A stretch of 64,000 nt of DNA from an uncultured Pelagibacteraceae bacterium (GTDB lineage Bacteria > Pseudomonadota > Alphaproteobacteria > Pelagibacterales > Pelagibacteraceae): assembly GCA_902600245.1 (NCBI GenBank), contig CACKIQ010000002.1, positions 1 to 64,000 of the forward strand, in the 5' to 3' direction. Each line of letters starts with the position of its first letter. Position 1 is the stretch's first letter. Both the position numbers and the translations under genes were made by a program. Shown in pieces: positions 1-64,000 of this stretch. The notes under the pieces were generated by a model. That model was not told the origin of the DNA. It saw nothing but the letters and a program-made list of their open reading frames with translations, and did not search any database.

Positions 1-763
1 AACAAGGAGTTGAAGCAACAAATCTCATCGGTAAATCATTTTGATCAATAATTTTATCTTTAACAATATTTGTTAGTATTACCTCAGCAGTTGGAATAAG
101 AAATTTTCTATCAGATCCCGCCTCTAATTTAATTTCGAATTGATCATCTTCAAATTTTGGTAATTGGCCTGTACCATACATTGTATTATCAGAAGCTATT
201 AATGGAGGTGAGATTTCTAGATAGCCATTTTGAACAATATGAGTATCTAACATAAAATTAGATAAAGCTCGCTCCAATAATGCAAGTTCTTTTTTAACAA
301 ATACAAATCTTGATCCTGTTGTTTTTGTTGCAAGATCAAAATCAAGCATATCTAAGTCTTCACCTAGTTCATAATGAGATTTAGGTTTAAAATCAAATTC
401 AGGGATTTTTCCAGCTTTTAAAACTTCCACATTATCGTTTTCATCTTTTCCATTTGGAACATCTTGATGAGGTATGTTTGGTATACTTGATAGAATGTTA
501 TCTAATTCAGTTTTAGTATTTTTTTGTTGGTCCGAAATCTTCTCTAATTCTGCAGATATTTCTTTAGATTTTTTAAATAAACTTTCATCTTTAGATTTTG
601 AAATATCTTTCTTTTCTTTTTCTAAATTTTCTTTCTTTTGTATTAAATCTCTATTTAACACATCAAGTTTTTTTAAATTATTTAAATCAATTTTAACTGA
701 GCGTTTTTCAAGATCTTTTTCAAATTTTGAAAAATCTTTTCTTATTTCTTTTAAATTATGCAT
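1..763 (-). CDS. serS: seryl-tRNA synthetase, C-terminal end cut by window edge
   Basis: Reverse translation from ATG at 763 gives MHNLKEIRKDFSKFEKDLEKR... then ...GYLEISPPLIASDNTMYGTGQLPKFEDD, typical SerRS coiled coil and motif 2 region. Confidence 0.93.
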   Translation of the reverse strand, partial: MHNLKEIRKDFSKFEKDLEKRSVKIDLNNLKKLDVLNRDLIQKKENLEKEKKDISKSKDESLFKKSKEISAELEKISDQQKNTKTELDNILSSIPNIPHQDVPNGKDENDNVEVLKAGKIPEFDFKPKSHYELGEDLDMLDFDLATKTTGSRFVFVKKELALLERALSNFMLDTHIVQNGYLEISPPLIASDNTMYGTGQLPKFEDDQFEIKLEAGSDRKFLIPTAEVILTNIVKDKIIDQNDLPMRFVASTPC

Positions 764-1526
764 CAGTTTTTTCTAACTTTTTATTTTCTATAAATTTTAC
801 TGAAAATATAGATAATTCATATAAAATTAATAATGGAACGGCTAAGCCAATTTGAGTAATTGGATCTGGTGGTGTTAGTAATGCTGCAGCAGCAAATATA
901 ATTACAACAACATATTTTCTTCTTTCTTTTAGAAATTGACTGTCAACAACTCCTATTCTTGCTAATAAACTTAAAACTATAGGTAGTTGAAAACTTATTC
1001 CAAATGCAAAAATTAACTTCATAACAAGTGATAAATATTCATTTACCTTAGCCTCTAACTGAATTGGAAGACTTGTAGACATCCCCGTACTTTCAAATGA
1101 TAAAAAGAATTTTATAGCTAGAGGCATTATCAAATAGTAAACAAGCATGCCTCCTAAAAAGAAAAGTATGGGTGTTAATACAAGATATGGCAGTATTGCA
1201 ACTTTTTCATGTTTGTATAAACCTGGTGCAATAAATTTCCATATTTGCATTAGAATAAATGGACATGTCACAAAAAAAGCAGTGAAAAAAGACACCTTTA
1301 TATAGGTTAAAAAAGTTTCTTGTAAGGCTGTAAAAATAAGCCTTCGATCAGATCCATCATCTTTTACAGCTTGAGCAAATGGATCAACTAAAAAACCATA
1401 AATATGTTCTGCAAATATATAACAAATTACAAAAAAGATTATTAGAAATACAAAACTATGTATTAATCTTTTTCTTAGTTCTGTTAGGTGGCTAACAAAT
1501 CCACCTTCATTTTCTTCATTGCTCAT
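756..1526 (-). CDS. tatC: Sec-independent protein translocase TatC
   Basis: Multi-TM protein, SHLTELRKRL N-terminus; adjacent to tatA and tatB. Confidence 0.96.
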   Translation of the reverse strand: MSNEENEGGFVSHLTELRKRLIHSFVFLIIFFVICYIFAEHIYGFLVDPFAQAVKDDGSDRRLIFTALQETFLTYIKVSFFTAFFVTCPFILMQIWKFIAPGLYKHEKVAILPYLVLTPILFFLGGMLVYYLIMPLAIKFFLSFESTGMSTSLPIQLEAKVNEYLSLVMKLIFAFGISFQLPIVLSLLARIGVVDSQFLKERRKYVVVIIFAAAALLTPPDPITQIGLAVPLLILYELSIFSVKFIENKKLEKTDA

Positions 1527-1737
1527 CTTTTTTAGTTTCTTTTTTTATTTCTTTATCAATTGTTTCTTCATCAATTTCTAAGTTAGAAACTTCATTTTGA
1601 ATGTTACTTACATATCTTTTAGCAGTTCCTATCCAAGAACCAGCTTTCTTTAACATGATTGGAAAATCTTTTGGGCCAAGAACAATAATTGCAATACCAA
1701 CAACTATTAATATCTCAAACCAACCAATAGTAGGCAT
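1516..1737 (-). CDS. tatB: Sec-independent protein translocase TatB
   Basis: Single N-terminal TM, IGWFEILIVVGIAIIVLGPKDFP. Confidence 0.9.
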   Translation of the reverse strand: MPTIGWFEILIVVGIAIIVLGPKDFPIMLKKAGSWIGTAKRYVSNIQNEVSNLEIDEETIDKEIKKETKKDEQ

Positions 1738-1742
1738 GTGAT

Positions 1743-1943
1743 TTAATCTTTTTTTTCTGAGTCTTTATTTTCGTCGGAAATATTTTTTGGCTCTGTATCG
1801 TCAGTAACATCTGACGCCATTCCTTTTTTAAAACTTTTAATTCCCTTAGCTACATCACCCATCAGACTAGAAATTTTACCTCGTCCAAATAATAAGACTA
1901 CTAATATAACTACGATTGCAATTTGCCAAATTCCTATGCTCAT
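1743..1943 (-). CDS. tatA: Sec-independent protein translocase TatA
   Basis: [40 protein letters not shown]. Confidence 0.94.
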
Positions 1944-1990
1944 AAAAAACTTATAACCTTTTTATGATTAATTTTAAAGTTACTTTTTTG

Positions 1991-2692
1991 TTAATCTTTC
2001 TCTTTTGTATCAAGAGTGCTATTTAGCATCTCATCAATATTAGAATAAATATCCTCTTTTTTTTCTTCTTGTTTTTCTTTGTAGAATTTACCAGTTCCAA
2101 AAATTGCATTATCGACACTAGAGCTATCAATTAATCCGGCTGCACCTAATTCATCAATTGTTGGTAGATCAGATAATTTTTGTAGATTGAAATGACTTAA
2201 AAATTCATCAGTTGTAATATACTGAATTGGTCTACCTGGCACATCTTTACGACCACCTGGCTTCACCCAATCAAGCTCCATCAATATTTCAAGAGTATTT
2301 GTTCCAAATGCAACACCTCTTATCTCCTCAATCTCTGCTCTTGTAACAGGTTGGTGATAAACAATTATTGCTAAAGTCTCCACAGCTGCTCTAGAAAGTT
2401 TTTTTTCAACAGTCCTTTCTTGAGACATGATATTTGACAAATTAGGAGATGTTCTGAAGGACCACTTTTCTTTTATGCAAACTAGATTAATTCCACGTTT
2501 AGAGTATTCTTGCTGCAACTTTTCTAATGATTTAGAAACACTACCTTTTTTGGTTATTTTGCTTTCGATTGTATCAACATCTAATGGTTCAGCTGCAGCA
2601 AATATAACTGCTTCAATTTCTTTTTCTAAATCAGATAACTTAGATGGAAATTTAACAATATTATCTTTTGAAATTTTTTCTTTTTTAATCAT
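1991..2692 (-). CDS. scpB: segregation and condensation protein B
   Basis: IEAVIFAAAEPLD, ETLAIIVYHQPVTRAEIEEIRGV motifs; next to scpA. Confidence 0.93.
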   Translation of the reverse strand: MIKKEKISKDNIVKFPSKLSDLEKEIEAVIFAAAEPLDVDTIESKITKKGSVSKSLEKLQQEYSKRGINLVCIKEKWSFRTSPNLSNIMSQERTVEKKLSRAAVETLAIIVYHQPVTRAEIEEIRGVAFGTNTLEILMELDWVKPGGRKDVPGRPIQYITTDEFLSHFNLQKLSDLPTIDELGAAGLIDSSSVDNAIFGTGKFYKEKQEEKKEDIYSNIDEMLNSTLDTKEKD

Positions 2693-3428
2693 GATTTTCT
2701 TTCACATAAATATCGTCAAATAACTTATCTTGTTTCATGGTTAAGTTTCCTTCTTTAACTAATTCTAATGAACCAGCAAAAATTCCTGCTTTGCCAGTGC
2801 GTTTATATTTTGGACCATTTTTAAAATTTTTAGGAATTAAATCATCTAATTTTTTCCAATCAATCAATTTACCAAAAAATTCTCTTATTGTTTTAATACC
2901 ATCCTCAGCAGTAAATACAGGTAATTTTGGAATATTCATTTTTTGAAAGTCCTTGGTCATAATAATTGTTGAATATGACTTGAGAAGCTCAAATAAACTT
3001 AAATTATACTCAGCACTATAAATAGATCTTATATTTCCCTTCATTCCTCTTGATCGAATTTCTCTCCCTAATCTTTTTCTTTTTAACATTTGTTCTGAAA
3101 GCAATCTAATTAATTCTAATTTTTTAAGTTGTAATTTTAATTTTTCAGCCACTTCTTGAACTTTAAATTCTTCTTCTGGAGTACCCGGAAGTAATAATTT
3201 AGATTTTAAATAAGCTAACCAAGTTGCCATCAATAAATATTCAGATGCAATTTCTAAATTTAAATCTTTTTCTTTTGTAATATAATCGTGAAATTGATCT
3301 GCTAACTTTGTAATTGAAATCTCTTCAAGATCTACCTTTTGAGCTTTTGCTAAATCTAAAAGCACGTCTAAAGGGCCATTATAATTATTTATATCAACAT
3401 TGAATAATGCAGAATCAGAAATAGTCAT
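2685..3428 (-). CDS. scpA: segregation and condensation protein A
   Basis: YNGPLDVLLDLAKAQKVDLEEISI and LLMATWLAYLKSKLLLP motifs. Confidence 0.93.
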   Translation of the reverse strand: MTISDSALFNVDINNYNGPLDVLLDLAKAQKVDLEEISITKLADQFHDYITKEKDLNLEIASEYLLMATWLAYLKSKLLLPGTPEEEFKVQEVAEKLKLQLKKLELIRLLSEQMLKRKRLGREIRSRGMKGNIRSIYSAEYNLSLFELLKSYSTIIMTKDFQKMNIPKLPVFTAEDGIKTIREFFGKLIDWKKLDDLIPKNFKNGPKYKRTGKAGIFAGSLELVKEGNLTMKQDKLFDDIYVKENHD

Positions 3429-3437
3429 GCTCAGATA

Positions 3438-4388
3438 TTAACTTAAAATTTTATAAAATAGCGATGTTTTTTTTATTACAAAATTACTAACCTTTGGTGA
3501 ATTATCACCAACTACCTTCATTTCAGACAATTTGCCATTACAATGAAGAGCAAGATTACAACCTGCACTAAACGTTTTAATAGTATTAGTTTTTAAATCA
3601 TCTTTTAAACTTTTCATTGATAAATCATCTGAAATTAAAATATTTTTAAAACCAATTTTAGTTCTAATTAAATTTATAATTTTTTTAGAGTGCGTAGCTG
3701 TATTTAACTTGTCAATGCTTTGATATATTACATGTGCTGTCATAGCAAAATAGCTTTGTTTTTTCTTGAATGGAAAAAAATCATTTTTATTCAAATAATT
3801 TAACTTTTTGGCAACTACAGGAGTAAATTTATGACTATCTACCTTAGCTAATCCATGCCCTGGTATGTGTTTTATCACAGTTCCAATGGAATTTTCATGA
3901 AAATAATCAATACAAATATCTCCAATTATAGAGATATTTTTTTTATTTTTTGAAAAAGATCTATCACCAATTATGTTACTAGCTCCTTTAACTCGAAGGT
4001 CTAAAACAGGAACAGTATTTATATTAACACCAATTGATTTAAGTAAATACGAAGTCTTATCAATAAATAATTTATAAATAATATTAAATTTTTTCTTATC
4101 TTTTGTGAATAAATTGCCAAAATATTCAGAAGTCAAATTATCAAATGAAATGATTTTACTTAATCGGTTTACTCGTCCACCTTCTTGATCAATTAATATT
4201 GGGTATTTTTTATCTTTAAATATTTTTTTTATTTTATCAGTTAATTTTTTAGTTTGTTCAATTGAACTTATGTTTCTTGAAAATAAAATAACTCCCCATG
4301 GTTTATATTTCTTTAAAAAAGTTATCTCTTTGTTTGATAATGTTGATGATTTTAAACCAACTATAAAGGCTCTTCTGTTACTAATCAT
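3438..4388 (-). CDS. nagZ: beta-N-acetylhexosaminidase, GH3 family
   Basis: PILIDQEGGRVNRL, KHIPGHGLAKVDSHKFTP, LISDDLSMKSL motifs. Confidence 0.92.
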   Translation of the reverse strand: MISNRRAFIVGLKSSTLSNKEITFLKKYKPWGVILFSRNISSIEQTKKLTDKIKKIFKDKKYPILIDQEGGRVNRLSKIISFDNLTSEYFGNLFTKDKKKFNIIYKLFIDKTSYLLKSIGVNINTVPVLDLRVKGASNIIGDRSFSKNKKNISIIGDICIDYFHENSIGTVIKHIPGHGLAKVDSHKFTPVVAKKLNYLNKNDFFPFKKKQSYFAMTAHVIYQSIDKLNTATHSKKIINLIRTKIGFKNILISDDLSMKSLKDDLKTNTIKTFSAGCNLALHCNGKLSEMKVVGDNSPKVSNFVIKKTSLFYKILS

Positions 4389-4641
4389 TTTCTAAAAGTT
4401 TCCAAAAATTAAACTTTTTTTTCTTTTTTTTGTTTGTTTGCTTAACGTATTCTATTACATTTTGTGTGTCGTTTTCCAAAACAGGTAAATTTTTTGAATA
4501 TAATTTAATTTTTTCATCATTATTTTTATAAGATCTGTATGATTTCTTCTTATTTTCATCTGAGAAATAATATCTACCAGTCAAAAAAATAAATAAAGCG
4601 ATTACAGCAATAAAGATTAAATACTTAATTTCTTTTAGCAT
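4381..4641 (-). CDS. short membrane-anchored hypothetical protein in the position of the SPOR-domain protein
   Basis: 86 aa, N-terminal TM followed by Lys-rich tail; between argS and nagZ; no SPOR domain visible. Confidence 0.6.
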   Translation of the reverse strand: MLKEIKYLIFIAVIALFIFLTGRYYFSDENKKKSYRSYKNNDEKIKLYSKNLPVLENDTQNVIEYVKQTNKKKKKKFNFWKLLEND

Positions 4642-6374
4642 TACATTTTATCTGGTGTTTCTACGCCAACTATATCCATTCCAGATTTTACAACGTTAGA
4701 TATTGCTTTTAAAAAAATTAATTTATCTGATGAAACTGTTTTTTGATCATTAATAAATCTTTTTTCTGGGTTTTGTTTACCAAGATTCCAGTAAGAGTGA
4801 AATTCTGAAGCCAGATCATATAAATAAACAGGTATTCTATGCGGTTCTAATTTTGAACTAGCTGCATCGATGCATTTAGGCCATTCTGAAATCTTTTTTA
4901 AAATTTTGATCTCGTCATTTGAATATTCAAAACTAAAATCATCTAATTCAATATTTGAATTTAAATCTTTACCAATATGTCTAAAGACAGATGAAATTCT
5001 AGCATAACAATATTGAACATAATATAACGGATTATCTTTTGATTTTTCTTTAACAGCATCAAAATCAAAATCTAATTCGACATCACTACTTCTATTAAGC
5101 ATGATAAATCTAGTTGCGTCTTTTCCAACCTCTTCAATTAAATCATCAACAGTGATGTAGTCTCCCTTACGTTTCGACATCTTAAATGGTTTGTTATCTT
5201 TAATTAATTTTACAAGCTGACTAATTTTACAGATTAATTTATCTTTTTTTCCTGACAAAGCTTCAACTGAAGATGAAATTCTTTTGATATAACCAGCATG
5301 GTCTGCACCAAGAATATTTATTAAATAATCAAATTTACGATCAACTTTATTTTTATGATAAGCAACATCGCTTGCAAAATAAGTCCATGTTCCATCTGAC
5401 TTTTGTAATGCTCTATCTTTATCGTCTCCAAAATCAGTAGATTTAAAAAGTAACTGTTCTCTTTCTACCCAGTTTTTATCGTCTTCTCCTGCTGGAGCTT
5501 TAATTTTTCCTTTGTATACAAATTTATTCTTTTCTAAAAATTTTATAACACTCTCTACCTCTTTGTTTGAAACAATACTTTTTTCACTAACGAAATTATC
5601 GTGGTTAATTCCTAAACTCTTAAGATTCTTTTTAATTAAAAGTAACGCTTGTTCTATAGATAAAGCTGTTAACTTATCGCTTATTTGCTCATAATCATCA
5701 AAATTTAGATCTGAATTATACGAAACTATATTTTTTGCAAAATCGATTAAATAATCTCCTGGATACAAATCAGGATTATCTTTGGGAAATGTTTCGTTAA
5801 ATTTTACTTCCCTAATTCTAAAATATACAGATTTAGTAAAATTTATAATCTGATTACCATAATCATTTACATAATACTCTTTTGTAACCTTGTGTTTATT
5901 AAATATTAAAACATTAGATATAACATCACCTAAAATAGCTCCTCTACAATGGCCAACATGCAATGGTCCGGTAGGATTAGCTGAGACAAATTCAACTAAA
6001 TAATTATTTTTTTTTTCTTTTTCATTAATTCCAAATTTTTCAGTGTTATCAATTATTTCTTTAATAAAGTTTGACCAAAATGATGGCTTAAATTTAATAT
6101 TTATGAAACCAGGTTTAGCTACAGATATGTTTTCTATTTGATCGTCACTATTTTTTATATCTGGTGCAAGTTTCTCTGCCAATTCTATTGGAGAGGTTTT
6201 ATTTAGTTTAGACAAAACCATTGCAACATTAGTTGAAATATCACAATCAAATTTTGGGGGTGGTATTTCAGCATTAATACCATTGAAACTTTCAGGAATG
6301 ATAAGTTGATTTTTTTTACTAAGCTCAACAATAATTGATTTTATTTTATCTAAATATAATTCAAAAATATTCAT
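4641..6374 (-). CDS. argS: arginyl-tRNA synthetase
   Basis: VEFVSANPTGPLHVGHCRGAILGD signature; KMSKRKGDYITVDDL. Confidence 0.96.
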   Translation of the reverse strand: MNIFELYLDKIKSIIVELSKKNQLIIPESFNGINAEIPPPKFDCDISTNVAMVLSKLNKTSPIELAEKLAPDIKNSDDQIENISVAKPGFINIKFKPSFWSNFIKEIIDNTEKFGINEKEKKNNYLVEFVSANPTGPLHVGHCRGAILGDVISNVLIFNKHKVTKEYYVNDYGNQIINFTKSVYFRIREVKFNETFPKDNPDLYPGDYLIDFAKNIVSYNSDLNFDDYEQISDKLTALSIEQALLLIKKNLKSLGINHDNFVSEKSIVSNKEVESVIKFLEKNKFVYKGKIKAPAGEDDKNWVEREQLLFKSTDFGDDKDRALQKSDGTWTYFASDVAYHKNKVDRKFDYLINILGADHAGYIKRISSSVEALSGKKDKLICKISQLVKLIKDNKPFKMSKRKGDYITVDDLIEEVGKDATRFIMLNRSSDVELDFDFDAVKEKSKDNPLYYVQYCYARISSVFRHIGKDLNSNIELDDFSFEYSNDEIKILKKISEWPKCIDAASSKLEPHRIPVYLYDLASEFHSYWNLGKQNPEKRFINDQKTVSSDKLIFLKAISNVVKSGMDIVGVETPDKM

Positions 6375-7489
6375 TTATGATCGTTATAAAGGTTAATTGC
6401 GTATCTATCCGTCATACCAGATATAAAATCTGAAATAGCCCTATATTTGTCTTTAGTCAATTGCTCTTTATTAAGAAATTTTCTAGGATTTGATTTAATT
6501 ATTTTAAATAATTTCTTAATTATCATTTTACCTCTTTGATTCTTTTTAAGCACCGATTTATTGTCATACATCCTATGTCTTAAAAATGATCTGATCTCAT
6601 GTTCTGAATTTTGTATTTTATATGAAAAAGAAACTATTAATTGATTTGTTTTTGATACATCTTTTAATGATTTAATTTTAAATTTTTTAATATTTTTTTC
6701 TGTGTTACTAAGTAAATCTCTAATCATAATATCTATTGAATCTCTGATGATTTGATAAATAGCAATTTTATAATTTTTTTTATTAATTTTATTTTTATAT
6801 TTTTGATAAATTTCTTTAAAAAAATCTAATTCAACTAACTCCTCAAGTTTAAACAAGTTTGCTTTAATTCCATCTTGAATATCATGGTTATTATATGCAA
6901 TATCATCTGATATAGCTGATATTTGAGCTTCTAAAGATGGATACGTATTAAAGTTAATCTTATTTTTGAAAACTTTTGATCCAATTAGTTTATTAATCAT
7001 GCTTAGATCGTCTACTGGTCCGTTATGTTTTAAAAGTCCCTCTAAAGTTTCAAAAGTTAAATTTAATCCAGCAAATTTGAAATATTTATTTTCTAAAAAC
7101 ATTACAATTCTTAGTGTCTGAAGATTATGATCAAAACCACCATAATTTTCCATACATTCATCTAAAGCATCCTCTCCAGCATGTCCAAATGGTGTGTGAC
7201 CCAAATCATGAGCAAGACTTAAAGTTTCCGCTAAATCCTCGTTTAATTTTAGATATTTTGCAATTGATCTTGCTATTTGAGCAACTTCAATTGAATGAGT
7301 AATCCTTGTTCTAAAATGATCCCCTTCTGTGTTAACGAATACTTGGGTTTTATGCTTTAATCTTCTAAACGATGCGCTATGAATTATACGATCTCTGTCA
7401 CGTTGAAAAGGAGATCTAAATTTTGAATTAGCCTCTTTATTAAGTCTACCTTTACTTTTAAATACGCCTAACAAAGTGTCTTTTTTCAT
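6371..7489 (-). CDS. dgt: deoxyguanosinetriphosphate triphosphohydrolase-like protein
   Basis: HD-domain: RTRITHSIEVAQIARS, AHDLGHTPFGHAGE. Confidence 0.93.
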   Translation of the reverse strand: MKKDTLLGVFKSKGRLNKEANSKFRSPFQRDRDRIIHSASFRRLKHKTQVFVNTEGDHFRTRITHSIEVAQIARSIAKYLKLNEDLAETLSLAHDLGHTPFGHAGEDALDECMENYGGFDHNLQTLRIVMFLENKYFKFAGLNLTFETLEGLLKHNGPVDDLSMINKLIGSKVFKNKINFNTYPSLEAQISAISDDIAYNNHDIQDGIKANLFKLEELVELDFFKEIYQKYKNKINKKNYKIAIYQIIRDSIDIMIRDLLSNTEKNIKKFKIKSLKDVSKTNQLIVSFSYKIQNSEHEIRSFLRHRMYDNKSVLKKNQRGKMIIKKLFKIIKSNPRKFLNKEQLTKDKYRAISDFISGMTDRYAINLYNDHK

Positions 7490-7539
7490 CCTTTAATTTA
7501 AATAATTAAGTATTATATTAGTAATATCAGTGTTCAGTT

Positions 7540-7857
7540 ATGATTAAAGAAATTAAATTTACGGATAAAGCGTTAAAACAAATAGATAATTTGTTATCAA
7601 AAAAAGACAAAGGTTCATTCTTCAGAATCGCTATTAAGGGTGGAGGATGTTCTGGTTTTCAATATGAATTTACATTTGATAAATCAAAACAAGATGATGA
7701 TTTAAATTATCAAAATATTTTAATTGATAAAACTTCAGCTGATTTGCTTAAAGGATCTGAAGTTGATTATGTTTCTGAACTTATAGGTGAGCAATTCAAA
7801 ATATCTAATCCACAAACCAAATCCTCATGTGGTTGTGGAGTTTCTTTCTCACTTTAA
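7540..7857 (+). CDS. erpA: iron-sulfur cluster insertion protein, ErpA/IscA family
   Basis: GGGCSGFQYEF and SSCGCGVSFSL conserved Cys motifs. Confidence 0.88.
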   Translation: MIKEIKFTDKALKQIDNLLSKKDKGSFFRIAIKGGGCSGFQYEFTFDKSKQDDDLNYQNILIDKTSADLLKGSEVDYVSELIGEQFKISNPQTKSSCGCGVSFSL

Positions 7858-8633
7858 TGCTCATTTCATCTTGGAATGTAAACTCGGTAAGAGCAAGAAT
7901 CGAAAATATCAAAAGCTATTTATTAAAATATAAACCTGATATTTTAATGATGCAGGAAATCAAAACTGAAGATGTTAATTTTCCATATGATGATTTTTCG
8001 TCAATGGACTATGAAAGTCATGTATTTGGTCAAAAAAGTTACAATGGTGTAGCAATTATATCTAAAAATAAATTAAAAAATGTCAAAACAGATTTAATTA
8101 AGGATAAGTTAAAACAATCAAGAATAATTTCAGCTGAATTTGAACATAAGAAAAAAAATATACAATTAATAAATATTTACACCCCTAATGGTAATCCTGT
8201 AGATACTGAAAAATATGATTATAAAAAAAATTGGCTTAATCAATTAATAAAGCAATTAAAAAGTTTGTCTAAAAAAAATTCAAATATTATTTTAGCTGGT
8301 GATTTTAATATAATCCCTTCAGCAGAAGATGTGTATAATGTTAAAAGTTTCGAAGACGATGCTTTATACAAACTTGAAATAAGAAAAAAATTTAGAGAAA
8401 TGATTAATCTTGGTTTTAATGATGTCTACAGACATTTTTATGAAGATAAAGAAGGATATACATTTTGGGATTATATGAGAGGTGCATGGCAAAAAAATAA
8501 CGGTATGAGGATTGATCATTTTTTAGTCTCAAATTCTATAATTGATCAAATTAAAGATATTAACATTAATAAAGATCCACGTGGAAGAGAAAAGCCTTCT
8601 GATCACACACCAATTGAGATTAAATTAGCTTAA
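7857..8633 (+). CDS. xthA: exodeoxyribonuclease III
   Basis: ISSWNVNSVRARIENI, LMMQEIKTE, AGDFNIIPS, SDHTPIEI; TAATG overlap with erpA favours start at 7857 rather than 7827. Confidence 0.93.
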   Translation: MLISSWNVNSVRARIENIKSYLLKYKPDILMMQEIKTEDVNFPYDDFSSMDYESHVFGQKSYNGVAIISKNKLKNVKTDLIKDKLKQSRIISAEFEHKKKNIQLINIYTPNGNPVDTEKYDYKKNWLNQLIKQLKSLSKKNSNIILAGDFNIIPSAEDVYNVKSFEDDALYKLEIRKKFREMINLGFNDVYRHFYEDKEGYTFWDYMRGAWQKNNGMRIDHFLVSNSIIDQIKDININKDPRGREKPSDHTPIEIKLA

Positions 8634-9623
8634 AGATTTAATTTTATTTACTAATTCTTCGTTAATATTTCTTGGACCAGTATCCATTCTGTTCTTATGA
8701 CGTCTTTCTCCAGGTAATCTTACTTCTCCCATTGATTTCATTTTTTCAAAAAATTCCTCAGCATGTTTTTGCCAATTGATACCTGATGTTTTATCTGGGT
8801 TAATCGCTAATATAAATTCACCACCACTTGGGGGACCACCATCATTATTATCTTTAGCAGCAGTTTCAAAACTAAAATTATCTCCAACTAATGCACCTGC
8901 CATTAATTCTACCATCATTGCAATTGCAGATCCTTTGTAACCACCAAAGGGTAATAAAACTCCACCATCAGCAATTTCCCCTGGATCAGTTGTTTCTTTG
9001 CCATCTTTAGTTAAACCAGTGCCAAGTGGAACTTTGTGTCCTTCTCTTTTAGCAACTTGAACTTCTCCCATTGCCATTGAGGCAGTTGCCATATCATAAA
9101 CAACTGGTGTTTTACCTGGACGTGGCCAGGCAAACGAAATTGGGTTTGTTCCAAATAAAGGTTTTATGGCACCAGCAGGTGCTACAGCAGGCTTGTAAGA
9201 TGTACAAGCAAACGCAACTAAACCATCTTCTGCTAATTTTTCTGTTTCAGGCCACATAGCAGCCATGTGATGTGAATTATTTATTGCTAATACCGCAACA
9301 CCATTTTCTTTTGCAGCTTTTACTAATTCTGGCAAACCTTTATTTAAAACAACAGGTGCTAAACAATTATTACCTTCAACTTTTATTACAGATTGAGATA
9401 TTTTTTTTATTTCAGGTTTCCCTTTACCATTTATCTTTCCACCTTTAAGTCCAATTACATAGGCTGGTAATCTGAATAAACCGTGCGATACAGAACCATC
9501 TCTTTCAGCATTTCTAATTAAGTCTGATAAAATTGATGCTGTTTCATCATCACAACCATTTGCCAAAAGAGTTTTTTTAGCTAGTTCAAATATTTCGTCT
9601 AAAGTTAATGAAACTGTGCCCAT
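8625..9623 (-). CDS. Ldh2 family malate/lactate-type dehydrogenase
   Basis: GSVSHGLFRLPAYV, NNSHHMAAMWPETE, PLFGTNPISFAWP typical of Ldh2/MdhII family; substrate not determinable. Confidence 0.85.
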   Translation of the reverse strand: MGTVSLTLDEIFELAKKTLLANGCDDETASILSDLIRNAERDGSVSHGLFRLPAYVIGLKGGKINGKGKPEIKKISQSVIKVEGNNCLAPVVLNKGLPELVKAAKENGVAVLAINNSHHMAAMWPETEKLAEDGLVAFACTSYKPAVAPAGAIKPLFGTNPISFAWPRPGKTPVVYDMATASMAMGEVQVAKREGHKVPLGTGLTKDGKETTDPGEIADGGVLLPFGGYKGSAIAMMVELMAGALVGDNFSFETAAKDNNDGGPPSGGEFILAINPDKTSGINWQKHAEEFFEKMKSMGEVRLPGERRHKNRMDTGPRNINEELVNKIKSLS

Positions 9624-10021
9624 TATTTTGATTTACATTTTTTACATAAACCAAAAAATTCTAAATTGTATTTGTTGTATTTCATTCCAGAGTTATCTGA
9701 AAAGTTAGATAAATATTTTGAAAGTTTTAAATTACTTATTTCTGATACATTCTCACAACTTTCGCAAATTGAAAAAGCTGTTGCTTTTGAAACCTGACAG
9801 CTTGAATTTTGACAAGCTATAAAAGCATTTCTGCTTTCAATCTTATGAATTTTTCCTATTTCAACTAATTTATCTAATGCCCTGTAAACTTGTAGTGGTG
9901 CTTTAATTCCTTTTTTTTGAACATTAAATAGAATTGAATAAGCTTTCATTGGTCCACCAGATTTATCAATGAGGTCAAAAATTATTTTTTGATTTTTGGA
10001 AAGGTTTTGTTCTTTTTGCAT
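9623..10021 (-). CDS. zur: Fur family transcriptional regulator, probable Zur
   Basis: Winged-helix N-terminus, CxxC-type metal motifs (CESCEN, CKKCKSK); co-directional with znuBC. Confidence 0.85.
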   Translation of the reverse strand: MQKEQNLSKNQKIIFDLIDKSGGPMKAYSILFNVQKKGIKAPLQVYRALDKLVEIGKIHKIESRNAFIACQNSSCQVSKATAFSICESCENVSEISNLKLSKYLSNFSDNSGMKYNKYNLEFFGLCKKCKSK

Positions 10022-10045
10022 CTTTAAATTCTTATCAATATGTTA

Positions 10046-10849
10046 TCAGTTTTTCAATTTAATCGATTGTTTTATTTTAAATAAAGACAGTATGAATAAT
10101 GCTAACGAGGCAGCTATTATTGATGGTCCTGAAGATGTATTAAATTCTAATGAAGAATATAAACCTAATACAACAGACAGTAATCCACCAATAATTGAAA
10201 ATATTACCATTTTTTGAGGACTATCTGAAATATTTCTAGCCATAGCCGCAGGTATAATTAGCATACCTGTAATTAGTAATAACCCTACTATTTTAATTGA
10301 TATTGCAATTACAGCAGCCATAAGAATTGTAAAAATAGCTTTTGCTCTATCTGGGTTTAACCCTTCTGCTTCTGCTAACTCATAATTAACTGTAGATGCA
10401 AACAATGGTTTCCAAATCAATTTTAGAACTAATAAAATTAATGCTCCACCAGTCCAGATAATTAATAAGTCATCAGTTGTTACAGCTAATATATCGCCAA
10501 ATAAAAGTCCCATAATATCAAAGCGAATAAAGGTTAAAAAACCTATTACCACTAATCCGACAGCTAATGACGAATGTGCTAAAAGACCAAGCAAAGCATC
10601 TCCAGGTAAATTAGTTTTTTTCTGTAGTTGAATTAGAATTAATGCAATTACTGAAGAAATTAAAAACACTGAAATAGCTATATTTAAATCTAAAGTATAT
10701 GCCATTGTTACACCAAGGAGTGCTGAATGAGCTAATGTATCACCAAAATAAGATAATCTTCTCCATACTACAAAACAACCTAATGGTCCTGTAACAAATG
10801 CAATTCCTATTCCTGCAAATAATGCTCTTATAAAAAAATCATCAAACAT
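10046..10849 (-). CDS. znuB: zinc ABC transporter permease
   Basis: ABC-3 family membrane protein, GPLGCFVVWRRLSYFGDTLAHSALLGV. Confidence 0.93.
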   Translation of the reverse strand: MFDDFFIRALFAGIGIAFVTGPLGCFVVWRRLSYFGDTLAHSALLGVTMAYTLDLNIAISVFLISSVIALILIQLQKKTNLPGDALLGLLAHSSLAVGLVVIGFLTFIRFDIMGLLFGDILAVTTDDLLIIWTGGALILLVLKLIWKPLFASTVNYELAEAEGLNPDRAKAIFTILMAAVIAISIKIVGLLLITGMLIIPAAMARNISDSPQKMVIFSIIGGLLSVVLGLYSSLEFNTSSGPSIIAASLALFILSLFKIKQSIKLKN

Positions 10850-10850
10850 A

Positions 10851-11597
10851 TTAATTTTTCTTTATTTCTCCCTCATCAGAATGAACGTGGTCATGTTTAT
10901 GTTCATATACAGAAAGAATTTGAGATGCTTGTTCACCAAATAAGGATTTATATTCATTGTTTTTAGCAACATCCATTGGTGATCCAGAGCAACATACGTG
11001 ACCATTTAAACAAACAACATGATCAGTTGCAGTCATGACTGTATGTAGATCATGTGAGATTAATAGAATTCCACAATTTAGTGTATCAGAAATTCTTTTT
11101 ATTAATTCATACAAAGCAATCTCACCAGTATAATCAACCCCTTGGACAGGTTCATCAAGAACTAATAATTCAGGTTTTTTTGAAATAGCTCTTGCGATTA
11201 AAACTCTTTGAAATTCACCACCTGATAAATTTCCTAAATTTTTATTCTTAAGATGGATAACACCTGTTAATGTAAGTGCTTCATCTATTGCCTCATCTTT
11301 AATATTTTCAGTTAGAAGCATAAAATCATAAACTCTTAAAGGTAAGGTCCAATCAATAGATATTTTTTGAGGAACATATCCAACTTTATTTGTGTATTTC
11401 TCAACACTTCCCTCTATGTTTTTGTAAATTCCCAATGCAATTTTTGCGGTAGTACTTTTTCCAGATCCATTAGGTCCAATAAGGGTAACAATCTTTCCTT
11501 TTTCAACAGTTAATGAAACTCCTTCCACTAGCCATTTATCATTTTGTTTAAAACCAGCGTTATTTAATTTTACTAATTTACTATTTTCTGAGCTCAT
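10851..11597 (-). CDS. znuC: zinc ABC transporter ATP-binding protein
   Basis: Walker A GPNGSGKST, LSGGEFQRVLIARA; His-rich C-terminus HKHDHVH. Confidence 0.94.
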   Translation of the reverse strand: MSSENSKLVKLNNAGFKQNDKWLVEGVSLTVEKGKIVTLIGPNGSGKSTTAKIALGIYKNIEGSVEKYTNKVGYVPQKISIDWTLPLRVYDFMLLTENIKDEAIDEALTLTGVIHLKNKNLGNLSGGEFQRVLIARAISKKPELLVLDEPVQGVDYTGEIALYELIKRISDTLNCGILLISHDLHTVMTATDHVVCLNGHVCCSGSPMDVAKNNEYKSLFGEQASQILSVYEHKHDHVHSDEGEIKKN

Positions 11598-11617
11598 ATA
11601 TTGCTTGACTTATAAAT

Positions 11618-11648
11618 GTTATATTATTACATAACGTTATATTATAAC
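11618..11648. promoter_or_regulatory. candidate Zur operator(s) in the znuC/znuA divergent promoter
   Basis: GTTATATTATAAC (11636-11648) is a palindrome around one central base; preceding imperfect GTTATATTATTACATAAC at 11618-11635. Confidence 0.65.
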
Positions 11649-11668
11649 AACCAATTAAATTACTTATT

Positions 11669-12793
11669 ATGAAAAATATTAAAAAAATACCGCTTATATT
11701 CTCAATATTATCAATTCTAACATTCTTTACACCAGCAAATGCTGAAATAAAAGTAGTTGCTTCTATTAAACCAATTCATTCATTAGCTAGTTACTTAATG
11801 GATGGTATTGCTAAACCTGATTTAATAGTTGATGGATATGCATCTCCACACGGATTTGCAATGAAACCTTCTCATGCAAAAATGCTTCAAAATGCTGACC
11901 TAATATTCTGGGTTGGTGAAGATTTAGAGAGTTTTTTAGAAAAACCATTGAGTTCAATTGCTAAGAAAGCAGAAAAAATTGAATTAATGGAGACTAAAGG
12001 ATTGCAAGTATTAAAATTTAGAGAAAGAAATATTTTTGACGAACATGATCATGATGATCACGGACATGACGATCACGGTAAAAAAGAGGATGATCATGAC
12101 GAACATGGACATGATGACCACGGTAAAAAGGAAGATGATCACGACCATGATGATCATGGGAAAAAAGAAGATGATCACGACCATGACGATCATGGGAAAA
12201 AAGAAGATGACCACGATCATGACGATCATGGTAAAAAAGAAGATGATCATGACGACCACGGACATGACGATCATGATGGACATGCGCATGGTGAATTTGA
12301 TCCACACATTTGGTTGGACCCAATTAATGCAAAAGCTATGTTAAATGAAATGGCAGAACATTTAATTGAAAATGATCCAAAAAATGAAGCTAAATACAAA
12401 AGTAATTTAGCTAAAGCTTTACAAGAAATTGATAAACTTACAATTGATGTAATGACTGATTTAAGTAGCAGTGTTGCTTCAATTGTATTCCATGATGCTT
12501 ATCAATATTTTGAGAAAAGATTTAATGTAAATATATTAGGTGCTTTTACTGTTAACACAGATGTGATGCCTGGTGCAGAACAATTAGCAGAAATCAGAGA
12601 GATAATTGAGCACGATAAAGTTGCTTGTGTGTTCTCAGAGCCTCAATTTAACCCTGATATTATTAAAGCTGTCGCAAAAGATATGAATATTAAAACTGGA
12701 GTAGTTGACCCATTAGGAGCAACATTAGACCCAGGAAAAGACTTATATTTCAATTTAATTAGAAATATGTCTGCATCTTTCAAAGGTTGTTAA
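11669..12793 (+). CDS. znuA: zinc ABC transporter substrate-binding protein with expanded His-rich region
   Basis: Signal peptide, SIKPIHSLASYLMDG, HGFAMKPSHAKMLQ, DPHIWLDP; His/Asp-rich insert. Confidence 0.94.
   Translation: MKNIKKIPLIFSILSILTFFTPANAEIKVVASIKPIHSLASYLMDGIAKPDLIVDGYASPHGFAMKPSHAKMLQNADLIFWVGEDLESFLEKPLSSIAKKAEKIELMETKGLQVLKFRERNIFDEHDHDDHGHDDHGKKEDDHDEHGHDDHGKKEDDHDHDDHGKKEDDHDHDDHGKKEDDHDHDDHGKKEDDHDDHGHDDHDGHAHGEFDPHIWLDPINAKAMLNEMAEHLIENDPKNEAKYKSNLAKALQEIDKLTIDVMTDLSSSVASIVFHDAYQYFEKRFNVNILGAFTVNTDVMPGAEQLAEIREIIEHDKVACVFSEPQFNPDIIKAVAKDMNIKTGVVDPLGATLDPGKDLYFNLIRNMSASFKGC
12040..12288 (+). repeat. degenerate tandem repeat coding for (GKKEDDHDHDDH)n
   Basis: About 36-bp unit with GKKEDD recurring five times in the ZnuA translation. 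Confidence 0.9.
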
Positions 12794-12806
12794 TTTAAAA
12801 TTAGGT

Positions 12807-12840
12807 TTAATCCGGGAATTTTTTTAAATTCTCGGATTAA
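12807..12840 (+). terminator. stem-loop downstream of znuA
   Basis: TTAATCCGGGAATTT-TTTT-AAATTCTCGGATTAA, one G.U-type mismatch; no long T tract follows. Confidence 0.6.
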
Positions 12841-12925
12841 CAAATAATTATTACTGTTAATTAATTTCACAAAAAACATTGTATTTATTTTAAAGAAGAT
12901 TTATTTTCTTTCATAATCTGACTAT

Positions 12926-13807
12926 ATGAATGATTTAAATTTATTTAAAAAAAATGGCTTTCTTGTTAAAGAAAATCTAATTTCTCAAACAAAGATAAAT
13001 AAAATTAATAAAATTGTTAATGAAGTAATTTCAAAAGAAAAAAAAAGAAAAAAAACTAATGGTGCAAATGGAACTCAATCCTATAATAATTACCATTTTG
13101 TATACAATTCAGGTTCTTCAAAAAATAAAGAAATTTTAAGACTAAATAATCCTCAGAACAGACATAAAGTTTTCTATGAATTATCTAGAGATAAAAGGAT
13201 TATATCCATAGCTAAAAAATTACTAGGAGGAACAGTTAGATTTCATCTAGGTAAATTAAATTTTAAGCTTCCTAATAAGAAAAAAGGTAGTGAAATTGGA
13301 TGGCATCAAGATTGGGCTTTTTACCCCCATACAAACGATGATTTAATTACAGTTGGCATATATTTAGATGATTGCTACGAAAAAAATGGGCCACTTAAAA
13401 TAATAAAGAATTCACACAAAAAAAAATTATACAGCCACCACAGCAGAGAAAATTATTTTGTTGGAAAAATAGATACTAAAAAAAATAGAATTGGAACTAA
13501 AGATAGTGTTTCCATAACTGGAACGGCTGGAACAGTAGTATTTTTTCATTGTAGATCAGTTCATGGGTCTGGTCACAATCAAATGAATAACTCAAGACCC
13601 TTAATTTTATTTGGTTATAGAGCCTGTGATGCGTGGCCATTAATCAATGATGGAAACCCTCATCCTGAAGTTGATTTAGAAAATTATGATAAAAATATCA
13701 TTGTAGGAAATAAATCAATAAAACCAAGATTAAATAAAGTTCCAACCATAATCCCACTGCCTAAGAAGAAACATTATGTTTCTATCTATGAACTTCAAAA
13801 AAATTAA
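12926..13807 (+). CDS. phytanoyl-CoA dioxygenase (PhyH) family protein
   Basis: HQDW...(x)...RSVHGSGHN HxD/H iron-binding pattern and RPLILFGYRA. Confidence 0.85.
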   Translation: MNDLNLFKKNGFLVKENLISQTKINKINKIVNEVISKEKKRKKTNGANGTQSYNNYHFVYNSGSSKNKEILRLNNPQNRHKVFYELSRDKRIISIAKKLLGGTVRFHLGKLNFKLPNKKKGSEIGWHQDWAFYPHTNDDLITVGIYLDDCYEKNGPLKIIKNSHKKKLYSHHSRENYFVGKIDTKKNRIGTKDSVSITGTAGTVVFFHCRSVHGSGHNQMNNSRPLILFGYRACDAWPLINDGNPHPEVDLENYDKNIIVGNKSIKPRLNKVPTIIPLPKKKHYVSIYELQKN

Positions 13808-13890
13808 ACTATAAAATTAAAATCTTTCTTTTAGTTAACCTCAATATTTTATAAATAGAACAATTATTTAAAAAATTTAGAGAGGAAATC

Positions 13891-14112
13891 ATGTTTATTA
13901 AAAAATATCTTAAGTGGATAAGTACATTTTTGGTACTAACAGGAATACTTTTAACTAATTTAAATATATATCCATTAAATATATATTTTCATGGATTAGG
14001 AGTTATTGGATGGACTATTGCTGGTTTTATTAGCAAAGATAAGGCTATCTTAACTAATTTTGGATTACAAATACCTTTATTTTTAATAGGAATTTATAAA
14101 ATCATAATTTAA
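13891..14112 (+). CDS. small two-TM hypothetical protein
   Basis: 73 aa hydrophobic ORF, stop/start overlap with arsC. Confidence 0.65.
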   Translation: MFIKKYLKWISTFLVLTGILLTNLNIYPLNIYFHGLGVIGWTIAGFISKDKAILTNFGLQIPLFLIGIYKIII

Positions 14113-14546
14113 TGAAAAATATACTGTTTGTATGTACAGGCAATTCTGCAAGAAGCATCATAGCTGAAAGTATTATTAACAATAAATATTCATATAAGTT
14201 TAAAGCTTACAGTGCTGGTAGTAATCCTACAGGAAAAATTAACGAAAATATCAAATTATATTTAACTAAAATAAAAAATTTTAATCTTGAAAATTATTAT
14301 TCAAAAAATTTTGAAATATTTTTAGATAAGAAATTTAATATAGATCATGTAATTACAGTGTGTAATAACGCAAATAACGAGGTTTGCCCTATTTGGCCAA
14401 ACAATAACAAAATTATTCATTGGGATATTGAAGATCCTGTATCAAAATTTAAAAATTCCGATGAAAATCAGATAAACGAAATAATTAATATGACTTATGA
14501 TAAAATAAATGAAAAAATTAATATTTGGTTAAATAATGAAAATTAA
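14112..14546 (+). CDS. arsC: arsenate reductase / low-molecular-weight phosphatase family
   Basis: VCTGNSARSIIAES P-loop and HVITVCNNANNEVCPIWP. Confidence 0.85.
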   Translation: MKNILFVCTGNSARSIIAESIINNKYSYKFKAYSAGSNPTGKINENIKLYLTKIKNFNLENYYSKNFEIFLDKKFNIDHVITVCNNANNEVCPIWPNNNKIIHWDIEDPVSKFKNSDENQINEIINMTYDKINEKINIWLNNEN

Positions 14547-15186
14547 AAAAAAGATATTAATTGGTGAATTTTTAGGAAGTTGTTTTCTTGTCATGATTAT
14601 TGTTGGATCTGGGATCATGGCAGAAAATCTAACTAATGATGATGGCATTAGGCTTTTAGCTAATACAATTGCTACTGGAGCTGGATTATTTGTCTTAATC
14701 ACAGCCTTTGCTGATATTTCAGGGGCTCATTTTAATCCTTTTGTAAGTCTTGCGATGTTTTTTAGAAAAAAAATTAAAGGTAATCTTTTAAAATATTACA
14801 TTCCTGCACAAATATCTGGTTGTTTATTAGGAGTAATGTTTGCAAATGTCTTTTTTGAACACAGTCTTTTAGAGTTATCAACTAAAAATAGAGATGGGTT
14901 GCATATATTTGTTTCTGAAATTGTAGCAACTTTTGGTCTAATATTTATAATTTTTGCAACTCTAAAGGACGGAAAAACAATAGTTGCTATTAGCGTAGCA
15001 ACATATATTTCCGCAGGTTATTGGTTTACTTCATCAACATCTTTTGCAAATCCAGCTGTATCTATAGCTAGAACATTTACTGATTCTTTTACTGGAATTA
15101 ATTATCTTAATACACCAACCTATATTTTAGCTGAATTTATTGGATTAATTTTAGCAGCGTATATTCTTAAAATTATCTATAAATAA
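14536..15186 (+). CDS. MIP family channel (aquaporin/aquaglyceroporin)
   Basis: SGAHFNPFVSL and FANPAVSIARTFTDSF (NPA boxes), GEFLGSCFLVMIIVGSG. Confidence 0.88.
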   Translation: MKIKKKILIGEFLGSCFLVMIIVGSGIMAENLTNDDGIRLLANTIATGAGLFVLITAFADISGAHFNPFVSLAMFFRKKIKGNLLKYYIPAQISGCLLGVMFANVFFEHSLLELSTKNRDGLHIFVSEIVATFGLIFIIFATLKDGKTIVAISVATYISAGYWFTSSTSFANPAVSIARTFTDSFTGINYLNTPTYILAEFIGLILAAYILKIIYK

Positions 15187-15445
15187 CACAACTTATATAT
15201 GTAAATTATATTAAAATTTTATTTACATAATTTTAAAATATTATATTTAAGGCGAATCCACATAAAGTTTCTCAAAATAAAATAATTCACTTATAGACTT
15301 CTCTTTAACTTAGACTAAAGATTGATGAATCTTCTATTTGATTCTCAAATAAATAAATTTAATCGTAGAATTTTTGACATTTAATGAATATTTACTTTCT
15401 CAAGTCATGAAACGGCACCGAAAATAATAATATATAGGAGAATAA

Positions 15446-16411
15446 ATGGATATGACTTTAGTATACACAGTTATAGGGTTTGCCCTAGCTGGATATAGCG
15501 TAATCGCTAATGACTCAATTCAAACACTTGGTACCTTTATAGCCTCAAAAAAGAAGTGGTTTAAATGGTATATACTAGCTGGATCAGCATCTGCTGTTAT
15601 GATTTTTGCGTTAGCTTGGGGATGGTATGCGTATAATGGTGATATTTCTTACGGAAGATTAACTAGAATACCTTATCAAGAGATTCAATGGTATCATGCA
15701 GTAGCACCTGCGATACTGTTATTATTAACAAGAATTGGAATACCGGTATCAACAACCTTTTTGGTTCTTTCAGCATTTGCTTCAACAGTTGTGTTAGAAA
15801 AAATGTTGTTAAAAAGCGTTGTAGGTTATGGATTAGCAGCAATGGTTGCTTATATAGCCTGGATAGCAGTATCAAAGTTCATTAATGAAAAATTTGATGA
15901 AGTAGACGATAAATGGAGAGGATTTTGGAGAAACTCTGTTTGGATTTCATCAGGTTGGTTATGGTGGGTTTGGTTATCTCACGATGTAGCTAACATTGCA
16001 GTATATCTGCCTAGGCAATTAGATTTATCATTACTTTTAATTGTAATGGCTTATTTTACTTCTTTGTTATTTTACATTTTCTACATTCAAGGTGGACCAA
16101 TTCAAAAAGTTGTTCTTGAAAAAACAGGAACAAGATATGCAAGATCAGCTACAATTATTAATGTTATTTATGCTGCTGTTTTATTCTACTTTAAAGAGCT
16201 TAATGATTTACCAATGTCAACAACATGGGTGTTCGTTGGGTTATTGTGTGGTAGAGAACTTGCAATATCAACCATGAATAAAGACTATAAATTTAAGTAT
16301 GTCTTTCCTCTTATTGGTAAAGACTTTCTTAAAATGATTTTTGGATTAAGTGTTTCAGTAGGTATCGTTTTAGCGATCCACTACATTATTATCCCAAATA
16401 ACTGGTTTTAA
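15446..16411 (+). CDS. divergent PiT-like inorganic phosphate transporter family membrane protein
   Basis: Internal duplication: VIANDSIQTLGTFIAS / SHDVANIAVYLPRQ and IPVSTTFLV / LPMSTTWVFVG resemble PiT family half-repeat signatures. Confidence 0.6.
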   Translation: MDMTLVYTVIGFALAGYSVIANDSIQTLGTFIASKKKWFKWYILAGSASAVMIFALAWGWYAYNGDISYGRLTRIPYQEIQWYHAVAPAILLLLTRIGIPVSTTFLVLSAFASTVVLEKMLLKSVVGYGLAAMVAYIAWIAVSKFINEKFDEVDDKWRGFWRNSVWISSGWLWWVWLSHDVANIAVYLPRQLDLSLLLIVMAYFTSLLFYIFYIQGGPIQKVVLEKTGTRYARSATIINVIYAAVLFYFKELNDLPMSTTWVFVGLLCGRELAISTMNKDYKFKYVFPLIGKDFLKMIFGLSVSVGIVLAIHYIIIPNNWF

Positions 16412-16421
16412 ATAAATCTTT

Positions 16422-16452
16422 ATGGTCGTGTTATATTATTTAACACGGCCAT
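16422..16452. terminator. bidirectional stem-loop between convergent PiT-like gene and manC
   Basis: ATGGTCGTGTTA-TATTATT-TAACACGGCCAT; overlaps 3' end of manC. Confidence 0.7.
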
Positions 16453-17641
16453 ACACATCCTGATATCTAACAATATCACTTTCTTTCAAAATTGAGCCAA
16501 TTTGAGCTTCAACAATTTTAACAGGTTTTTTTCCTGAATTTTGAACTCTATGGATTGCTTCTAATGGAATGAATATATGTTCACCTGGCTTTTTAATTAT
16601 AATATCTTTATTAAGAGTTATTTTTGCATTTCCTTGTGTGACCAACCAATGTTCAGCTCTATGATGATGTTTTTGTAAACTTAAGATGCCTTTTGGTTTT
16701 ACATATAGTTCTTTTATTAAAAACTCTTTTCCTTCAAATAAATTAGTGTATCTACCCCATGGACGGTAATAGATATTTTTTTTCTTAATATATTTGTTTT
16801 TATTTTTGTCATACATCTTTAGAATTTCTTTCCAGCTACCAAGATCTGACCAAGGAATGTCTAATTTGATAGCGTTAATTTGTTTGGTTTTTTCTAAAAT
16901 TGCATAATCAAATGATTTGGCGATTGCTTTTATAAATGAAGCTTTATTTAAGCGATAAGTATTAGCTTTATATTTTGCTTTATTAACTGCATTTACACAA
17001 TTTTTATAAGTTTTAGGCTGATATTTTTTAAAGTTATTAATAATTGAATCTTTTCGAAGATAAAACATCCCTGAATTCCAATAACCTTTATTCTTTATAA
17101 TTTGTTTTGCTTTAGCTTCTTTTGGTTTCTCAATAAATCTAGTTACTTTATTGATATTACCTTTAATTTTTTTAGTTAAAAAATAACCGTAATCACTCGT
17201 TGGAGATTTAGGTTTAATTCCAAAAACAAATATATTTTCTTCATTAAGATTTGATTTATTTTTATTTATCGCCTTATTAAAAATACTCATTTTTTCAATC
17301 AAATGGTCTGCTGTAAAAAACATTAAAGGTTGATTGTCTGGAATATCTTTAATTAAAGCTGTACTTAATATAGCTGGTGCAGTGTTTCTTTTAGCTGGTT
17401 CAACAACAATTTTATATTTACTTATTTTGTTTTTTCTTAAATGCTGTTTTACTTTGCTTAAGTATTTCTTATTAGTGCTAATAATTGGAGAGTCATAAAT
17501 TGATGCTTTTGTTCTCTCAAGTGTTTTTCCAAGCAAAGTCCAATTACCAAAATCAATAAACTGTTTTGCTTGATGATTTTTAGAGTTAGGCCAAAGTCGA
17601 GTTCCAGCACCTCCACATAAAATAACTGGACGAATTTTCAT
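16436..17641 (-). CDS. manC: mannose-1-phosphate guanylyltransferase (with C-terminal cupin region)
   Basis: PVILCGGAGTRLWPNS, FIEKPKEAKA, YRPWGRYTNLFEG, LQKHHHRAEHW. Confidence 0.9.
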   Translation of the reverse strand: MKIRPVILCGGAGTRLWPNSKNHQAKQFIDFGNWTLLGKTLERTKASIYDSPIISTNKKYLSKVKQHLRKNKISKYKIVVEPAKRNTAPAILSTALIKDIPDNQPLMFFTADHLIEKMSIFNKAINKNKSNLNEENIFVFGIKPKSPTSDYGYFLTKKIKGNINKVTRFIEKPKEAKAKQIIKNKGYWNSGMFYLRKDSIINNFKKYQPKTYKNCVNAVNKAKYKANTYRLNKASFIKAIAKSFDYAILEKTKQINAIKLDIPWSDLGSWKEILKMYDKNKNKYIKKKNIYYRPWGRYTNLFEGKEFLIKELYVKPKGILSLQKHHHRAEHWLVTQGNAKITLNKDIIIKKPGEHIFIPLEAIHRVQNSGKKPVKIVEAQIGSILKESDIVRYQDVYGRVK

Positions 17642-19359
17642 TAAATTTCTGAATAATCCTTAACTTCTTTTTTCTTACCTGGATGTGTTGGTGCACCTAA
17701 ATACGCAGGTCCAACTGTTTGTGCATATTTCCATAAAGTACCTGATCCAAAATCTGATTTTCTAGCCTTCCATTTTCTTTTTCTTGCAGCCATTTCTTTT
17801 TTAGAAAGTCTTACATTTATCGTTCCTTTTTTGGCATCGATATCAATGATATCTCCTGTACGTAAAAGGCCTATAGGACCCCCTAGAGCGGCCTCAGGGC
17901 CCACGTGACCGACACAAAAGCCTCTGGTAGCTCCAGAGAACCTACCATCAGTAATAAGGGCTACTTTCTCACCTTTTCCCTGTCCATAAATTGCACTTGT
18001 TGTCGATAACATTTCTCTCATACCTGGACCTCCAACAGGTCCTTCGTATCTAATTATAATTACGTCACCATCGTTATACTTTTTGCTTTGAACCGCTTTC
18101 ATTGCACTTTCCTCATTCTCAAAGCATCTTGCTTTACCAGTAAATTGTAATTTCTTAAGTCCTGCAACTTTAACAATTGCACCTTCTGGTGCTAAGTTTC
18201 CTTTTAATCCAACAACTCCTCCTGTAGGAGATAATGGATTTTTATAAGATCTCATTACTTTTTGTTTTGGATTAAATTTAATTCCTTTTAAATTTTCCTT
18301 CATAGTTTTTCCTGTAACCGTCATGCAATCACCATGAATATATCCACCTTCATATAAAGTTTTTAATAACATTGGAACACCACCTGCTAACCACATATCT
18401 TTAGCAACATATTTTCCACCTGGTTTTAAATCTGCAAGATAAGGTGTTCTTTTAAAAATTTTAGCAACGTCCATTAAATCAAATTTAATTCCTGCTTCAT
18501 TTGCAATAGCGGGTAAATGTAATCCTGCATTTGTTGAACCACCAGTAGCAGCAACAACTGTTGCAGCATTTTCTAAAGCTTTTCTTGTAACTATATCTCT
18601 TGGTTTAATTCCTTTTTTCAAAAGGTTCATAACTGTTTTACCACTAGCTTTTGCGTATTTATCTCTGTCTTCATATGGAGCTGGTGTTCCAGCTGAATAA
18701 GGAAGTGCTAATCCAATAGCTTCAGATACACATGCCATAGTATTTGCAGTAAATTGACCTCCACAAGCACCTGCACTAGGACAAGCAACTAATTCTAATT
18801 TTCTAAGTTCTGCAGCAGACATTTGACCTGTTGAATGTTTTCCAACCGCCTCAAATACATCTACAACTGTAACGTCTTTTCCTTTATATTTGCCTGGAAG
18901 GATTGATCCCCCATATATAAATACACTCGGTACATTCAATCTAACCATAGACATCATTAGACCTGGTAAAGATTTATCACATCCAGCAATCCCTACTAAT
19001 GCATCATAACAGTGACCTCTGACAGTAAGTTCTGCTGAGTCTGCAATTACTTCTCTAGATATCAATGAAGATTTCATTCCTTCATGACCCATTGCGATAC
19101 CGTCTGTTACAGTAATTGTACAAAATTCTCTTGGAGTTCCACCATTTGCTCTAACTCCTTTTTTAACTGATTGAGCTTGTCTCATTAAAGCAATGTTACA
19201 TGGAGCGGCCTCATTCCATGTAGAAACCACGCCAACAAAGGGTTTGGCCACATCTTTTTCAGTTTCACCCATAGCATAATAAAAAGATCTATGTGGAGCT
19301 CTATCTGCCCCTAGTGATGTATGTCTGCTTGGAAGTTTCTTTTTATTGAATTTAGCCAT
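17641..19359 (-). CDS. ilvD: dihydroxy-acid dehydratase
   Basis: [50 protein letters not shown]. Confidence 0.97.
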
Positions 19360-21986
19360 TATATACCCTTTATTGTTACTGATATTTTCTCAATATCATT
19401 CTTTAAATTATTATAATTATTTTTTTCTTGTTCAACAATCTCTTTTGGAGCACGATCTACAAAACTTTTGTTCTCTAATCTTTGAGATATTTTATTCATC
19501 TCATGCTCTAATCTACTTTGTTTGTTTGTTAAATTTTCTTTTATTAATTTTAAATCAACATCTTTATCAAAATAAATTTTAAACAAATCACCAGAAACAA
19601 CCATTGTCGCAGCTGGTTTATCTAAATCCTTATCTAATATGCTGTTTATTCTTCCTAGTTTTTTTAGAATAATTTCATTCGTACTAATAAAGTCTTTTTG
19701 ATTTTTATTAATATTGCTTATTGATACATCAATAAATGAGCCTGGGCTTACATTTAGCTCATTTTTAAATGATCTAATCTCTGAAATAATGTTAATGATA
19801 TTTTCAACCTGTTCAGTGCTACTATCCCTATTTATTTCGCCAGATAACCAATTTTTAAGCATTAAATAATCACTACCGTCATTATCAAATTTATTTTTAA
19901 GCCAAATTTCTTCAGTAACAAATGGGATAAAAGGGTGTAACAAAATCAAAATTTGTTTGAATACGAAGGATGATACTTTTTTAACCTCTGTTTTAGCTTT
20001 TTCATCATCTGAAAAGAGTATTGTTTTAGATAGTTCTAAATACCAATCACAATAAGAATGCCATGCAAATTGATAAGCATTTTTAGCTGCTTCATCAAAT
20101 CTATAATCTTTAAGATTTTTTTCGATTTTATTTTTAGTTTCAATAAGTTCTGAATAAATCCATTTGTTGATATTTACATTTAAACTAGGAACTTTATCTA
20201 TATCTTTAAAATCACATTCATTAGTGATTAAAAAATTATTTGCATTCCATAATTTGTTTAAAAAATTTCTATAGCCTTTAACTCTATCCTCAGAAAGCTT
20301 AACATCTGTTCCTGGTGAAGCCATTGACAACAAAGTAAATCTAAGTGCATCTGCACTATATTTTTCAATTAAATCCAAAGGATCAATTACGTTTCCTTTC
20401 GATTTAGACATTTTCTGCCCCTTTTCATCTCTAACTAACGCATGAACATAAATATCCTTAAACGGTTCTTTGTTCAAAAATTCAGTTCCAAACATAATCA
20501 TTCTAGCTACCCAAAAAAAAATAATATCAAAACCTGTAACTAATACTGATGTTGGATAAAATTTATCAACATACTTATTATCATCTGGCCAACCAAGTGT
20601 AGCAAAAGGCCATAAGCCAGATGAGAACCAAGTGTCTAAAACATCTGGATCACGATTTAATTCAACATCTTTACCATAATGTTTTTTAGCTTGAAGTTTT
20701 GCATCACCCTCATTTTCTGCAACAAAAATTTTTTCATCAGGACCATACCAAGCAGGTATTTGATGTCCCCACCAAAGTTGTCTTGAAATACACCATGGTT
20801 CTATATTGTTCATCCATTGAAAATAAGTTTTTGACCAATTCTCAGGAAAGAAATTTGTCTTTTTTGAATTAACAACTTCTTTAGCTTTAACTGATAATTT
20901 ACCTGCATCAGCAAACCATTGTTCTGTTAGGAAAGGTTCAATTATTGAATTAGATCTATCTCCATAAGGAACTTTATTTTTAATATTCTCTTCTTTAACA
21001 AAAAATTCTTTTTCTTTAAGTTCTTTTAATATTTTTTTTCTTGCCTCAGACCTATCAAGGCCTACATAAGTTTGTGGAGCATTTTTATTTATTTTACCTG
21101 CTTCAGTAAAAATATTTATAATTTCAAGATTGTTTCTTTGCCCAACTTCATAGTCATTAAAATCATGAGCTGGAGTTATTTTTAATGCTCCAGTTCCTTG
21201 CTCAGGATCCGCATAGTCATCCTCTATAATTTTTATTTTTCTTCCAACTATTGGAATAGTAGCTGTTTTACCAACAAAAGATTTAAATCTTTCATCTTTT
21301 GGATTAACAGCAATTGCTGTATCGCCTAACATCGTTTCAGGTCTTGTTGTTGCAATTGTAATAAATTCTTCAGTCCCATCTATTGGATATCTGATGAAAT
21401 AAATTTTGGAATTTACCTCTCTTTGGTCTACCTCTAGATCTGAAATTGCTGTTTTTAGAACTGTGTCCCAATTAACCAATTTCTTATCTTTATAGATAAG
21501 TCCTTTATTATATAGATCCACAAAAACCTTGATTACTGACTTTGATAAATTCTCATCCATAGTGAAAGCATTTCTCGACCAATCACAAGAACAACCAAGT
21601 TTTTTTAATTGGTTAATTATTATGTCGCCATATTGCTCTTTCCATTCCCAAACTTTTTCAATAAATTTTTCTCTACCAATTTCATTTTTATCAATTTTTT
21701 CAGAACTTAATTTTTTTTCCACTAAAGCCTGTGTAGCTATACCAGCATGGTCTGTACCTGGTTGCCATAATGTTTCATAATTATTCATTCTGTGATAACG
21801 AATTAATAAATCTTGAATAGAATTATTGAGAGCATGACCCATATGCAAACTGCCAGTTACATTTGGTGGAGGAATTACAATTGAGAATTTTTTTGAATTT
21901 TCTTTAGGTTTAAAAAGACCATTTTTTTCCCAATAAGAATAAATTCTATTTTCTACATCAGAATGTATATATTTATCGCTACTCAT
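19359..21986 (-). CDS. valS: valyl-tRNA synthetase
   Basis: [36 protein letters not shown]. Confidence 0.97.
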
Positions 21987-22110
21987 TGATTTTAAAGTTT
22001 ATAATTTAATAATCTAAATTAACAATAATCAATTTGGATCGTTATTTAATAGACTAATAGAAAAAATTTATTATAAAAAGGCATCTGTAGCTATTAGCTA
22101 ATAATAAGAT

Positions 22111-22184
22111 GGCAACGTGGCGGAATGGTTACGCAGAGGATTGCAAATCCTTGTATCCCGGTTCGATTCCGGGCGTTGCCTCCA
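22111..22184 (+). tRNA. tRNA-Cys (GCA)
   Basis: Cloverleaf readable: GGCAACG...CGTTGCC T CCA; anticodon loop TTGCAAA; GGTTCGATTCC T arm. Confidence 0.95.
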
Positions 22185-22233
22185 AAAAAAATCTTGTTTT
22201 AGTTATAAAAAAAAGTAAGTTTGCTTTTTACAT

Positions 22234-22309
22234 TCCTCGGTAGCTCAGTTGGTAGAGCAGTTGACTGTTAATCAATTGGTCGCAGGTTCGAGTCCTGCCC
22301 GAGGAGCCA
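22234..22309 (+). tRNA. tRNA-Asn (GTT)
   Basis: TCCTCGG...CCGAGGA G CCA; anticodon loop CTGTTAA; GGTTCGAGTCC. Confidence 0.95.
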
Positions 22310-22371
22310 CAAAAAATTATAGAAAAATTCTTAAGCTAAAAATTAAATATTTGGTCTTAATAAAATTTAAA

Positions 22372-22743
22372 TTAAACTGCTTTTGAAATTCCTGAACCTG
22401 AAATTTGTAAAGATTTATTAAATTTTAATTTTTGATCAGCATTAAGTTCTGAATATAATTTTACTAAAAAATTATAATTAACACTCATATGACCTTCTTG
22501 TGATTTTTCTAAATTTACTAGGTATTCTGAAAAATCTTCAAAGAAATAATTAATTGGAACTTTTAAATAATTTGCAAGTTGAAGTAATCTTATTGAACTT
22601 ACACCGTTAGTTCCTTTTTCATATTTTTGAATTTGTTGAAATGTAACATTTATTGCTTTAGCTACTTTTGTTTGAGTTAAACCTAAAGCTAATCTTCTAA
22701 GCTTAAGCTTGTTGCCCAAGTGTTTGTTGAAATTATCTTCCAT
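22372..22743 (-). CDS. XRE/Cro-CI family helix-turn-helix regulator
   Basis: LGNKLKLRRLALGLTQTKVAKAINVTFQQIQKYEKGTNGVSSIRLLQLA. Confidence 0.88.
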   Translation of the reverse strand: MEDNFNKHLGNKLKLRRLALGLTQTKVAKAINVTFQQIQKYEKGTNGVSSIRLLQLANYLKVPINYFFEDFSEYLVNLEKSQEGHMSVNYNFLVKLYSELNADQKLKFNKSLQISGSGISKAV

Positions 22744-22932
22744 TAAGACCCCTCTTAATTAAATTTTATATTGCTCATTCAACCTATTTATTAATGCTAC
22801 TGCAATAGAAAAATTTATTTTTTTTTCAAAGAAAATTAGGTTTATTAAAACACTGTCAAGCATTAGTTGAACGTGAATTTAATATATTTAGATTGAACAT
22901 ATGTAAAATTATGGCTTATAAATTATATATTT

Positions 22933-23667
22933 TTATAAAATTTGACTTAAAAATAGCTTAGTTCTGTCATTCTTTGGGTTCGCAAAAAACTCTTTAGTTT
23001 CAGCTCTTTCCACAATCATTCCTTCATCCATAAAAATAACCTCATCGGCTACCTCTTTAGCAAATCCCATCTCATGTGTAACAACTATCATTGTCATACC
23101 TTGGTTTGCTAAATCAACCATTACGTCTAAAACTTCTTTAATCATCTCTGGATCTAGAGCTGATGTAGGCTCATCAAATAACATTATTTTAGGTTCCATG
23201 CAAAGAGCCCTAGCTATTGCAACCCTCTGTTGCTGACCACCTGATAATTGACCAGGAAATTTTTGCGCTTGATCTAGAATTTGAACTCTTTCTAAATGTT
23301 TTAAAGCTAATTCTTCAGCTTCTTTCTTTGGCATCTTTTTCACCCAAATAGGTGCAAGTGTACAATTATCTACAATAGACAAATGTGGAAATAAATTAAA
23401 CTGTTGAAACACCATTCCAACCTCTGCTCTAATTTGCTCAATATTTTTTGTATCTTCTGTTAAAGTATTTCCATCTACAATGATGTCACCTTGTTGATGC
23501 TCCTCTAATCTATTAATACATCTAATTAAAGTTGATTTACCTGATCCTGATGGGCCACAAACTACAATTTTTTCTTTAGGCTTAACCTCTAAATTTATAT
23601 CTTTTAAAACTTGGAAATCACCAAACCATTTATTTACATTTTTTATTTGAATAATACTTTCAGACAT
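22933..23667 (-). CDS. aapP: general L-amino acid ABC transporter ATP-binding protein
   Basis: Walker [30 protein letters not shown]; HisP/GlnQ type. Confidence 0.92.
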
Positions 23668-23670
23668 AAT

Positions 23671-25113
23671 TTATCGCTCTGTTTTATATTTCTGTTCTAA
23701 ATTATAACTATACTTACTCATTGCATAACAAATAATCCAGAAAATTATTGCAGCAAAAACATAACCTTCCATAGCAAAACCTAACCACTCTGGATTAGTT
23801 TTGGCTAAATTTAACATTCCTACTATTTCTAATAGACCAACCACAAATATAAGGGGAGTATCTTTAACTAAAGCTAAAAAAGTATTAGCAATTCCTGGAA
23901 TTACTAATTTTAAAGCTTGTGGTAGAATTACAAATATATGCATTCTCCAATAACCCATTCCTAATGATTTTGCTGCCTCATATTGACCACGAGGCAATGC
24001 TTGTAATCCACCTCGAATAACTTCAGCAACATATGCGGCTTCAAATAAAGAAATTGCTATTATGCATCTCACTAATTTATCTATAAAAAAATCTGCAGGT
24101 AAAAACATTGGAAACATTACGGCAGACATAAATAAAACTGTTATTAATGGAACGCCTCTCCAAAATTCGATAAATCCAATTGATATATATCTTATTAACG
24201 GAAAATCAGATCTTCTACCTAACGCAAATGCCATTCCTATTGGAAAACAAAAAATTAAACAGAAAAAAGAAATTATAAAAGTAAGCGATAATCCACCCCA
24301 AGCTCCAGTTTCAACCCAATTTAATCCATCAAGTTTACCTAGTTCGATTAATTCCTCATAAAAAATAAAATATTTTAAAGCTATGTAGAGGGTAATTGGT
24401 ACAAATATAAAATAATAAAATTTAAATTTACTTGGAATAAAAAAACCAATAATAATTGAGATTACAGCTGCAATTATTCCGTAAGAAAAGTCAAAGAATA
24501 CTGGACCACCAGATATAAAAAAGAAAATAAATAGGAATGCTATAAATGGATAAATTACAACATAATATAAAGTTAAAAATTTTTTAAATTTTTCTGTGGC
24601 GAAAAACCCAACAGAGCCTAATAGTGCTAAAGCTATAAAAGATAAATTTATCCTCCATTGTTCAGCATTAGGATACATTCCATACATAAATCTTCTGAAC
24701 CATACTTTAATGTAGGTCCAACAAGCACCAGTTCCAGAACACACATCTTTACTTTCACCTGCAAAACTTGCATCAACAACAAACCAACTTAAAATTGGTG
24801 GTGTAGATTTAATAATTATAAAAATAATTAATAAAGATAAGATTGCGTTGAAATTATTTGTATTAATATTTTTATTAACTAGATCTAAAAACTTATAACC
24901 ACTATGCTCTATTCTTATAAAATGTAATCCTATAAATCCTAATATAAGTGGAATTATAAAGCTTAATGATGATGGTAAAAACCCAGTAATATTTAAACTA
25001 AAAAATGAATTTAGAAAAACATCAAAAACACTTATAACAAATAAAAAAGAACCCATGTATAAAAAGGTATTTATGTTTTCTTTGTTAGGTTTTAAAAAAT
25101 TAATTTTTGACAT
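23671..25113 (-). CDS. aapM: general L-amino acid ABC transporter permease
   Basis: EAAKSLGMGYWRMHIFVILPQALKLVIPG; FIEFWRGVPLITVLFM. Confidence 0.9.
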   Translation of the reverse strand: MSKINFLKPNKENINTFLYMGSFLFVISVFDVFLNSFFSLNITGFLPSSLSFIIPLILGFIGLHFIRIEHSGYKFLDLVNKNINTNNFNAILSLLIIFIIIKSTPPILSWFVVDASFAGESKDVCSGTGACWTYIKVWFRRFMYGMYPNAEQWRINLSFIALALLGSVGFFATEKFKKFLTLYYVVIYPFIAFLFIFFFISGGPVFFDFSYGIIAAVISIIIGFFIPSKFKFYYFIFVPITLYIALKYFIFYEELIELGKLDGLNWVETGAWGGLSLTFIISFFCLIFCFPIGMAFALGRRSDFPLIRYISIGFIEFWRGVPLITVLFMSAVMFPMFLPADFFIDKLVRCIIAISLFEAAYVAEVIRGGLQALPRGQYEAAKSLGMGYWRMHIFVILPQALKLVIPGIANTFLALVKDTPLIFVVGLLEIVGMLNLAKTNPEWLGFAMEGYVFAAIIFWIICYAMSKYSYNLEQKYKTER

Positions 25114-26265
25114 TTATTTTTCTTTAATTGCAATTTTTTTATTATACCAATTCATTAAAATGGATATTGAAATACTTAAGCTTAAGTAGGTAAGCATTGT
25201 TATTGAAACTATTTCAATTGCTTTACCAGTTTGCATAAGTGCTGTACCTGCAAAAACAAGTACTAAATCAGGATAAGCTATAGCAGCAGCTAATGATGAA
25301 TTTTTAGTTAAATTTAAATATTGGTTAGTTGTTGGTGGAATAATAATTCTCAATGCTTGTGGCATTACAACTAATTTTAAAACTTGATTAGGATTTAATC
25401 CAATTGATGCAGCAGCTTCTTTTTGACCTTTACCTACACCTTGTATTCCTGCTCTTACACACTCTGCAATAAAAGTTGCTGTATATAAAGCTAATGATAA
25501 AGTTAAAGCTATTAATTCGGGGGGTAAACTTACACCACCTTCATAAATAAACGATGTTGTTGCTAATTGCTTGAGTTTAGGTATTTCAAAAGACAAACCT
25601 ACTCCGCCCATTAAAAAACTTAATAAAGGCAATATAAAAATTAAACCTAGTGATATCCAAAATACTGGTAACTGTTTACCTTCTGTTTCTTGAACTTTTC
25701 TTGCATGAATTCTAATTACTACAATTGCAATAATTGCTGCAACTATTGAATATAAGAAGACATTAAGATTTTCCCAAATAAATGCTGGTACATACAAGCC
25801 TTTAATTGTTAAGAAAAAAACACCCAATATTGGATCTGCATCTTGAGGTAAAGGTAAAGCTCTTAAGGCAGCAAAGTACCAAAAAAATATTTGTAAAAGT
25901 AATGGGATGTTTCTAAAAAATTCAACGTAAAAAGCAGCAAATTGATTTATTAAATAATTTGGAGATAATCTTGCTACACCAACTATAACACCTAGAATTG
26001 TTGCAAAAATAATTCCTATTACAGAAACTAAAATAGTATTCAGCAAACCAACCAGATACGCTCTGAAGTAAGAGTGAGATCCATCATATTCAATAAGCGA
26101 AAATTGAACATCAAAAGAAGATTCTTGTGACAAAAATCCATAACCAAAATCAATACCTCTATTTTCCATATTGATTTGAGCGTTATACGTAAAAAAACCA
26201 AAGACCAAAACTACAACTAAAACAGTTACTAATTGAGGTAAAATTTTTTGTAATTTCAGGTTCAT
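25114..26265 (-). CDS. aapQ: general L-amino acid ABC transporter permease
   Basis: VEFFRNIPLLLQIFFWY; KEAAASIGLNPNQVLKLVVMPQALRIIIPP. Confidence 0.9.
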   Translation of the reverse strand: MNLKLQKILPQLVTVLVVVLVFGFFTYNAQINMENRGIDFGYGFLSQESSFDVQFSLIEYDGSHSYFRAYLVGLLNTILVSVIGIIFATILGVIVGVARLSPNYLINQFAAFYVEFFRNIPLLLQIFFWYFAALRALPLPQDADPILGVFFLTIKGLYVPAFIWENLNVFLYSIVAAIIAIVVIRIHARKVQETEGKQLPVFWISLGLIFILPLLSFLMGGVGLSFEIPKLKQLATTSFIYEGGVSLPPELIALTLSLALYTATFIAECVRAGIQGVGKGQKEAAASIGLNPNQVLKLVVMPQALRIIIPPTTNQYLNLTKNSSLAAAIAYPDLVLVFAGTALMQTGKAIEIVSITMLTYLSLSISISILMNWYNKKIAIKEK

Positions 26266-26280
26266 TTGAACGCTTATAAA

Positions 26281-26310
26281 AAAAAGGGCTAGAAAAATCT
26301 AGCCCTTTTT
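26281..26310 (-). terminator. stem-loop between aapJ and aapQ
   Basis: AAAAAGGGCTAGA-AAAA-TCTAGCCCTTTTT; perfect arms with T tract. Confidence 0.85.
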
Positions 26311-26328
26311 AATTAGTTAAATATTCAA

Positions 26329-27369
26329 TTATCTTGCAGGTGGTACGTAAAGAATTCCACCTTTAGTCCATAATTCATTTGGACCTCTATCAGGTAAAAT
26401 TCCAGTGTCCGCTATATTTCTTTTATAACTTTCACCATAGTTACCAACTTGCTTAATAATTCTTAAACTCCACTCATTGTCTAGACCAAAAGCAGCACCT
26501 AACTCACCTTCAGCACCAACCAATCTTTTTACAGCTGGATTATCTGAAGTTTTCATTGAGTCTGCGTTTGCAGAAGTAATTCCATACTCCTCAGCTTCAA
26601 TCATAGCATTTAAAGACCATCTAACGATATCTTCCCACACAGAATCACCTTGTCTAACAACTGGTCCTAAAGGTTCTTTAGAAACAGTTTCAGGTAATAC
26701 GATGTGTTCATCAGGATTAGACATTTTTGTTCTTTGTGCAGCAAGACCTGATTTATCAGTAGTGTATGTATCACATCTACCAGCATCATAAGCAGCTACG
26801 ACTTCATCAGCCTTTTCAAAAGCAACTGGTTCATAAGAAATTCCTTTAGAGTTAAAGAAGTCTCTCATGTTCAACTCAGTTGTTGTACCAATGTTTGTAC
26901 AAGCTGAGATACCATCTTTGAATTGGCTTGTTGAAGTAATACCAGAACTTTTTCTAACCATGAAACCTTGACCATCGTAGAAATTTACACCTACAAAAGT
27001 AAGCCCGATATCAGCATCTCTAGAAAGAGTCCAAGTTGTGTTTCTTGATAAGATATCTATCTCACCAGAAGTTAAAGCTGTAAATCTTTCTTTAGCACTT
27101 AGTGGTGTAAACTTAACTTTGTTCGCATCACCTAGAACTGCAGCAGCTACCGCTCTACATACATCAACATCTATACCAGTCCAATTTCCTGCTGCATCTG
27201 CGTTAGAAAATCCTGGTAGACCTTGAGATACTCCACATCTTACAAAACCCTTCTTTTGAGTGTTTTTAAGTGTTTTAGATTTTTTAGCAGCCATAGTTTC
27301 TGTTGTAAAAGCAAACAACACTGCAACCATAGCAACTAAAGAAGTTAATTGTTTTAAGTATTTAAACAT
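26329..27369 (-). CDS. aapJ: general L-amino acid ABC transporter substrate-binding protein
   Basis: Signal peptide; VRCGVSQGLPGFSNADAAGNWTGIDVDVCRAVAAAVLGD. Confidence 0.94.
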   Translation of the reverse strand: MFKYLKQLTSLVAMVAVLFAFTTETMAAKKSKTLKNTQKKGFVRCGVSQGLPGFSNADAAGNWTGIDVDVCRAVAAAVLGDANKVKFTPLSAKERFTALTSGEIDILSRNTTWTLSRDADIGLTFVGVNFYDGQGFMVRKSSGITSTSQFKDGISACTNIGTTTELNMRDFFNSKGISYEPVAFEKADEVVAAYDAGRCDTYTTDKSGLAAQRTKMSNPDEHIVLPETVSKEPLGPVVRQGDSVWEDIVRWSLNAMIEAEEYGITSANADSMKTSDNPAVKRLVGAEGELGAAFGLDNEWSLRIIKQVGNYGESYKRNIADTGILPDRGPNELWTKGGILYVPPAR

Positions 27370-27390
27370 TATTCTTCCTTTATGTTATTT

Positions 27391-27408
27391 TTATTTGTTA
27401 ACAAATAA
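27391..27408. promoter_or_regulatory. perfect palindrome upstream of aapJ
   Basis: TTATTTGTTAACAAATAA, 18-bp perfect inverted repeat about 20 bp from aapJ start. Confidence 0.5.
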
Positions 27409-27546
27409 TTCAAAATTACTTTTGAATATTTTTAATTTAATCACGTTAGAAATTACTCTTCAAGATAAATTAATTTGTAAAAACAAATTTATAATAATTC
27501 TAGTCAAGTAAAATCTTCTGACAATAATTGGTTAAAATGCAAGAAA

Positions 27547-27623
27547 TGGCGCGCCCTGAAGGATTCGAACCTACGACCCTCGGTTTAGAAAACCGATGCT
27601 CTATCCAGCTGAGCTAAGGGCGC
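27547..27623 (-). tRNA. tRNA-Arg (TCT)
   Basis: Reverse complement GCGCCCTTAGCTCAGCTGGATAGAGCATCGGTTTTCTAAACCGAGGGTCGTAGGTTCGAATCCTTCAGGGCGCGCCA. Confidence 0.95.
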
Positions 27624-27655
27624 AATTATATTCAATTAACATATATAATATTTCA

Positions 27656-29062
27656 CTAATATTTAAACAGAAATTTTTTTGCAATTAATAATAATGTTAA
27701 AAGCTCAACTCTTCCTACAACCATAAATATAATTAGAAATATTTTAATTAAATAATGTAAACTATTAAAGTCAATTTCTGAAATCCCATATGCAGACGAA
27801 TTTACCGTATTCATTAAAGTTAAAACAGCTAATTTAAATGAATTTTCAAATTCTAAATTTCCAAATGACAATATAATTGTTAATGAAAATAGAGAAATAA
27901 TGAATATTAAAACTGTCAAAAAATATTTATTTATATCATCAGTATCGAAATTGATTTTAGAAAAAGCAAGTTTATTCATAAATACATTTTTTGGTCTACT
28001 AAATGAGAGAATTTGATTAATGGAATATTTAGTAAGTGAATATATTTTTAAGAATCTTAAACCAGAACTTGTTGAAAAAAAAGAACCTCCAATAATTACA
28101 AGAATTAAAAATACAATATTTAAATTTTTTTGATCAATGTTCATTGAAATACCAATGTTAGAAATACTACTTACTAATGAGAAAAAATTATTAGTAAAAT
28201 TATTATCATAACTAAAAAATACAAAAAAAATACTTACTACAGCTATAAAATAAAAGAATAAATGAATATCCTCATAAAAAAAATTCAAATTTTTATTTCT
28301 TAAAAATAAAAGATTGTAAGTAAAAAAAATACTGAAAAAAGAAATTAGCATTAAAATTGAAAAAATAATTATTTGTGAATTGTAAACAAGAATTGTCGAA
28401 ATATCATTTACAGGCAAGAAACCACCTGAGGAAATAATTGTCATTGCTAAATTTAGAGAGTTAAATGATCTAATTCCAAAAATATTTAAAACTAAAAAAA
28501 TTGATATTGTTAGACCTGAATATAATAAAAAAATTTTAATTGTCTGTTTCAAAATTTCAGATGAGTTAAAAGAAAGAAAATTTGTTAAAGATTTTTTTAA
28601 ACTTTCATCATAAATGTCAATAAGAAAAATTATTGAATATAAAAAATACAAACCTCCAATCCATTGTATAGAAGATCTCCATAATATTAATCCGGGATCA
28701 ATATGTTTAATATTTTCAAAGATTGTAAAGCCAGTAGAGGTAAAACCTGAAACAGTTTCGAAATAAGCGCTTAAAAAGGTAAGATTATATATACTAAAAT
28801 AAAATGGAATTGACAAAATTAATGGCATTAAAAAATAGCCCAGTAAAACTGTAAGAATTTTTTCAAATACTGTAGGTTTTTTATTTGTAATGTTTATTTT
28901 GTAAAAAATTAATCCAATTAATGTAGATGTTATTAGACTAAAAAAATAAGTATTTAAATTTAAATATAAATTAAAATAATAAGAGTAAAGAATATTTAAA
29001 AATGAAAAAAGTGAAATTAAAATAAAAAAAAAACTCAAATATTTTACTCTAAATAATGACAT
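27656..29062 (-). CDS. trkH: Trk/Ktr potassium uptake membrane subunit
   Basis: Multi-TM; SGFTSTGFTIF, SSGGFLP, FSTSSGLRFLK, NSSAYG selectivity-loop segments; next to trkA. Confidence 0.88.
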   Translation of the reverse strand: MSLFRVKYLSFFFILISLFSFLNILYSYYFNLYLNLNTYFFSLITSTLIGLIFYKINITNKKPTVFEKILTVLLGYFLMPLILSIPFYFSIYNLTFLSAYFETVSGFTSTGFTIFENIKHIDPGLILWRSSIQWIGGLYFLYSIIFLIDIYDESLKKSLTNFLSFNSSEILKQTIKIFLLYSGLTISIFLVLNIFGIRSFNSLNLAMTIISSGGFLPVNDISTILVYNSQIIIFSILMLISFFSIFFTYNLLFLRNKNLNFFYEDIHLFFYFIAVVSIFFVFFSYDNNFTNNFFSLVSSISNIGISMNIDQKNLNIVFLILVIIGGSFFSTSSGLRFLKIYSLTKYSINQILSFSRPKNVFMNKLAFSKINFDTDDINKYFLTVLIFIISLFSLTIILSFGNLEFENSFKLAVLTLMNTVNSSAYGISEIDFNSLHYLIKIFLIIFMVVGRVELLTLLLIAKKFLFKY

Positions 29063-29066
29063 TCAA

Positions 29067-30458
29067 TTAAATAGAACTTATCCTAAATATATTTTCCACT
29101 ACTGAAATAGAGTCTTTTTTTGCTAAAAAAACTATCTTATCTTCTTTTTGAAATACAAAATTGGATCTAGGTATAATAACTTTGTTTTCTCTTAAAATGG
29201 CCCCTATTCTTATTTCCTCAGGCAAATTTGAATTTTTTAATTCTTTATTAATCAATTCAGATGTTTCGATAATTTCAGCTTCAATTACCTCATATTCACC
29301 ATTCATAATTGTGTAAGCTGTTTCAATAGTGCCCTTGTGAACATGCTTCAAAATACTTGAAACAGTATTCATTCGTGGATCTATTAAATCGTCGATTTTT
29401 AAAGAATTTTGTAGCAAAGAATAATTTGGTTTGTTTATTAGTGCCATAGTTCTTTTATCATTCATTTCTTTTTCATCTTTTGCAAATTTTTCAACAAGAA
29501 CACTTACCATTAAATTATCTTCATCATCATTCGTTAAGGCAAGAACAGTTTCAGATTCCTCTAAATTAGCCTCTGCTAATACCTCTTCATCTAATGCATT
29601 ACCATTAATAACAATTGTATTGTTTAATTCGTTTGCAAGAAATTCTGCTCTCTCTTTGTTTTTTTCTATGATTTTGACTCTTACACTATCTAAACTTTCT
29701 TCCAAATTTTTTGCTAAATTAAATCCTATATTTCCTCCACCAACTATCAAAATCTTTTTAGAGATTTTTTCATCATGTCCAAAAGCATCAAGTGTTTCAG
29801 ACATTTGGGAAGAATTAATTAATACGTAAATCTTATCTTTTTTTTTTATATCATCATTTTTTTTAGGAATAATAAACTTATCATCCCTTATAATTCCAAT
29901 TATATTAGCGTCTAAGTTGGGATATTTTTTAGTTAAATCATTTAATTTAATATTTATTAAATTACATTTCTCGTTAATCAAAATTTCTAAAAGTCTTATT
30001 TTGTTCTCTGCAAATGGAACACTGTCAAGTGCACCAGGTGCTTCTAGTTTTCTTTGAATAGATTTAGCAATTTCTTTTTCTGGTGAAATAATTACGTCAA
30101 TAGGTAAATTTTCTTTATTATAAACCCTTGTAAATTTTGGATTTAGATAATCTTGAGATCTAATTCTTGCAATTTTCTTAGGAATATTAAATATTGAGAA
30201 AGCTATTTGGCAAATAACCATATTAATTTCGTCATTTCTTGTTACAGCAATGATCATATCTGTTTCAGCTGCATTAGCCTTTTCAAGTATTGATGGATAC
30301 GTACCTTTCCCAACAATTGCCTTTACATCCAAAGCATCATCAATTTTTTGAATATCTTCGCTAGAAGGATCTATTACCGTAATTGAATGACCTTGTTCAC
30401 TAAGCTGCTTAGCTATTGTGTATCCTACTCTTCCAGCCCCACAAATGATTATGTTCAT
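29067..30458 (-). CDS. trkA: Trk potassium uptake regulatory subunit
   Basis: Two RCK/TrkA-N NAD-binding repeats: IIICGAGRVGYTIA and ILIVGGGNIGFNLA. Confidence 0.94.
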   Translation of the reverse strand: MNIIICGAGRVGYTIAKQLSEQGHSITVIDPSSEDIQKIDDALDVKAIVGKGTYPSILEKANAAETDMIIAVTRNDEINMVICQIAFSIFNIPKKIARIRSQDYLNPKFTRVYNKENLPIDVIISPEKEIAKSIQRKLEAPGALDSVPFAENKIRLLEILINEKCNLINIKLNDLTKKYPNLDANIIGIIRDDKFIIPKKNDDIKKKDKIYVLINSSQMSETLDAFGHDEKISKKILIVGGGNIGFNLAKNLEESLDSVRVKIIEKNKERAEFLANELNNTIVINGNALDEEVLAEANLEESETVLALTNDDEDNLMVSVLVEKFAKDEKEMNDKRTMALINKPNYSLLQNSLKIDDLIDPRMNTVSSILKHVHKGTIETAYTIMNGEYEVIEAEIIETSELINKELKNSNLPEEIRIGAILRENKVIIPRSNFVFQKEDKIVFLAKKDSISVVENIFRISSI

Positions 30459-31814
30459 TTAATTAAATTCTTTTATCCCTAAGCCTTTTAATTTTCTGTG
30501 CAAAGCACTTCTTTCCATTCCAACAAAATTTGCCGTTTTAGATATGTTCCCATTAAATTTTTTTAATTGAATAGTTAAATACTCCTTTTCAAATTTTTCT
30601 CTAGCCTCTTTTAATGGCACAGATAGGCTATTTTCAGCTAAATGGTCATCAAAATTATTATTTTTTAAAGATTCTTTTATTATAGTTGAAATTTTTTCTT
30701 TTGTGTCTGGTTGCAAAATTGCAATTCTCTCTATTAAATTTCTTAATTCTCTTACATTCCCATGCCAGTTATGGTTTAAGATATAATTATTATTCTCATC
30801 TATTTCTAACTCTTTAATTTGATAATTATCAGATATTTTTTTTGAAAAATATTTTATTAAAAGTGGAATATCACTTATTCTCTGATTTAATGGTTCAATG
30901 TTGATTTCAAAAACGTTTATTCTATGAAACAAATCTTCTCTAAAATTACCAATTTCAATTTCTTTTTTTAAATCTTTATTTGAAGAACAAATTAATCTAA
31001 CATCTACTGTAACATCATTACTTCCATTTACTCTCTTAAATTTTTGATCAGTTAAAACTCTAAGTATTTTAGATTGAATATCTAAAGGAATTTCAGAAAC
31101 TTGATCAATCAAAAGTGTACCTTTATTTGCTTTTTCAAGTGCACCATAAGATATAGATCCATTTTCTTTTTCCTCTCCAAACAATTCAAGCTCATACTTG
31201 TTAAAATCCAATAAAGCGCCATTAAGAATGATAAATGGTTTTTTATTTCTATTAGAAGATTTGTGAATTTTTCTTGCTATCAACTCTTTGCCAGATCCTG
31301 ATGGTCCATTTATAAATACTCTACTTTCAGTAACTGAGATTTTTTTTATCTGATCTAATATATTTAAAATATTTTTACTATTACCGATTAATTCATAAGA
31401 TGAAAATAACTTACTCTCGTATTCTTTATTCTGTTTTTTTAAGTTAAAATTTTCAACAGCTCTTTTTACAAAATTTAATAATCTTTCTTGATCAAATGGT
31501 TTTTCAATAAATTCAAACGCACCATTTTGAAGGGACTTAACTGCCATTTCTATATTTGCATGGCCAGATATAATTATAACTGGGATATCTTTATTTTTAG
31601 ATTTAATATGTGATAAAAGTTTTATTCCATCATTATCGCCTTTATCTAATTTAACATCTAGAATTGCAACATCAGGTAATTTTTTGTCAATCTCAGAAAG
31701 TGCTTGATTATAATTTGCTGCCAATCTAGTTTTATATCCTGAGTCTGTTATAAGCTCATTAATGATATTTCTTATATCAGAATTATCGTCAACTATTAAT
31801 ATTTCTTCGCTCAT
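30459..31814 (-). CDS. ntrX: NtrX-type response regulator with degenerate AAA+ domain
   Basis: Receiver VDDNSDIRNI/AILDVKLD; AAA+ GPSGSGKELIARKIH; C-terminal Fis HTH ISKTANFVGMERSALHRKLK; adjacent ntrY. Confidence 0.9.
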   Translation of the reverse strand: MSEEILIVDDNSDIRNIINELITDSGYKTRLAANYNQALSEIDKKLPDVAILDVKLDKGDNDGIKLLSHIKSKNKDIPVIIISGHANIEMAVKSLQNGAFEFIEKPFDQERLLNFVKRAVENFNLKKQNKEYESKLFSSYELIGNSKNILNILDQIKKISVTESRVFINGPSGSGKELIARKIHKSSNRNKKPFIILNGALLDFNKYELELFGEEKENGSISYGALEKANKGTLLIDQVSEIPLDIQSKILRVLTDQKFKRVNGSNDVTVDVRLICSSNKDLKKEIEIGNFREDLFHRINVFEINIEPLNQRISDIPLLIKYFSKKISDNYQIKELEIDENNNYILNHNWHGNVRELRNLIERIAILQPDTKEKISTIIKESLKNNNFDDHLAENSLSVPLKEAREKFEKEYLTIQLKKFNGNISKTANFVGMERSALHRKLKGLGIKEFN

Positions 31815-31815
31815 C

Positions 31816-33597
31816 TTATTTAGTAAAAAATAATTTTATTTTAGCTCCTTCATTTACTGGAATGAATTCTATTTTACCATCATGGTCATTTATAATTTTA
31901 TTCACTATTGACAAACCTAGTCCAGTTCCATTTTTTTTTGTTGTTATATATGGATTTAAAGAATGCTTTACATTATTTTTAAAGTTGCCAAATCCTATTC
32001 CATTATCTGTAATAACTACTATTATTTGGTTATCAATTTCTTTGAGTTCAATAGTAATTTTTTTACTGAAATTGCTATTATTTTCACTTTTTTGCTGAAT
32101 ACTTTCAATAGAATTTTTAATTATATTTAAAAAAACTCTGCTTATTTGCTCTTTATCACACTCTAAAAAAACTTGCTTCAAATCATTTACAAATACTATA
32201 GCTATAGACTTATCTAGCTCATTTAATAATTTTATATTTTCATTAATCAAAATTACTAAATCGTTTTTTCTTAAAGTTGGTTTTGGCATCCTTGCAAAAT
32301 CAGAAAATTCATTAACAAGTTTTTCAATTTGTTTAATTTGATTATTTATTATTTTTAAATTTTCTTGAAAATTTTCTGAATTTTTAGAGTTCAATTCACT
32401 AGCATATTTACTTTTCAACCTATCTATTGTTAATTGTATGGGCGTTAGTGGGTTTTTTATTTCGTGAGCTAATTTTCTAGCTAAACTTCCCCATGCTTCA
32501 TGTCTTTCATTAATAATCAGTTTTTCTTGTTGGTTTTTAAGTTTTTCAATCATCAAATTAAAATTTCTATTTAATTTTTCTAAATCTTTATCTGTTTTAA
32601 CTTCAGGTACCTTTGCATCAAAATTTCCATCACCTATTGAGGCTGAAGCAGAAATCAAATTGTTTATAGATCTAAAAAATCTTGATGAAAATCTAATAGC
32701 TATAGAAATAGATACAAACAATAAAACACTTACAACAATAATGTAAATTATAGCAAATGAAATCTTGATACCAGTACTTTTTTCCTCCACAGTATAATAA
32801 AAGTTTATAGCTTCTTCAGATTCAGTTAAATATTTCGAGATATCTTTATCCAAATATTTTACAACATATAAAAATCTATCTTCAAAATTTTGCAATCTCA
32901 TTATAGCTGCTGAAATATTTTTAGGCGCATTTATTATTTTTAGTGGCCTGTCGTCATCTAAAACTAAATTAAGAGCTTTATCAACTGGAGGTATATAAAT
33001 CTGATCATCTTTTAAAGATGTAAATAATAATTTCTTACTTAGATTTATGATATGTATTTCATCAACATCCCTTATTAATTTTTGCGTATTAAGAAATCTT
33101 CGATATTCAATCTCATCATCATTTAAAAATTTTTTGCTTTTATTAGTATCAAATGCAATTAAAACTATATCAGATTGAATTTTATTTCTTATCTCATCAA
33201 CATAATTTTTCGCAAGTTCATAAGAGTTGTTAACTACAGTAGTAACTTTTTTATCAAAATATTTTTCTATAGCAAAAGAAAATAAAAATAACGAAAAAAT
33301 AGAAATCAAAACTGATGGTATTAGTGTAAATAAACCAAAATATGTTATATATTTTTTGTTAGAATTTAAACCGTCCTTATCTATATCATTTTTAATTGCA
33401 CTTTTGATTTCTATAAAAATAAAAACAAAAAGTGCTCCAAGAAGAATTATGTCAAGAATTAATAAAATCTGTAAGTTTTGATCTGTTAAATTTATAAAAC
33501 CTTTATCAATAAAAGTTAAAAAGGTTAAAAAACCTATCGATAATGTGATAATAAATAATATTATTAGATATATATTTTTTTTAATAAATTCGTACAT
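31816..33597 (-). CDS. ntrY: NtrY-type sensor histidine kinase
   Basis: HAMP, H-box RKLAHEIKNPLTPIQLTIDRLK, N/G boxes (ITDNGIGF, GTGLGLSIV). Confidence 0.92.
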   Translation of the reverse strand: MYEFIKKNIYLIILFIITLSIGFLTFLTFIDKGFINLTDQNLQILLILDIILLGALFVFIFIEIKSAIKNDIDKDGLNSNKKYITYFGLFTLIPSVLISIFSLFLFSFAIEKYFDKKVTTVVNNSYELAKNYVDEIRNKIQSDIVLIAFDTNKSKKFLNDDEIEYRRFLNTQKLIRDVDEIHIINLSKKLLFTSLKDDQIYIPPVDKALNLVLDDDRPLKIINAPKNISAAIMRLQNFEDRFLYVVKYLDKDISKYLTESEEAINFYYTVEEKSTGIKISFAIIYIIVVSVLLFVSISIAIRFSSRFFRSINNLISASASIGDGNFDAKVPEVKTDKDLEKLNRNFNLMIEKLKNQQEKLIINERHEAWGSLARKLAHEIKNPLTPIQLTIDRLKSKYASELNSKNSENFQENLKIINNQIKQIEKLVNEFSDFARMPKPTLRKNDLVILINENIKLLNELDKSIAIVFVNDLKQVFLECDKEQISRVFLNIIKNSIESIQQKSENNSNFSKKITIELKEIDNQIIVVITDNGIGFGNFKNNVKHSLNPYITTKKNGTGLGLSIVNKIINDHDGKIEFIPVNEGAKIKLFFTK

Positions 33598-33621
33598 TTG
33601 AATATAAAAACTACCATATAA

Positions 33622-34722
33622 ATGAATAATTATTTTATAATACTAGCATCAGGACAAAGCAAAAGATTTAATTCAAAAAAACCAAAGCAATTCAATATTT
33701 ATAAAAACAAGCCTCTTTTTAAACATTCTTTAGAAAAAGCAATAAAATCAAAGCTGTTTAAAAAAATTATATTAGTTGTAAATAATAAAAAAAATATTAA
33801 AGAAAAATTTTCTAAAAATGTATCAATTATAAAAGGTGGTAAAGAAAGATCTGATTCTTCTTTAATAGCCTTAAAATATATAAAAAAATTTAAACCTAAT
33901 AATGTTCTAATTCACGATGCAGCGAGACCAAATTTCACTATAAAGCTTTTAAATATTCTAATTAGATCACTTAAAAACAATAAAGCGGTAATACCTTACA
34001 TAAATTCAAAAGATTCAATTAAATACAAAGTAAAAAACCAACTTTTTAATTTAAATCGAAATAATTTATTTTTAACTCAAACACCACAAGCATTTAAATT
34101 TAAAGATTTATATAATCTTTCAAATCGACAAAAAAATAAAATTACAGATGAAGCAACATTATTTATTGAAAACAACTTAAAAGTTAAATTTACTAAAGGA
34201 GAAAATTTAAATAATAAAATTACATTTAAAGAAGATATCAAAACTAATAAGAGTTATTTTGGCATAGGTTTTGATATTCATAGATTAATAAGAGGTAAAA
34301 AACTTTTTTTAGGTGGTATAAAAATTCCTTATCACTCAGGACTTGAAGGACATTCTGATGGAGATGTTATAATTCATTCAATAATTGATTCTATTCTTGG
34401 GGCAATGAGAAAAAAAGATATAGGTACTTTTTTTCCTGATAATAAAAAAAAATATCAAAATATTAGATCACCCAAAATGCTTAAACCTATTGTTGAAATA
34501 CTAAATAATAATAAATTTTATATAAATAATTTAGATATAAATTTAATATGTGAACAACCAAAAGTTTCAAAGTTTAGAAATAAAATAATAAAATCGTTAT
34601 CTAATTTATTAAATATTGATAAAGAATTAATTAACATAAAAGGTAAAACAGTAGAAAAACTCGGATTAATTGGAAAGGAAAAAGCAATAGCTTGTGAAGT
34701 CATTTGCTCAATTACGCAATGA
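33622..34722 (+). CDS. ispDF: bifunctional IspD/IspF isoprenoid biosynthesis enzyme
   Basis: IspD: ILASGQSKRFNSKKPKQF, IHDAARP; IspF: GFDIHRLI, HSDGDVIIHSIIDSILGA. Confidence 0.95.
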   Translation: MNNYFIILASGQSKRFNSKKPKQFNIYKNKPLFKHSLEKAIKSKLFKKIILVVNNKKNIKEKFSKNVSIIKGGKERSDSSLIALKYIKKFKPNNVLIHDAARPNFTIKLLNILIRSLKNNKAVIPYINSKDSIKYKVKNQLFNLNRNNLFLTQTPQAFKFKDLYNLSNRQKNKITDEATLFIENNLKVKFTKGENLNNKITFKEDIKTNKSYFGIGFDIHRLIRGKKLFLGGIKIPYHSGLEGHSDGDVIIHSIIDSILGAMRKKDIGTFFPDNKKKYQNIRSPKMLKPIVEILNNNKFYINNLDINLICEQPKVSKFRNKIIKSLSNLLNIDKELINIKGKTVEKLGLIGKEKAIACEVICSITQ

Positions 34723-35210
34723 AAAAAATAAATGTTTTAATATCTACTTTCTTTGGTTATGGATATTTAACTAAAATTCCTGGGACTGTAACCTCTGCTG
34801 TAACAGTTTTTTTTATTTATATTGCTTATGAAATTCTAGATTACACAGATCTTAGGTTTTCAATTATTTTTTTTATCCTTTTATTCTTTTATTCATTTTA
34901 TGCTGTAAAAGACTCAGAAACTGAATTTAAAAACAAAGATCCTAGGCAAATAGTAATAGACGAAGTTTTGGGGCAATCCATGCCTTTAATTTTCCTATTG
35001 TATTTAAATCAAACTAATCAAATAAGTATTTACATTGAAATTTATTATATATTATCATTTGTCTTTTTTAGATTTTTTGACATCCTAAAACCTTTTCCAG
35101 TAAGTTATTTTGATAAAAACCATAAGAACTATTTTGGAATAATTATGGATGATATAATGGCAGGGTTATATTCAATGATGTTAATATATTTAATAAGTTT
35201 TAAATTCTAA
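34719..35210 (+). CDS. pgpA: phosphatidylglycerophosphatase A
   Basis: FFGYGYLTKIPGTVTSA, IVIDEVLGQ, FFRFFDILKPFPVS; ATGA overlap with ispDF favours start 34719. Confidence 0.93.
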   Translation: MKKINVLISTFFGYGYLTKIPGTVTSAVTVFFIYIAYEILDYTDLRFSIIFFILLFFYSFYAVKDSETEFKNKDPRQIVIDEVLGQSMPLIFLLYLNQTNQISIYIEIYYILSFVFFRFFDILKPFPVSYFDKNHKNYFGIIMDDIMAGLYSMMLIYLISFKF

Positions 35211-35674
35211 TGAGTATTAAATTAATTCATAAAAAATTAATTAAAAAAAAATTAAATATATCTGTAGCTGAGTCTTGTACTGGTGGATTATTAGCTCATA
35301 ATTTGACTAAATTAGCTAATTCATCAAAGTATTTTCAAATGGGTCTGATCACTTATTCCAATAAAGCTAAAATAAAGATATTACGAGTTAATAAAAATAT
35401 TATTAAAAAAAATGGTGCAGTAAGCCACGAATGTTGTAAGGCAATGGTTCAAAATTTATCTAAAATTTCAAAGAGTAAAATCAATGTTTCAATAACTGGA
35501 ATTGCCGGTCCAGGTGGAGGATCAAAAGAAAAACCTGTTGGTCTTGTTTATATTGGTATCAAAAAAGGTAAAACTTTGCTTATTAAAGAAAATAAATTTA
35601 AATCAAAAAACCGTAATTCGATTCAAAAATCAACAGTCCGTAGTGTAATTAAGATAATAAGTAAAATTATTTAA
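35210..35674 (+). CDS. pncC: CinA C-terminal family nicotinamide-nucleotide amidohydrolase
   Basis: SVAESCTGGLLAHNLT, ITGIAGPGGGSKEKPVGLVYIG. Confidence 0.93.
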   Translation: MSIKLIHKKLIKKKLNISVAESCTGGLLAHNLTKLANSSKYFQMGLITYSNKAKIKILRVNKNIIKKNGAVSHECCKAMVQNLSKISKSKINVSITGIAGPGGGSKEKPVGLVYIGIKKGKTLLIKENKFKSKNRNSIQKSTVRSVIKIISKII

Positions 35675-36122
35675 TACTTTCAGCTCTCTTTTGAAACGCA
35701 TCTGCTATTTTTTCCAAACCAAACTTAAATGATTTGGTCATCAAAATATTTAAAAACTTATTTTCTATTTCAAAATCAATATCAAATATAACCTCGGTTT
35801 TGTGACCATCAGAGTCATTTCCTACCTCTATAAATTTCCAATTATTTTGTAAATGATTTAATGGTCCACCTAAATTAACAACATGAATATGATCATTTTT
35901 TTTATTAAATTTTACATCACTTTTAAATGTATCCTTAAACGGCCCCTTACCTATTGTAAGATCTGCAATTATATTTATTGTATCACCGTTATCACTTCTC
36001 TCATAAACTTTTGAATTATCGCAGAAAGGAATGAATTCTGGGTATTTTTCAATATCTAAAACAAACTCAATAAGTTTATCTTTTCTGTTATCAATTAATC
36101 GCTTAACTGATGCTTTTGGCAT
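35667..36122 (-). CDS. RatA/Coq10-like START-fold protein
   Basis: FVLDIEKYPEFIPFCDNSKVYER; downstream of lipA. Confidence 0.85.
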   Translation of the reverse strand: MPKASVKRLIDNRKDKLIEFVLDIEKYPEFIPFCDNSKVYERSDNGDTINIIADLTIGKGPFKDTFKSDVKFNKKNDHIHVVNLGGPLNHLQNNWKFIEVGNDSDGHKTEVIFDIDFEIENKFLNILMTKSFKFGLEKIADAFQKRAESIK

Positions 36123-37045
36123 TAATTTTTTTTTAATCGGTTTTGTTGAAGTTTCGTAAAATCTTCATCTGCATGATATGAAGATCTAGTTAAAGGGGAT
36201 GAGGAAACTAACAAAAATCCTTTAGCTTTTGCAATCGTTCCTAAGACTTCAAATTCTTGTGGTGTGTAATATCTGTCTAATGGATAATGTTTTGTAGATG
36301 GTTGTAAGTATTGACCGATAGTTATAAAATCAACATCGGCTGCTCTTAAATCATCCATGACTTGTAAAATTTCGTCTCTAGTTTCACCTAAACCAACCAT
36401 TATTCCTGATTTAGTAAAAATATTTTTGTTTACATTTTTTGCGTTTTTCAAAAGTTCTAATGATGCAAAATATCTAGACCCTGGTCTGACTTTTAAATAA
36501 AGACTGGGGACAGTTTCAATATTATGATTAAAAACATCTGGATTAGCATCTAAAACTTTTTTATACGCCGCTCCTTTTCTTAAAAAGTCAGGTGTAAGGA
36601 CTTCAATAGTAGTATTAGGATTTGATTTTCTAGTTTGATTAATTACTTCAAAAAAATGTTCTGATCCACCATCATCTAAATCGTCTCTGTCCACTGAGGT
36701 AATTACAACATGTTTTAAATTTAATTTTTTTACTGCTTCTGCAATTTTAACGGGTTCAAGTTTATCCAATTTTCCTGGTACACCGGTTTTAACATCACAA
36801 AAAGCACAAGCTCTTGTACAAGTGTCTCCCATTATCATAAAGGTTGCATGTCTCTTGCTCCAACACTCAGTTATATTTGGACAGTTTGCTTCCTGACAAA
36901 CAGTCACGAGATTATTATTATTCACTATAGTTTTGGTTAAGAAGAATTCCTTACTATTTGTAAGTTTTGATCTAATCCACTCGGGTTTTTTTTTAATTGG
37001 ATTAACTGGTTTTTTTTCTTTTTCTGGATGTCTACTTTTAATCAT
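36122..37045 (-). CDS. lipA: lipoyl synthase
   Basis: [29 protein letters not shown] radical SAM motifs. Confidence 0.97.
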
Positions 37046-37334
37046 TTTTAATTATATAAATTATCTCATCTTTTCTACCAAACAAAAAACGTTTTCTAAT
37101 TAAAGTCTCAATATAATCAAGATCTAAATTTGTACTTAGAAGTGAATTTTTATGATCTATATCTTCTATTTTACTAATTAGGGTTAATTTCTCATTTTTC
37201 AAGTTGGACAAAAGTTCCTTTTTTTCAATATATGAAAAAAGACCTCTTTCTCCAGACACTAAATTAAAACTTAAATAGAAAATAAGAAAAAGAGATATTA
37301 ATAAAAAATAATTTCTTTTTATTAATCGAAGCAT
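37038..37334 (-). CDS. ftsB: septum formation initiator family protein (FtsB/DivIC-like)
   Basis: 98 aa, N-terminal TM, coiled coil, downstream of eno. Confidence 0.7.
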
Positions 37335-38590
37335 TAATTGATCTTATTCATCCTCGCTTTTTTTCCAAGTTCTTCTTCAATACGGATTAATTGATTATAT
37401 TTTGCAACCCTTTCAGATCTAGCCAAAGATCCTGTTTTAATTTGATTTGAATTAGTGCCTACTGCTAAATCAGCAATAAACGTATCCTCACTATCACCTG
37501 ACCGGTGAGATATAATTGTTTTATATCCAATTGTTTGAGCAAATTTAATTACATCTAACGTTTCTGAAACAGTGCCAATTTGATTTAGCTTGATCAAGAT
37601 AGAATTTGAAGAAATATTTAAGAAACCTTTCTTCAATCTTTCAAGATTTGTTACATACAAATCATCTCCAACAATCTGAACTTTTTTTATTGATTTCATT
37701 AATTTATTCCATGCTAACCAATCATTTTCAGCAAATGGATCTTCAATAGATTTAATTTTATATTTTTTTATAATTTTTTGATATTCTTTAATAGATTTAT
37801 CTACTGAAATATAACTTTTAGAATGAATAGAGTATTTGTTTTTTTTATATAATTCATTAGCAGCCACATCAAGACAAATAGAAACATCTTTACCATTAAC
37901 AAATCCTGATTTTTTAATTGCACTAACAATTAAATCTAAAGCTTGATTATTACTACTGATCATGGGTGCAAACCCACCTTCATCACCTACTGAAGTTGAT
38001 AATCCTTTATCTTTAATTAATTTACTTAAGTTTTTAATGACAACAAAACAAATCCGCATTGCCTCAGAAAAACTTTTTGCACGATCAGGCCTGATCATAA
38101 ATTCTTGAATTCTAAGACCATTATTTGCATGTGCTCCACCATTAATTATGTTCATTAATGGATAAGGTAATTGGAAGTTATTTTTTTGAGAAAAAGTTTT
38201 ATACAAAGGTAATTTTTTTGCTTTTGCAGACAATTTTTTAACAGCCATAGAAACTGCTAACATCGCATTAGCTCCTAAGTTAGTTTTTTGTCTTGTACTA
38301 TCTAAATTAATTAACAAAGCATCAATTCTTTCTTGATTGTGAATACTTTGTCCTTTTAATTTTTTTGAAATCTTTGTGTTAACTAAGTTTACTGCATTTA
38401 AAACACTTTTTCCTAAATAACGTTTATTATTTTTATCTCTTTTTTCAAAAGCTTCAAAAGTTCCTGTGGAAGCACCTGACGGACAAATAGCAGATGCGCT
38501 ATTATTTTTAATATAAACCTCTGCTTCTACTGTTGGATTTCCTCGACTGTCAAAAACTTGACGTGCTTTTACTTTTAAAATTTTACTCAC
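37334..38590 (-). CDS. eno: enolase
   Basis: ARQVFDSRGNPTVEAEV, SGASTGTFEA, SHRSGDSEDTFIADLAVG. Confidence 0.97.
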   Translation of the reverse strand: MSKILKVKARQVFDSRGNPTVEAEVYIKNNSASAICPSGASTGTFEAFEKRDKNNKRYLGKSVLNAVNLVNTKISKKLKGQSIHNQERIDALLINLDSTRQKTNLGANAMLAVSMAVKKLSAKAKKLPLYKTFSQKNNFQLPYPLMNIINGGAHANNGLRIQEFMIRPDRAKSFSEAMRICFVVIKNLSKLIKDKGLSTSVGDEGGFAPMISSNNQALDLIVSAIKKSGFVNGKDVSICLDVAANELYKKNKYSIHSKSYISVDKSIKEYQKIIKKYKIKSIEDPFAENDWLAWNKLMKSIKKVQIVGDDLYVTNLERLKKGFLNISSNSILIKLNQIGTVSETLDVIKFAQTIGYKTIISHRSGDSEDTFIADLAVGTNSNQIKTGSLARSERVAKYNQLIRIEEELGKKARMNKIN

Positions 38591-39414
38591 TATTTTTTAA
38601 TTAGATTATCTATATCGTGTAATTGTTTTAATAGATTCTCTAATTTATTCAATGGTACCATGTTTGGTCCATCTGATGGAGCATTATCAGGATCTTGATG
38701 TGTTTCAATAAATACACCTGCAACTCCAACCGCTACTGCAGCTCTTGCTAAATATTCAACAAATTCTCTTTGACCACCAGAGGATTCACCTTGGCCACCT
38801 GGTTGTTGAACAGAATGAGTGGCATCGAAAATTACTGGATAACCATTCTTTGCCATTATAGGTAACGATCTCATGTCAGAGACTAAAGTGTTGTATCCAA
38901 AACTTGCACCTCTTTCTGTGACTAGGATGTTTTTATTTCCTGAGTCTGAAATTTTTTTAGTTACATTCACCATATCCCAAGGTGCTAGGAACTGACCTTT
39001 TTTTACATTAATAATTTTATTTGTTTTAGCCGCAGCAATTAATAAGTCTGTTTGTCGACATAGAAAAGCTGGAATTTGTAAAACATCAACATGTTTTGAA
39101 ACAATTTCACATTGTTCAGCATTATGAATGTCTGTTAAAATAGGGACATTCAATTCCTTTTTAATTTTATCAAATACAGGAAGTGATGCATCTAACCCTG
39201 CTCCCCTTTTGCCTTTTAAACTAGTTCTGTTCGCTTTATCAAATGAAGTTTTGTAAATAAATCCAAGGCCAAATTTCGAAGTAATTTCCTTGATTTTTCC
39301 AGCCATATCTAGCGCATGTTGTTCCGTCTCTAACTGACATGGACCTGCAATAATACAAATCTTATTGTTGTTTGAAATTTCTATATTTTCACAATTTACT
39401 TTAAACGCACTCAT
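38590..39414 (-). CDS. kdsA: 3-deoxy-8-phosphooctulonate synthase
   Basis: [36 protein letters not shown]. Confidence 0.96.
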
Positions 39415-41027
39415 CTATGATTTTTTGCTGCTTTGATAAAAGAATAGAATAAAGGATGTGGGTTCAAAGGTCTAGATTTAAATTCAGGATGGAACTGAAC
39501 TCCTATAAACCAAGGATGATTTTTAAGTTCTATTATCTCTGGAAGCTCATGATCTGGAGATAAACCTGAAAATATTAATCCTTTCTTCTCAAATTTTTCT
39601 TTATATGAAATATCCACTTCATATCTATGTCTATGTCTCTCTTTGATTAATCTAGATTTATAAATATCTCTAATTTTAGATTTATGTTTTAAAATTGCAT
39701 CATAAGAACCAAGTCTCATGGTGCCCCCCAAGTCTTTATCTGTTCCTTTAACTTTTCTACCACTCTTCTCCCATTCATGCATCAAGCCAATAATATGAAC
39801 ACCCCCTTTATCAAACTCAGAAGAAGTTGCCTTTTTAATCTTTAATTGATTTCTAGCAAATTCAATTATTGCCATTTGCATTCCATAACAAATTCCAAGG
39901 AATGGAATTTTATTTATTCTTGCATACCTTATCGCTTCAATTTTACCCTCAGTTCCTCTTTTACCAAATCCACCTGGAATTAGAATTCCTGAAACATTTT
40001 TAAGTTTATTTTTTATTTCTGAAACTTTTAATTTTTCAGAATCTATTCTTACCAAATTAACTTTAAGATTATTGGATATTCCTCCATGAGTAAGTGCTTC
40101 ATCTAAAGATTTATAAGCATCCTTTAATTCAACATATTTTCCAATAATTGCAATATTAACATATCTTTTAGTATTAAGAGTAATTTTAGTTATTTTTTTC
40201 CAAGGATTCAAATTTGCAGGTTTTTTTGATTTTAATTTAAAATAATTTAAAACTTGAATATCTAATTTTTGATTAAAAAAACTTATCGGTGCTTCATAAA
40301 TAGTTTTAACATCAACAGTTTCAATTACATTTTTAATATCAACATTACAAAACAAAGATATTTTTTTTCTATGGTCTAAAGGAATAGGTCTTTCTGATCT
40401 ACAAATAATAATATCAGGTTGAATACCAATGCTTCTTAATTCTTTAACTGAGTGTTGGGTTGGTTTTGTTTTTATTTCATCCGATGCTTTTAAATAAGGA
40501 ACTAAAGTTAAATGAATAAATAATGCATTTTTTTTACCAATATCATTGGTAAATTGTCTTATCGCTTCTACAAATGGTAAACTTTCTATGTCCCCTACTA
40601 TTCCTCCTATTTCACAAATTACAAAATCTTCTTTAGATGTATCGTGTTTTATAAATTCTTTAATTCTATCCGTAATATGTGGAATAACTTGAACAGTTTT
40701 ACCTAAATACTGACCTTTTCTTTCTTTTCTAAGAACATCGCTATAAATTTTTCCAGTTGTAATGTTATCTGTTTTTTTTGCAGTAACACCTGAAAATCTT
40801 TCATAGTGGCCTAGATCTAAATCTGTTTCAGCCCCATCATCGGTTACAAAAACTTCTCCATGCTGAAACGGACTCATTGTTCCAGGATCCACATTTAAAT
40901 AAGGATCTAATTTTCTTAAACGAACTTTGTAACCTCTTGATTGTAATAAATATGCTAAAGATGCTGAAGAGAGACCTTTACCAAGAGAAGAAACCACGCC
41001 GCCAGTGACAAATATATATCGCGCCAT
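39411..41027 (-). CDS. pyrG: CTP synthase
   Basis: [49 protein letters not shown]. Confidence 0.97.
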
Positions 41028-41071
41028 GGAAGTATCTTATAGCGAATAAAAAATGAATTGAAAAGATTTAA

Positions 41072-41371
41072 TTAATTATTTTCTGGAATTGAAGGTGTAT
41101 CCTCAGTTTTTTCCTCAACTGTATCCAATACCGACCCCGTAGGAGTAAGTTCTGCTCTAGAAATAATTGTTAGAGCTAAACTACAAATTATAAATAGTAT
41201 TGCCACGATTGCAGTGGCTTTTGTCATGAAGCTACCTGCTGATCTAGAGAGCATAAAATTTTCTTGCGAAACTCCAATACCAAGAGCACCTCCTTCTGAT
41301 TTTTGCAATAAAACCAAAAGAACCAAAATAACTGCAAGTATGATGTTGATTACTAATAATAAAGTTTCCAT
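41072..41371 (-). CDS. secG: preprotein translocase SecG subunit
   Basis: LVLLQKSEGGALGIG; two TMs. Confidence 0.93.
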   Translation of the reverse strand: METLLLVINIILAVILVLLVLLQKSEGGALGIGVSQENFMLSRSAGSFMTKATAIVAILFIICSLALTIISRAELTPTGSVLDTVEEKTEDTPSIPENN

Positions 41372-41377
41372 GTGGGT

Positions 41378-42118
41378 CTAATTAATAGTTTTTTTGATTA
41401 TATCAATAAATTTTTTTGGGTTTTGCGATGCACCTCCAATCAAAAACCCGTCAATGCTAGCAATTTTTTTTAATATACTTACGTTATTGTTATTTACAGA
41501 TCCGCCATATAAAATTTTAGGATATTTTTTTACAAATCTATTTTTAATAAATAAAATAGTTTTATTTAAATCAGCTTCTTTTGGAATTACACCCGTTCCG
41601 ATAGACCATACAGGTTCATAGGCTATAATAATTTTAGATTTATTCTTTATCGATTTTAATCCTTTTTCAATTTGTTTTTTTAAAATTTGATTAGTTTTTT
41701 TTTGTCTTCTTTCTTTCAAAGTTTCACCAATACAAAATATAATTTTGAGACCTGATTTAATTGCACTTTTTATTTTTAAATTTATTAAATTATCTGTCTC
41801 ACCTAGTTGTCTATTTTCTGAGTGTCCCAAAATAACAAACTTTGCTCCAACATTTTTAAGCATGGTAGAATTTACTTGGCCAGTGTAAGCACCATAATCA
41901 TAACTCTGATGACAATTTTGAGCACCAACCTCTATTTTTGTTTTTTTAAGTCTTCTCGATAAAGGTCGAATTAATGTATTTGGCGGACAATAAACTATTT
42001 TAAACTTATTTTTCTTATTTGTTTTAGAAAACTTTATTACTTTATCAAGTGAATTTAGAGTTCTTAAATCACCAAACATTTTCCAATTAGCTACAAAATA
42101 CATATATTTATTTGTCAT
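41378..42118 (-). CDS. tpiA: triosephosphate isomerase
   Basis: VANWKMFGDL, ILGHSENRQLGETD, AYEPVWSIGTG, YGGSVN. Confidence 0.97.
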   Translation of the reverse strand: MTNKYMYFVANWKMFGDLRTLNSLDKVIKFSKTNKKNKFKIVYCPPNTLIRPLSRRLKKTKIEVGAQNCHQSYDYGAYTGQVNSTMLKNVGAKFVILGHSENRQLGETDNLINLKIKSAIKSGLKIIFCIGETLKERRQKKTNQILKKQIEKGLKSIKNKSKIIIAYEPVWSIGTGVIPKEADLNKTILFIKNRFVKKYPKILYGGSVNNNNVSILKKIASIDGFLIGGASQNPKKFIDIIKKTIN

Positions 42119-42174
42119 AATTGACTTTTTAATCTATAGATTTGTTTTTTACAGATCAATAAATTTATAACGCA

Positions 42175-43596
42175 ATGATTGAAAAATTAAAAAACTTAAG
42201 CTGGAAACAATTTGGTGGATTAGTTTTAATTGTTATAATTATTATTGCTTTTGGCTTTGGTGGTTTTGGTGGTGGATTTAGTATTAATAATCAAAACAAT
42301 ATTGCAAAAATAAATAAAACAAATGTCACCACTCAAGATTTTATGGATTACGTTAATCAAAGTGGAATTTCAGCAGATGCTATTAGAAATAATTTAGATA
42401 ACAATGTTATAGAGGAACTATTATCGGGACTTATATCAACCACGCTTATTAATCTAGAGATTGAGGATTTTAATATTTCAATTAATGAGAAAACAATACT
42501 TAAAAATATTAAAGAGAATAAAAACTTTCATGATGAAAATGGTAAATTTGAAAGAGTTAAGTATGAAAAATTTTTATTATCAAACAATATGTCTGCACCA
42601 ATGTTTGAATTAAAATTAAAAAATAGAGAATTACAAAAACATCTATTTGATTTTATTGGTGCTGGAACTATTACACCAAAATTTATAATTGATAAAAAAT
42701 TTGAAGAAAATAATAGATCTTTAGATATTGAATACTTTGATATGGATAGTCTATATAAAGTTAAGTCTGATTATACTGATGATGAAATAAAAGTATTTAT
42801 AGAGGAAAATAAAGAACAATTAAAAAGAGAATATATTGATTTTAGATACGTTATTTTAAATCCTAAAAATTTGATTGGTATCGATGAATTTAATCAAGAC
42901 TTTTTTGATGAAATTGATGAAATTGAAAACAAAATTTCACAAGGTACGAGTTTTGAAAATATTTTGGAAAATATTAATGTAAATATTATAGATATTTCTA
43001 AATTTGCACCTAGCTCAAGTGAACAAATAAATGAAGAATTAATTTATTCAAAAAAAGAAACGAAATTAGATTTAATTGAGAATGGTGATAATTTTTTACT
43101 TTATAATATAGATCAAGAATATGACTTATCTCCAGATTTAGAGGATGAAATAATTAAAAGTGAAATAGTTGAATTAATTTATCAAAAAGGAAAATTTGAT
43201 TACAACAGTAAAATATTAGAAGAAATTCAAAATAATAAATTTAATAACACAAAATTTGAAGAGTTAAGTAATTTTAACAAAGAGTACATGTCAATTAGCT
43301 CTATTAACGACGACAAAGTTTTTGAGATAAATTCTGTAAAAATGCTTTACTCGTTGCCAGTCAATTCTTTTACTTTAGTAAACAATAGTGAAAATAAAAT
43401 TTATTTAGTAAAAATAACAGGGTATAATAAAAACCTGCTAAACAAAGAAGGTGAAGATTACAAGAATTTTGTAAATAGTGAATTTACCAATACTAGAAAA
43501 AGTATTTTGGCTGCCTATGATCAATTGCTAACTAGCAAATATAAAATACAATTAAACCAAAAAACTATCGATAGAGTTAAAAATTATTTCAAATGA
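42175..43596 (+). CDS. SurA_N/PpiD-like membrane-anchored periplasmic protein without recognisable parvulin domain
   Basis: N-terminal TM, then TTQDFMDYVNQ... SurA_N-like region; position upstream of trpE; no GGDLG parvulin signature. Confidence 0.7.
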   Translation: MIEKLKNLSWKQFGGLVLIVIIIIAFGFGGFGGGFSINNQNNIAKINKTNVTTQDFMDYVNQSGISADAIRNNLDNNVIEELLSGLISTTLINLEIEDFNISINEKTILKNIKENKNFHDENGKFERVKYEKFLLSNNMSAPMFELKLKNRELQKHLFDFIGAGTITPKFIIDKKFEENNRSLDIEYFDMDSLYKVKSDYTDDEIKVFIEENKEQLKREYIDFRYVILNPKNLIGIDEFNQDFFDEIDEIENKISQGTSFENILENINVNIIDISKFAPSSSEQINEELIYSKKETKLDLIENGDNFLLYNIDQEYDLSPDLEDEIIKSEIVELIYQKGKFDYNSKILEEIQNNKFNNTKFEELSNFNKEYMSISSINDDKVFEINSVKMLYSLPVNSFTLVNNSENKIYLVKITGYNKNLLNKEGEDYKNFVNSEFTNTRKSILAAYDQLLTSKYKIQLNQKTIDRVKNYFK

Positions 43597-45053
43597 TTAT
43601 TAATCGAAGCTTCAAAGATTTTAAGTTTCGACATAGAAGCAAAAAAAATCAAATCATCTTTACTAAAAAGAAAGTAAAAAATGATGAGGAAGTGTTAAAC
43701 CTAATCGATAATTTCCTAGAGGAAAAAAACAGTTTTATATTTGAGTCTGTAGAAAAAGGTAAAATCAAAGGTAGATATACAATATTTGGTAAAAATCCTG
43801 ATAAAATTTGGGAATTTAATAAAAATAATTCTTATCTAATTCAAAAAAATAAAAAAAAAAAATTAAATGATAAACCAGAAAAATTAATTGAAAAAATCAT
43901 TCAAGATTTCAAGTTTGAAACTCCTAAAAATTTACCTAACATTTGCTCATTAATCTCTGGGTATTTTTCTTATGATTCAATAAGATATATAGAAAAAATT
44001 CCAGATAATTGTAAAAATGATCTCAATTTACCTGATGTGAGACTTCTTCGTCCAAGAACTTTAGTCATTCATGACAATTTAAAAAAAGAAATATTTTATA
44101 TATCTAACATTTTTAAAGATGAAAAAATTAAAAACTATAAAAATAAATATGAAGAAATTAAATCTAATTTGTTTACATTACTCATTCAGTCATCAATTAA
44201 AAATATTGATAAAAAAATAATTCCAAAATCAAAAAATATAAAAGTGAAATCTAACACTTCAAAAAATAAATTTTTATCAATGGTTAAAAAAGCAAAAAAA
44301 TATATTAAATTAGGAGATATTTTTCAGGTTGTATTAAGCCAAAGATTTGAGGCAAAATTAACAAAAAAACCGCTAGATATTTATAAAAAACTTAGAGTAA
44401 CAAACCCTTCTCCTTTTATGTTTTTCTTTAATTTTGAGGATTTTCAAATAATTGGTGCAAGTCCTGAAATACTTGTGAGACTTAGGGATAATAAAATTAC
44501 TGTTAGACCAATTGCAGGAACTAGACCAAGGGGTAAAACTAAAAAGGAAGATCTTTTTTATGAAAGAGACCTGCTTAGAGATAAAAAAGAACTTTCAGAG
44601 CATTTGATGCTTCTTGATTTAGGCAGAAATGATGCTGGTAAAGTCTCAAAAATAAATTCAGTGAAAGTTACAGAAAGCTTCATTATTGAAAGATATTCTC
44701 ATGTTATGCATATAGTTTCAAATGTAGTTGGGGAATATAATAAAAAATTTTCAAAATTTAAATCGCTCTTGGCTGGTTTCCCAGCAGGTACGGTATCTGG
44801 AGCTCCAAAAATTAGAGCTATGGAAATTATAGATGAATTAGAAACAACAAAAAGAAAAGTATATGCAGGAGGAATTGGATATTTTTCAGCAAATGGAGAA
44901 TTTGATACATGCATAGCCTTAAGAACTGCTGTTGCTAAAAATAAAAAATTTTATGTGCAAGCAGGTGCAGGTATAGTTGCAGATAGTAAACCTAAAAATG
45001 AATATGAGGAAACAGTAAATAAAGCTAAAGCTTTAATTAATGCTTTAAGATAA
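43593..45053 (+). CDS. trpE: anthranilate synthase component I
   Basis: GDIFQVVLSQRF, NPSPFMFFFNF, AGFPAGTVSGAPKIRAMEIIDELE. Confidence 0.96.
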   Translation: MIINRSFKDFKFRHRSKKNQIIFTKKKVKNDEEVLNLIDNFLEEKNSFIFESVEKGKIKGRYTIFGKNPDKIWEFNKNNSYLIQKNKKKKLNDKPEKLIEKIIQDFKFETPKNLPNICSLISGYFSYDSIRYIEKIPDNCKNDLNLPDVRLLRPRTLVIHDNLKKEIFYISNIFKDEKIKNYKNKYEEIKSNLFTLLIQSSIKNIDKKIIPKSKNIKVKSNTSKNKFLSMVKKAKKYIKLGDIFQVVLSQRFEAKLTKKPLDIYKKLRVTNPSPFMFFFNFEDFQIIGASPEILVRLRDNKITVRPIAGTRPRGKTKKEDLFYERDLLRDKKELSEHLMLLDLGRNDAGKVSKINSVKVTESFIIERYSHVMHIVSNVVGEYNKKFSKFKSLLAGFPAGTVSGAPKIRAMEIIDELETTKRKVYAGGIGYFSANGEFDTCIALRTAVAKNKKFYVQAGAGIVADSKPKNEYEETVNKAKALINALR

Positions 45054-45619
45054 TGAAAATATTGTTAATAGATAATTACGATAGTTTTACTTTTAATTTG
45101 TATCACTATATTTCCTCATTAAACACAACCGTGGATGTCGTTAGAAACAATAAAATTAATTCAAAAGAAATTAAAAAAAGGAAATATGATAAAATAGTAA
45201 TTTCACCTGGACCAGGTAATCCAAATCAATCAGGAAACTGTATTAATATTTTAAAATCTTTACATAAGGAAATACCTTTTTTGGGAGTTTGTCTAGGACA
45301 TCAAATTATTGGTCAAGTTTTTGGGTCAAGGATTATCCAAGCTAAGAAATTAATGCATGGAAAAACAAGTAAAATAAAATCAAAAAAAATTGGTATCCTT
45401 AAAAATCTTCCAAGTACTTTTGAAGCTACTAGATACCATAGTTTAGTAATTGATAAAAAAACACTTTCTCAAGAGCTAACAATCACAGCAGAAACAGAAG
45501 ATGGAGTAATAATGGGTGTTCAACATAAAAAATTCAATATTCATGGTGTACAATTTCATCCAGAAAGTATTAAAACTAAATTTGGGATGAAAATACTAAA
45601 AAACTTTATAAATTATTAA
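45053..45619 (+). CDS. trpG: anthranilate synthase component II (glutamine amidotransferase)
   Basis: LLIDNYDSFTFNLYHY, SPGPGNP, GVCLGHQ. Confidence 0.96.
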   Translation: MKILLIDNYDSFTFNLYHYISSLNTTVDVVRNNKINSKEIKKRKYDKIVISPGPGNPNQSGNCINILKSLHKEIPFLGVCLGHQIIGQVFGSRIIQAKKLMHGKTSKIKSKKIGILKNLPSTFEATRYHSLVIDKKTLSQELTITAETEDGVIMGVQHKKFNIHGVQFHPESIKTKFGMKILKNFINY

Positions 45620-45623
45620 ATTT

Positions 45624-46616
45624 ATGGATCAAATTTTAGAAAAATTAAATAATAAACAAAACTTAACTTTTGAAGAAAGTAAGTCTGCATTTGAAATTTT
45701 AATGACAGGAAAAGCCAGTGATGAACAAATTTTTAACTTTTTAACACTGTTATCTGAAAAAGGTGAAGTTGCAGACGAAATAGCTGGTGGTGTTTTTGTG
45801 TTAAGAGATAAATCAAAAAGAGTGAATGTAAGTGATTGTATTGATACATGTGGAACAGGTGGTGACGGAATGAACACACTTAATATTTCTACAGCTTCTG
45901 CACTACTTTTAGCTAGTATGAATATTAAAGTAGCTAAACATGGAAATAAAGCTGTTTCTTCAAAGTGTGGGTCTGGTGATGTTTTGGAAGCTCTCAAAAT
46001 TAAAATTGATTTAGAACCTGAGGATATTGAAAAAGAAATTAATACCAATAATTTTGGTTTTATGTTCGCGCCAAATTATCATAGTGCAATGAGATTTGTT
46101 GGTCCTGTTAGAAAGAAAATTGGAAAAAGGACCATTTTTAATATGATTGGTCCATTAAGTAATCCAGCTCTTGTAGAGAGACAAGTTGTAGGTGTTTTTG
46201 ATAAAAAATTATTAAAAATTTTTGCAGAGGGACTTAAAAATTTAAATTTAAAATTTGCTTGGATAGTAAATAGCGAGGATGGATTAGATGAAATATCTCC
46301 ATATGCAACCACTAATGTTATTCAATTAAAAGATGGTCAAATATCTGAAATTAAAATAGATCCAAATGCTTTAGGGGTTAATGCAGATAATTTTAAAAAT
46401 CTAGTGGGTGATGATGCAAAATTTAATGCTGATAAAATGATTGAAATTTTTAAAGGTAAAGATAATGACTTTTCAAAAGCAGTTTGTTTAAATGCTGCGG
46501 CAGGTTTAATTGTTGGAGAAAAATTTTCAGACTTTTCTGAAGCATATAATTACACAAGAGAATTTATCCTTTCTGGAAAAACTTTTTTACATCTAGAAAA
46601 AATTCAAAATGTCTGA
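45624..46616 (+). CDS. trpD: anthranilate phosphoribosyltransferase
   Basis: DTCGTGGDGMNTLNISTA, KHGNKAVSSKCGSGDVLEAL. Confidence 0.96.
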   Translation: MDQILEKLNNKQNLTFEESKSAFEILMTGKASDEQIFNFLTLLSEKGEVADEIAGGVFVLRDKSKRVNVSDCIDTCGTGGDGMNTLNISTASALLLASMNIKVAKHGNKAVSSKCGSGDVLEALKIKIDLEPEDIEKEINTNNFGFMFAPNYHSAMRFVGPVRKKIGKRTIFNMIGPLSNPALVERQVVGVFDKKLLKIFAEGLKNLNLKFAWIVNSEDGLDEISPYATTNVIQLKDGQISEIKIDPNALGVNADNFKNLVGDDAKFNADKMIEIFKGKDNDFSKAVCLNAAAGLIVGEKFSDFSEAYNYTREFILSGKTFLHLEKIQNV

Positions 46617-47400
46617 AAATATACTTCAAAATATAATTCAAAAGAAAATTGAAAAAGTTGATAAATTAAAAAAATCTCTAGATCTTAAAACTTTGGATAA
46701 ATTAATTAATAAAAACAACAGCTATATTAATTTTAAAGAGAAAATAGAAAATAATATAAAAAATAATAAAACTTCAATTATTGCTGAAATTAAAAAAGCA
46801 AGTCCTTCAGCAGGTATAATAATTGATGATTATAATCCTGTAGATATTGCTCAGATTTATTTAAATAATAAGGCAACTTGCCTTTCAGTTTTAACAGAAG
46901 AAGATTATTTTTTAGGAAATTTAATTCACATAAGCAAAATAAAAGATAAAATAAATTTACCTATATTGTGTAAGGATTTTTTTATCGATAAATTTCAAAT
47001 ACCTTTGGCAAAAAGTTATGGCGCTGATGCTATTTTAATTATTTTAGCTGGGGTTTCAGATAATCTTGCTTCTGAATTATATGATGAAGCTATAAAATAC
47101 AATATGTCGGTTATAGTTGAAGTTCATACAATGGAAGAAGCTAAAAAAGCATTAAATTTTAAAGATGCATTAATTGGAATAAACAATAGAAATTTAAAAA
47201 CACTTAAAACTGATATAAATACAACTTATGATATTTATGATGTTGTAAAAAGTCACAAAGGTCCTTTAATATCTGAAAGTGGAATTAAGAATAAAGAAGA
47301 GCTATTAGAGCTTAATAACAAAACATCAATTAACACTTTTTTAATTGGTGAATCACTTTTGAAAAACTTAGATAAAAATTCTATATTTTCAGTTTTATAG
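46609..47400 (+). CDS. trpC: indole-3-glycerol phosphate synthase
   Basis: IIAEIKKASPSAGII, LSVLTEEDYFLGN, IGINNRNLKT. Confidence 0.96.
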   Translation: MSENILQNIIQKKIEKVDKLKKSLDLKTLDKLINKNNSYINFKEKIENNIKNNKTSIIAEIKKASPSAGIIIDDYNPVDIAQIYLNNKATCLSVLTEEDYFLGNLIHISKIKDKINLPILCKDFFIDKFQIPLAKSYGADAILIILAGVSDNLASELYDEAIKYNMSVIVEVHTMEEAKKALNFKDALIGINNRNLKTLKTDINTTYDIYDVVKSHKGPLISESGIKNKEELLELNNKTSINTFLIGESLLKNLDKNSIFSVL

Positions 47401-47450
47401 TCAAATAAAGCCCTATTTTACTAGTTTTTTTTAGTATTGTTAATTTAAAA

Positions 47451-47487
47451 GAACTTTTATAGAACATTGTTTGTACGATATTTGTTC
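47451..47487. promoter_or_regulatory. candidate LexA operator upstream of lexA
   Basis: GAAC-TTTTATA-GAAC-ATTGTTT-GTAC-GATATTT-GTTC: exact GAAC-N7-GAAC plus two further tetramers at 11-bp period. Confidence 0.75.
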
Positions 47488-47489
47488 TT

Positions 47490-48167
47490 ATGCTAACAAA
47501 AAAACAAAAAAACCTACTTTTATTTATCAACAAGAAGTTGAGAAGTTCTGGCGTATCTCCTTCATATGAAGAGATGAAACAGTCTCTTAATTTAAAATCT
47601 AAATCAGGTATTCATAGATTGATTAGTGCTTTAGAAGAAAGAGGTTTTATAAAAAGATTAGCTCACAAAGCAAGAGCTTTAGAGGTAATTAAATTGCCAG
47701 AAACAGCTTCTGCCAATGATATTTATAATAGCTTTTCACCTAGTGTGATTAAAGGCGGATTAGATGAAGAGCAAACTCATTCAGATGAAGTAGAAGTACC
47801 AGTGCTTGGAAAAATTGCAGCTGGAACACCTGTTGAAGCAATACAAAATGAGGTATCTAGAATTCCACTACCAAATAATTTAGAAAAAAATGGTGATTAC
47901 TTTGGATTAAAAGTTCAAGGTGACTCCATGATAGATGCAGGTATTCATGAAGGTGATACTGTTATTATTAAAAGAACAGATACTGCTGATAATGGTAAAA
48001 TTGTTGTTGCATTAATAGATGAGCATGAAGCGATGTTAAAAAGAATTCGAAAAAAAGGTAAAGTTGTGGCGCTTGAAAGTGCTAATAGAAACTATGAAAC
48101 TAAGATTTTTGGACCTGATAGAGTAAAAGTTCAAGGAGTTTTAGTATCTTTATATAGAAACTTCTAA
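47490..48167 (+). CDS. lexA: LexA repressor
   Basis: N-terminal winged helix, AAGTPVEA cleavage site, [13 protein letters not shown] (Ser), [18 protein letters not shown] (Lys). Confidence 0.96.
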
Positions 48168-48186
48168 AAAAATAGTCTAAACAACA

Positions 48187-49587
48187 TTGATGTCTAAAGT
48201 AGCAACACGTTTTGCTCCATCCCCTACTGGAGCTCTTCATATTGGAGGGGTTAGAACTGCCTTATTTAATTGGTTGTTCTCTAAAAATCAAAAAGGAACT
48301 TTTCACCTAAGAATTGAAGATACTGACAAAGAAAGATCAAAAGAAGAATACAAAATACAAATTATTAAATCATTAAAGTGGATAGGAATTGAGCATGATG
48401 GTGAAGAATATATTCAGTCACAAAAAATAGAAGATCACATTAAAATTGCTAATGAATTATTAAAAAAAGGTAACGCATATAAATGCTACTGCTCTACTGA
48501 AGAGATAGAAGAACAAAAAAAAAGAGCTAGGCAAAAAAAGATGCCATATATTTATAATAGAAAATGGAGAGATTCTAATGAAAAAGATGCTCCTAAAGAT
48601 ATTAAACCCGTGATTAGATTTAAAAGTAAAATAAATGGAAATTCTAAACTTAAAGATTTAGTTCAAGGAGATATTGAAATTGAAAATAATACAATAGAAG
48701 ATTTTATAATTTTAAGAAACGATGGAACGCCGACTTACAACCTTTCTGCAACCGTTGACGATCATCAAATGGGAATGACACATATAATTAGAGGAGATGA
48801 TCACAAAATAAATACTTTTAAACAAATACAAATATATCAAGCAATGGGTTGGGATGTTCCAGAATTTGCGCACATTCCATTAATTCATACTATTGAAGGT
48901 AAAAAACTCTCAAAAAGAGATAATGCCTCAACGTTGGATGATTACTCAAAAATAGGCATAATACCTGATGCTTTAAGGAATTATCTACTTAGACTTGGAT
49001 GGTCATATCAAGACAAAGAAATATTTACTCTGGATGAGAGCATTGAATTCTTTAATTTAGAAGGTATTGGCAAATCACCATCAAAGCTAGATATGAGCAG
49101 AATATTATCAATGAATGAGCACTATATAAAAACAATTGATGAGAACGATCTTTATCAAAATCTATTTGAATATTGCAAAATTTATAAAGAAGAAATTAAA
49201 AGTGATAAAGAAACAAAAGTTAAATCCTCATTATCATTTTTAAAAAATAAGGCTAAAACCTTAGAAGATATTTACAATAATTCAAGATTCATCATCAATG
49301 ATGAAGTTAGCTTCAATCAGGATGATTTAAAATTGATTGATGATAAAGCAAAAAAAATTATTTCAGAATTTATTAAAGAATTATCACTTATATCAAATAT
49401 AAATAAGGAGAGTTTAGAGCCAGTAGTAAATAATTTGATTAAAACAAATGATACAAATTTTAAAGGAGTTGGTCAGCCTATACGGATTGCTTTGACCGGA
49501 TCAAAATTTGGTCCTGGTTTATATGATATAGTTATAGCTCTTGGCAAAGAAGAGGTGTTAAATAGGCTAGCTAAGATAATTTCTTAG
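48187..49587 (+). CDS. gltX: glutamyl-tRNA synthetase
   Basis: RFAPSPTGALHIGGVRTALFNW, GKKLSKRDNAS; alternative start at 48190. Confidence 0.96.
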   Translation: MMSKVATRFAPSPTGALHIGGVRTALFNWLFSKNQKGTFHLRIEDTDKERSKEEYKIQIIKSLKWIGIEHDGEEYIQSQKIEDHIKIANELLKKGNAYKCYCSTEEIEEQKKRARQKKMPYIYNRKWRDSNEKDAPKDIKPVIRFKSKINGNSKLKDLVQGDIEIENNTIEDFIILRNDGTPTYNLSATVDDHQMGMTHIIRGDDHKINTFKQIQIYQAMGWDVPEFAHIPLIHTIEGKKLSKRDNASTLDDYSKIGIIPDALRNYLLRLGWSYQDKEIFTLDESIEFFNLEGIGKSPSKLDMSRILSMNEHYIKTIDENDLYQNLFEYCKIYKEEIKSDKETKVKSSLSFLKNKAKTLEDIYNNSRFIINDEVSFNQDDLKLIDDKAKKIISEFIKELSLISNINKESLEPVVNNLIKTNDTNFKGVGQPIRIALTGSKFGPGLYDIVIALGKEEVLNRLAKIIS

Positions 49588-50700
49588 AACTAAACAAGCC
49601 TCTTCAGAGGAAGAGGTTTTAGATCTGATACCTTCTAATGTTTTTGAACAATCAAATAATTGTTTTTTAATAAGTTCAGGATTTTTTAAAAGATAAATTA
49701 CAGACTTATAAATTTCATCAGCATTACATTCATTTTGTAACAATTCTGGAATAACTTCACGATTATTGATTATATTAATTATATTTGCAAATTTAACATT
49801 AACTAACATCTTAAATATTATAAAATTTATAAAACCTAGTTTATAAATAATTATAGAGGGCACATTTGAGCTAGAAATTTGCAATGAAACTGTCCCAGAT
49901 TTAGATACTGCAAAAGAAGAATTAGATATAATATTAGATTTAATACTCTCGTCTGAAACTACATCAACGTTTTCAAAATTAAATTTTTTTATTTCTGACA
50001 AAATTAAATTTTTATTTTCGTCAGTTGCATGAAAGTAAAAATAAAATTCATTATGTCTTTTGTTCATTAGTTTTACAAAATCAATTAAAATATTTAATAA
50101 AGCATCTATTTCAGATTTTCTACTTCCAGGGAAAATTGATATAATTTTTTTATCTTTAGGAATTATATTTTCAATAAATTTTTTATTATCTTCATTATTC
50201 TCTATTAATGGATGTCCAACAAAAGTATTCGTTATATTTTCCTCATCAAAATATTTTTTTTCAAAATCAAATAACAAAAGGATATGATCAATAAACTTTT
50301 TAATTTTTTTAACTCTATTTTTTCTCCATATCCAAACTTGGGGAGCTACATAGTGAATTGTTTTAATATTATTATTAATTTTTTTTACTCTTTCGGCTAC
50401 ACGCATAGTAAAATCAGGGCTATCAACAGAAAATAATATATCAGGATTAAATTTTATTATTTCATTAACTGTTTGATTAATTTTGTTTCTAATTTTAAAT
50501 ATATTGAGTAAAATACTGGTAAAACCAAGATAAGTAATTTCACTTAAATTAAAAATAGAATTAATTCCTAATTTATTTAAATGATTTCCTCCAACAGATA
50601 AATATTCTATATCAGGATTTTGTGATTTAAGTTTTGAAATGACTGTTGAGGCTAATTTGTCACCAGAAGGTTCCCCTGTGAGTATAAATATTTTTTTCAT
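49567..50700 (-). CDS. lpxB: lipid-A-disaccharide synthase
   Basis: ILTGEPSGDKLASTVI, HYVAPQVWIWRKNR, FPGSRKSEI. Confidence 0.95.
   Translation of the reverse strand: MKKIFILTGEPSGDKLASTVISKLKSQNPDIEYLSVGGNHLNKLGINSIFNLSEITYLGFTSILLNIFKIRNKINQTVNEIIKFNPDILFSVDSPDFTMRVAERVKKINNNIKTIHYVAPQVWIWRKNRVKKIKKFIDHILLLFDFEKKYFDEENITNTFVGHPLIENNEDNKKFIENIIPKDKKIISIFPGSRKSEIDALLNILIDFVKLMNKRHNEFYFYFHATDENKNLILSEIKKFNFENVDVVSDESIKSNIISNSSFAVSKSGTVSLQISSSNVPSIIIYKLGFINFIIFKMLVNVKFANIINIINNREVIPELLQNECNADEIYKSVIYLLKNPELIKKQLFDCSKTLEGIRSKTSSSEEACLVLRNYLS
49596..49619 (+). terminator. factor-independent terminator of gltX located inside lpxB 3' end
   Basis: AAGCCTCTTC-AGAG-GAAGAGGTTTT. Confidence 0.75.
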
Positions 50701-51482
50701 ATAATATTTATAAAAATCTTGTTTTTATTGGCAAATTTAATGCATTCATTTTTATTTAAAAAAATATTTTTTTTAGATTGTAATACCACACCCCTTAAAC
50801 CATGTTTTTTAATATCCTTAAAAGTTTGCAAACCAATTGTTGGTAAATCCATTCTTAAATCTTGTTTTTTTTTAGGTAATTTAATTAAAATACTATCTGA
50901 TTTTTTCTTTAGTTTTGATAACATTTTTTTTGTACCCTCTTTTCCCTCTTTAGCTAAGATTTTGTCTCCTTTGACTACTAATGCTTGAATGTGATCTAAA
51001 CTTTTGGTTTTATTAAAAAAAATTCTTCCTTTTTTAATTGATATTAAATCTTTTTTATTTGGCTTAAATTTACTGTAATTTCCTTTCTTTAAAGATAATT
51101 CTGGATTAAAAAATATAGAGCTAATGACTTTAATTCCTTCATTGTTTAAAATTTTTATAATTGATTTAATTATAGCAGCATCACCTATTTTAGCTGCTCT
51201 TATTATACTTGGCATATAATAAATTCCTTTAATATCTAAACTTATAGATGAAAAATTTGGTCTAGAAATCTTGCCTGCAAATAAAACTTTTTTACATTTT
51301 TTTTGTTTAATTAAATTAATTATTGATCCAAATTTTCCAATACTTATTCTGAAAGAATATTTGTCATTTTGGAATTTATTATTTTTGGAAAAATCAATTA
51401 TAAAATATTTTTTTTTTAATTTTTTGATTTTACTAAGAACTATTTCTGAAAAATCTGTATCACCTAAAAACAAACCTATCAT
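50697..51482 (-). CDS. lpxI: UDP-2,3-diacylglucosamine pyrophosphatase LpxI (DUF1009 family)
   Basis: Between lpxA and lpxB; KVLFAGKISRPNF, MDLPTIGLQTFKDIKKHGLRGVVLQ. Confidence 0.9.
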   Translation of the reverse strand: MIGLFLGDTDFSEIVLSKIKKLKKKYFIIDFSKNNKFQNDKYSFRISIGKFGSIINLIKQKKCKKVLFAGKISRPNFSSISLDIKGIYYMPSIIRAAKIGDAAIIKSIIKILNNEGIKVISSIFFNPELSLKKGNYSKFKPNKKDLISIKKGRIFFNKTKSLDHIQALVVKGDKILAKEGKEGTKKMLSKLKKKSDSILIKLPKKKQDLRMDLPTIGLQTFKDIKKHGLRGVVLQSKKNIFLNKNECIKFANKNKIFINII

Positions 51483-51483
51483 C

Positions 51484-52266
51484 TTATTTTGAAAACGGAG
51501 TACAAATCGGTCTTTTTTTATCTTTTTCTATAAATTCAATAACTTCTGCAACTAATTCATTATACTTAAATTCATCTGACAAATTACTTAAATTCTGAGT
51601 TAAATTTTCATTTTTAAAAATTTCTTTGTAAGCATCAGTTAAAATTATTATTTCTTTATTTGGAATATTTTTTCTCCTTAAACCAATTAAATTTAATCCT
51701 TGTAAAATGCTTCTATTGCCATGCGCTATGCCGTATGGAATTACATCTCTTACTACACCGCACATTCCACCAATCATTGCAGACTTACCAATTCTAGTAA
51801 ATTGCTGGACTGCTGAATTTCCTCCAATAATTGCATTATCATCTACATGAGCATGACCACCCAGTGGAACATTATTAGCTAATATTACATTATTTCCAAC
51901 AAAGCAATCATGTGCAATATGAGATGAAACCATAAACAAACAATTGTTTCCAATTTTTGTTAAACCACCACCACCTTTTGTTCCTGGATTGATTGTTACA
52001 TACTCTCTAATTTTGTTATTATCTCCTATTTCTAAATTTGTTTTTTCACCTCCAAATTTTAAATCTTGTGGATCATTGCCTATTGAGGCAAATGGATAAA
52101 ATTTATTATTTTTTCCAATTTTAGTATAACCAGAAATATTTACATGTGAGTGAATTTCAGTATTTTCGCCAATCTCAACATTTGGTCCAATAATAGAATA
52201 AGGACCAATTTTCACATTTTTTGAAATTTTTGCTTTTAACCCTATAATTGCTGTTTCGTGTATCAT
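51484..52266 (-). CDS. lpxA: UDP-N-acetylglucosamine acyltransferase
   Basis: Hexapeptide repeats, IHETAIIGLKAKIS, HIAHDCFVGNNVILANNVPLGGHAHV. Confidence 0.95.
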   Translation of the reverse strand: MIHETAIIGLKAKISKNVKIGPYSIIGPNVEIGENTEIHSHVNISGYTKIGKNNKFYPFASIGNDPQDLKFGGEKTNLEIGDNNKIREYVTINPGTKGGGGLTKIGNNCLFMVSSHIAHDCFVGNNVILANNVPLGGHAHVDDNAIIGGNSAVQQFTRIGKSAMIGGMCGVVRDVIPYGIAHGNRSILQGLNLIGLRRKNIPNKEIIILTDAYKEIFKNENLTQNLSNLSDEFKYNELVAEVIEFIEKDKKRPICTPFSK

Positions 52267-53243
52267 CTATTTTCTTTTAAAAAAACTCTAAAGTTTTTTG
52301 CTGGATAACCCATTACTTTAGAATTCTCAGGAATATTCTTTATAACCCCACTTCCACCACCTATTTCAACATTATTTCCAATTTTTAAATGCCCAGATAC
52401 ACCTGCTTGACCGCCAATTTTAACATTTTCTCCTAATATTGAACTTCCAGCAATTCCTACCTGTCCAGCAATGATTGAGTTTTTTCCTATTTTAACATTG
52501 TGAGCAATATGAATTTGATTATCCATATAAGTATTTTTACCAATAACTGTATTAGACATGGATCCCCGGTCAATTGTTGAGCTGCAACCTATTTCACAAT
52601 TATCCTCGATGATTACTATACCAATATGTGGATATCTTAAATTATTATCTTTAAATGGAAAAAATCCAAATCCGTGCTTACCAATTACACAATTATCTAA
52701 AATTTTTACATTATTATGAATTAAACAATTTCTAATAATTACATTTGAACCAATAGAGCAATTATTGCCAATATTTACATTTCTTTCAATTATTGAATTA
52801 TGGCCAATTAAACAATTTTCACCAATTGTAACATTTTCACCAATCAAAACATTTTTACCAAATTTTACTTTACTTTTATATTTTGTTTCATCGCTTAATT
52901 TCACTGTTGTATCAAATTCATCGTAAATAGATGATGGATAAAATTTTTTAGTTATCAATGAAGTAGAAACTAAGACATTTTCTACAATTAAAGGAGTGCA
53001 TGTTTTTGGTAAATCATTTTTTAAATTTTCATGAGTTATACAAAAAGAGGCTTTAGTTTTGTTTGCAGCATCTTTATATTTTTTTGAATGATAAAAAGTT
53101 ATTTGATTTCTATCTGAACTATTTAAGTCTTTTATATCTGAGATTTCATCATCTGATGGAGTCTTAATATCATATAATTGGATTATTTTTAATAATTCAG
53201 AAATTTTGAATGGTCCATGGTTTTTAAAAAAAGGATTTAGCAT
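52263..53243 (-). CDS. lpxD: UDP-3-O-acylglucosamine N-acyltransferase
   Basis: Hexapeptide repeats, DNQIHIAHNVKIGKNSIIAGQVGIAGS. Confidence 0.95.
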   Translation of the reverse strand: MLNPFFKNHGPFKISELLKIIQLYDIKTPSDDEISDIKDLNSSDRNQITFYHSKKYKDAANKTKASFCITHENLKNDLPKTCTPLIVENVLVSTSLITKKFYPSSIYDEFDTTVKLSDETKYKSKVKFGKNVLIGENVTIGENCLIGHNSIIERNVNIGNNCSIGSNVIIRNCLIHNNVKILDNCVIGKHGFGFFPFKDNNLRYPHIGIVIIEDNCEIGCSSTIDRGSMSNTVIGKNTYMDNQIHIAHNVKIGKNSIIAGQVGIAGSSILGENVKIGGQAGVSGHLKIGNNVEIGGGSGVIKNIPENSKVMGYPAKNFRVFLKENR

Positions 53244-53295
53244 TACCTTTTTTTATCAAAGGAATTAAATATGAGTTATCAATATTTATTGCTAT

Positions 53296-53742
53296 TTATT
53301 TCCTATCAACAATTGTTGCAGACCATATAGCATCAGCCATTTTTTGATCATCTACAAATGCTTCACCTTTGTACTTCCAGACTCTACCATGAGATCTAAT
53401 TGCTTCAATTTTAAGTATTAAATCACAGTCAGGTATAACTGGGTTTCTAAACTTTGCTTTTTCAACACCCATTAAAAAAACTAATTTATTTTCATAAGTA
53501 GACTTATCTAAACCACTGGCTGTGAGAGCCGCAGCAGCTTGCCCAAAAGACTCAACAATAAGAACTCCAGGCATAACTGGATTTTCAGGAAAATGGCCTT
53601 GTACAAAAAAACTATCTTTTCTAACTTTAACTAATGCAGTTGCAGAATTAAGTTTTTTTATATCAAATAACTCATCCACTAGTAACATTGGTTCCCTATG
53701 AGGAAGCAGGTCTCGTATTTGATTTTTATTTAATTTATCCAT
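53296..53742 (-). CDS. fabZ: 3-hydroxyacyl-ACP dehydratase
   Basis: LLPHREPMLLVDEL, GHFPENPVMPGVLIVESFGQAAA; start taken at internal Met. Confidence 0.94.
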   Translation of the reverse strand: MDKLNKNQIRDLLPHREPMLLVDELFDIKKLNSATALVKVRKDSFFVQGHFPENPVMPGVLIVESFGQAAAALTASGLDKSTYENKLVFLMGVEKAKFRNPVIPDCDLILKIEAIRSHGRVWKYKGEAFVDDQKMADAIWSATIVDRK

Positions 53743-54253
53743 TATTTGAATTCTCATTAATCAATTTAATTATATCATTTGTAATATCTATATTACTACT
53801 TCCAATAAAAATTTGTTTTTTTTCTAAAACAATATCTATTGAATTTTTTTTCATATAATTTTGTATTAGAGGATTTATTATTTCAAGGAAATTATCCAAT
53901 TTTGTTTCTTTTAACAACGTAAAATCTTTTAAAATCTTTTCTTTTTCAGACCTAAATTTTTCTAATTCTGTATTGAAATTAATAATGTCTTTTTCAAGCT
54001 GTTCTTTTGTAGAAATATTTTTTTTTTTATTAATAGTGTCTTTTTTTTGTATAATAATTTTCTCTTTTTGACTTAATTTTTTTATATTTTCATTATTAAC
54101 AGTCTCTAATTGTTTTAAGATTATTTTGCCATAATTTGAATTGTTAAGAACATAGTCAACATCAATGAATGCTATTTTCTCAGATGCATTTAAAAAAGTT
54201 TGACTTAAAAAAAAAAATAACAACACCAATGCATATTTTTTTTTTATATACAT
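53735..54253 (-). CDS. OmpH/Skp family periplasmic chaperone
   Basis: Signal peptide, KIAFIDVDYVLNNSNYGK, coiled coil; between bamA and fabZ. Confidence 0.8.
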   Translation of the reverse strand: MYIKKKYALVLLFFFLSQTFLNASEKIAFIDVDYVLNNSNYGKIILKQLETVNNENIKKLSQKEKIIIQKKDTINKKKNISTKEQLEKDIINFNTELEKFRSEKEKILKDFTLLKETKLDNFLEIINPLIQNYMKKNSIDIVLEKKQIFIGSSNIDITNDIIKLINENSNNG

Positions 54254-56496
54254 TAAAAAGTAGTGCCTAAATTAAATCTAAAAGTCTCTGTCGTATCTGA
54301 AGATCCTTTTGTGATGGGTTGTGCAAAAGAAAAACTCAATGGACCAACTGGTGTGAACCAATCTACTCCTATACCTAGCGAACTTCTTATTTCATTTGTC
54401 TCATCAAGAGACTTGTCATCTACACCCCATAAGTTAGCAACATCTAAAAAAGTTCCAATATCGACATTTTGAAAGTTTGGTAATACTTGTGGTAATGACG
54501 AGGATAAATTAATTATTGCATAATAATTCCCACCCACATAATCTGATCCATCTTTTGGTCCAACTTTGCCTCTAACGAAACCTCTTAATTTTTTTGATGG
54601 AATGTACAATCTTTCTGATAATTTTACATCATCACCAGTTAGTGAATTTGCTGAACTTAATGATAAAGAGACTGAAGAAATATTATTTTCATATAACTCT
54701 GAAAAAATTTTATAGTTATAATAATTTGTTAAAGTATTATTATCACTTATTAGAGGTACATCTATAGAATAATAACTTCTGAAACCATCTGATGGTTTGT
54801 ATTTTTGATTTCTTTTGTCATAATCAAAATTCAATTTAGTATATGTATCAAAATAATTTCCTTCTTGCTTTTTTTGACGCGCTGAAGCTGTTCCATCAGT
54901 TTCAATATCTTCAATAAATGAGGACAATTGTAAACCTAGCCTAAAATCCTCTAAATATTCAAAGTCTGTTCCAGCTGACGCTCCTATTTTTTTTGATTTA
55001 TATCCAAATGCTGATAATTTATCTATCTCATTTGCCTGAACACCAAAGCTTATTGATTTATCTGTATTATTAAAGTTTGGATTTCGAACATTAAAATTAC
55101 CCTCAACTTTATCAGATCCAAGTGTTAAATTTGCATCAAGACCTATACCTTTTCCTAAGTAATTATTTTCTTTTATTCCAAATTCAAATACTTCACCTGA
55201 TGTACCAAATCCAGCTCCAGCCATTATTTCTCCTGTAGGTTTTTCTTCAACAGTTATGTTAATTATTTTAGATTTTGGATCTTTACCCTCTATTATTTGA
55301 GTATCAACATTATTAAAAAAATTTAATGACTTAATTCTATTAACAGTTTTTTTAGTAAGAATATCATTATATGGATCACCCTCGTCAATATAAAATTGAT
55401 TTCTTATTACATTTTCTCTAGTAATATTATTTCCAAAAATATTTATCTTTTCTACAATATACTTTTCAGTATCTTCAATTTTAAAAGTAAGATTAATCTT
55501 ATTATCTAAAATATTTTCAATAACATCAACTTTTGTGGACTCATATTGTTCACTAACAGAAATTCTATCAATTGCATTGATTATATTTTCAACAGCATTT
55601 ATTGAATAAGGTTCGTTTTTAAGGTCAGTAAAAATTGTATTTAAACTGTCAAAATTTGTGTTGTCAAAATCATTAGGTAATAAAATTTTAAGATCATTAA
55701 AAAAAAATTTCTCTTTAGCATCAATATTAAAAATTAACTCAAAACTTTCATCATCAACTAGTTTTGCAAAAGAGGAATTTATAACCACATCATAATATCC
55801 TTTATTTAAATAAAAATTTCTTAAAAGACGTTTATCAAAGTTTATTATGTTTTCATTTAAATATTTTTTTCCAGAAATAAATTTCCAAAATTTATATTCT
55901 TCGCTAACTATTAAATTATATTTTCCATCTTTAAAAATTTTATTTCCAATAAATGAAATTTTTTTAATTTTAGCCTTTTTACCCAAGTTTATATCAAAAA
56001 TTAAATCAACTTTATTTTTTCCAATTTCCTCTAATTTAATTTCAATACTAGAAAAATAATATCCTGAATTTTTTAGAGAAGATATTATTTTTAATTTATC
56101 GTCATTTAATAAAACCTCATTGTATGATGATCTAGGTTTAAGTTTTAATTTTTCAGTTATTTTTTCTTTTAATGTATTTGATTTTATTCCATTATAAAAA
56201 ATATTTTCAATAATGGGGTTTTCCTCAACAATAATTCTTAGTACTTTATCGTTAATACCAACAGTTACATTTTTAAAAAAATTTGTATTGTAAAGATTTT
56301 TTAATAACTCATTTAATTTTTTTTCATTTATATCATCACCAATATTTATTTTTGAAAACATCAAAATTGTTTCATTAGCAATTCTTTCATTTCCATTTAT
56401 TTGAATTTCGCTAATTATTTCTGCGTTAACATTTAAACAAGTTAATTTAAAAAAAATTACAATTACGCCAAATGATTTGGTTAATTTATTAAACAT
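54253..56496 (-). CDS. bamA: outer membrane protein assembly factor BamA
   Basis: POTRA repeats and C-terminal barrel (RGFVRGKVGPKDGSDYVGGNYY, SLGIGVDWFTPVGPLSFSFAQPI); start at internal MFNKL. Confidence 0.94.
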   Translation of the reverse strand: MFNKLTKSFGVIVIFFKLTCLNVNAEIISEIQINGNERIANETILMFSKINIGDDINEKKLNELLKNLYNTNFFKNVTVGINDKVLRIIVEENPIIENIFYNGIKSNTLKEKITEKLKLKPRSSYNEVLLNDDKLKIISSLKNSGYYFSSIEIKLEEIGKNKVDLIFDINLGKKAKIKKISFIGNKIFKDGKYNLIVSEEYKFWKFISGKKYLNENIINFDKRLLRNFYLNKGYYDVVINSSFAKLVDDESFELIFNIDAKEKFFFNDLKILLPNDFDNTNFDSLNTIFTDLKNEPYSINAVENIINAIDRISVSEQYESTKVDVIENILDNKINLTFKIEDTEKYIVEKINIFGNNITRENVIRNQFYIDEGDPYNDILTKKTVNRIKSLNFFNNVDTQIIEGKDPKSKIINITVEEKPTGEIMAGAGFGTSGEVFEFGIKENNYLGKGIGLDANLTLGSDKVEGNFNVRNPNFNNTDKSISFGVQANEIDKLSAFGYKSKKIGASAGTDFEYLEDFRLGLQLSSFIEDIETDGTASARQKKQEGNYFDTYTKLNFDYDKRNQKYKPSDGFRSYYSIDVPLISDNNTLTNYYNYKIFSELYENNISSVSLSLSSANSLTGDDVKLSERLYIPSKKLRGFVRGKVGPKDGSDYVGGNYYAIINLSSSLPQVLPNFQNVDIGTFLDVANLWGVDDKSLDETNEIRSSLGIGVDWFTPVGPLSFSFAQPITKGSSDTTETFRFNLGTTF

Positions 56497-57664
56497 TTTG
56501 AGTTTTATACACTTTTTTGAGTATTTTTGAACGTACATAATTATTTAATCTGACAATATCTTTAGTATTTATTGCTGATTTATTTTTATATTTTAAAAAT
56601 TCTTTACGATTAATAAATCTAATTACCTCTTTATGTATATCTAAAAATTTAATTTTTTTATTTAAAAATAAATTAACAAATGTATCGTTTGCAGAAACAA
56701 TTACGGTTTCAAAAAGTGAATTTTTCTGAGGTAAATTTTTTAAGATATTTACCATTGGATATTTTTTTAAATCAACTTTTGAAAATTTTAAATCATTAAG
56801 TTTTAAGAAATCTAAAGATTTCGTATCAATCGATTTATTTGTTTTATTATAAATTGAATTAAATATTGGTATCTTCATTGTAGTATCGTGTGCAATTATT
56901 TTAATTAAACCATTATTAAATTTTATTAAACAATGAATATAAGACTTTGGATGAATTAATATTTGAATTTTATTATATGGAATATCAAAAATATTTTTAG
57001 CTTCAATTACTTCATACACTTTATTTATCATTGTTGCTGAGTCTATTGATATTTTTTTTCCCATTTTCCAATTTGGATGATTTAATGCTCTTTTCACATT
57101 AATATTTTTGAAGTTATTTAATGGCAAATTATAAAATGGACCTCCTGATGCAGTTAGATATATTTTTTCAATTGAACTATAATTTAAATTCTGTAATCCA
57201 TACCACAAAGAAAAATGCTCTGAGTCTACAGGAATAAAATTTGTTTTATTTTTTTTTAATTCTTTATTAATTATATTCCAACCACATATAATTGACTCTT
57301 TATTTGCTATTGCAATATTTTTTGTATATTTGATTATTTCAAATGTTGGACTCAAGCCATCTATACCTACGATTGAACTCATAGTATAATCAATTTTTTT
57401 ATTAAAAATTTTTTTAAAATGACTAAATGAATTAAAAATGTTTATTTTTTTTTTAGTCTTTTTTTTTAAAATATTAAAATATTTTTTATTTGTAATAATT
57501 AAGTTTTTTACATTAAATTTATTTGCTTGATGAATTAAAGTCTTGTAATCTTTGTTTGCTGTCAATAAAACTATTTCAAATTTTTTATTATCTTTTTCTA
57601 TAATCTTAAGCAATGTCTTACCAATTGAACCAGTAGATCCTAAAATTGCTATTTTTTTTTTCAT
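56489..57664 (-). CDS. dxr: 1-deoxy-D-xylulose 5-phosphate reductoisomerase
   Basis: ILGSTGSIGKTLL, ANKESIICGW, VDSEHFSLW, TASGGPF. Confidence 0.96.
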   Translation of the reverse strand: MKKKIAILGSTGSIGKTLLKIIEKDNKKFEIVLLTANKDYKTLIHQANKFNVKNLIITNKKYFNILKKKTKKKINIFNSFSHFKKIFNKKIDYTMSSIVGIDGLSPTFEIIKYTKNIAIANKESIICGWNIINKELKKNKTNFIPVDSEHFSLWYGLQNLNYSSIEKIYLTASGGPFYNLPLNNFKNINVKRALNHPNWKMGKKISIDSATMINKVYEVIEAKNIFDIPYNKIQILIHPKSYIHCLIKFNNGLIKIIAHDTTMKIPIFNSIYNKTNKSIDTKSLDFLKLNDLKFSKVDLKKYPMVNILKNLPQKNSLFETVIVSANDTFVNLFLNKKIKFLDIHKEVIRFINRKEFLKYKNKSAINTKDIVRLNNYVRSKILKKVYKTQNV

Positions 57665-57665
57665 T

Positions 57666-58316
57666 CTAAATAATTATAGAAAACATTATATATGAAAATG
57701 GAAAAGCAAAAATCATTCCATCTAATCTATCTAATAATCCTCCATGCCCAGGTATAATTTTTCCTGTGTCTTTTATATTTGAAAGCCGTTTAAAATATGA
57801 AACTGTTAAATCACCGATTTGGCTGACAGTTGAGATCAACAATATAATAATTAGCGTCTCTAGAGAAAAAATTGCTATTCCGTCATAAAACAAATATGAA
57901 TAATAAAAAAATACATTAATAAATATTATAGATAATAAATAACCTCCAATCATACCTGAGTAGGTTTTTTTTGGACTTATTTTGATTAATTTTGGACCTT
58001 TAAATATTTTTCCAAATACATAACCACCTACATCAGTAGATATACAAGTAATAATAATTAATAAAAAAATAATTAAATTTTCGTCTGCAAAATTATTCCT
58101 CAGTGCGTAAGCACTGTAAAATGCAAAAGCCAAAAATAAATATCCAAACAAATGATAGTTCTTTCTTTTACTCATTGCAAACCACTCAAAAAAGGTAATA
58201 AATAAACAAACTAATAAAAAAAAATTAAATAAAAAAGATCCTTTTATTATAAAAAATAAACATACTGGAATTAAAATAAAAGAACTTAAAATTCTTTTCT
58301 GAAGCTCTTTATCCAT
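57666..58316 (-). CDS. cdsA: phosphatidate cytidylyltransferase
   Basis: SQIGDLTVSYFKRLSNIKDTGKIIPGHGGLLDRLDGM. Confidence 0.95.
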   Translation of the reverse strand: MDKELQKRILSSFILIPVCLFFIIKGSFLFNFFLLVCLFITFFEWFAMSKRKNYHLFGYLFLAFAFYSAYALRNNFADENLIIFLLIIITCISTDVGGYVFGKIFKGPKLIKISPKKTYSGMIGGYLLSIIFINVFFYYSYLFYDGIAIFSLETLIIILLISTVSQIGDLTVSYFKRLSNIKDTGKIIPGHGGLLDRLDGMIFAFPFSYIMFSIII

Positions 58317-58990
58317 TATATCTTCCCAAAGTTTCTTTTAATTTTTTTATATTTTTCAATTATCTTATTATAATCTCTCTCGGTAAATGAGGGCCATAAT
58401 TTTTTTTCAAAAAAGATTTCAGAGTAAGCTAATTGCCACAATAAAAAATTGCTTAACCTATTGGTATTTCCCGTTCTAATCAATAAATCAGGGTCAGGTA
58501 TATTTCTTGTTTGTAAAAATTCTGAAAAGTTTTTTTCATTTACAACAATTTTTTTTTTTGAAATTTGTTTAAATGCATTAATTAATTCAAATTTAGACCC
58601 GTAATTTAAGGCTAAATTGATTTGAAGAGTTGTATTATTTGAAGTTTTTCTTTCTGAGAAATTTAATAATTTATTAAATTTCTTAGAAAAGTTTTTTTTT
58701 CCTATGATTTTTAATTTAATATCTTGTTTATTTAAATCTTCTAACCTGTTTAATAAAAAATTTTCAAGTAAATTAAATAAGTATTTTATTTCTTTTTTGG
58801 GTCTCTTCCAGTTTTCTGTTGAAAAAGCATAAAGTGTTAAAAATCTAATTTTTTTTTTTATTGATACTTTAATTATTTTTTCAACTGTTTTTAACCCAGC
58901 TTTATGACCAGCATTTCTAGAATTTTTAAATTTTAAACCCCATCTACCATTACCATCCATAATAATGGCTACATGTCTTAAAGGGTTCAT
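58316..58990 (-). CDS. uppS: undecaprenyl diphosphate synthase
   Basis: HVAIIMDGNGRWG, TLYAFSTENWKRP, PDPDLLIRTGNTNRLSNFLLWQLAYSEIFF. Confidence 0.96.
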   Translation of the reverse strand: MNPLRHVAIIMDGNGRWGLKFKNSRNAGHKAGLKTVEKIIKVSIKKKIRFLTLYAFSTENWKRPKKEIKYLFNLLENFLLNRLEDLNKQDIKLKIIGKKNFSKKFNKLLNFSERKTSNNTTLQINLALNYGSKFELINAFKQISKKKIVVNEKNFSEFLQTRNIPDPDLLIRTGNTNRLSNFLLWQLAYSEIFFEKKLWPSFTERDYNKIIEKYKKIKRNFGKI

Positions 58991-59538
58991 ATTGTCATTA
59001 TTTCTTTTTCTTTTGATGATACTTTTTCATCAACAGATTTTATGTGGTTATCCGTGATTGTTTGTATCTTTTTTTCATTAGATTTTTCCTCATCTTCACC
59101 AATTTCTTTTGATTTTAATAATTTTTTAAGATCCTCATTAGCCTCTCTTCTTATGTTTCTAATTGAAACTTTACATTTTTCACCAATAGATTTAATTAAT
59201 TTTTTTAATTCTATTCTTCTTTCCTCATTAAGTTCGGGGACTGGTAACCTTATCAACTGACCATCGATTTGAGGATTAAGACCTAGGTCTGATTTTTTTA
59301 TTGAAGCATCAACTAATGATACATTATTAATGTCCCAAACTTGAATGTTTATCATCCTTGGTTCTGGTGTTGTTATACTTCCAATCTGATTGATTGGCAT
59401 TTGTTGTCCATATACATCTACTTTTATTAGATCCAACATTGATGCGTTAGCTCTTCCAGTTCTTAACGAAGACAATTCTTTTGAGAAAACCTCAATAGCT
59501 TTATCCATTTTGAGACTGTAGGATTTCTCATTAAACAT
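58987..59538 (-). CDS. frr: ribosome recycling factor
   Basis: LSSLRTGRANASMLDLIKVDVYG, RNIRREANEDLKK. Confidence 0.96.
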   Translation of the reverse strand: MFNEKSYSLKMDKAIEVFSKELSSLRTGRANASMLDLIKVDVYGQQMPINQIGSITTPEPRMINIQVWDINNVSLVDASIKKSDLGLNPQIDGQLIRLPVPELNEERRIELKKLIKSIGEKCKVSIRNIRREANEDLKKLLKSKEIGEDEEKSNEKKIQTITDNHIKSVDEKVSSKEKEIMTI

Positions 59539-60390
59539 TTATTCTCCAATTTTTATTCTGTAAAATTCTTTAATTTTCAAATCCGCTATAGAAAGCTCTT
59601 TCAAAACATCTTTAACTTTTTTTTTAGGTTCCATTACCCAAGCTTGTGTAAGTAGAGAATTTTCTTCTTTAAATTTATTCATCTTACCTAGACTTATTTT
59701 TTTCGCAATATCATCTGGTTTTCCTAAATTTTTTAATTCTTCAGTGACTAGCTCATGTTCTTTGTCAATTATTGATTGATCTATAGAACTAGAATCTAAA
59801 GCTAAAGGGTTTGATGCTGCAATATGCATCGACAATTGCTTGCTAAATGTTTTAACTGTATCTGAATTATCTTTTGTATGTAAAGAAACCATTACAGCTA
59901 ATTTAGCAACATTATCTTTAATAACTGTATGAAGGTAATGGTTGTTAATACCATCATTACTCTGTATTGTTTTTGCTTTCCCAATTGTAATTTTTTCACC
60001 AATTTTTGCAATCAGAGCTACTAAATTATCTTCAACCGTTTTTCCATTTTTCATTGTAGCAACCTTCAACTCCTCTATAATAGAATTTTTTTCGTTATTT
60101 AGCTCACTTAATTCTTTAACAAAATTTAAAAAATCTTCATTTTTTGCAACAAAGTCTGTTTCACAATTAACTTCAATTACAGATTTCTTTCTATCGTCAC
60201 CACTTACCACAACAACACCATCTTTTGCGTCTCTAGACATTTTTTTTGAAGCTTTTGAAATTCCTTTTACTCTTAAAATCTCAATTGCCTTATCTATATC
60301 ACCTTTAGACTCTTTAATAGCTAGGTTGCAATCTTTAAAACCAGCTCCTGTAACCTCTCTTAATTTCTTTACCTTTTCGATATCACTCAT
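59539..60390 (-). CDS. tsf: elongation factor Ts
   Basis: [41 protein letters not shown]. Confidence 0.97.
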
Positions 60391-61209
60391 TTAATTAAGT
60401 TTCTCTTTCTTATTAATTGAAAATTTTTTATTTAATTTTTCTCTATCTAATTCTTGAACAGTTTTTGTATTATCTTGATCGTTTTTATCTTTAACTTTTT
60501 CAGTCTTAGTTTCTGTTGAAGACACTGAAGTTTTTGCACTGATGATCGTTTCTTTAATTAAGTTACAATAAAGATCTATAGCTCTTCGTGCATCATCATT
60601 CCCTGGTATTGGATAATCGATATTATCAGGATTAGAGTTACTATCTAATATTGCAATAATAGGTATTCCTAGTTTAGCAGACTCCGCTATTGCAAGTGAC
60701 TCATAATTAGTATCTATCACAAAAACTAAATCAGGAACATTTTTCATTTCAGCGATACCACCAAGAGATCTTTGAAGTTTATCTTTACTAACACTCATCT
60801 TTAAAAGCTCTTTTTTTGTGAAACCTCTATTTTCAGATGCTAAATCAGTTTCTAATTTTTTTAATTTTTTAATTGAATTTGAAATAGTTCCCCAGTTGGT
60901 CAACATGCCCCCCAACCATCTATAGTTCACAAAATATTGACCTGTTTCTTTAGCAACTTCAGCTATAGCTTCAGAAGCTTGTTTTTTTGTAGATACAAAT
61001 AATATTTTTCCATTATTTGCAATTGTATTATAAACTTTTTCAAGGGCTACTTTAGTTAACTCTAGTGTTTGAGTTAAATCTATAATGTGAATAGAATCTC
61101 TTTTTCCAAAAATATATTTTTTCATTTTTGGGTTCCATCTTAAAGTTTTATGGCCTAGATGAACGCCTGCTTCTAATAATTGTTGTATTGTTAAGTTAGG
61201 TATTTTCAT
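60391..61209 (-). CDS. rpsB: 30S ribosomal protein S2
   Basis: [37 protein letters not shown]. Confidence 0.97.
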
Positions 61210-61285
61210 ATTTATTCCCGGTTAAGCCACCACAGTAATTTCCAATTAAGGACCGGAGGTATAAAACCAAAAACTGTGTGCGTGT
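61210..61285 (-). promoter_or_regulatory. candidate structured rpsB 5' leader with pseudoknot
   Basis: CACACAG/CTGTG(G)TG stem plus CCGGT-ACCGG loop-downstream pairing ending about 8 nt before ATG. Confidence 0.6.
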
Positions 61286-61339
61286 TAATTTAATTTGAGA
61301 AGTATTTACAAATTTTTACTAAATTTAACAAGTGATTAT

Positions 61340-64000
61340 TTAGTTAATAATTGCCTGAATTTCTTGATTTCTTAAGAGATTTAGAGATTTTCTTTCTAAT
61401 TTACGTGCATTTTTTAATCTAAATTTAAGAATATTATCTTCAGTGACCAAATTAATATTTACGATAGTTTTGCCTTCATCATTCAAAATTGTAGATATTT
61501 TTTCAATCTGTTCTTCAGAATTAAGCTGGAATGAAACCTCGTTAATAGGGCTATTAAATAAATCTTTAAGTGAGGCTATTTTTTGCACATTAATTCTAGT
61601 TAGTCGATTTTCATCATTAGAAAGATTTTTATATATTGTTAAAATAAGTGAGCTACCTTCTTTCAGAATTTCTCTATTTAATTCTAAAACATCTGAGAAA
61701 ATAAAAAGTTCAAATACACTTGATAAATCTGTTAATTTTAAAACAGCATAGGAATTTCCTTTTGCTGTTTTTCTTTCTTGAACCTTCAGCAGTGTTGCAG
61801 CTATGTTAGCGTCTTTTAAATCTTCTTTTGAAAAAAAACTTGAATAATCTGTTATTTTATAATCATTAAAAATCTCTGTAAATTGATTTAACGGATGGTC
61901 TGAAATAAAGAAACCAACTGATTCAAATTCTTTTGATAATCTTTCTTCAAATTTCCAATCTTTAGTTTTTATTAAAAAATCATCCTGCGTGCTTTCATCT
62001 TCTGAGAATAAATCAATTTGATTGACGGATTTATTATCAAATATATTTTTACTTTTAGCTATCATACCTGGAATTGAATCATGTAAAGCCTGTCTATTTG
62101 GGTTTAAATTATCAAATGCACCAGATTTAACCAAACCTTCTAATTGAAGTTTATTTATATCTTTTGGATTTACTCTATTTATAAAATCATGAATTGACTC
62201 AAATTTTCCATTTAAAATTCTTTCCTCAACTATATTTGATATTGCCTCATAACCTACAGCTTTAATTCCTCCCAAAGCATAATAAAATTTATTATCAATT
62301 GTTCTAAAATCTGCAAAACATTCATTTATATCAGGACGAACAACTTCAACTTTTAATCTTTTTAATTCCTCATAAAATTCACTTAATTTATTTTGATTTG
62401 ATATATCCATAGTCATTGACGCTGCAATAAACTCATGCGGATAATATGTTTTTAAAAATGCAGTTTGGTAAGAAATAATTGCATATGCTGCAGCGTGACT
62501 TTTATTAAAGCCATATTCTGCAAATGGTTCAATTTTTAAAAAAATTCCAGCAGCAACATCTTTTGCTATTCCATTTTTAACAGCTCCAGCAATAAACCCC
62601 TGTTTTTGTTTTTCAAGTTCTGCTCTTTTCTTTTTACCCATTGCTCTTCTTAAAAGATCAGCTTGTCCTGCTGTAAATCCTGATAATTTTTGTGCAATCT
62701 GCATTACCTGTTCTTGATAAATAATTACACCATAAGTTGGTTTTAAAATATCTTCTAGAAGTGGGTGTAAATAATCTGGTTTTTGTTTTCCATGTTTACA
62801 GTCATTATATGTTGGAATATTGCTCATTGGTCCCGGTCTGTATAGAGCAACTAAGGCAATAATATCTTCAATATGATTTGGTTTCATTTGAATTAAGGCT
62901 TCTCTCATACCAGCACTTTCAATTTGGAATAAGCCAACTGTTTTACCTGTAGACATTAGATCAAAAACTTTTTGATCTTCGTAACTTATTTTTTCTATAT
63001 CAAAATCTTTAGTTTTTTTTCTTACAAGTTTTTGTGTATTATTAATTACAGTTAGCGTTTTTAAACCCAAAAAGTCAAATTTTACTAAACCTGCATTTTC
63101 TGCTGAGTACATATCGAATTGGGTAGATGGTAGTAATAAATCTGCAGAAACATCTTTGTATAAAGGAACAACTTCAGTGAGTTTTTTATCTGCTATTACT
63201 ACTCCAGCAGCATGTGTAGCAACGTTTCTGTTAAGACCTTCTAATTTTAAAGATAGATCTATAAGTTTTTTTACTCTTGGATCATCATTAATAAGTTTTT
63301 GTAACCGTGGCTCTCCTGCAATGCACTGAGTTAAATTTTGCGGTCTAGATGGATCAAAAGGTATCATTTTAGATATACTGTCAACAAATCCATATGCTAA
63401 TCCCAAAACTCTTCCAACGTCTCTAATTACCATTCGGGCTTTTAATTTACCAAATGTAATAATGTGAGCTACGCTATCTTTATATTTTGTTGTTAGATAT
63501 TCAAAAACTTGATCTCTTTTATCTTCACAAAAGTCTATATCAAAATCTGGCATTGAAATTCTATCTGGATTTAAAAATCTTTCAAAAATAAGATTAAATT
63601 TTATTGGATCAACATCTGTAATTGACAAACACCAAGCTACTAACGAACCAGCACCTGAACCTCTTCCAGGACCTACGGGGATATCATTATTTTTAGCCCA
63701 TTTTATGTAGTCAGCGACTATGAGAAAATAACTAGAATATTTCATTTTTATAATAATAGAAAGTTCATGATTTAGCCTGTCCTTATATTCTTTATATGAA
63801 TTGTTATTTTCTAAATCTTTATCACTTAAATTAAAAATCTTATTGAATTTAATTTTTAATCCTTTTATTGAATCTTTTTTTAAAGTTTCATCTGCATTTC
63901 CATCTTTATCACTACTAATATTAGGCAATATTGGGTTAGAAAATAATGGTCTATAGCTACATCTTAATGGAAAATTATAATTATTTTCTAAAGCTTCAGG
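61340..64000 (-). CDS. dnaE: DNA polymerase III alpha subunit, N-terminal part beyond window edge
   Basis: GPGRGSGAGSLVAWCLSITDVDPI, MPDFDIDFCEDKRDQVFEY, ALYRPGPMSN; open frame continues to 64000. Confidence 0.97.
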   Translation of the reverse strand, partial: PEALENNYNFPLRCSYRPLFSNPILPNISSDKDGNADETLKKDSIKGLKIKFNKIFNLSDKDLENNNSYKEYKDRLNHELSIIIKMKYSSYFLIVADYIKWAKNNDIPVGPGRGSGAGSLVAWCLSITDVDPIKFNLIFERFLNPDRISMPDFDIDFCEDKRDQVFEYLTTKYKDSVAHIITFGKLKARMVIRDVGRVLGLAYGFVDSISKMIPFDPSRPQNLTQCIAGEPRLQKLINDDPRVKKLIDLSLKLEGLNRNVATHAAGVVIADKKLTEVVPLYKDVSADLLLPSTQFDMYSAENAGLVKFDFLGLKTLTVINNTQKLVRKKTKDFDIEKISYEDQKVFDLMSTGKTVGLFQIESAGMREALIQMKPNHIEDIIALVALYRPGPMSNIPTYNDCKHGKQKPDYLHPLLEDILKPTYGVIIYQEQVMQIAQKLSGFTAGQADLLRRAMGKKKRAELEKQKQGFIAGAVKNGIAKDVAAGIFLKIEPFAEYGFNKSHAAAYAIISYQTAFLKTYYPHEFIAASMTMDISNQNKLSEFYEELKRLKVEVVRPDINECFADFRTIDNKFYYALGGIKAVGYEAISNIVEERILNGKFESIHDFINRVNPKDINKLQLEGLVKSGAFDNLNPNRQALHDSIPGMIAKSKNIFDNKSVNQIDLFSEDESTQDDFLIKTKDWKFEERLSKEFESVGFFISDHPLNQFTEIFNDYKITDYSSFFSKEDLKDANIAATLLKVQERKTAKGNSYAVLKLTDLSSVFELFIFSDVLELNREILKEGSSLILTIYKNLSNDENRLTRINVQKIASLKDLFNSPINEVSFQLNSEEQIEKISTILNDEGKTIVNINLVTEDNILKFRLKNARKLERKSLNLLRNQEIQAIIN

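Follow-up and report, generated by a model that had tools for sequence, protein, structure and literature searches.

What is left for the AAA+ domain of a response regulator to do once contact with sigma-54 and hydrolysis of ATP are both gone? The question is raised by the ntrX gene of the window, a stretch of 64,000 nucleotides from a SAR11 genome of the Pelagibacteraceae. Few regulators serve the SAR11 bacteria, which are the most abundant of the ocean and dominate its surface waters; their reported two-component systems number four, NtrYX included (PMC13198564). In one large SAR11 group, the sole regulator of this type has a naturally fixed change at the ATP-splitting residue. An earlier note on this DNA had seen that this NtrX lacks GAFTGA and has a glutamine in Walker B, and had linked both changes to the lack of RpoN in SAR11. 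The analysis described here is one of sequences, and what it says of biochemistry is conditional throughout.

The ntrYX locus and the identity of NtrX

The ntrX gene (30459..31814, on the minus strand, as are all its features given below) encodes a response regulator of 451 residues (P0001), recognised by its open reading frame, its Pfam domains, the NtrX family model and its structure match. The Pfam matches comprise a receiver, a Sigma54_activat AAA+ domain, an AAA lid and a Fis-type helix-turn-helix. The receiver (Response_reg, residues 5-116, 31467..31802) carries the phospho-acceptor Asp53 at 31656-31658, the Walker A motif GPSGSGKE, assigned by sequence and clade comparison, occupies residues 170-177 (31284..31307), and the helix-turn-helix (HTH_8) spans residues 405-443 (30486..30602); the three elements that had been listed as retained are indeed there. 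So is an intact ntrY (31816..33597, minus strand), a sensor histidine kinase of 593 residues with NtrY_N, HAMP, HisKA and HATPase_c matches in Pfam, which is followed directly by ntrX and then by trkA-like and trkH-like genes, these two names being given by eye on the sequence.

The order of receiver, AAA+ and Fis-type helix-turn-helix next to an adjoining ntrY is that of NtrX. Among 106 families, the NCBIfam NtrX model NF051870 is the best for this protein by a wide margin (536 bits, the next being ntrC with 341); the score lies under the cut-off of 600, which is also missed in 40 class genomes out of the 161 where the model matches. The closest solved structure by sequence is the NtrX of Brucella abortus (5m7n, E 2.5e-115), and a fold search with an AlphaFold model of mean pLDDT 80.4 returns Brucella NtrX (5m7o) as its first match. 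In a tree of sequences selected as NtrX, with paralogues left out, the protein groups with the NtrX of the class. The Walker B Asp-Glu that is usual in NtrX, and that is not a demonstrated requirement of the family, is absent here, Asp-Gln being a variant within it. Taken together, these sequence comparisons are best explained if the window ntrX encodes a genuine, functional NtrX. A profile search of the 70%-complete assembly found a single PF00158 match, NtrX itself, and no ntrC.

Some features of the surroundings deserve mention in their own right. Only 24 bases (33598-33621) separate ntrY from a divergent ispDF-like gene, which leaves little space for two promoters. The trkH-like gene is separated by a tRNA-Arg (anticodon tct, 27547-27623) from the gene of an ABC transporter binding protein (26329-27369, minus strand). 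The latter is preceded by two perfect inverted repeats at 27390-27430, namely ATTCAAAA-GTAA-TTTTGAAT and ATTTGTTAACAAAT, shortly ahead of its start codon. The stretch that holds these repeats is conserved across 58 aligned SAR11 loci, the pattern TTCAAAAN2-6TTTTGAA occurs once more in the assembly, and the repeats are a candidate operator or RNA leader. The published NtrX motif CAAN2-5TTG is found upstream of this neighbouring transporter less often than expected by chance (12 vs 25).

The missing GAFTGA loop and the absence of rpoN

The segment singled out earlier (31090-31200, approximately residues 205-242 of NtrX) does contain the peptide ELFGEEKENGSISYGALEKANKGTLLIDQVSEIP in translation. 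At the place of GAFTGA in sigma-54 activators, alignments put the short loop ELFGEEKENGSISYGALEKA (residues 210-229, 31128..31187), and the codons and the clade comparison give Asp237-Gln238 (GAT CAA, 31101..31106) in place of the Walker B Asp-Glu; both departures from the expected sequence are thus confirmed.

The search for rpoN agrees with the reported lack of RpoN in SAR11. PF00309 had no match in the window's assembly, and PF04552 (the sigma-54 DNA-binding domain) had none in any of 297 family genomes, of which 127 are 90% complete or more. Of 190 class genomes, 144 gave a match in the same PF04552 search, as did E. coli, B. subtilis and Caulobacter, which served as controls. The sigma factors reported for SAR11 are sigma-70 and sigma-32 only (PMC13198564). 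Three marks of a sigma-54 activator were looked for and not found: GAFTGA and the catalytic Walker B Glu in NtrX, and an rpoN gene in the 70%-complete assembly.

The loop has a wider history. Alphaproteobacterial NtrX sequences were gathered at every rank from the genus up to the class, the class sample being partly picked for low-scoring NtrX. They number 275, or 246 if those identical over the aligned columns are counted once, and a GAFTGA-like motif occurs in none of them. Brucella NtrX (5m7n) shares the short loop (ELFGTEMDGGERKVGALEEA) and keeps Asp-Glu, and Caulobacter NtrX has been reported to lack GAFTGA (PMC10274813). As sampled by sequence, the loss of GAFTGA is a trait of alphaproteobacterial NtrX and is not specific to SAR11. 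Since 35 of the 275 loop-less proteins come from genomes with PF04552, the loss of the loop as an adaptation to the loss of RpoN, the tempting inference that the earlier note had drawn, is rejected, and the absence of GAFTGA from SAR11 NtrX is uninformative on that point.

Origin and distribution of the Walker B glutamine

Codon 238 (31101-31103) reads CAA and differs from GAA at a single base. A tree of 137 NtrX proteins, built with the trait columns left out, places the window protein in a clade that has full support; of its 24 rows, 21 have Gln at Walker B, two have His and one has Asn. Among the 95 distinct proteins compared from this Gln clade, 92 have Gln, 2 His and 1 Asn. One member (L097) reads Glu-Gln there instead of Asp-Gln. 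Outside it, Glu is found in 54/54 proteins of the rest of the genus, 29/29 of most other genera of the family and 12/12 of the sister family f2, and three genera (g5, g9, g12) have Asp-Asn in 6/6 (L207-L212). As read from this tree, the glutamine has a single origin, within a subclade of the genus to which the window belongs. The idea that it is SAR11-wide does not hold, since Glu is retained in most lineages, which lack rpoN just the same, and the three genera have Asn. The loss of GAFTGA and the change of Glu to Gln thus have separate histories, one class-wide and the other clade-specific, and cultured relatives are probably to be found on both sides of the Glu/Gln change. A sequencing or assembly error was considered and rejected, because Asp-Gln recurs in independent single-cell genomes, MAGs and single-contig genomes.

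Over the whole tree, the starred branches force at least six changes between Glu and other states; changes on the long class-level branches are less certain. Elsewhere in the class Walker B is also altered to Ser or Asp. A few reduced-genome lineages there show other Walker B alterations, some with Walker A broken, and in three of them (L268, L270, L271), where both motifs are changed, NtrX may have lost ATP binding, to judge by the residues. In the class sample, an altered Walker B occurs in five genomes without rpoN and three with it, and given this split no rule linking the two is claimed. A renewed search for NtrX in 17 good genomes that seemed to lack it turned up one stretch of 29 residues and, beyond that, only receiver domains that belong to other regulators; contig breaks are suspected.

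Conservation of the ATP site

The residues predicted to bind ATP hardly vary across the clade, and the same holds for the receiver Asp. Lys176, Asn198 (31221..31223, the position of the glutamate-switch Asn), Arg298, Arg355, Asp53 and Lys105 are present in 95/95 proteins of the Gln clade, and Arg292, which with Arg298 delimits the arginine-finger region (30921..30941, by clade comparison), in 94/94 with a residue there. It is what a retained site that binds ATP without hydrolysing it would look like in sequence. The AAA+ domain of the clade is under purifying selection as judged by its pN/pS (0.09-0.15, similar to or slightly higher than the 0.05-0.15 of the Glu clade). Fixed differences set the clade apart from the Glu clade at seven positions (8, 52, 172, 238, 246, 345 and 450), and at no such position has it gained an Asp or Glu.

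Position 351, in the sensor II motif WHGNVR (residues 350-355, 30750..30767, by clade comparison), behaves differently. It is mostly Pro in other NtrX, and almost every member of the Gln clade has His, Lys or Gln instead (His in the window, 30762-30764). Such free variation suggests some relaxation of the lid in this clade, and position 299 is also partly relaxed. All 97 distinct proteins without Pro351 have an altered Walker B, and a coupling between the two was examined and rejected, as it is not significant (four independent pairs on starred branches, 4 events against 0 at a background fraction of 0.46) and is not counted as evidence. The parsimony behind the event count is unreliable on the deep, long branches at class level. 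Lys or Tyr also stands at this position in solved structures of NtrC4 and NtrC1 whose Walker B is intact.

Proposed role of the AAA+ domain and rival explanations

Sigma-54-independent action of NtrX is very likely, and to that extent the interpretation first offered stands; the part that made both changes one SAR11 event tied to the loss of RpoN does not. We think it probable that NtrX is here a phosphorylation-controlled DNA-binding regulator, independent of sigma-54, with an AAA+ domain that binds ATP without hydrolysing it and a Gln that was fixed once and kept by selection. The non-hydrolysing, ATP-binding switch that had been suggested is thus the best reading of a Glu-to-Gln change among retained ATP-binding residues. 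From the sequence we infer ATP binding, loss of hydrolysis, a conformational consequence and action with sigma-70. NtrX would control promoters read by the housekeeping sigma factor, with no remodelling of sigma-54; this independence would be old in alphaproteobacterial NtrX, and the Walker B Gln would have been added later in one clade. The domain would still bind ATP through the kept Walker A Lys, sensor II Arg, arginine fingers and switch Asn, and hydrolysis by the Gln238 form would be negligible.

What the amide might do is suggested by analogy with PspF, a sigma-54 activator whose engineered E108Q form bears this very substitution. That form has less than 1% of the ATPase activity and approximately 30-fold tighter ATP binding, keeps its glutamate switch engaged with or without bound nucleotide, and forms hexamers without nucleotide, that is, constitutively (PMC4132715). 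In NtrX, the amide of Gln238 would likewise hold the glutamate switch in the ATP-like, engaged position, an engaged switch would favour one fixed assembly state, and phosphorylation of the receiver would be left as the main switch. The trace of ATPase that PspF E108Q retains counts against this reading. NtrX of HTCC1062 is phosphorylated in vivo in a study that covers Ser/Thr/Tyr phosphorylation and not Asp53 (PMC13198564). A bolder and rather doubtful extension would have a selected amide, Gln in this one subclade and Asn in other genera, lock the ATP-like state. Across much of SAR11, NtrX would then be a scaffold that always carries ATP, that is perhaps pre-assembled and that only receiver phosphorylation switches, a pseudo-ATPase that evolved more than once within the family.

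The glutamine could also be a product of neutral decay, the Walker B Glu having drifted once hydrolysis was no longer needed, with no function for Gln238 itself. The variety of replacements in several lineages (Gln, His and Asn, and Ser or Asp elsewhere in the class), the relaxation at 351 and partly at 299, and the additional loss of Walker A in some other reduced genomes are what such drift would leave behind. The history of the codon speaks against it: in a DNA tree of the clade built without codon 238, there are 13 changes between CAA and CAG, one to His, one to Asn and none to Glu, over members that differ at approximately 0.6 per synonymous site. These 13 synonymous changes against two replacements, with no return to Glu though it is one base away, make Gln238 look kept by selection, in a counting argument and not a codon-model test. 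A truly free site would resemble position 351, and the remaining residues of the ATP site are all kept, so that decay appears unlikely.

Useful hydrolysis might instead persist and matter at sigma-70 promoters, another residue standing in for Glu238. The other residues of the catalytic site are all there, and the loop-less NtrC of Caulobacter needs Walker B Asp235 for growth on ammonium and appears to need both ATP binding and hydrolysis (PMC10274813), which implies that loss of GAFTGA alone does not suffice to make hydrolysis dispensable. However, PspF E108Q falls below 1% with the same residues present (PMC4132715), no substitute acidic residue is fixed in the Gln clade, and this explanation is improbable. 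Canonical activation of sigma-54 through a divergent loop is hardly credible: Pfam does call the domain Sigma54_activat, but the 297 family genomes and the assembly lack rpoN, and GAFTGA is found in 0/275 NtrX. A sigma-54-independent NtrX that binds ATP without splitting it remains the reading we prefer.

Comparison with known systems

The best match by sequence and fold is Brucella abortus NtrX (5m7n, 5m7o, 5m7p), which is approximately 42% identical over the full length and shares the domain order and the short GAFTGA-less loop; it differs in keeping Walker B Asp-Glu and in not being of SAR11. Its structures have been solved with ATP (5m7n) and with ADP. Fernandez et al. are said to have found in 2017 that this protein binds ATP without ATPase activity, and it reportedly neither oligomerises nor hydrolyses ATP despite its Asp-Glu. 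If that is right, Gln fixes a state that the family already had, the surprise is lower, and the effect of Gln238 may be small. A fold search also gives VpsR (7v2b) the same overall fold; VpsR works with sigma-70, and it differs from NtrX in identity (approximately 29%), in binding c-di-GMP and in not being an NtrX. The NtrC proteins of R. capsulatus and Caulobacter are loop-less regulators of the NtrC family that act at sigma-70 promoters, and in R. capsulatus ATP binding is needed and hydrolysis is not (PMC10274813); they are, however, paralogues of NtrX with different loop deletions.

The modelled AAA+ domain superposes on structures of NtrC1 and PspF, among which 3m0e and 4qos are of Walker B mutants. 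The fit to the first of these, NtrC1 3m0e, is good (TM 0.87 by target length); it was solved ATP-bound and is an engineered sigma-54 activator of a thermophile. PspF E108Q (4qnm, 4qnr, 4qos) has the same Glu-to-Gln change with the switch Asn and arginine fingers present, and its action on sigma-54 still requires GAFTGA (PMC4132715). There the change was engineered in an activator that has GAFTGA, whereas in the Gln clade it is natural, clade-wide and borne by a loop-less protein: a laboratory trap mutation that occurs in nature, fixed and apparently selected.
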